Shown piece after piece: positions 1 through 28,541 of a stretch of 28,541 nucleotides of DNA. The notes beneath the pieces were generated by a model. The model was not told where the DNA came from and did not search any database. It worked only from the letters and a program-made list of their open reading frames with translations. A program made the position numbers and the translations under genes. This stretch comes from an uncultured Formosa sp. (lineage in GTDB: Bacteria > Bacteroidota > Bacteroidia > Flavobacteriales > Flavobacteriaceae), in assembly GCA_902516685.1 (NCBI GenBank), contig CABXZJ010000011.1, forward strand, positions 1 through 28,541. Reading direction: 5' to 3'. Within the stretch, counting starts at the first letter, position 1, and every line of letters starts with the position of its first letter.

Positions 1-153
1 ATGCATAAAGGTAAACACTTGCTTAAGTTTGTTGTTTATGATGATGATGAAAGTTTAAAAGTTGAGCTTAGAAGTAGCAAACAAAAAGTTCAAATATCTC
101 AGGAGTTGATATCTGAATTAAAGGCTCAAAGTGTTTTTTTTAAGCTTAATTAA
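1..153 (+). CDS. dnaE: DNA polymerase III alpha subunit, C-terminal end (partial)
   Basis: This is an open frame that enters from the left edge and stops at TAA 151-153, giving the last 50 residues of a protein. The first codon of the window happens to be ATG but is probably internal. The tail has alternating strands and ends ...FFKLN. It resembles the C-terminus of flavobacterial replicative polymerase DnaE, whose last residues form a small beta domain ending in a similar YKLN-like sequence. The next gene is trxA, and dnaE-trxA is a common flavobacterial neighbourhood. No catalytic part lies in the window, so the assignment rests on this short tail and on context. It could be another protein with a similar tail. 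Confidence 0.6.
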   Translation: MHKGKHLLKFVVYDDDESLKVELRSSKQKVQISQELISELKAQSVFFKLN

Positions 154-200
154 TTGAAATTAATGTATTCAATTTCAACTTAAGAAAAAGTAAACTTTTT

Positions 201-235
201 TTTGAAATTATTAACGTAATTTTTAATTAGATTTG
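201..235 (+). promoter_or_regulatory. Promoter of trxA (Bacteroidota type)
   Basis: A -7 element TAGATTTG lies at 228-235 and matches TAnnTTTG. A TTTG at 201-204 sits 23 nt upstream and can serve as the -33 element. Transcription would start near 242, about 14 nt before the trxA ATG. This gives trxA its own promoter independent of the upstream gene. Confidence 0.55.
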
Positions 236-255
236 TATAATAAAAAATAAATATT

Positions 256-573
256 ATGGCTCTAGAAATCACAGATTCAAATTTTGAAGAAACAGTATTA
301 AAAAGCAATAAACCCGTAATGGTCGATTTTTGGGCAGCTTGGTGTGGACCCTGTCGCATGGTCGGTCCCATTATTGACGAGCTTAGTTCAGAATATGCAG
401 ACAAAGCTGTAGTTGGTAAAGTTGATGTTGATGCCAATCAAGAATTTGCTGCCAAATATGGTGTAAGAAACATTCCAACCGTTTTAGTATTTAAAGATGG
501 TGAGGTTGTTGGACGTCAGGTTGGAGTTGCGACAAAAGCAGCTTACGCAGAATCTATTGACGCCTTGTTGTAG
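256..573 (+). CDS. trxA: Thioredoxin
   Basis: A 105-residue single-domain thioredoxin of standard length. It reduces disulfides in cytoplasmic proteins and passes electrons from thioredoxin reductase to ribonucleotide reductase, peroxiredoxins and similar clients. The active site WCGPC is intact with cysteines C30 and C33. The buried acid D24 and the cis-proline P74 (in NIPT) are in place, followed by the usual VLVFKDGE strand. There is no signal peptide, so the protein is cytoplasmic. The gene has its own promoter 20 nt upstream and a strong terminator directly downstream, so it is probably mostly monocistronic. Confidence 0.97.
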   Translation: MALEITDSNFEETVLKSNKPVMVDFWAAWCGPCRMVGPIIDELSSEYADKAVVGKVDVDANQEFAAKYGVRNIPTVLVFKDGEVVGRQVGVATKAAYAESIDALL

Positions 574-599
574 CTATTTTTTAAATAAATTACTAATAT

Positions 600-629
600 A
601 AAGGTTTGTACATGTGTCAAACCTTTTTT
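600..629 (+). terminator. Rho-independent terminator of trxA
   Basis: The stem AAGGTTTG (601-608) pairs with CAAACCTT (618-625) around a 9-nt loop, with one further A-T pair (600/626), and runs into a T-tract at 624-629. It ends only 13 nt before the ATG of the next gene. Confidence 0.85.
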
Positions 630-642
630 AGTTTAGATTAAG

Positions 643-1572
643 ATGAGTATAAGAGAAAAGTTCCAAGGTAACTCTCGTTTTTCAAACTTCGATTTGTTGG
701 CAAAATCCATTGTAGAAGGATATATGTCTGGTATTCATAAAAGCCCTTTTCATGGATTTTCAGCCGAGTTTGCTGAGCATAAAATTTACAACAATGGTGA
801 TAACATCAAGCACATTGACTGGAAATTATACGCTAAAACTGATAAACTATACACTAAAAGGTTTGAGGATGAAACAAATATGCGATGTCATATTATCATA
901 GACCAAAGCTCTTCAATGCATTACCCCAAAATAAATGAAAGTCCAAATCTTGATTATAATAAAATTGAATTTTCAGCTCTATCTTCTGCGATAATATTGC
1001 ATATTCTGAAAAAGCAACGTGATGCAGCAGGTTTAAGTTTATTTGATTCTGATTATAATTTTTATGCTCCTGAAAAATCAAATCAGCGACACTTCAGTAT
1101 GTTAATTAATAAATTAGAGCAAGCTACGCTAACAAAATCAAGGAATTCTTTGACTAAAACATATGAAGTATTACATAAAATTTCAGAAAAGTTAAAACGA
1201 CGATCAATGATTTTTCTTTTTACAGATTTTTTTCAAGCTAATATAGAATCTTCAAAACTTTTTGAGGCTATGAGACATCTCAAACATAATCAACATGAAT
1301 TAGTATTATTTCACGTTTATGATAAAAAAACTGAGTTCAGTTTTGATTTCAAAAATGAACCAAAACAATTTATTGATTTAGAAACAGGAAGATCTATTAA
1401 ATTATTTCCTAAATATTTTAAAGAAAAATATAATAATCAGGCTGAGGATTATTTTTCTAATTTACGTTTGAAATGTGCACAGTATAAGATAAATTATGTA
1501 GATGTTGATATTCGTAAAGGGTTTGAAAAAATACTTTTAACATACTTCGAAAAACGACACAAGTTTTTGTAA
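643..1572 (+). CDS. DUF58 family protein (VWA-like)
   Basis: A 309-residue protein of the DUF58 family. It carries the family signature of a GxHxSxxxGxxxEF-like stretch (residues 30-43), then YNNGDNIKHIDWKLYAKT (49-66). A von Willebrand A-like metal site follows: D87-Q-S89-S-S91 (DxSxS) and a second acidic loop at T194-D195. The metal-binding residues appear intact. DUF58 proteins are generally encoded near MoxR-type AAA+ ATPases and Bat proteins and are thought to act in stress tolerance or in maturation of membrane and periplasmic complexes; the exact role is not established. No MoxR gene lies in this window, which is a common arrangement in flavobacteria where DUF58 follows trxA. No signal peptide or membrane segment is evident. 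It begins 13 nt after the trxA terminator with no clear promoter of its own. Confidence 0.85.
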   Translation: MSIREKFQGNSRFSNFDLLAKSIVEGYMSGIHKSPFHGFSAEFAEHKIYNNGDNIKHIDWKLYAKTDKLYTKRFEDETNMRCHIIIDQSSSMHYPKINESPNLDYNKIEFSALSSAIILHILKKQRDAAGLSLFDSDYNFYAPEKSNQRHFSMLINKLEQATLTKSRNSLTKTYEVLHKISEKLKRRSMIFLFTDFFQANIESSKLFEAMRHLKHNQHELVLFHVYDKKTEFSFDFKNEPKQFIDLETGRSIKLFPKYFKEKYNNQAEDYFSNLRLKCAQYKINYVDVDIRKGFEKILLTYFEKRHKFL

Positions 1573-1588
1573 AAAATAAATAAAAACA

Positions 1589-1619
1589 TTTGCCGTATTA
1601 AAAATGCAATGTATATTTG
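1589..1619 (+). promoter_or_regulatory. Promoter of tRNA-Asp
   Basis: TTTG (1589-1592), exactly 19 nt, then TATATTTG (1612-1619): a near-perfect Bacteroidota promoter. Transcription would start about 12 nt before the mature 5' end of the tRNA. Confidence 0.7.
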
Positions 1620-1637
1620 CTCTCGCTATAAAGCAAC

Positions 1638-1711
1638 GGTTTGGTAGTTCAGTTGGTTAGAATACCTGCCTGTCACGCAGGGGGTCGCGGGTTCGAGTCC
1701 CGTCCAGACCG
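1638..1711 (+). tRNA. tRNA-Asp (GTC)
   Basis: A 74-nt cloverleaf. The acceptor arm is GGTTTGG/CCAGACC with one G-T pair, and the discriminator is G1711. The anticodon stem CCTGC (1665-1669)/GCAGG (1677-1681) encloses the loop CTGTCAC, so the anticodon is GTC (1672-1674), which reads Asp codons. The T-loop GTTCGAGTC is canonical. CCA is not encoded. Confidence 0.95.
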
Positions 1712-1795
1712 CAACGGCTTTTAAGTAAGCTATTTTAAAATGTTGTGTTGTGGTAACCTTGTTGGTTACCCGTGGTTTGTGACAAAACCAGTGAG
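1712..1795 (+). other. Hairpin-rich trailer after tRNA-Asp, possible small RNA
   Basis: No reading frame of note. Two inverted repeats follow one another: GGTAACC (1752-1758)/GGTTACC (1764-1770), a perfect 7-bp stem with a 5-nt loop, and TGGTTT (1773-1778)/AAACCA (1785-1790), a 6-bp stem with a 6-nt loop. A terminator hairpin follows immediately. The tRNA-Asp transcript would carry all three. This could be a long tRNA trailer, a tRNA-derived or independent small RNA, or a decayed tRNA. It is not convincingly a second tRNA. Confidence 0.35.
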
Positions 1796-1825
1796 AAGCT
1801 TTCCTGTAAAAGGAGAGCTTTTTTT
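1796..1825 (+). terminator. Terminator of the tRNA-Asp transcript
   Basis: The stem AAGCTTTCCT (1796-1805) pairs with AGGAGAGCTT (1811-1820), including one G-T pair, around a 5-nt loop, and runs into TTTTTTT. On the opposite strand no T-tract follows, so the orientation is +. Confidence 0.85.
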
Positions 1826-1836
1826 ATAAATATATT

Positions 1837-3288
1837 TTAACGACGTAAAACGTGACGTTTTAGAATGCGTTTATTCTCTTTTTGTACTAATGGATGTCTT
1901 CTGTGTCCCCAAACTTTTTTTCTAGAAATTCTTGAACTTTCTTGCAAATCGATAACTGGAATTGGATAATCTTTTCCAATTGTTACCCCACAAAATGCCT
2001 GTTCCATTACACTCATTTTCCATGGTTCATGAATATATTTAATTGGTATATTTTGTAGTTCAGGTATCCATTTTTTAATAAAAATTCCTTTAGGGTCCAG
2101 TTCTATTGAATTTTTAATAGGGTTGTAAAGTCTTATAGTATTAACCCCAGTAGTTCCTGCTTGCATTTGAAATTGAGGATAATGAATACCTGGGTCATAG
2201 TCTAAAAAAAGTCTTGCCATATGGTATACACCATTTCGCCAATCTTGATCTAAATTAAAAGTTAAAAACGAGACCAGAAGTGCCCGCATCCTAAAGTTAA
2301 TCCATCCTGTTTTATCTAAAGCTCGCATACTAGCATCAACTAATGGATATCCAGTTGTAGCTGTTCTCCATGCCTTTAAATTACTATCATCATGTGAATG
2401 TTTTAATAGCTCATAACCGGCATTAATACAATGAGTTTCATATTTACACTCCATTTCAAATTTTTGGATAAAATGACAATGCCAATGCAATCGTGTAAGC
2501 ATAGCCGAAAAAGCTTTTTTATGATTTTTGGTATTAGGATGTCTGTTTATATATTGAAATACCTGACGAATGCTTAGGTTACCCCAACTTATAAATGGTG
2601 ATATTCTACTGCAGCTAGTTCTGCTTTCTGTTGGTTTTGAAATATTACGTTGGTAGTTTTTACCTCTGTTTTGTAGAAAAGAATTAAGGTAGAGAAAAGC
2701 ATTTTTTTCGCCTGCAGGTTGGAATAAATTTGAGTAGTTTTTAATTATTTTTTCTGTTTTTTTTGGTAATTCAAAAGGATGTATTATTTCTATTTTATTT
2801 TTTTTAGAAAATTTATTTAGGATAATTGGCTGACTCATAAACTCGTTCCAAAGTTTCGCCCAATTTCTCCTATTTTCTAAGCCACGAATAACCCCATTTT
2901 GTTGAAATTCTTTCCATATAATTTTATTACTACTTAAATATTTAGAAATGGCTTTATCTCGATCCCAAGAAATTTTTATACCACTTTCTTGATAACTAAA
3001 TACAGATTTTATTTGGAATTTAGTTTGTAAAAATTTTATAATTTTTAATGATTCACCATAAAATATATTGACAGATTTGTTGTAAACTTTTAACTTTTTA
3101 TTTATAGCAATAATAGATTGGTATATGAATTGTAGATGTCTGACCCCTACATCTGGGTGCTTTAAGATATTTGAATCAAAAATATAAATTATAATATAAG
3201 GTATATTACTTTTTTCAGCAATATCTAAAGGAGCATGATCTTGAGTTCTTAAGTCTCTTTTTAACCAAACAACATTGATTTTTTCCAT
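1837..3288 (-). CDS. Cryptochrome/photolyase family flavoprotein, divergent
   Basis: A 483-residue member of the cryptochrome/DNA photolyase family. The N-terminal alpha/beta antenna domain (about 1-160, starting VVWLKRDLRTQDH) is followed by the FAD-binding domain (about 190-470). The latter shows SRISPFISWGNLS (228-240), TGYPLVDASMRAL (312-324), NFRMRALLVSFL (331-342) and YNP...LDP (388-399). Known members repair UV photoproducts with blue light or act as light sensors. By ungapped alignment to recalled E. coli PhrB landmarks, W350 matches W359, but W382 is F373, W306 falls on H297 and the flavin-N5 Asn falls on H369. The substrate Glu274 region reads TRLHW (265-269), with R266 at the Glu position. 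Repair activity therefore cannot be assumed. It lies downstream of a terminator on the same strand as the neighbouring block and is probably transcribed separately. Confidence 0.88.
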   Translation of the reverse strand: MEKINVVWLKRDLRTQDHAPLDIAEKSNIPYIIIYIFDSNILKHPDVGVRHLQFIYQSIIAINKKLKVYNKSVNIFYGESLKIIKFLQTKFQIKSVFSYQESGIKISWDRDKAISKYLSSNKIIWKEFQQNGVIRGLENRRNWAKLWNEFMSQPIILNKFSKKNKIEIIHPFELPKKTEKIIKNYSNLFQPAGEKNAFLYLNSFLQNRGKNYQRNISKPTESRTSCSRISPFISWGNLSIRQVFQYINRHPNTKNHKKAFSAMLTRLHWHCHFIQKFEMECKYETHCINAGYELLKHSHDDSNLKAWRTATTGYPLVDASMRALDKTGWINFRMRALLVSFLTFNLDQDWRNGVYHMARLFLDYDPGIHYPQFQMQAGTTGVNTIRLYNPIKNSIELDPKGIFIKKWIPELQNIPIKYIHEPWKMSVMEQAFCGVTIGKDYPIPVIDLQESSRISRKKVWGHRRHPLVQKENKRILKRHVLRR

Positions 3289-3366
3289 TTTAAAATCCTG
3301 GATAATCCATTTTAAATAAAAATATGAAAAATGTATTGTTCAGATTTAATTTTAAGATATCTTTAT

Positions 3367-3391
3367 AAAAAAAGCGGCCAAAAGCCGCTTT
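3367..3391 (-). terminator. Terminator of the 1562-residue secreted protein gene
   Basis: Perfect 8-bp inverted repeat AAAGCGGC (3371-3378)/GCCGCTTT (3384-3391) with a 5-nt loop. Read on the minus strand it runs straight into a T-tract (A-run 3367-3373 on the plus strand). It separates the secreted protein gene from the photolyase gene. Confidence 0.88.
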
Positions 3392-3412
3392 AAATAATGG
3401 ATTTATTTTTTG

Positions 3413-6400
3413 TTAGTTCTTAATAATCTGTTTTGTAATAGTTACATTATCATTACTTATTTTTATCAAATAAACACCTTCTTGGATTGCACTCATATCA
3501 ATACTGTTGGTGTTAGAGTTGATTTTTAAGCATTGACCTAACATAGAATAAACTTCAATGTCATAGGCGTCAAAATTACCGCTTATGTATAAAATGTTTT
3601 TCACTGGGTTTGGATATATTTTGATTAAATCAGTCGTTACATCTTCAATATATAGTGACTCACTATTTACAGCATTTGGACTTCCATTTTCATTAATACA
3701 GTCCCAGTTTTGTGCTAATGAATTATTTAAATTTGGTGTAATTAGTTCTAATGTATATCCAGTCTCATCAGCACAAGTTGGCCATTCTGAATTATTGTAT
3801 AAGCAATTAGCATAAATTCCCTCATTGACAAGTGTATCACCATATTCTCCAGAAACTATTAATGACCCTTCACCGTCAAGAATTTCCCATGAAACTTCAC
3901 TAGACCATGAGCCATCTGTCCAAGACATTTCAATGGAATCACCACTACTTGCTTCAAATGTAACACTGGCACTTGAACCAGAGTTAAATGTAGCTCCAAA
4001 AATAACGGTTTGACCAGCAATAATAACATCAACAGCATTGCCCTGCCATCCATCACCATAGGAATCAAACATATTTAAAGTATGAATACATGTTTGTGAG
4101 GTGTCCTCAATTTCATAATCAACTACATCAATAAGTTTATTTTCTGAATCAAATAATCTAACAGCATCATTCCTCCCAAGGCCATAGCCTAATTCTCCTA
4201 TATGCGGAATATTTGGAAAGAAAGTGACAAAATCTGATTGATCTTTAACAATCACTAGAAACCCGTTACCTTGAATTTGTGTTTCTTCTGGAATTGTATA
4301 TGAATGAGAGTCATCTTCATCTCTTATTTCCCAATTTGAAACATCGATAGCAGTTGATTTTGGATTATATAATTCTATCCAATCATCAGGATTAAATTCA
4401 TCGCTTGATCTGTAATTAATTTCATTAATGATAACCAAAGGTTCAATTTCAATTGGTACAGAAACTTCATATTGACATATTTCTGATGAATCTTTTACCA
4501 CTACATTGTAAGTCCCTACAGATAAGTTGTAAAATTCGTTAGAGGTAGAGAAGTTTTGACCTCCATCAATACTGTATGAATATGGAGCCACACCAGATGT
4601 AGGGTTTATAAGGATAGAACCATCAATTGAAATAACAGAAGAAACGCCATAAGCTTCTACATCAACACTTGTAAATGTACAAGTAACAATCGAAATATTT
4701 TCTTCATATGAGCAACCATCAATTATATTTTGAACAAAAATATTATAATCTCCGGTACTTAAATTATCAAAAGTGTTAGAATCTGTAAATGTTTCCCCAC
4801 CATCAATACTATATTGAAATGGACCTGTACCCGAAGTAACATCAATATATATTGATCCATCACTAATTGATGAAGATGATGTGTGGGATATGTTTATTTC
4901 AGTAGAAATATTACATTCGCTCTCTCCAAGACAAAATACCTCTTTCACAAAATTATCGAACTCACCATCATTTGCAACAATTGTATTTCCTGATGAATCT
5001 TGAATTTCAAAACTACCTTGTCCATATCCACAGCAAATACCATCTCCAAAAGAATCATATACGTAAAGAGAAAAACAAGAATTATAATTGACACAAATAT
5101 CTTCGCTGTATAGCTGAGTGTTGTTACTTAAACCGCCTGTGGCTACAATTTCATTAGTTTCTTCATCTATTAGCTTCCATGATGTTTCCTCGGGATAATT
5201 GTCTGCTATGATAACAAGAGTTATGAAGTCATAATCTGAATCTAAATTTGTGCTTGAAGAAGTTGAATTGTTTGAGTTATCCTCATCAGTTTGGTTATTT
5301 ACACTTATTAGATTAAGAATAATATCATTCATTTCATCTAAATTCTGGTCGATAGTTATTGAGACAGTTTCTTGTTGTTGAAAAGGTATTTCAACAGAGA
5401 AATTAATTACTTCCACCACTTGCTCATTAACAATAACTTCAATTCCCAATTCACTTAATGTTGTATATCCTAAGTTTGTTATTACAGCATCGACAAGAAC
5501 TGAGTCATCACAAATAACTTCAATTTCTCCAAATGAAATTGAACCATCAAATTCATTAACATTACTTATCACAGTGCTTAAAATATTATTGTTCTCGTAC
5601 TCATCATTTGGATGATTAACCGATACAGTAACATTATAATCGCCTAAAGCTGAAAAATCTTGAGGTACTGTAAATTCAAAATCAGATTCGCTAAATGGTT
5701 CAACTGTATCATTTATATTTCTAATTTCTACTGATTGGTCATTGATTGTAAGCTCTATATCAAAATCAGTCATATCGTTTAGTCCGAAATTAGTTATTGT
5801 TGCTGTAACAAGTTCATTGGCAGTTAAATTTGAGGAAGACTCAGGAGATACAATAGAACTAACCCCTAGGTCATAATCGGCATTAACATCTGCCCAAAAT
5901 GAAACCCATGGTCTGGCTTGTTTTATTATTAATTGATCTTGAGCCGTAACTTTGTATTCTATATCCATGCCAAATCCATCAGCCCCAACAACATCATATA
6001 GAATTGCAAATTCGTCATGAATTACTGTGAGGAAATCTCTCATTTGATTTAAATAAACTTGATCCATTACAAGTTCTCCAGGTTCAACTAAGTTAGATAA
6101 TCTCAATACTAGATAACCTCCTCCTTGTAAAGGATCTCTGTAAAGTAATATTTCTTCTGGAACAGAGTTAGGATCTGGATTAGTAATTAGTGATTCTCCC
6201 ACCTGTGTGTTAAGATAAAATGTATCTTCTGTTTCATAAATGGGATCGATACTTATACCTACTCCATTTGATTTTTCATTTTGAAAATTATTATGGCATA
6301 AAACTCCCATAGCTGCCATGAAGTGATCAATTCTATAAAAATCTCTTTCTTCATATGCTCTAAAATTCCACATACTGGCATATATTTGTTTTATAGATTT

Positions 6401-8101
6401 GGATATGTGACCTTCATCTGGATATTGTGTTTTTGAGGTATACAAACCTGCTCCGCTAAATCCTGGTAAATCTTCATTATTTGTGCTTGATCTACATCTG
6501 ACAGGTGTTCCTTCTGCAAATTCATCATGCATAGATTGTAAATCGTTCATCATCCATTCAGGCATTTGAGCATCTTTAATATCACTTCTAAAGGCTCTAA
6601 GGCGCTCAATTCGAAAGTTAATATCGGTTTGGAAAATAGGATTATCGATCATTACTTGCGCTTCTTCATAAAAATTATTGAATTGCATAAATTCATCGTA
6701 ATAATAAAATGGTATTCCAAAGCCATCAGGTATAGTTCCATCTACAAAACCAAATGTTCTCATAGTTGCAAGATTTGAACATTTAGCACCAAAAGAGCTT
6801 GACATTTGAAAATTAATATTATTTAAAGGCATAATATCAGTGATACTTAAATCTCTAATTGGAAATTGTGGTTCAGTAGGTCTTAGGTCTTCATACCAAT
6901 CATTAACCTCTTCCAGAGTGGCTTCTCTGATTTCATATTGTTCATTTTCCACTTTGTAATAAATGTAGCCATTAAGAAGACTCGCTATTGAATTATTTGA
7001 CAAAGGATCCGCTATGTAGGCATTAGGAACATTATCTTGAATAGCCCTGAGATTAACGTGAGATAATGGAGTTTGAATGACAGAGGTTATTATACCTCCA
7101 ACTCTAGGTAAGGAGTTTGGTAATGCATCGTAAAGGACAATATCTCTACTCCCTGGAGTTTCATTTAAATTTTGCATATGTTTGAAAAACCCGTATCCTT
7201 CTGCAAGGTGAAAAGGTATATAGTTTACTTCAGCAAAGACATCAGTTTCTAATACCACATCTATTCTTGAACCCTCAAACTCTTCAGCGTAATTATTTAT
7301 ATGGTTATTTTCATCAGCTTGACCAATAAAATGATTCATATTATTTTGAAGAAAAGGCATACTTGCTACTAATAATTCATAAGTCCTTTGTGTGGCTTCA
7401 AAATCATATGCATCTCCAAAAGAAAAATTAAACGAATAGCTACCTATTATTCCATTTGGAAGAATATCATTAGGATTAAAAACGATTTCTCCTGAGCTAT
7501 CATCGCCTGTTACTGAAGCACCAATTCCGCCCCAAAAACTTGCGTGAATAACATAAGTATTGCTGTTGATGAAATAAACTTTAGGCTCATCTGTATCTCT
7601 ATCAAGAATCCCAAACTTCACATACAATTGGTCATCAAGAAAGGGAGCCCAACCAACATTATTTATAGTGGCCAAATCCATAAAAGTATCAGCATCTGGT
7701 ATTGATGTTGAACCATCATTAAAGTCAATAGCCTCTGCAAAATTAAAAGGTGAATCTGTGGGCATATTATTAAATTCAGTAATATCGTCTATACCATCTC
7801 CATCATAATCATCTGGAGCTGAAACATCATGTTCTGTAATAGTGTAGTTTTCTAGAGGATAAGCTCCAACCGGCTCAGATATTATCATTGTCCCATCAAC
7901 TCCTATAGTCATTGAAGTTGCCCAATTAAAGTCAGGATTATGTTGAGCATGTAAAATATAGTACTTGCCAGATTGACCTTGAATTGATAATTGAACTTGT
8001 CCTAAATTATTAATGGAATAATTGTCAATTACTACTGGTTGAGCAAAACATAAGTCAATTAGTATTAATAAAGCAAATGATAAAATAGTCTTTTTGGTCA
8101 T
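3413..8101 (-). CDS. Secreted PEP-synthase/water-dikinase-like protein with T9SS sorting domain
   Basis: A 1562-residue multidomain exported protein. In order: signal peptide (1-20, ...CFA-Q); a calcium-loop-like DYDGDGIDD (98-106); an uncharacterised N-terminal region (about 140-310); a swivelling phosphohistidine-type motif TPLSHVNLRA (344-353, H348); a PPDK_N/PEP-synthase ATP-grasp domain (about 430-735) with GAKCSNL (K440), RCRSST (535-540), NNEDLPGFSGAG (541-552) and the closing DIEY...IIKQARP (713-731). Then come two CARDB-like domains (about 740-950), a DSFGDGICCG domain (953-1057), two SprB-like repeats (1063-1140, 1142-1218), a lamin-tail domain (1222-1332 and 1437-1468) interrupted by a second DSYGDGW domain, and a type A sorting domain (IYPNP, 1495-1562). 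The dikinase motifs look complete, suggesting ATP-dependent phosphoryl transfer, yet the protein is predicted to reach the cell surface or medium. Related secreted proteins exist, but I know of no characterised function. It lies 68 nt after a SixA-like phosphatase gene on the same strand. Confidence 0.88.
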   Translation of the reverse strand: MTKKTILSFALLILIDLCFAQPVVIDNYSINNLGQVQLSIQGQSGKYYILHAQHNPDFNWATSMTIGVDGTMIISEPVGAYPLENYTITEHDVSAPDDYDGDGIDDITEFNNMPTDSPFNFAEAIDFNDGSTSIPDADTFMDLATINNVGWAPFLDDQLYVKFGILDRDTDEPKVYFINSNTYVIHASFWGGIGASVTGDDSSGEIVFNPNDILPNGIIGSYSFNFSFGDAYDFEATQRTYELLVASMPFLQNNMNHFIGQADENNHINNYAEEFEGSRIDVVLETDVFAEVNYIPFHLAEGYGFFKHMQNLNETPGSRDIVLYDALPNSLPRVGGIITSVIQTPLSHVNLRAIQDNVPNAYIADPLSNNSIASLLNGYIYYKVENEQYEIREATLEEVNDWYEDLRPTEPQFPIRDLSITDIMPLNNINFQMSSSFGAKCSNLATMRTFGFVDGTIPDGFGIPFYYYDEFMQFNNFYEEAQVMIDNPIFQTDINFRIERLRAFRSDIKDAQMPEWMMNDLQSMHDEFAEGTPVRCRSSTNNEDLPGFSGAGLYTSKTQYPDEGHISKSIKQIYASMWNFRAYEERDFYRIDHFMAAMGVLCHNNFQNEKSNGVGISIDPIYETEDTFYLNTQVGESLITNPDPNSVPEEILLYRDPLQGGGYLVLRLSNLVEPGELVMDQVYLNQMRDFLTVIHDEFAILYDVVGADGFGMDIEYKVTAQDQLIIKQARPWVSFWADVNADYDLGVSSIVSPESSSNLTANELVTATITNFGLNDMTDFDIELTINDQSVEIRNINDTVEPFSESDFEFTVPQDFSALGDYNVTVSVNHPNDEYENNNILSTVISNVNEFDGSISFGEIEVICDDSVLVDAVITNLGYTTLSELGIEVIVNEQVVEVINFSVEIPFQQQETVSITIDQNLDEMNDIILNLISVNNQTDEDNSNNSTSSSTNLDSDYDFITLVIIADNYPEETSWKLIDEETNEIVATGGLSNNTQLYSEDICVNYNSCFSLYVYDSFGDGICCGYGQGSFEIQDSSGNTIVANDGEFDNFVKEVFCLGESECNISTEINISHTSSSSISDGSIYIDVTSGTGPFQYSIDGGETFTDSNTFDNLSTGDYNIFVQNIIDGCSYEENISIVTCTFTSVDVEAYGVSSVISIDGSILINPTSGVAPYSYSIDGGQNFSTSNEFYNLSVGTYNVVVKDSSEICQYEVSVPIEIEPLVIINEINYRSSDEFNPDDWIELYNPKSTAIDVSNWEIRDEDDSHSYTIPEETQIQGNGFLVIVKDQSDFVTFFPNIPHIGELGYGLGRNDAVRLFDSENKLIDVVDYEIEDTSQTCIHTLNMFDSYGDGWQGNAVDVIIAGQTVIFGATFNSGSSASVTFEASSGDSIEMSWTDGSWSSEVSWEILDGEGSLIVSGEYGDTLVNEGIYANCLYNNSEWPTCADETGYTLELITPNLNNSLAQNWDCINENGSPNAVNSESLYIEDVTTDLIKIYPNPVKNILYISGNFDAYDIEVYSMLGQCLKINSNTNSIDMSAIQEGVYLIKISNDNVTITKQIIKN

Positions 8102-8169
8102 GATCTGTAAAAAAATAGTATTAAGAAATATTAAAAATGCAATATACGAATTTAAAACCTCTAAAGATT

Positions 8170-8697
8170 TTATTCATTACATAAAAAACCTGAATGTAAT
8201 AATTGAAGACGACTTTTATTTTTGTGTACAATAACTTGATAAATACGATCATAAATATCTAAATCAAATGCTCCTAATTCTTCACCAATTAAAAGTCCAG
8301 CTAAAACTCCGGTAGTATTACTGTGACCAACAACAAGAGCATCTTCTTTTAAACTGATCAATAATTTTGACAAGCCAAAAAGGTCATTAGCATTATAATT
8401 CTTGATAGTTAATTCTTTGGCTTCAGCAGTTGGGAGTGCAGTATTTTTTGTTCTTATATAATTAGTACTATATATTGCATTTAGATTTACATCTCTAAGA
8501 ATGTAGCTTAAATTCTTAGATCTTTTAATTCCACATTTTGATAGAGGAAGATCTGATAATTCATTTGATGAGTAATCTTTTTCAGAATGTCTGACCAAAT
8601 ATATTGTAAATATTTTGTCGGCTTCTTGAGCAACTAAATAATCTTTGGATGAACATGCAAAACTTAAAAGAAATATTATAAATATTTTTTTTTTCAT
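8170..8697 (-). CDS. Lipoprotein histidine phosphatase, SixA/phosphoglycerate-mutase-like
   Basis: A 175-residue member of the histidine phosphatase (branch 1) superfamily. The nucleophile motif VRHSEK (R36, H37), the second arginine (R82 in YIRT) and the second histidine (VVGHSNT, H125) are all present. Such enzymes form a phosphohistidine intermediate; SixA removes phosphate from phosphohistidine proteins, while other members act on small phosphorylated compounds. The N-terminus is a short hydrophobic leader ending LLSFAC (C15), a plausible lipobox, so the protein is probably lipid-anchored and faces the periplasm or outside. Its ATG overlaps the stop codon of the M1 peptidase gene by 4 nt (ATGA at 8697-8694), which implies translational coupling. 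The giant dikinase-like gene follows after 68 nt without a visible terminator. The substrate is unknown. Confidence 0.85.
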
Positions 8698-10955
8698 TTT
8701 TTACTGAATTTAAAAACTTGACCACTAATATTCATCTCAAAACCTGATTTTTCAGAATTAAATTGAATCTGCAAATCAGCTTCTTCAAAAAGGAATTTCC
8801 CATCACCATCATTTGTGAGAAATATTTTGGGTTGTCCTTCCGCCTTAGCAACTAATTCTCCATTTTCATCGCTAATAACAATTGGAATGGGAAACGCAGC
8901 AGAGTTATATTCACCAATATAAGGAGTTAAATTTTCAGTATTTTCTTTTGCAATTTCTGGTGTCCAAAGGTTGTTTGACGAATTAATGTCAGGAAAAACA
9001 TAGTCAGGATCAATAACAACTTTTTTTATTGGCTCATCGGAGTCATATTTGAACGACCATTTATTATTTCTTTTCCATATTTCGACAGGAAGTTTATATC
9101 TACTTAATGTACCATTTTCAGTTGTAAATTCTAAAGTTACTGGCATCGGCATTTGTTCAAGATTTTCAATTTTTACAATAACACCATTTTTAGGATTTCC
9201 ATCAATATACTTAACACTTTTAATAGCTTGATCGATTTTCCAATTATGAATAAACCAGCCTCGCCAAAACCAATTCAATTCTTCACCACTAACATTTTCT
9301 ATAGTTCTGAAAAAATCATTCGGGGTTGGATGCTTGTAAGCCCAACGGTTTATATATTCTGTAAATGCCTCATCAAAAATTTCTTTACCTAAAATATGCT
9401 CTCTTAACATTGTCAATCCCGCACTAGGCTTATAATAGGCTAATATCCCTAAATTACGTTCTTTCATATTATCAGCAGGAGTAGCAACAGGTTCCATTTT
9501 ATCATTTACTAAATAATTTGAAAAACGATGCATATTACGCAGAGGCTCTTTGTATTCACCATTATTAAAAGCATCGGTACTTAAAGAATTTATAAATGTA
9601 TTAAACCCCTCATCCATCCAGGCGTGTAGCCGTTCATTTGAACCAACAATCATAGGAAACCATATGTGTCCAAATTCGTGATCTGTAACACCCCAAAGGC
9701 TTGAATTTTTACTTTTCCAACTGCAAAATACAATTCCTGGATATTCCATCCCTCCTTGATTACCAGCTACATTAATAGCTGCGGGGTAGGGATATTCAGA
9801 CCATTTATTAGAGTAGTGTTCTATGGATGCTTTTGTGTATTCAGTAGATCGGGCCCAGGCATCTCTAGAATTACTTTCAACTGGATAGACCGACATGGCC
9901 ATTGCTTTTTTACCACTGGGCAGGTTGATACGTGCCGCATCAAAAATAAAGGCTGAAGATGAGGACCATGCTACATCTCTTGCATTTTCAATTCTGAACT
10001 TCCATGTTAGGCGCTCATTGGCTTGTGGACGAGAGTCTTTACTGTTAATCTCATTAGCTCCGCGTATAATTACTGTTTCATCGCTGTTGGATGCTTGTTT
10101 TAGCTTATTAAGTTGTTTGGTAGTGTAAACTTCTTCAGGATTTAACAATCCCCCAGAGCAAACCACCAAATGATCTTTGGGGACGTTGATATGGATGTCA
10201 AATGTTCCATATTCTAAATAAAACTCTCCTGCACCAAGATAAGGTAAGGTATTCCATCCTAAAATGTCGTCATAAACACACATCCTTGGATACCACTGTG
10301 CTAAATTGAATATGCGTCCATTTTTAGTTTCCAAAACACCCATTCGGTCCGATCCATAGTCAGGTGAAGTGAAAGAAAAATCAATATTAATTTTTATTTT
10401 ACCCCCATTAGAGGCTAAAGGCTTTGAAAGTTTTATTTTCATGCGGGTGTCTGTAATCTCATATTTGGCATTAAATGTAAGCCCTTTAGTTTTGGTTTTT
10501 TTCTTTGACATTTTCCCAATTGGTACATAAGACAAGCGTACCTGACTAATGTCATAGCCACCATCAAAGTCCTGACCTTTGGCCCCATTTCGACTGCCAT
10601 TCAAAGGAATTATTGCATTACCTCTGGAATCTTTTTTGAATAAGTTTTGGTCTAATTGTATCCAAAGAAAATCTAGTTCATCAGGGCTATTATTCACATA
10701 GGTTATGGTTTCAGTTCCTGTAATTTTTTTGCTTTGTTCGTTGAGGCTTACCTGAATGAAATAGTCCGCACTGTTTTGCCAATAGGCATGGCCAGGCTTT
10801 CCACTTGCTGACCTTGTTTGAGTTCCATTGTTGCTGTAGAATCCGTTTCCAAAAGCGGCATTGTAGTCATAAACGGATTTTTCTGGAGTTTGAGCCCCAC
10901 TAAAAACACTAGCTATTAGTAGCGAGAAAGTCAATTGATAGAGTAATTTAGACAT
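8694..10955 (-). CDS. Exported M1 family metallopeptidase with C-terminal DUF3471-like domain
   Basis: A 753-residue zinc aminopeptidase-type protein. A signal peptide occupies about residues 1-22 (...FSGAQ). The N-terminal beta domain leads to the GGMEY exopeptidase motif (401-405). The gluzincin site HEFGH (426-430) has its third zinc ligand E449 in MDEGF, and a YY pair at 507-508 can supply the transition-state tyrosine. All catalytic residues appear intact. After the helical part, residues about 675-753 (YIGEY...) resemble the small DUF3471-type beta domain often appended to beta-lactamase-like and peptidase proteins. There is no lipobox and no T9SS signal, so the likely location is the periplasm. 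The likely role is trimming of peptides during growth on protein. The stop codon overlaps the start of the histidine phosphatase gene, so the two are co-translated. Confidence 0.92.
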
Positions 10956-11040
10956 TGATTAATTTTTAATTAAAATTGAATGTTAAAATAGTATTTTTTT
11001 ATGATTTATACGCTGTTAAAATTAAAATGTTATATTACAT

Positions 11041-11538
11041 TTAATATAAGACAGACTTTTGATCCCAAAGAACTGAAAGGAATATTCCAAGGTATATAAT
11101 TGCAACAATAAATTTAATAAAAGCCGAAGTTAAGAACCCTATGAAGGAACCAAAGGCTGCCTTAATGGCTATTTTCGAGTCGCTTTTGTTAAGTAATTCT
11201 CCAACAAAAGCCCCCAAAAAAGGGCCAATGAGAATTCCGCCTGGAATGGGTGAGATAAGCCCAATGATTAATCCAGCGGTGGTCCCTATCATTCCATATT
11301 TTGATCCGCCAAATTTTTTGGTTCCAATGGCTGGAATAAAATAATCCAAAATCCAAATGATAATAGCAACAATTAATGTAATAATCAAAAGTTTTTTACT
11401 GACCTCTATCGAATTGGATAAATAAATAGATAAAAAACCAAGCCAACTGGTAATGGGACCTGGTAAAACTGGCAAAAAACTACCAATGATTCCTAATATC
11501 ATTAACCCCAATGCCATGATGATTAAAAAAATATCCAT
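11041..11538 (-). CDS. DUF456 family membrane protein
   Basis: A 165-residue, very hydrophobic protein of the DUF456 family, with about four to five membrane segments. Its middle contains the glycine-rich family core GTKKFGGSKYGMIGTTAG (72-89) and GILIGPFLGAFVGE (101-114), which resembles glycine zippers. The function of the family is not established. It lies divergently from mfd, with 172 nt between the starts; a possible -7 element CAAAGCTA (TAGCTTTG on the minus strand) is at 11603-11610. The M1 peptidase gene follows 85 nt downstream on the same strand, so joint transcription is possible but not shown. Confidence 0.85.
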   Translation of the reverse strand: MDIFLIIMALGLMILGIIGSFLPVLPGPITSWLGFLSIYLSNSIEVSKKLLIITLIVAIIIWILDYFIPAIGTKKFGGSKYGMIGTTAGLIIGLISPIPGGILIGPFLGAFVGELLNKSDSKIAIKAAFGSFIGFLTSAFIKFIVAIIYLGIFLSVLWDQKSVLY

Positions 11539-11660
11539 AAACTATAATTTTATTTATATTCTAAGGTCACTTATTCTTTAAATATGAAATTTGGGTTTAA
11601 TACAAAGCTACATTTTTTTTAAAATAATGGTCATTCGCTAGGAATTTTAATTTGTAATTA

Positions 11661-11694
11661 TTGTCGTAGTCTTGTAGGTATTATTATATATTTG
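11661..11694 (+). promoter_or_regulatory. Promoter of mfd
   Basis: TTG (11661-11663), 23 nt, then TATATTTG (11687-11694). The predicted transcription start lies near 11701, about 10 nt before the TTG start codon, leaving a very short leader. Confidence 0.55.
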
Positions 11695-11710
11695 CAAAAA
11701 TTTATTTGCG

Positions 11711-14700
11711 TTGAGTAAAGTTAACCTCTGCCATGCATTTCAAGAGTCTTTGAAACTTCAAAAACTTCAAAAACTTACAGCCTTATCTCAAGTAAAGGCT
11801 CATTTTAAAGGTTCTCTTGGTGCCGATTTATCATTTTCCATAGCGGCAGCTTTTACAAATCAAAATCTACCCTTTTTACTCGTTTTTGAATCCAAGGAAA
11901 TTGCTGCTTTTCATCTCAATGATTTAGAGTTACTCTTGCCCAAAGAAACTGTTCTTTTTTATCCAGGCAGCTACCGCAGACCCTACGAAATTGAGTTTAC
12001 GGAAAATGCCAATGTTTTGTTGCGCTCTGAAGTGCTTAACCGTGTTAATTCTCAAAAAAAATCAAGTGTTATCGTAACTTACCATGAAGCGCTTTTTGAA
12101 AAAGTACTATCAAAAAAAGATTTGAATAAAAATACTTTAAAAATAAGTGTCGGTGATATGCTGGGCCTTGATTTTGTAAATAATATTCTTTTTGAGTACG
12201 AATTCAAGCGGGTAGATTTTGTAACTGAGCCAGGGGAGTTTTCCATTCGCGGTGGTATTATAGATGTATTTTCATTTGCCAATGATACACCCTATCGTAT
12301 TGAGTTTTTTGGGGATGAGGTAGAAAGCATTCGGACATTTGATATTGCTTCACAACTTTCACTAAAGCCCTACACTAAATTCCAAATAATTCCTAATATT
12401 GAACATAAATTAAAGTATGAAAATCGGGTTGGATTTTTAGATTACATTCCGTCAAATACTGTTGTTTGGGCTCAAAATCTGCCTGCTTTATTTCAAACTA
12501 TTGAAGTTCTTTTTGAAAAAGCAAAATCAGCCTATAAATTGTTGTCTGAGTCCATACAATACAGCGATCCGGACGCTCTTTTTTGCAATTCAGATAATTT
12601 TAAACAGTCTCTAAAGAAGTTTTCAATCATTGAGTTGGGATTTGAAACATTTTACGATACTGAGTCAAAAAAAACTGTAAAAGTTAATGTAAGTCCTCAA
12701 CCCACATTTAACAAGCAATTTAAACTTTTAATCGATGACCTAAATCAAAAACATGCCTCAGGGTTTATAAACTATATTTGTTGTGCAAATGCACAACAAG
12801 CCCAACGCTTTCATGATATTTTTGAAGATTACGAATCGGTAGTTCATTATAAAACTCTGGAGTTTTCACTACATCAAGGGTTTGTGAATCACGATTTGAA
12901 AATTACATGTTATACCGACCATGAAATTTTTGAACGTTATCACAGATTCAAACTCAAAAATGGATTTGCAAAAAAGCAAGCCATCACGTTAAAAGAATTA
13001 AATAGTTTAGAGATTGGGGATTATGTCACCCATATCGACCATGGTATTGGTAAGTTTGGAGGACTTAAAAAGATTGAAATTGAAGGTAAATCTCAAGAGG
13101 CCATAAAGTTGTTTTATGGTGAACGGGATATTTTATATTTGAGCATCCATTCATTGCACAAAATCACCAAGTTTAATGGCAAGGATGGCAAGCCTCCCAA
13201 AATTTATAAGTTAGGGAGTAAGGCCTGGAAGACTTTAAAACAAAAAACTAAATCAAAGGTTAAGGAAGTTGCCTTTAACTTGATAAAATTATATGCTAAA
13301 CGTAATTTGCAAAAAGGCTTTCAATCCGGCCCTGATAGCGCAATGCAATTGGAGCTGGAATCTTCTTTTGTTTATGAAGACACGCCAGATCAAATAACAT
13401 CAACTGCGGCGATCAAAGCAGATATGGAAAGCGAACGCCCCATGGACCGTTTGGTTTGCGGCGATGTGGGTTTTGGTAAAACGGAGGTCGCCATCCGAGC
13501 AGCATTTAAAGCTGTTGATAATGGAAAGCAGGTTGCTGTTTTGGTTCCAACTACCATTTTAGCCTTTCAACATGCGAAGACATTTAGTGAGCGCTTGAAA
13601 GAATTCCCTGTTACTATTGGATATTTAAACCGTTTTAAAACTGCCAAACAAAAACGCGAAACGCTAGAGCAATTAAGCTCAGGCGCTTTAGACATTCTTA
13701 TTGGCACCCATCAACTGGTCAACAAATCAGTAAAATTTAAAGATTTAGGGCTTCTTATTGTAGATGAAGAACAAAAATTTGGAGTGGCTATTAAAGACAA
13801 ACTCAAAACCCTGAAAGAAAATATTGATGTTCTTACCTTAACTGCAACACCCATTCCTCGGACTTTGCAATTCAGCCTCATGGCTGCCCGAGATTTATCT
13901 ATTATTACCACGGCACCACCCAATCGATATCCGATTGAAAGTCATGTAATAAGACTGAACGAAACCATTATTAGAGATGCTATTAGTTATGAGATTCAGC
14001 GTGCCGGGCAAGTCTTTTTTATTCACAATCGTATCGAAAATATTCGAGAGGTAGCCGGTATGATTCAGCGCTTGGTACCAGATGCTAAAATTGCAGTTGG
14101 TCATGGGCAATTGGAAGGCAAAAAATTAGAGCAACTCATGCTAAATTTTATGGAAGGCGCGTTTGATGTCTTGGTGAGTACCACAATTGTTGAAAGTGGG
14201 CTTGATGTTCCCAACGCCAATACTATTTTTATAAATAATGCCAATAATTTTGGTTTGAGTGACTTGCATCAAATGCGCGGTCGGGTGGGTCGTAGTAACA
14301 AAAAAGCATTCTGTTATTTTATCACACCGGATTACCATACCATGACTAATGATGCCCGCAAGCGAATTTCCGCTTTAGAACACTATACTGCCTTAGGTAG
14401 TGGTTTTAACATTGCAATGAAAGACCTTGAGATTCGAGGTGCTGGAGATTTATTGGGTGGTGAACAAAGTGGATTTATCAACGATATCGGATTTGAAACC
14501 TATCAGAAAATTCTCAATGAAGCTATCGATGAACTCAAAGAAAATGAATTTGAACATTTGTTCAGTAAAGATACAGAGGCTAAAGTCTATGTTAAAGAAT
14601 TGACGATTGATACGGATTTTTCATTACTTTTTCCAGATGATTATGTGAATAACATTTCGGAACGTTTGCGTCTTTACACAAAACTCAATGGTTTAAAAAC

Positions 14701-15064
14701 TGCAGAGGAGCTTAAAATTTATGAATCAGAGTTAGTAGATCGCTTTGGGCCATTGCCTACGGAAGTTGTTGATCTATTGGACAGTGTAAAAATGAAATGG
14801 TTAGGCATCGCACTAGGTTTTGAGAAAATATTAATGAAGCAGCACAAGTTAGTGGGGTATTTCATTGCAGATCAAAATAGTTCCTTTTTTGATTCGCCAC
14901 AATTTTCAAAAATTCTGGACTATGTTCAAAAGCATCCAATGATTTGCTCATTAAAGGAGAAACAAACCCGTAATGGACTTCGCTTGTTACTAACTTTTAA
15001 GAGTGTTAGCTCGGTTAAAAAAGCATTACACATATTAAAATCCTTAATATTAAAGCTTAAATAA
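11711..15064 (+). CDS. mfd: Transcription-repair coupling factor
   Basis: A 1117-residue Mfd, close to the usual 1150. It displaces RNA polymerase stalled at DNA lesions and recruits UvrA for nucleotide excision repair. In order: UvrB-homology region (GEFSIRGGIIDVFSF, about residues 175-190), the RNA-polymerase interaction (CarD-like) domain from about 432 (GDYVTHIDHGIGKF), a RecG-like helicase with Walker A GDVGFGKT (584-591), Walker B DEEQ (685-688), TATPIPRTL and the QMRGRVGRS motif VI region, and the C-terminal TRCF domain from about 970. All motor motifs appear intact. The start is TTG at 11711; no ATG fits between the promoter and the conserved N-terminus. It converges with the LD-carboxypeptidase gene, with only 8 nt between stop codons. 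Confidence 0.97.
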   Translation: MSKVNLCHAFQESLKLQKLQKLTALSQVKAHFKGSLGADLSFSIAAAFTNQNLPFLLVFESKEIAAFHLNDLELLLPKETVLFYPGSYRRPYEIEFTENANVLLRSEVLNRVNSQKKSSVIVTYHEALFEKVLSKKDLNKNTLKISVGDMLGLDFVNNILFEYEFKRVDFVTEPGEFSIRGGIIDVFSFANDTPYRIEFFGDEVESIRTFDIASQLSLKPYTKFQIIPNIEHKLKYENRVGFLDYIPSNTVVWAQNLPALFQTIEVLFEKAKSAYKLLSESIQYSDPDALFCNSDNFKQSLKKFSIIELGFETFYDTESKKTVKVNVSPQPTFNKQFKLLIDDLNQKHASGFINYICCANAQQAQRFHDIFEDYESVVHYKTLEFSLHQGFVNHDLKITCYTDHEIFERYHRFKLKNGFAKKQAITLKELNSLEIGDYVTHIDHGIGKFGGLKKIEIEGKSQEAIKLFYGERDILYLSIHSLHKITKFNGKDGKPPKIYKLGSKAWKTLKQKTKSKVKEVAFNLIKLYAKRNLQKGFQSGPDSAMQLELESSFVYEDTPDQITSTAAIKADMESERPMDRLVCGDVGFGKTEVAIRAAFKAVDNGKQVAVLVPTTILAFQHAKTFSERLKEFPVTIGYLNRFKTAKQKRETLEQLSSGALDILIGTHQLVNKSVKFKDLGLLIVDEEQKFGVAIKDKLKTLKENIDVLTLTATPIPRTLQFSLMAARDLSIITTAPPNRYPIESHVIRLNETIIRDAISYEIQRAGQVFFIHNRIENIREVAGMIQRLVPDAKIAVGHGQLEGKKLEQLMLNFMEGAFDVLVSTTIVESGLDVPNANTIFINNANNFGLSDLHQMRGRVGRSNKKAFCYFITPDYHTMTNDARKRISALEHYTALGSGFNIAMKDLEIRGAGDLLGGEQSGFINDIGFETYQKILNEAIDELKENEFEHLFSKDTEAKVYVKELTIDTDFSLLFPDDYVNNISERLRLYTKLNGLKTAEELKIYESELVDRFGPLPTEVVDLLDSVKMKWLGIALGFEKILMKQHKLVGYFIADQNSSFFDSPQFSKILDYVQKHPMICSLKEKQTRNGLRLLLTFKSVSSVKKALHILKSLILKLK

Positions 15065-15072
15065 AGTTTAAT

Positions 15073-16086
15073 CTAAAATGTTATTTTTGTTTTTGATTCA
15101 GTAACATCAAGCTCAATTGATCTGCCAAAAATTAAAGCTTGGTTTTCAGGCATATGCCCTGCTGGAATTCCAAAGGCCACAGGGAAATCATAGGGTTTAA
15201 GAGCATTCATTATCAACTCTTCAACAGAGCATCCCCAAGCAGGAATATTAGATTTTATATTCATCATATCTCCTACAATAACTCCGGCACAGTGATTGAA
15301 ATAGCCCGCTCTTTTCAGACTTTGTAGCATACGATCTATATGGTATTTGTATTCTCCAATTTCTTCAATAAACAAGATTTTATTTCGTGTATCTAGTTGT
15401 GTTGAGCTACCTAACTGTGAAGTCAAAAGCGTGAGGTTTCCACCAATTAAAATTCCTTTACTATTCCCAAGCCGGTTAGCTTTATTTGGATCTATTTCAT
15501 ATGTTTTAAGTGAATCAAATAATCCTGCTTTTAATGATTTTATGGAATTTTTTATGTTTTTTGAGTCCTCCTCAAGGTTAACAACCATCATGCCATGAAG
15601 TGTTTCATATCCTAAATTATTTAGCTGATTATGTATTACTGTTATATCCGAATAGCCAATAAACCATTTAGGATTTTTTTTAAAGCCTTCAAAATTTATT
15701 TTATCTACAATTCGAATACTCCCGTATCCACCACGAGCGCACCAAATAGCTTTTATTTTAGGATTGTCAAGTGCCCATTGAATATCTTTTAGTCTTTGTT
15801 CGTCATTTCCTGCAAAATGATTATTTTCTTCAAATATGTTTGGCCCCAATACAGCTGCTAAACCCCAGCTTTCTATTAAAGATTGTGCTTTTTTAATGGA
15901 TTTTTTACCAGTTTTTATAATACCTGCTGGTGCTATTATTGCTACTGTATCACCGGCTTGAAGTTTTTGGGGTCTTATAATTTTTTTTAACTCAGTATTT
16001 TTTTCGTTTTTTTTAATCATTTTTGATGTATTAATATGAGAACAGCTGAGTGAAAACAGCAAAAAAAATAAGGATTTTAAATGCAT
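15073..16086 (-). CDS. LD-carboxypeptidase (peptidase S66) with lipoprotein-like leader
   Basis: A 337-residue S66 family protein. These enzymes remove the terminal D-alanine from murein tetrapeptides during cell-wall recycling. Family motifs are clear: GDTVAIIAPAG (45-55), ARGGYG (117-122), the nucleophile loop GYSDIT (S146), LFIEEIGE (238-245) carrying the catalytic Glu, and PAGHM (308-312) with H311. The best-known members are cytoplasmic, but here the core is preceded by about 40 residues starting MHLKSLFFLLFSLSCSH, with a plausible lipobox cysteine at C15. This suggests a lipid-anchored periplasmic form. An internal Met (M23) could instead give a cytoplasmic protein. The gene is divergent from metG. 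Confidence 0.88.
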   Translation of the reverse strand: MHLKSLFFLLFSLSCSHINTSKMIKKNEKNTELKKIIRPQKLQAGDTVAIIAPAGIIKTGKKSIKKAQSLIESWGLAAVLGPNIFEENNHFAGNDEQRLKDIQWALDNPKIKAIWCARGGYGSIRIVDKINFEGFKKNPKWFIGYSDITVIHNQLNNLGYETLHGMMVVNLEEDSKNIKNSIKSLKAGLFDSLKTYEIDPNKANRLGNSKGILIGGNLTLLTSQLGSSTQLDTRNKILFIEEIGEYKYHIDRMLQSLKRAGYFNHCAGVIVGDMMNIKSNIPAWGCSVEELIMNALKPYDFPVAFGIPAGHMPENQALIFGRSIELDVTESKTKITF

Positions 16087-16153
16087 TAAAAAGAGCTTTT
16101 TGTAAAGATATAAAATTCTCTTAGCTTGTGTTTAGATTGCTGCTTTATTTGTG

Positions 16154-16161
16154 TATTTTTG
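16154..16161 (+). promoter_or_regulatory. -7 element of the metG promoter
   Basis: TATTTTTG matches TAnnTTTG and lies 18 nt before the ATG at 16180. The nearest TTG is 25 nt upstream (16126-16128), slightly long. This element argues that the TTG at 16126 is not the metG start codon. Confidence 0.45.
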
Positions 16162-16179
16162 TTTATACATTCTAATAAA

Positions 16180-18231
16180 ATGTCAAAACGTTACACGCTA
16201 ACAGCTGCATTGCCATATACTAATGGACCTATACATATTGGTCATTTAGCTGGGGTGTATATACCTGCTGACATTTATGCTCGCTACTTGCGTCTTAGAG
16301 GATGCGATGTCGCTTTTATTTGTGGAAGTGATGAGCATGGTGTACCAATAACAATTAAGGCTAAAAATGAGGGTGTTACTCCTCAAGATGTAGTGGACCG
16401 TTACCATAAAATCATCAAGGATTCATTGAATGAATTTGGGATATCATTTGATAATTACTCTAGAACATCAGCAAAGATTCACCACAAAACAGCCTCAGAT
16501 TTTTTTAAAAAACTACATAGAAAAGGTGCTTTTATTGAAGAAATATCTGATCAGTTATATGATACTGAAGCTAAACAATTTTTAGCCGATCGTTTTGTAA
16601 TTGGTACTTGTCCAAAATGTGGTTATACTGAAAGTTACGGAGATCAGTGCGAAGCTTGCGGTTCTAGTCATAATGCTGTAGATTTAATAGAACCTAAGTC
16701 CGCAATCTCAGGGAATATTCCTGAACTCAAATCTACAAAACATTGGTATTTGCCATTAAACGATCATCAAGAATTTTTAAAGTCATGGATTGAGCTAGAG
16801 CACAAGCATGACTGGAAACCAAATGTTTATGGGCAATGTATGTCATGGATTAACGACGGATTACGTCCACGTGCTGTGACAAGAGATTTGGAATGGGGAA
16901 TTCCAGTTCCTTTAGAAGGAGTAGAGGGGAAAGTTTTATATGTTTGGTTCGATGCACCAATTGGATATATCTCATCTACCAAAGAATGGGCTCTATCAAA
17001 AGGTAAGGATTGGGAGCCTTATTGGAAAGATAAAGAAACTACCTTATTACATTTTATTGGAAAAGACAATATAGTGTTTCATTGCATTATATTTCCAGCA
17101 ATGCTTAAAGCTGAGGGTAGTTATGTTTTACCTAAAAATATTCCCGCTAATGAATTCTTGAACCTTGAGGGGCAAAAAATTTCCACTTCAAAAAACTGGG
17201 CCGTATGGTTGCCAGAATATCTTAAAGAATTTCCTGAACAACAAGATGTTCTTCGTTATGTTCTAACCGCTACAGCTCCTGAGACTAAAGACAATGATTT
17301 TACTTGGAAGGACTTTCAAGCAAGAAATAATAACGAATTAGTTGCTATTTATGGGAACTTTATTAATCGAGTTTTAGTTCTAACGCATAAGTATTATGGT
17401 GGCAAAGTTCCTAGTTTAACTGCACTAAATTCCACTGACGCTGCTATTTTCAAATTGCTTAAAGACGCTCCAATTGCATTGCAAAATTCTTTGGAACGAT
17501 TTCGTTTTCGTGAAGCTAGCCAGTTGATAATGAACTTAGCTCGATCTGGAAATAAATATTTAGCCGATGAAGAGCCTTGGAAGCTAATAAAAACCAACCC
17601 AGGCCGGGTCCAAACTATTATGAATGTTGCACTTCAGCTTGCAGCTGGAATTTCAGTACTTTCAGAACCTTTTTTACCGTCTACGTCTAAAAAATTACAA
17701 TCAATGCTTAAACTAAATGTGAAACCAACATGGGAGTTTATTGAAAACGGGCAACATCTTTTAGCTCCAAAGCATCTTATTGGTAAAGTCTCATTGTTGT
17801 TTAATAAAATTGAAGATTCGCAAATTGAAATTCAAATTCAAAAATTAAAATTAAGTAAGGTTGCTAACGAAATTGAGACTCATATTGTTAAACAAAAACC
17901 AATCATATCCAAAGATGATTTTTCTAAATTAAATTTAAGAACTGGAGTTATTTTAAGGGCTAAAAAACTACCTAAAGCGAAAAAACTTTTAGTTTTAGAT
18001 GTTGATATTGGTGACAAGGTTATTACTATAGTTTCAGGAATTGCTAAAGATTATAGTATTGAATCAATTATTGGACAAAAAGTTACTGTTTTGTGTAACT
18101 TAAGTCCACGTAATTTAAGAGGAGTAGAGAGTCAAGGAATGATTTTAATGACAAAAAAAGCAGATGGATCATCAGTTTTTGTTCAGCCTGATTTAAATCA
18201 TTTTAGTATTCCAGGCCTAATTATTGAATAA
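16180..18231 (+). CDS. metG: Methionyl-tRNA synthetase
   Basis: A 683-residue class I synthetase that charges tRNA-Met. From ATG 16180: HIGH signature HIGH (19-22), a zinc knuckle with C144, C147, C157 and C160, the KMSKS-equivalent KISTSK (333-338), the helical anticodon-binding domain, and a C-terminal OB-fold tRNA-binding domain (about 580-683) beginning near [14 protein letters not shown]. This is the long dimeric form typical of many bacteria. An in-frame upstream TTG at 16126 would add 18 hydrophobic residues, but it lies before the likely -7 element, and the conserved N-terminus [19 protein letters not shown] starts at the ATG. All catalytic motifs appear intact. Confidence 0.97.
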
Positions 18232-18356
18232 ATTTAAACTTCAGAATTTTTTAACGAATTATTAATTGGAATTATCTTTTAAGTTTTGATTTTTCAAATT
18301 CATTTTTTTGACTTAATTTAAATTTTTTTAAAAAAAAAACCATTATTTTTAATTTA

Positions 18357-18372
18357 CCCCTAATTTTAGGGG
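18357..18372. repeat. Short inverted repeat in the metG-amt gap
   Basis: CCCCTAA (18357-18363)/TTAGGGG (18366-18372) with a 2-nt spacer. It is the only GC-rich spot in an otherwise AT-only stretch. No T-tract follows on either strand, so it is not an obvious terminator. It could be a protein-binding dyad. Confidence 0.45.
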
Positions 18373-18404
18373 GTTATAATTATTAATATTAAAAAAATAA
18401 AAAA

Positions 18405-18431
18405 AAGACCCTATATTTCTTATAGGGTCTT
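18405..18431. terminator. Strong hairpin between metG and amt, probable bidirectional terminator
   Basis: Perfect 11-bp stem AAGACCCTATA (18405-18415)/TATAGGGTCTT (18421-18431) with a 5-nt loop. The T-tract is weak on the + strand (ATTAATT follows) and strong on the - strand, where the adenine run at 18391-18406 becomes T. It most likely ends metG transcription 174 nt after its stop and sits 12 nt before the amt -7 element. Confidence 0.65.
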
Positions 18432-18442
18432 ATTAATTAGTA

Positions 18443-18450
18443 TACATTTG
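18443..18450 (+). promoter_or_regulatory. -7 element of the amt promoter
   Basis: TACATTTG matches TAnnTTTG. It lies 55 nt before the amt ATG. No good TTG is found at the expected -33 distance, where the hairpin instead occupies the DNA, so the promoter may need an activator. Confidence 0.4.
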
Positions 18451-18505
18451 TTTTTTAATTAATCAAAAAATAAAATTTATTACTATTTAAAAAATTTATA
18501 TTATT

Positions 18506-19789
18506 ATGTTAAATTTATTATTCTTTAATACCCCCCTAATCATACAAGACACTGCTTCAGTTGAAGGCGATATGGGCATGTTGTGGATGCTACTATCAGG
18601 AATATTGGTTTTTTTCATGCAGGCTGGTTTTACACTTGTTGAATCTGGCATGACTCAATCCAAAAATGCAGTTAATATTGCTATGAAAAATATGCTTGAT
18701 ATCTGCGTTGGTACACTTACTTATTGGCTTGTTGGTTATTCTTTAATGTATGGTGCATCTGAAAATGGATGGCTCTTCTGGTCTGGACTTTTTCAAGGAG
18801 ACGGTGCTGATTTGTTTTTTCAAACAATGTTTGCTGCCACTGCTGCGACAATCGTATCCGGTGCAATAGCGGGCCGTACTAAATTTTCTACATATGCAAT
18901 TTTTACTGTTGTAATGACCTCTATAATATATCCCATAGCTGGTGGTTGGGAATGGAATGGCGGTTGGTTAAATAATACTGAAGAATACTTTTTTAAAGAA
19001 GAATTTATCGATTTTGCTGGATCCTCAATCGTACATGGTGTGGGAGGTTTTGCTGCACTAGTTGCTGCTTATATGGTAGGCCCTCGCTTAGGAAAATACG
19101 TTGATGGAAAAGTAATTCCTATTCCAGGACACAATCTAACATTAGCAACTCTTGGTGTATTTATTCTCTGGCTGGGTTGGTTTGGATTTAATGGAGGTTC
19201 CCAACTTGCTTGGGGAGGAGATGATGCTATTGGAGCATCAGCTGTTGTTGTAAGTACTAACATAGCCGCCGCTGCGGGAGCTCTTGGTGCATTATTTACT
19301 ACATGGATATATCTCGGTAAACCTAATTTGTCACACACACTTAATGGTGCATTAGCTGGATTAGTTAGCATCACCGCAGGTTGTGGGAATATGACTGAGT
19401 TTGGAGCTATGATGGCTGGTTTGGTTGGTGGAATTATAGTTGTGTTTTCAATTGAGTTTGTAGAGAAAAAACTTAAAATTGACGATGCTATAGGGGCATT
19501 TTCCGTACATGGCGTTGCTGGTTTTTGGGGAACAATTGTTATAGGTCTTTGGGGCGTTGACTCAGATGGAGCTATAGGCATTTTTAATGGTGCTGGTCCA
19601 GACCAATTTGTGGTTCAATTAACAGGTGCTCTTTCGTATGCAATTTGGGCAATAGGTTTATCATTCTTGGTTTTCTTTTTACTAGATAAATCAATTGGTT
19701 TAAGAGTTACAGAGGAACAAGAGTTAGAAGGATTAAGTATGTCGGAACACGGAGATGTAGCTTATGCTGGAAAAAGAAAAAGAGAATAG
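18506..19789 (+). CDS. amt: Ammonium transporter Amt
   Basis: A 427-residue integral membrane protein of the Amt/MEP/Rh family that imports ammonium for assimilation. About eleven membrane segments can be drawn. The twin pore histidines lie in SSIVHGVGG (H177) and FSVHGVAGFWG (H335), with the conserved acid D169 before the first. Family motifs GFTLVESGM (41-49) and GWFGFNGGSQ (224-233) are present. The C-terminal tail keeps the regulatory form ...LSMSEHGDVAY. No glnK/P-II gene adjoins it, unlike the common glnK-amt arrangement. The ATG at 18506 begins a short leader that may be cleaved or may form the periplasmic N-terminus. It is followed by a terminator and so is monocistronic. Confidence 0.95.
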   Translation: MLNLLFFNTPLIIQDTASVEGDMGMLWMLLSGILVFFMQAGFTLVESGMTQSKNAVNIAMKNMLDICVGTLTYWLVGYSLMYGASENGWLFWSGLFQGDGADLFFQTMFAATAATIVSGAIAGRTKFSTYAIFTVVMTSIIYPIAGGWEWNGGWLNNTEEYFFKEEFIDFAGSSIVHGVGGFAALVAAYMVGPRLGKYVDGKVIPIPGHNLTLATLGVFILWLGWFGFNGGSQLAWGGDDAIGASAVVVSTNIAAAAGALGALFTTWIYLGKPNLSHTLNGALAGLVSITAGCGNMTEFGAMMAGLVGGIIVVFSIEFVEKKLKIDDAIGAFSVHGVAGFWGTIVIGLWGVDSDGAIGIFNGAGPDQFVVQLTGALSYAIWAIGLSFLVFFLLDKSIGLRVTEEQELEGLSMSEHGDVAYAGKRKRE

Positions 19790-19836
19790 TTTTTTGATAC
19801 ACTCAAATATTTTTGTTTAGTTTTGACTTGTATTTT

Positions 19837-19871
19837 AAAAAAGTCTTGGTTTTTTGCTGAGACTTTTTTTT
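19837..19871 (+). terminator. Terminator of amt
   Basis: AAAAAAGTCT (19837-19846) pairs with AGACTTTTTT (19860-19869) around a 13-nt loop and continues into an eight-base T run (19864-19871). Confidence 0.8.
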
Positions 19872-20003
19872 GTATTTATTTCTTAACAAGATTGTTAATT
19901 AAATTTTAATATTTTAAATTAAAATTAATTTTTTTAAATATTTTGAGAATCAAAATAAAATGCAAATCATTATGAAGAAAGTAGAGGTAAACATTAGGAA
20001 GTC

Positions 20004-20041
20004 TAAATTTCTGTTATAAAAAGAGCCCTCTAAGAAATTTA
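20004..20041. repeat. Inverted repeat upstream of the LacI-type regulator
   Basis: TAAATTTCT (20004-20012) and AGAAATTTA (20033-20041) form a perfect 9-bp inverted repeat with a 20-nt spacer, 28 nt before the regulator ATG. The spacer contains a smaller dyad AGAG-CC-CTCT (20022-20031). It may be a binding site for the regulator itself. LacI-family operators usually have a compact CG-centred palindrome, so this is uncertain. Confidence 0.35.
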
Positions 20042-20068
20042 AGTTTAATATCATTTTTATTAATATAT

Positions 20069-21067
20069 ATGCCAAAAAATAGAGCAACTTTAAAAGAATT
20101 GTCATCAATATTAGGATTTTCTATTTCTACTATATCAAAGGCTTTAAATGGTAGCAATGAAATAAGTACGATTACTAAAAAGCGTGTTAAAGAAACTGCA
20201 AAGAAGTACAACTATCGTCCAAATAAAATTGCATTGGGTTTAAAATCTGGTAAAACTTATACTATTGCAATTATTATTCCATCTGTTCAAAATAGTTTCT
20301 TTGCAAGAGTTTTGTATGGTATTGAAAGTGTAATCTCAAGTACTAAATATAGCTCTATTATATGCCTAACCGGTGAATCTCATGAAAAAGAAGTTTCAAA
20401 CTTTGATGTTTTGAGCAATGGTGTAGTAGACGGTTTCATTGTTGCAGTTTCATTGGAAACCCAAACGTTAGGAGATTTTAATCATTTTTCTAATGTTTTA
20501 GATGAAGGTAAAAGCCTTGTTATGTTTGACTGTGTAATTGATGAAATTCCATGTACAAAAGTAAAGACAAACGACTATACTGCAATTTTAAAAGCAACAA
20601 AAAATTTAATTTCATCAGGGAGAAAAAAAATATTATTTTTATCTACTATTTATAATTCAAATGTTGGAAAACAAAGATCTGAGGGATATAAAAAGTCAAT
20701 GATTGATTCTGATTTAGAACCCTTTATTTTAGAATCTAATATTGATGACATTGAGATATGTCTTGAAAATCATATAATAGAAAATAAAATAGATGCTGTT
20801 ATAGCTTCAGACAATGATTCCTCATTTGTGACCTATAAAGTGGCCAAAAAACTCCAAAAAAATATACCAGACGATATTGCTGTAATTGGATACACTAGTG
20901 AACATATTGCAGGTTACCTAATACCAGAACTAACAACTATAAATCAACACAGTTTCACAATGGGTAAAACAGCAGCAAAACTGTTATTGGAGCAATTAGA
21001 AGCTAATAATAATACTGACCAAACTTTTGTTATTAATTCCACATTATCAAAACGTAATTCATCCTAA
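20069..21067 (+). CDS. LacI family transcriptional regulator
   Basis: A 332-residue regulator of normal LacI length. The N-terminal helix-turn-helix occupies about residues 6-28 (TLKELSSILGFSISTISKAL), followed by the hinge region YRPNKIALGLKSGKT (49-63) and a periplasmic-binding-protein-like effector domain (about 64-332). The latter has the family strand TIAIIIPSVQNSFFARVL and the later segments DAVIASDN and IAVIGYTS. Members usually bind a sugar or nucleoside and repress a nearby utilisation operon. No sugar transporter, hydrolase or SusCD pair lies in the window, so its targets are elsewhere or unclear. It has a terminator before it and a small exported protein gene 102 nt after it. Confidence 0.92.
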   Translation: MPKNRATLKELSSILGFSISTISKALNGSNEISTITKKRVKETAKKYNYRPNKIALGLKSGKTYTIAIIIPSVQNSFFARVLYGIESVISSTKYSSIICLTGESHEKEVSNFDVLSNGVVDGFIVAVSLETQTLGDFNHFSNVLDEGKSLVMFDCVIDEIPCTKVKTNDYTAILKATKNLISSGRKKILFLSTIYNSNVGKQRSEGYKKSMIDSDLEPFILESNIDDIEICLENHIIENKIDAVIASDNDSSFVTYKVAKKLQKNIPDDIAVIGYTSEHIAGYLIPELTTINQHSFTMGKTAAKLLLEQLEANNNTDQTFVINSTLSKRNSS

Positions 21068-21145
21068 AAATTAAATTCAAAAAATTTATTCTCGAAGTTA
21101 ATATTAAATTAGATTTTTTATTTTTTAGATTAGTTGAAAATAATT

Positions 21146-21153
21146 TAAATTTG
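21146..21153 (+). promoter_or_regulatory. -7 element before the TPR-like protein gene
   Basis: TAAATTTG matches TAnnTTTG, 16 nt before the ATG at 21170. No TTG lies at the expected -33 distance. Confidence 0.35.
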
Positions 21154-21169
21154 TTTCTTTTAAAAAAAT

Positions 21170-21868
21170 ATGAAAATTAAAACATTATTATTTATAGCTT
21201 TTTCAGTTATTTTATTTCAGAGGTCTTTTTCACAAAATTCTACGGATTTAGTTGAGCATTATAAGTCTTATTATACTCAAATGCAAAAACAAGGAGATAT
21301 TCAAGGAATTATAAATGCAATGACACACCTTTTAGTCCTACAGCCAAATATTAAACGCCAAGACACTCTAGCAGCTTTGTACATGAATGAAGGTAAATAT
21401 ATTCAAGCATTAAATCTTTTAGGTATCAAAAAAGACGAATCAGACACAGATATGGCAATTGAGGTTAAAGCTGTATGTCTGAAATCATTAAATGAGCCTG
21501 TTAGAGCTATAGAGCAATATGAATTATTATTTAAGCGGATGCCTGATGTAATTTTAGCTTACGAATTGGCAGATTTAAAAATTCAAGTTAATGATATAAT
21601 TGGTGCAAATTTAAAAATCACATATGGTTTAGCGAATAGTAAAGAAGATATGATGAAACCTTATTACGAAACGCAATCTACATACGAGGTTCCAATGAAA
21701 GCTGGTTTTTTATATTTAAAAGCAATATCTAAATTTAGAGAAAATCAAGAATCAAATCATGATTCTGCTTTAGAAATTTTAAAAGAATGTTTAGTTATAG
21801 CCCCAGAATTTAATTTAGCAATCTTGGCTAAAAATGCAATAAATGAACAAAAATCAAAAAGTGAGTAA
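21170..21868 (+). CDS. Exported TPR-like protein
   Basis: A 232-residue protein with a signal peptide (1-21, ending ...RSFSQ) and an all-helical remainder. The pattern of paired helices with A/L/Y spacing, for example MNEGKYIQALNLLG and NEPVRAIEQYELLFKRMPD, fits three to four degenerate tetratricopeptide repeats, and the last pair (SALEILKECLVIAPEFNLAI) is TPR-like. TPR proteins serve as protein-binding scaffolds. There is no lipobox and no T9SS signal, so a periplasmic location is likely. It lies 102 nt after the LacI-type gene with its own possible promoter. The specific role is unknown. Confidence 0.7.
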   Translation: MKIKTLLFIAFSVILFQRSFSQNSTDLVEHYKSYYTQMQKQGDIQGIINAMTHLLVLQPNIKRQDTLAALYMNEGKYIQALNLLGIKKDESDTDMAIEVKAVCLKSLNEPVRAIEQYELLFKRMPDVILAYELADLKIQVNDIIGANLKITYGLANSKEDMMKPYYETQSTYEVPMKAGFLYLKAISKFRENQESNHDSALEILKECLVIAPEFNLAILAKNAINEQKSKSE

Positions 21869-21880
21869 AAGTTTATTTTT

Positions 21881-21914
21881 GAGTAAATTAATTAGATAAT
21901 TGACTCTATTTTTT
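21881..21914 (+). terminator. Terminator after the TPR-like protein gene
   Basis: GAGTAAATTA (21881-21890) pairs with TAATTGACTC (21897-21906), a 10-bp stem with one mismatch and a 6-nt loop, followed by TATTTTTT. A second, looser repeat CTAAATC (21942-21948)/GATTTAG (21967-21973) with a T8 run at 21977-21984 lies further on in the convergent gap. Confidence 0.6.
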
Positions 21915-21999
21915 AAATTTTAAATTCATTTTTCAAGATTACTAAATCCTAAGTTTATACTAACATGATTTAGACGTTTTTTTTCTCAATGAATTAAAA

Positions 22000-24900
22000 T
22001 CAATTTAGAATTATTTTTTTTGTTATTCGCTTACTGTTTGATTCTATTTCTAAAATATAAATCCCCTTTGAAAATTTAGACATATCTATCTCATAATTAG
22101 AAATGCCATAATTGACATAGTCTTTGTAAAGTAGTTTAGCAGTTACATCACGAATATATATTTTAAAGTCAGGGATATTATTCATACGAATATTAAATAT
22201 ATCTGAGGATGGGTTTGGATAAATTGAAATTTGCTGTAGTTCATAATCAATTGAATTTAATGTGGTTCCTTCTACAACTAAATCGTCAATTATTACGCCT
22301 TCAGCTGTGACGTAATTATCTGTATGAAATACAAATCTAAAAATTATATTATTAGCTTCAGCAAACTCTGCTAAATCATAAGCGTATTCAATCATTTCAA
22401 GGCTATTACCCGTCCATTGTGCTCCAACGCAATTATAACAGTTGTTATTAATACCATCACCAGAAAATCTTGAGCTGTTGTACCAGTTGATATCTTCGGA
22501 ATCGCCTAAGATGTTCCAATTTTCACCCAAATCTGTTGAATATTCCATGAACAATAAATCCCAATCAAATTCAATTTCAAAGGCCATATTAAATTTTAAA
22601 ATGGGGTTTCCAATTGTGGTTAAATCAAAGCAAGGAGAATATAGATAAGATTTAGTATTATTGGAATACTCTCCATCCAAATTTGTTCCATAAACTTGTG
22701 TTCCAGATGTTGTAGTGTTTAGCTCTTCTCCCGTAGGTTGTCCACGTTCCCACAAGTCACCAGAGTCTGAGGCTACTAATAAGTTGTCAGAAATAGTTTC
22801 AAAAGTATTTATTGTTTGAGTTGCACCAGCTCGATTTACATTAAAAGTTAAATTTGAATTATTATTTGAATTATAAAAATCATTTTCAATTGAGACTGAT
22901 ACATAAAATTGATGTTCTCCAAAATTAATACTCATCGGTTGAAGCTGAATTATCTCTTCATCAAGAGAGGCAATAGAGCCATTCCAAATTTGTGTTGTAG
23001 GATTTTCATTATCAATGAAATAAGAAATTTCTATTTCTGAAATTAAATTTTCCCCGTTATTTTTAACACGAATTTGTGGAGCCAGATCTCCGCAAGAAAT
23101 ATTTATTGTAGATGGGTTTTCAATTGCTACTAATTTAATATCGTCTGACGCTAGAGATGTTAATGGCATTGTACTTCTCCATATACCACGACCATAGGTA
23201 GAAGCAATAATTTGATTATCTGGAATATTAATACTTAAGTCTCTTACTGAAGTATTTGGCAGGTTTACCTCGAATGGTAACCAATCATTTGTATTATCGT
23301 CGTACCTGTAAACCCCTAAACTTGTTCCTAGATATAAAACGTTTTCTGGAGTATCAACTTGGTGCTTAATCATATTCTTTACAACTGAAGGTAGGCTTCC
23401 CGAAACATCTGTAAATGAGACTGCTTGATTAATAGATTTGTAAACTTTACCTGAGCTACCTCTAGTTGTCACATATATTAAGTTATTGTCGTTGTTATGA
23501 ACTTCAATAGAAGTTATATTATTGGGAAAACTACCAAGATTTACAAAATTAACTCCACGATCTAAACTTTTGTGTAGATTTGAATTTGTAGCTACATATA
23601 TTATGTCGCTATTGATTGGGTCAAGTTCTAAAACATCAATATTGGTACCAAAATTTGAAGAAATTGCAGTAAAATCACCATTTTCAAATTGATATAGTCT
23701 ATCATATCCCGCAAAGACTTCGCTCTGACTATTAATGCTTAGAGGAGTTATCCAATTTCCATTAGTGGGTCCACTGTATCCTTGAGTACCACTATACCCT
23801 GACATTCCAGAATCATTATTTACAAATAATGTTTGTCCTCCTTGCATAAAGCCATAATATATATTGTCATTATTAGGATCAATTACACTTTCCATACCAT
23901 CACCTCCATGGTAACTGCTCCATTCATTGAAATATGCAAATCCACCATTGTCTTGAGTTCCTCCGGCAATTTTATTGGAATTTTGTTTAGAAACAGATAC
24001 TCTGTAAAATTGACTAATGGCCATATTTCCAGTAAAGTCGGTAAAAGTATTTCCTTGGTTTGAAGATTTGAAAAAACCACCATCAGATCCAACAAATAAT
24101 TCATTATTGTAAAATTTAAGGAAGTGAATGTCAGCATGAGTATAAGCTTCATTTCGATTTGCCCAATCGCTAAGTTGTGTAAAGCTATCGCCACCATCTC
24201 CAGACTTCCATACATTTAATACCCCGACATATAATTCATTTTCATCAGTATCTGAAACAGCCATAGCTAAATCATACCATGCTTGATTACTTTGATAAAT
24301 ATCTTCAGTGTTGTCCATTTTGATAAAACCTCCTCCGCTGTTAGAAGATTTGTAAACTCCTTCAAATCCAAAATTACTCGTACTAGCAACAATATAAACT
24401 AGTTCGTTATTTGCAGGTGTAACGTCCATTACTAGTCTTGCTGATCCGGAAGGCAAACCAAAACCACTGTTATTAAAACTTTCTCCGCCATCTGTAGATT
24501 TGAAAAATTCTGAGTCAGTAATAGCATATACTATTGACGGATCTCCAGGCTTTTGTTTAACCCCTTGAAATGCCCCAGTTTGAGATTGATTCCAATTAAT
24601 ACCACTATCTAAGGTTTTATAAACTCCATTATTTGTTGCAGCCCAAATAATTCCAGGGTTAGATTCATGCATCTCTAGTTCATATATTCTTGTAGGAGAA
24701 TTATTAGGATTCATCCCTGTTTGTTCCCAATTTATTCCTGCATTAGTTGATTTCCATATACCAACGCTGTAAGAATCACCTGCATCATCATCCCCAGTTG
24801 CTATGTATATTATGTTTGAATTTGTATAATCAATTACTATACTAGAAACACCAATTTGTGGTAAATCGTCAGAAAGAGCTACGTAAGTTAGACCACCATC

Positions 24901-25404
24901 CTCAGATTTCCATATTCCACCAGATGGAGTTCCAACATATACAATGTTAGGATTTACAGGATCAGGTGTTACACAGTTAACACGACCTAAATTTAAATAT
25001 GATGTAGATCGATTCAAAAAATCTGTAGGCCCAATTGAACTCCAATTACTCTGGTCATTAGAAGAATTTATGGATGTTCTAAGTTGACTAGCACTATTTT
25101 TACTTTTCCAAGTATCCCAAAGTTCTTTGCCTGATGGTAAAAATCCCATTTCATCAACATAGTTTTCCCAAAAAGCTTCCCAACGTTTAAAAGGTTTGTA
25201 ACCGCTCCCTTTAGCATTTTTATCATTTATTTCCCAATATAAATTTCCAGCATCAACAACGTCTTGAAAATTAATTTTTTCATTAACTGAAACTCCAGCA
25301 CTTTTTACCCACGGGGAATTATAATTGATTTGAGCTGATATTAAATTTATTGATATAGATAAAATAAAGATTAAAACTGTATGTGATATTAAAATACGTT
25401 TCAT
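22000..25404 (-). CDS. T9SS-exported BNR/VPS10-type beta-propeller protein
   Basis: An 1134-residue surface or secreted protein. A signal peptide (1-24, ...LISAQ) is followed by a short helical segment with PFKRWEAFWE (71-80) and a WDTW (96-99). Then come about twelve sortilin/BNR-like propeller blades (about 120-750), recognised by repeats of the form (V/I)Y.(G/A)T...G(I/V)(W/Y)KS.DGG..(F/W), for example 155-173, 199-225 and 438-453. An Ig/CARDB-like region (about 755-860) precedes a MAM/jelly-roll-like domain (about 865-1048), which ends DDLVVEG. A type A sorting domain (IYPNPSSDIF, 1061-1070, to the end) follows. Such propellers bind or process glycans or proteins, but no catalytic signature is evident. 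A short glycine-serine run with two GYSG units (536-545) interrupts one blade loop. It follows a small lipoprotein gene after 8 nt, so the two form an operon. Confidence 0.85.
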   Translation of the reverse strand: MKRILISHTVLIFILSISINLISAQINYNSPWVKSAGVSVNEKINFQDVVDAGNLYWEINDKNAKGSGYKPFKRWEAFWENYVDEMGFLPSGKELWDTWKSKNSASQLRTSINSSNDQSNWSSIGPTDFLNRSTSYLNLGRVNCVTPDPVNPNIVYVGTPSGGIWKSEDGGLTYVALSDDLPQIGVSSIVIDYTNSNIIYIATGDDDAGDSYSVGIWKSTNAGINWEQTGMNPNNSPTRIYELEMHESNPGIIWAATNNGVYKTLDSGINWNQSQTGAFQGVKQKPGDPSIVYAITDSEFFKSTDGGESFNNSGFGLPSGSARLVMDVTPANNELVYIVASTSNFGFEGVYKSSNSGGGFIKMDNTEDIYQSNQAWYDLAMAVSDTDENELYVGVLNVWKSGDGGDSFTQLSDWANRNEAYTHADIHFLKFYNNELFVGSDGGFFKSSNQGNTFTDFTGNMAISQFYRVSVSKQNSNKIAGGTQDNGGFAYFNEWSSYHGGDGMESVIDPNNDNIYYGFMQGGQTLFVNNDSGMSGYSGTQGYSGPTNGNWITPLSINSQSEVFAGYDRLYQFENGDFTAISSNFGTNIDVLELDPINSDIIYVATNSNLHKSLDRGVNFVNLGSFPNNITSIEVHNNDNNLIYVTTRGSSGKVYKSINQAVSFTDVSGSLPSVVKNMIKHQVDTPENVLYLGTSLGVYRYDDNTNDWLPFEVNLPNTSVRDLSINIPDNQIIASTYGRGIWRSTMPLTSLASDDIKLVAIENPSTINISCGDLAPQIRVKNNGENLISEIEISYFIDNENPTTQIWNGSIASLDEEIIQLQPMSINFGEHQFYVSVSIENDFYNSNNNSNLTFNVNRAGATQTINTFETISDNLLVASDSGDLWERGQPTGEELNTTTSGTQVYGTNLDGEYSNNTKSYLYSPCFDLTTIGNPILKFNMAFEIEFDWDLLFMEYSTDLGENWNILGDSEDINWYNSSRFSGDGINNNCYNCVGAQWTGNSLEMIEYAYDLAEFAEANNIIFRFVFHTDNYVTAEGVIIDDLVVEGTTLNSIDYELQQISIYPNPSSDIFNIRMNNIPDFKIYIRDVTAKLLYKDYVNYGISNYEIDMSKFSKGIYILEIESNSKRITKKIILN

Positions 25405-25412
25405 GAGATAAA

Positions 25413-25934
25413 TTATTTATTAACTAAAATTTGTAGAGATTTTTCGTGAGTTTTGTTTATTTGATTTAGTAGATTGTAATAAGCTGAAAGGATGTTATTT
25501 TTTAAATTTTCAGTGTATTTTAAACCAATTTTATAATTTGATATCATATCATGGTATATACAAAGATTTGTTTCTAAAACTTTAATTCTTGAGCGTATAT
25601 GATTTGAATCCAAAATACTAGGAATATTAATTTCCAAATTTTGGAATATTTCCTCAATATCTTTTTTTGAAAGCTCAAGAATTGGCTCGTTATTATTTAA
25701 TTTTAAAATTTCATTTTCAAGTATTTTGAAACTATTCCAATCATTCAAAATTTCTTTTGTTAATGAATTAGTTTTTACAACAATTGTAGATTCAATATTC
25801 TTATTTTGCAAAATTGAAGATTGTGAGATCTCTAGTTCGGTTGGAGAGTTTTTATTGTCAGCACTAATTTGGCATTTTGATAAACAAACCAGACATAGGA
25901 CACCGACATATATATGCAAAGGAATTTTAAACAT
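25413..25934 (-). CDS. Putative lipoprotein of unknown function
   Basis: A 173-residue protein that I do not recognise. A hydrophobic leader ends in LVCLSKC with a possible lipobox cysteine at C21, so it is probably a lipoprotein. The rest is hydrophilic and almost wholly helical, rich in Leu, Ile, Asn, Lys and Glu. It has heptad-like spacing in SFKILENEILKL and near IRSRIKVLETNL, which suggests a helical bundle or coiled coil. It is the first gene of a two-gene unit with the beta-propeller T9SS protein (8 nt apart), which hints at a partner or chaperone-like role, but that is only context. Base composition matches its neighbours. Confidence 0.6.
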   Translation of the reverse strand: MFKIPLHIYVGVLCLVCLSKCQISADNKNSPTELEISQSSILQNKNIESTIVVKTNSLTKEILNDWNSFKILENEILKLNNNEPILELSKKDIEEIFQNLEINIPSILDSNHIRSRIKVLETNLCIYHDMISNYKIGLKYTENLKNNILSAYYNLLNQINKTHEKSLQILVNK

Positions 25935-26013
25935 TTAATTTTAAATTTTTTAAAAAATTGGCAAGTATTTACAAATATCATAATAAATTAAATACATTAC
26001 TATAATTAATTGT

Positions 26014-26271
26014 TAATTTCACAAAAAAATAACAATTAATTCATCATATAACTTGGCTGCTTTTTCTTCAAGTCCTTATGAAATTTTTCGAGAAATCAAG
26101 AAATTTTAACCTGAATTTTCAATTGATTATGAACCTGACTTTAGACAGATTATTGCCGACAGTTGGCAAGACAGTATTGATGATTTTCAAGCCAGAATGG
26201 ACTGGGGTTGTAGCCATAAATGTGATTTGAATAAACTATGTGAAAAAATGTTTAATAAGTTAAAGATTTAA
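26014..26271 (+). pseudogene. C-terminal remnant of an NAD-dependent epimerase/threonine 3-dehydrogenase-like gene
   Basis: In frame from about 26014 to TAA 26269-26271, translation gives SSYNLAAFSSSPYEI, then an in-frame stop TAA at 26107-26109 where Tyr is expected, then PEFSIDYEPDFRQIIADSW, then SIDD, then ARMDWG. This matches the C-terminal tail of epimerase-type L-threonine 3-dehydrogenase (COG0451 group), where the conserved tail reads YEPDFRQ.IADSWP.SIDDS.AR.DWGW. Conserved positions have also drifted (DWGC for DWGW, SIDDF for SIDDS). The N-terminal Rossmann part, roughly 240 residues, is absent and no start codon leads in. It is therefore a decayed fragment, not a gene. Its final stop abuts the T-tract of the tRNA-Phe terminator. 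Confidence 0.8.
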
Positions 26272-26297
26272 AAAAAATCCCACTCGTTTGAATGGGA
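26270..26297 (-). terminator. Terminator of tRNA-Phe
   Basis: On the minus strand TCCCATTC pairs with GAGTGGGA (8 bp, one G-T pair) around an AAAC tetraloop and continues into eight T residues (A-run 26270-26277 on the plus strand). It lies 5 nt beyond the mature 3' end of the tRNA. Confidence 0.88.
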
Positions 26298-26302
26298 AAG
26301 TG

Positions 26303-26375
<73 letters not shown>

Positions 26376-26391
26376 CCGCATATTGCAGGAG

Positions 26392-26421
26392 CAAATATAA
26401 TGCAATTTTAGTATTACCAAA
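26392..26421 (-). promoter_or_regulatory. Promoter of tRNA-Phe
   Basis: On the minus strand, TTTG (26421-26418), 18 nt, then TATATTTG (26399-26392), 16 nt before the tRNA. The -7 element and the following bases (TATATTTGCTC) are identical to those of the tRNA-Asp promoter in this window. Confidence 0.65.
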
Positions 26422-26440
26422 GTAAATTTTTTTAAAAAAA

Positions 26441-26448
26441 TAGTTTTG
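26441..26448 (+). promoter_or_regulatory. -7 element of the coaX promoter
   Basis: TAGTTTTG matches TAnnTTTG and lies 24 nt before the coaX ATG. No clear TTG precedes it at the right distance. It is back to back with the tRNA-Phe promoter. Confidence 0.4.
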
Positions 26449-26472
26449 TAAATTTACGCTATAAAATATGTG

Positions 26473-27204
26473 ATGAATTTAATTATTGACATCGGTAATT
26501 CAAAAATAAAACTAGCCATTTTTGATAGTTCTCGTTCCATTGTAATTGAAAATTTTGAAATTGATAATCTAGAAAATATGATTGTTCAAACAATAGAAAA
26601 ATACCCTAAAATAAATCAAATTTTTGTTTCATCTGTCAAATATTCAAATAAACATATTTTAGATATTTTTCCAGCTTCAAAATCATTAGTTTTATTTAAT
26701 CATAATTTTAAGTTTCCCTTCAAAAATTTATATAAGACACCAAATTCAATTGGGTTAGACCGTTTAGCACTGGTTTCTGCAGCTTTCTATAAATATCCAA
26801 ATCAGAACGTATTGGTTATTGATGCTGGAACATGTATTACATATGATTTTATTGACGAAAATGCTAACTACCACGGTGGTGCGATTTCACCTGGGCTTAG
26901 GATGCGTTACAAAGCTCTGAATAATCAAACAGCACAATTACCACTAATTCAACCTATTATCCCAAATAATTTTATTGGTAATACCACAAATAAATCAATA
27001 CATTCTGGAGTAGTCTTTGGCGTCATTAACGAAATTCAAGGGGCTATAGTTTGTTATAAAAATGAATATTCAGATTTAATAGTTGTTTTAACTGGTGGAG
27101 ATACTAATTTTTTGTATAAACAATTTAAAATTAGCATATTTGCCTTCCCAAATTTTATTTTAGAAGGACTAAATTTTTTACTAGAACACAACTCGAAAAA
27201 ATGA
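26473..27204 (+). CDS. coaX: Type III pantothenate kinase
   Basis: A 243-residue CoaX, which phosphorylates pantothenate in the first committed step of coenzyme A synthesis. It belongs to the ASKHA fold. Motifs are all present: the phosphate-1 loop DIGNSKIK (6-13), GLDRLALV (94-101), the phosphate-2 loop DAGTCITYD (117-125), GGAISPGLRMRYKAL (135-149), GNTTNKSIHSG (169-179) and LTGGD (206-210). Start choice: a GTG at 26470 and an ATG at 26473 are adjacent in frame; the ATG gives the usual N-terminus MNLIIDIGN. Its TGA overlaps the ATG of the next gene by 4 nt (27201-27204), so the two are translationally coupled. Confidence 0.96.
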   Translation: MNLIIDIGNSKIKLAIFDSSRSIVIENFEIDNLENMIVQTIEKYPKINQIFVSSVKYSNKHILDIFPASKSLVLFNHNFKFPFKNLYKTPNSIGLDRLALVSAAFYKYPNQNVLVIDAGTCITYDFIDENANYHGGAISPGLRMRYKALNNQTAQLPLIQPIIPNNFIGNTTNKSIHSGVVFGVINEIQGAIVCYKNEYSDLIVVLTGGDTNFLYKQFKISIFAFPNFILEGLNFLLEHNSKK

Positions 27205-28505
27205 CACGAAATTTAATACTATTTATCATTGTTTTGACTTCGAACTTTATTTCAGCCCAACAAGCTACTAGTTCACCATATTCATTTTATGGGCTTGGAA
27301 ATCTAAAGTTTAAAGGAACTGTCGAAAATCAGTCTATGGGTGGTATATCTGTTTATTCAGATAGTATTCACGTAAATTTGAAAAATCCAGCATCCAATGC
27401 AGGTTCTGATTTAGCATTTTATAATAATGAAGCTAGACCAGTTAAATTTGCAATAGGAACTAGTTTCTCTTCTACAACTATACAAACTGAAAGTGCTAGA
27501 GATAGTTATGGCAATACATCTGTTGACTATTTAGCAGTTTCGTTGCCAATCAAAAAATTTGGAATAGGTTTTGGTATATTACCATTATCTTCAGTTGGTT
27601 ACAGTCTTCAATCTAAAAATGAGTTAGGTGATATACAATTTAGATATAGAGGTGAAGGTGGAATTAATAGAGTATTTTTAGGACTGGGATACCAGTTTAA
27701 TAAAAATATTAAAATCGGAGTTGATGGTCAATATAATTTTGGCAATATTACTAATTCTAGTGTAGCATTTGGTTACAATAATCAAGGACAATTACTACAA
27801 TTTCAAAGTCGAGAGGTTAAACGTTCTGATTTGGGGGGTTTTTCATTTAATATTGGAATGATTTTAAATAAAAAAATAAGTAGTTCTTTATATCTCAACG
27901 CTGCCGCAACATATAGCCCTGAGTCTAGTATGGCCTCTGAAAATAATAACCAGTCTGCCACCATTTCAATTGATTCTAATCAAGTTGAATATGTTGATTC
28001 AAGCTACAACGTAGATTTGGAAGCAGTTAATTTAGCCAGAACTAACTTAATCCTACCCTCAAAATCTACTTTTGGGATTGGTATTGGTAAACCCAGAAAG
28101 TGGTTTATTGGGCTTGATTACACATTTTTAGAAACTTCAAAATTTACCAATCGATTTATTGAAATTGATAATACGACTTTTGAAGATGCGGCATCATTTT
28201 CAGTAGGTGGGTTTTTTATACCAAAATACGATTCATTTAACAGATATTGGAAACGTATTGTTTACAGATTAGGAATTAGATTTGAAGAAACAGGACTTGT
28301 CATAAATAATGAGTCAATTGACGAGTTTGGCATATCTTTTGGGTTAGGAATTCCAATTGGTCGATTGTTCTCTAATGCTAATATTTGTTTTGAATGGGGC
28401 CAAAGAGGTACAACCAATCAGAATTTGGTTGAAGAGAATTTCTTTAACTTGAATATCAGCCTATCATTAAATGACCGTTGGTTTGAAAAGCGAAAGTTTA
28501 ATTAA
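27201..28505 (+). CDS. Outer-membrane beta-barrel protein, FadL/PorV-like
   Basis: A 434-residue exported protein. A signal peptide occupies 1-19 (...NFISAQ). The mature start SPYSFYGLGNLKFKGTVEN with QSMGGISVYSDS and LKNPAS is the N-terminal pattern seen in Bacteroidota barrel proteins related to FadL and PorV. Many alternating amphipathic strands follow, each ending in aromatic residues (for example GIGFGILPLSSVGYSL and WFIGLDYTFLETS). The likely location is the outer membrane. The ligand is unknown. It follows coaX with a 4-nt ATGA overlap, a pairing common in flavobacteria that links a cytosolic CoA enzyme to envelope genes by position rather than by clear function. Confidence 0.78.
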   Translation: MTRNLILFIIVLTSNFISAQQATSSPYSFYGLGNLKFKGTVENQSMGGISVYSDSIHVNLKNPASNAGSDLAFYNNEARPVKFAIGTSFSSTTIQTESARDSYGNTSVDYLAVSLPIKKFGIGFGILPLSSVGYSLQSKNELGDIQFRYRGEGGINRVFLGLGYQFNKNIKIGVDGQYNFGNITNSSVAFGYNNQGQLLQFQSREVKRSDLGGFSFNIGMILNKKISSSLYLNAAATYSPESSMASENNNQSATISIDSNQVEYVDSSYNVDLEAVNLARTNLILPSKSTFGIGIGKPRKWFIGLDYTFLETSKFTNRFIEIDNTTFEDAASFSVGGFFIPKYDSFNRYWKRIVYRLGIRFEETGLVINNESIDEFGISFGLGIPIGRLFSNANICFEWGQRGTTNQNLVEENFFNLNISLSLNDRWFEKRKFN

Positions 28506-28532
28506 ATATATTTTGATAAATATAAATCAAAT

Positions 28533-28541
28533 ATGAAAAAT
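28533..28541 (+). CDS. First codons of a downstream gene (partial)
   Basis: An ATG AAA AAT at the very end of the window, 27 nt after the preceding stop, could begin the next gene of the coaX operon. In flavobacteria an LptC-type or other envelope protein gene often stands here, but three codons cannot support any identification. Confidence 0.25.

Follow-up and report, generated by a model that had tools for sequence, protein, structure and literature searches.

A predicted exported dikinase with a recurring phosphatase neighbor hints at unrecognized phosphorylation chemistry outside the cell in a flavobacterium-like bacterium

PEP synthase, PPDK, rifampin phosphotransferase (RPH) and glucan, water dikinase (GWD) are ATP-dependent enzymes of the cytosol or the plastid, and in GWD the phosphohistidine domain lies directly before the ATP-grasp domain. 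The order in rifampin phosphotransferase is ATP-grasp, rifampin-binding domain and C-terminal His domain, and for RPH-Lm the Lys22Ala variant was inactive, variants of Arg117 and Thr136 conferred no resistance and Glu297Ala was still active (PMC4844700). Among the papers listed from an open-access library, whose coverage leaves out most subscription journals and bioRxiv, no description of an exported dikinase was found, and a search there for secreted, periplasmic, extracellular or bacterial glucan dikinases yielded no relevant paper.

The window, by which we mean the whole 28,541-nucleotide stretch of DNA that was analyzed, contains a gene for a dikinase of this general kind with signals for export (Table 1). 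A first-pass annotation had located the gene; the open reading frame is real and its coordinates are right, to which we add that it is read from the minus strand. The frame is not a product of chance, since the best 120 of 2190 database matches are 85–100% identical to it over 99–100% of residues 125–745; the matches beyond these 120 may include different PPDK_N proteins. PPDK_N (PF01326) covers residues 436–633 (Pfam; E 2.2e-21, 77 bits against a cut-off of 27), and Por_Secre_tail, LTD, SprB and CARDB all score over their Pfam cut-offs in the 1562-aa protein. Median identity to 40 relatives of 1300–1700 aa, drawn at random from 118, is 90% for the His domain, 87% for the middle domain and 86% for the ATP-grasp domain, and 22–62% for the later modules; it is the dikinase part that selection maintains. 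A fold search with the middle domain returned no useful match, the list being filled by the FnIII part. The position of the hairpin beyond the stop codon is the only argument for a terminator, with 4 terminator-like sites in the region compared with 3.9 in shuffled sequences, and promoter-like sites, about equally frequent in the region and in shuffles (47 and 45.2), were set aside.

Two further observations concern other parts of the window. Another T9SS cargo protein (1134 aa; 22000–25404, minus strand) carries a MAM-like domain toward the C-terminal end and, on inspection by eye, repeats of BNR-like type. A 170-aa open frame (19069–19581, minus strand), probably spurious, lies antisense within what looks by eye like an ammonium-transporter-like gene (18506–19789).

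Table 1. Positions of the features of the dikinase locus in the window
Feature	Residues	Positions	Strand	Basis or remark
Predicted exported dikinase, whole gene	1562 aa, ATG start	3413..8101	minus	single ORF, sequence
Signal peptide region	1-23	8033..8101	minus	sequence; median identity to relatives 41%
FnIII/Ig-like beta-sandwich	~24-99	7805..8032	minus	
Middle domain	~124-290	7232..7732	minus	common to ~830-aa and ~625-aa families
Swivelling phosphohistidine domain	~291-394	6920..7231	minus	His348 codon 7058-7060
ATP-grasp domain	~395-738	5888..6919	minus	K440, R537, S556, D713, E715, Q728, R730
CARDB domain	~739-845	5567..5887	minus	PF07705, residues 744-841, E 5.6e-5, 23.7 bits vs 22.7
SprB repeat region	~1081-1215	4457..4861	minus	PF13573, 2 stretches; approximate limits
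Lamin tail domain (LTD)	~1216-1330	4112..4456	minus	PF00932, E 2.1e-15, residues 1223-1329
T9SS type A C-terminal sorting domain	~1487-1562	3416..3643	minus	PF18962 (1495-1560) and TIGR04183 above cut-off
Intrinsic-terminator-like hairpin		3371..3391	minus	9 pairs and T-rich tail, 21 bases past dikinase stop
Exported histidine phosphatase superfamily (branch 1) protein	175 aa	8170..8697	minus	68 bases upstream of dikinase; PF00300, E 6.1e-10, 39.5 vs 21.7 bits
M1-family peptidase gene		8694..10955	minus	PF01433; gene end overlaps phosphatase start by 4 bases (8694-8697)

The ATP-grasp landmarks quoted in the first-pass annotation, K440 in GAKCSN, R537 in RCRSST, NNEDLPGFSGAG and the closing DIEY...KQARP, are correct in the 1562-aa translation. 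By our reading of a profile alignment to solved chains, Lys22, Arg117, Thr136 and Glu297 of RPH-Lm occupy the positions of K440, R537, S556 and E715. Among 239 aligned proteins (P0001 and 238 other listed matches, with P0002 identical in the stretch compared), a set that was picked by similarity so that near relatives dominate, Ser347, His348, K440, N443, R537, S538, E543, D544, A551, G552, S556, D713, E715, Q728 and R730 were unchanged in every one; five ~830-aa proteins that were measured are 53–59% identical to the core of the window dikinase. In a more distant exported family of ~970-aa proteins, collected with its own query (the best 120 of 1894 matches), 12 of the 13 residues examined were kept in all 120, and position 556 is Thr, as in RPH-Lm. 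Thus, the ATP-contact residues are neither out of register nor freely replaced, which the annotation had named as the outcomes that would speak against it. This supports its view that an exported T9SS cargo protein carries a PEP-synthase-type ATP-grasp domain, one that is complete and in register.

A reading based on the ATP-grasp domain, although right about that domain, was incomplete, because it missed the phosphohistidine domain at ~291–394 as well as an exported phosphatase that recurs as a neighbor. The dikinase has a swivel His domain with a catalytic-type His348, as judged from its fold and a conserved Ser-His. Its identification depends on these two features and on its position, because sequence-family support is weak: the isolated domain of the window dikinase gave zero Pfam matches even at E 10, and in a PDB profile search PEP synthase (E 0.11) ranked behind a ribosomal protein (E 0.049). 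The GWD phosphohistidine family GWD1_pHisD (PF22973) has no match in the window dikinase; among the relatives it is the second commonest Pfam family (11 of 41, weak, best E 0.012; 11.6, 15.7 and 12.6 bits against a cut-off of 27 in the three rows with bits shown), and on isolated His domains it ties for first (10 of 16, again weak, best E 0.0013). The fold alignment (A3) was built from 54 of 80 loci, of which L087 was dropped for a stop codon and 38 passed a redundancy filter; its final rows are 29 of those 38, the window and 11 others. The structure model has a pTM of 0.63, and the arrangement of the domains relative to one another is uncertain.

Export of the dikinase had been claimed from a signal peptide and a type A sorting domain, and both were recovered, the former by eye (MTKKTILSFALLILIDLCFAQ) and by a simple rule and the latter as TIGR04183 (51.7 bits against a cut-off of 23), so that the protein has the two features of T9SS type A cargo. 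Of 232 window-type and ~830-aa-type proteins, 222 have a signal-peptide-like start by the simple rule, which uses no trained predictor (217 by a cruder rule); these 232 are the members of P0001–P0239 that start with M and are 780 aa or longer, with 7 of the 239 left out. The rule found such a start in 110 of 119 proteins of the ~970-aa type and in only 1 of 12 cytosolic PEP synthase controls from the same phylum. These data support the prediction that the dikinase is an exported T9SS cargo protein.

Upstream of the dikinase gene lies one for a histidine phosphatase superfamily protein (Table 1) that has, by eye, an N-terminal signal sequence. R36, H37, R82 and H125, which we take to be the catalytic residues of branch 1 of this superfamily, are kept in 54 of 54 phosphatases, as are C55 and C173, which could form a disulfide. 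The neighborhood was compared across 80 loci with dikinase relatives (the best 80 of 544 confirmed, from one-genome-per-species contigs), with tblastn E<=1e-30 as the threshold for a phosphatase homolog. A homolog was found near the dikinase in 53 of the 61 nearer loci (L038–L098, 73–88% identity to the window protein), with 5 lacking it and 3 contigs too short, and in none of the 19 more distant loci (L099–L117, 66–72% identity), 16 of which lack it and 3 of which are too short. The nearer loci are labeled mostly Flavobacteriales, Flavobacteriaceae, Crocinitomicaceae or Bacteroidetes, with four Saprospiraceae/Chitinophagales and one Euryarchaeota; the more distant are labeled Saprospiraceae (18) and Chitinophagales (1). 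The contig labeled Euryarchaeota (L088), which has both dikinase and phosphatase, is probably a mis-binned Bacteroidota contig. The phosphatase gene lies immediately upstream in the same orientation in 49 of the 80 loci (median gap, 114 bases) and on the downstream side in 4, three of them tail to tail at ~40–90 bases and one 1.3 kb off; 21 loci whose upstream sequence spans 900 bases or more have none, and in 6 the contig is too short. Among the five nearer genomes without an adjacent copy, two (G427 and G428) carry a strong homolog elsewhere. Across 31 relatives of the window, a strong homolog (E<1e-50) was present in 11 of 11 with a window-type dikinase and in 0 of 20 without one, 7 of which have remote homologs only (E 4e-22 to 1e-12); because 10 of the 11 belong to one genus, these samples are not independent.

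Among the 25 largest clusters of open reading frames from the 80 loci, the next best conserved neighbor occurs in 9 loci, and the best neighbor cluster for the 19 more distant loci recurs in 4. Because no other neighbor family is found in more than 9 loci, the pairing with the phosphatase is not plain synteny, and the downstream placements and varied flanks argue for a functional tie between the two proteins. The phosphatase is not indispensable, since it is missing from all 16 of the more distant loci whose flanks are long enough and from 5 of the nearer loci. In the window, the 4-base overlap between the M1 peptidase and phosphatase genes suggests possible co-transcription of these two genes with the dikinase gene; among the 80 loci, just 3 have the peptidase.

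Four exported families have the order His domain followed by ATP-grasp, namely the window type (~1150–1580 aa, mostly with a T9SS domain), an ~830-aa family with a T9SS domain, a family of ~625–645 aa in which the T9SS domain was absent from the five proteins scanned, and the ~970-aa family, for which PF01326 is the sole family listed. The middle domain is common to the first three of these and is the natural candidate for binding an acceptor. In 6 of 7 loci of the ~970-aa family viewed by eye (L124–L130, e.g. L125:1300–5470), an exported ~420-aa protein, Beta-lactamase2 by Pfam in the two tested, is encoded directly downstream of the dikinase, and in 5 of the 7 a membrane protein of ~945–960 aa adjoins this pair. 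TLC, the family of ATP/ADP transporters, scored above cut-off in two of three such membrane proteins tested and not in the third. Within 395 genomes of the phylum, a TLC match occurs in 9 of 12 with a ~970-aa-family dikinase, these 12 being assigned by our reading of the matches, compared with 16 of 383 others, and lies within ~4 kb of the dikinase in 6 of the 12 genomes sampled; the TLC matches are partial, and a transport role is predicted.

In the ~625-aa family, a gene for a DUF4956 membrane protein lies tail to tail with the dikinase gene in 7 of 7 genomes (L119–L123, L010, L011, L015, L016), one of which belongs to another bacterial family and has a DUF4956 protein of 39% identity. Polyphosphate is conceivable as the donor in this setting because DUF4956 adjoins VTC, which we take to be a polyphosphate polymerase family, in 5 of the 5 relatives that have VTC. 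VTC was found in 5 of the 31 relatives and in 1 of the 11 with a window-type dikinase; DUF4956 was found in 10 of those 11 and in 6 of the 20 others, never beside the dikinase. The TLC and DUF4956 leads concern sister families and not the window type, for which the polyphosphate idea is only a lead. No partner gene was found for the ~830-aa family in the one locus read. Beside the ~830-aa dikinase of G075, a single locus (L118:4269–5447) encodes a T9SS cargo protein with a sub-threshold match to N-formylglutamate amidohydrolase.

The explanation that we prefer, and consider reasonably probable, is that the two genes encode a catalytically competent exported dikinase/phosphatase pair that acts on a surface or environmental acceptor. 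Computation provides the domain content and order, the intact catalytic residues, the export and T9SS signals and the recurring gene pair; activity, donor, acceptor and direction are what we infer from them. ATP, or another nucleotide or phosphodonor, would bind to the ATP-grasp domain, and its beta-phosphate would be taken by His348 on the swivelling domain, which would then swing to an acceptor held by the ~124–290 domain or by a partner and phosphorylate it. The exported phosphatase could strip the phosphate off the same acceptor, or off the phosphohistidine, so that the pair would form a periplasmic or cell-surface cycle of phosphorylation and dephosphorylation. As the acceptor, a surface or environmental glycan would be likeliest, by analogy with glucan, water dikinase, whose domain order is the same; the weak matches to the GWD phosphohistidine domain also suggest a glycan. 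To our knowledge, the space beyond the inner membrane is not expected to contain ATP, which counts against this explanation, as do the failure to find TLC-type transporters in the 31 relatives, the weak His-domain matches, the pTM value, the phosphatase absences and the one-genus sample.

A role in binding or sensing, which the first-pass annotation had included among its possibilities, would make the protein an exported nucleotide- or glycan-binding module without phosphotransfer. Such a role would be in keeping with the adhesin-type modules on the same protein and with there being, as far as we know, no ATP pool outside the cell, but the annotation did not take into account the swivelling phosphohistidine domain needed for phosphotransfer. 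We consider this role improbable, because His348, K440, R537, E715, Q728 and R730, which span both half-sites, do not vary in either protein set (239 of 239 and 120 of 120) and a swivel His would be needless in a binding module. The tie between RPH-Lm and PEP synthase for closest ATP-grasp fold raises the idea of an extracellular counterpart to rifampin phosphotransferase, which works inside the cell, that would inactivate an antibiotic or other small molecule; this is very unlikely, given that the His domain comes ahead of the ATP-grasp domain and that no rifampin-binding domain lies between them, as the RPH order would have it (PMC4844700).

The remaining alternatives differ in the source of phosphate. 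The swivel His might be charged without ATP, by another phosphorylated compound or polyphosphate, or the reaction might run in reverse from a phosphoryl donor, AMP and PPi, for example in surface phosphate salvage. There is a precedent in HpeH, one component of a two-component dikinase, which by itself moved phosphate between two substrates, from acceptor to acceptor (PMC12167813), and the constant DUF4956 neighbor in the ~625-aa family, together with the DUF4956/VTC adjacency, points the same way. However, on this view such strict conservation of the ATP-grasp residues would be unexpected, and of the 11 relatives with the window-type dikinase just 1 was found to have VTC, while their DUF4956 genes are not beside the dikinase; we regard ATP-free transfer as unlikely. 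A finer version of our preferred explanation, that the donor is ATP exported by the cell or leaked from lysed neighbors and that the dikinase works while still in the periplasm, ahead of T9SS export or in the course of it, is possible, if somewhat doubtful. It draws on the TLC-like matches of the ~970-aa family, both their proximity to the dikinase and their excess over other genomes, but these are partial and come from a different subfamily. Moreover, TLC was found in 0 of the 31 relatives of the window, including G019, which has a family-d-like (~970-aa-like) dikinase; the controls of that search gave no match either, so the zero does not prove absence, and the same family was matched in 25 of the 395 phylum genomes.

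On a broader scale, we tentatively raise the possibility of a Bacteroidota extracytoplasmic phosphorylation system, in which glycans of the cell surface or the environment are phosphorylated by exported two-step dikinases of GWD order that fall into four or more sequence families. The action of these dikinases would be countered by a dedicated exported phosphatase in the window family, fed by a nucleotide exchanger in the ~970-aa family or coupled to a membrane protein of the DUF4956/polyphosphate type in the ~625-aa family. Exported dikinases with every tested catalytic residue kept, together with a recurring phosphatase, imply phosphotransfer chemistry outside the inner membrane, and at the level of sequence this hints at an unrecognized kind of phosphorylation chemistry. 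Current annotation hides it: relatives appear in public records as 'PEP/pyruvate-binding domain-containing protein', 'lamin tail domain-containing protein' or 'phosphoenolpyruvate synthase', the last including some exported ~970-aa relatives. The hosts are represented by many genomes derived from metagenomes, some of them of Tara Oceans origin, and the source of the donor and the phosphorylated target become testable questions.

The window dikinase shares the ATP-grasp (PPDK_N) and swivel His domains with PEP synthase and PPDK but, unlike them, has a different domain order and no PEP/pyruvate barrel. A Pfam scan over all 1562 residues gave no match to that barrel at E<=1, the C-terminal part of the protein being taken up by CARDB, SprB, LTD and the sorting domain, and the scores fall far under the NCBIfam PEP synthase equivalog cut-offs (59.1 of 598 and 57.4 of 739.75 bits); on both grounds, we rejected the assignment to PEP synthase/PPDK. 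RPH-Lm and PEP synthase tie as the closest fold to its ATP-grasp domain, but unlike RPH-Lm the dikinase is predicted to be exported and carries its His domain (291–394) ahead of the ATP-grasp domain and not at the C-terminus, and RPH membership was rejected on this domain order. CotH-type kinases of secreted Bacteroidota proteins resemble it in being exported kinase folds, often with LTD and sorting domains, whereas their fold is protein-kinase-like and that of the window dikinase is ATP-grasp. With plant glucan, water dikinase and phosphoglucan, water dikinase it has in common the His domain directly before the ATP-grasp domain. A strict GWD assignment was rejected, as there is no starch-binding module (no Pfam match to CBM45 or CBM20 at E<=1) and PF22973 is weak or absent; unlike GWD, the window dikinase is, by its signals, an exported bacterial protein with a T9SS domain. 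We conclude that the parts are known and that their combination does not appear among the open-access papers listed by our searches.
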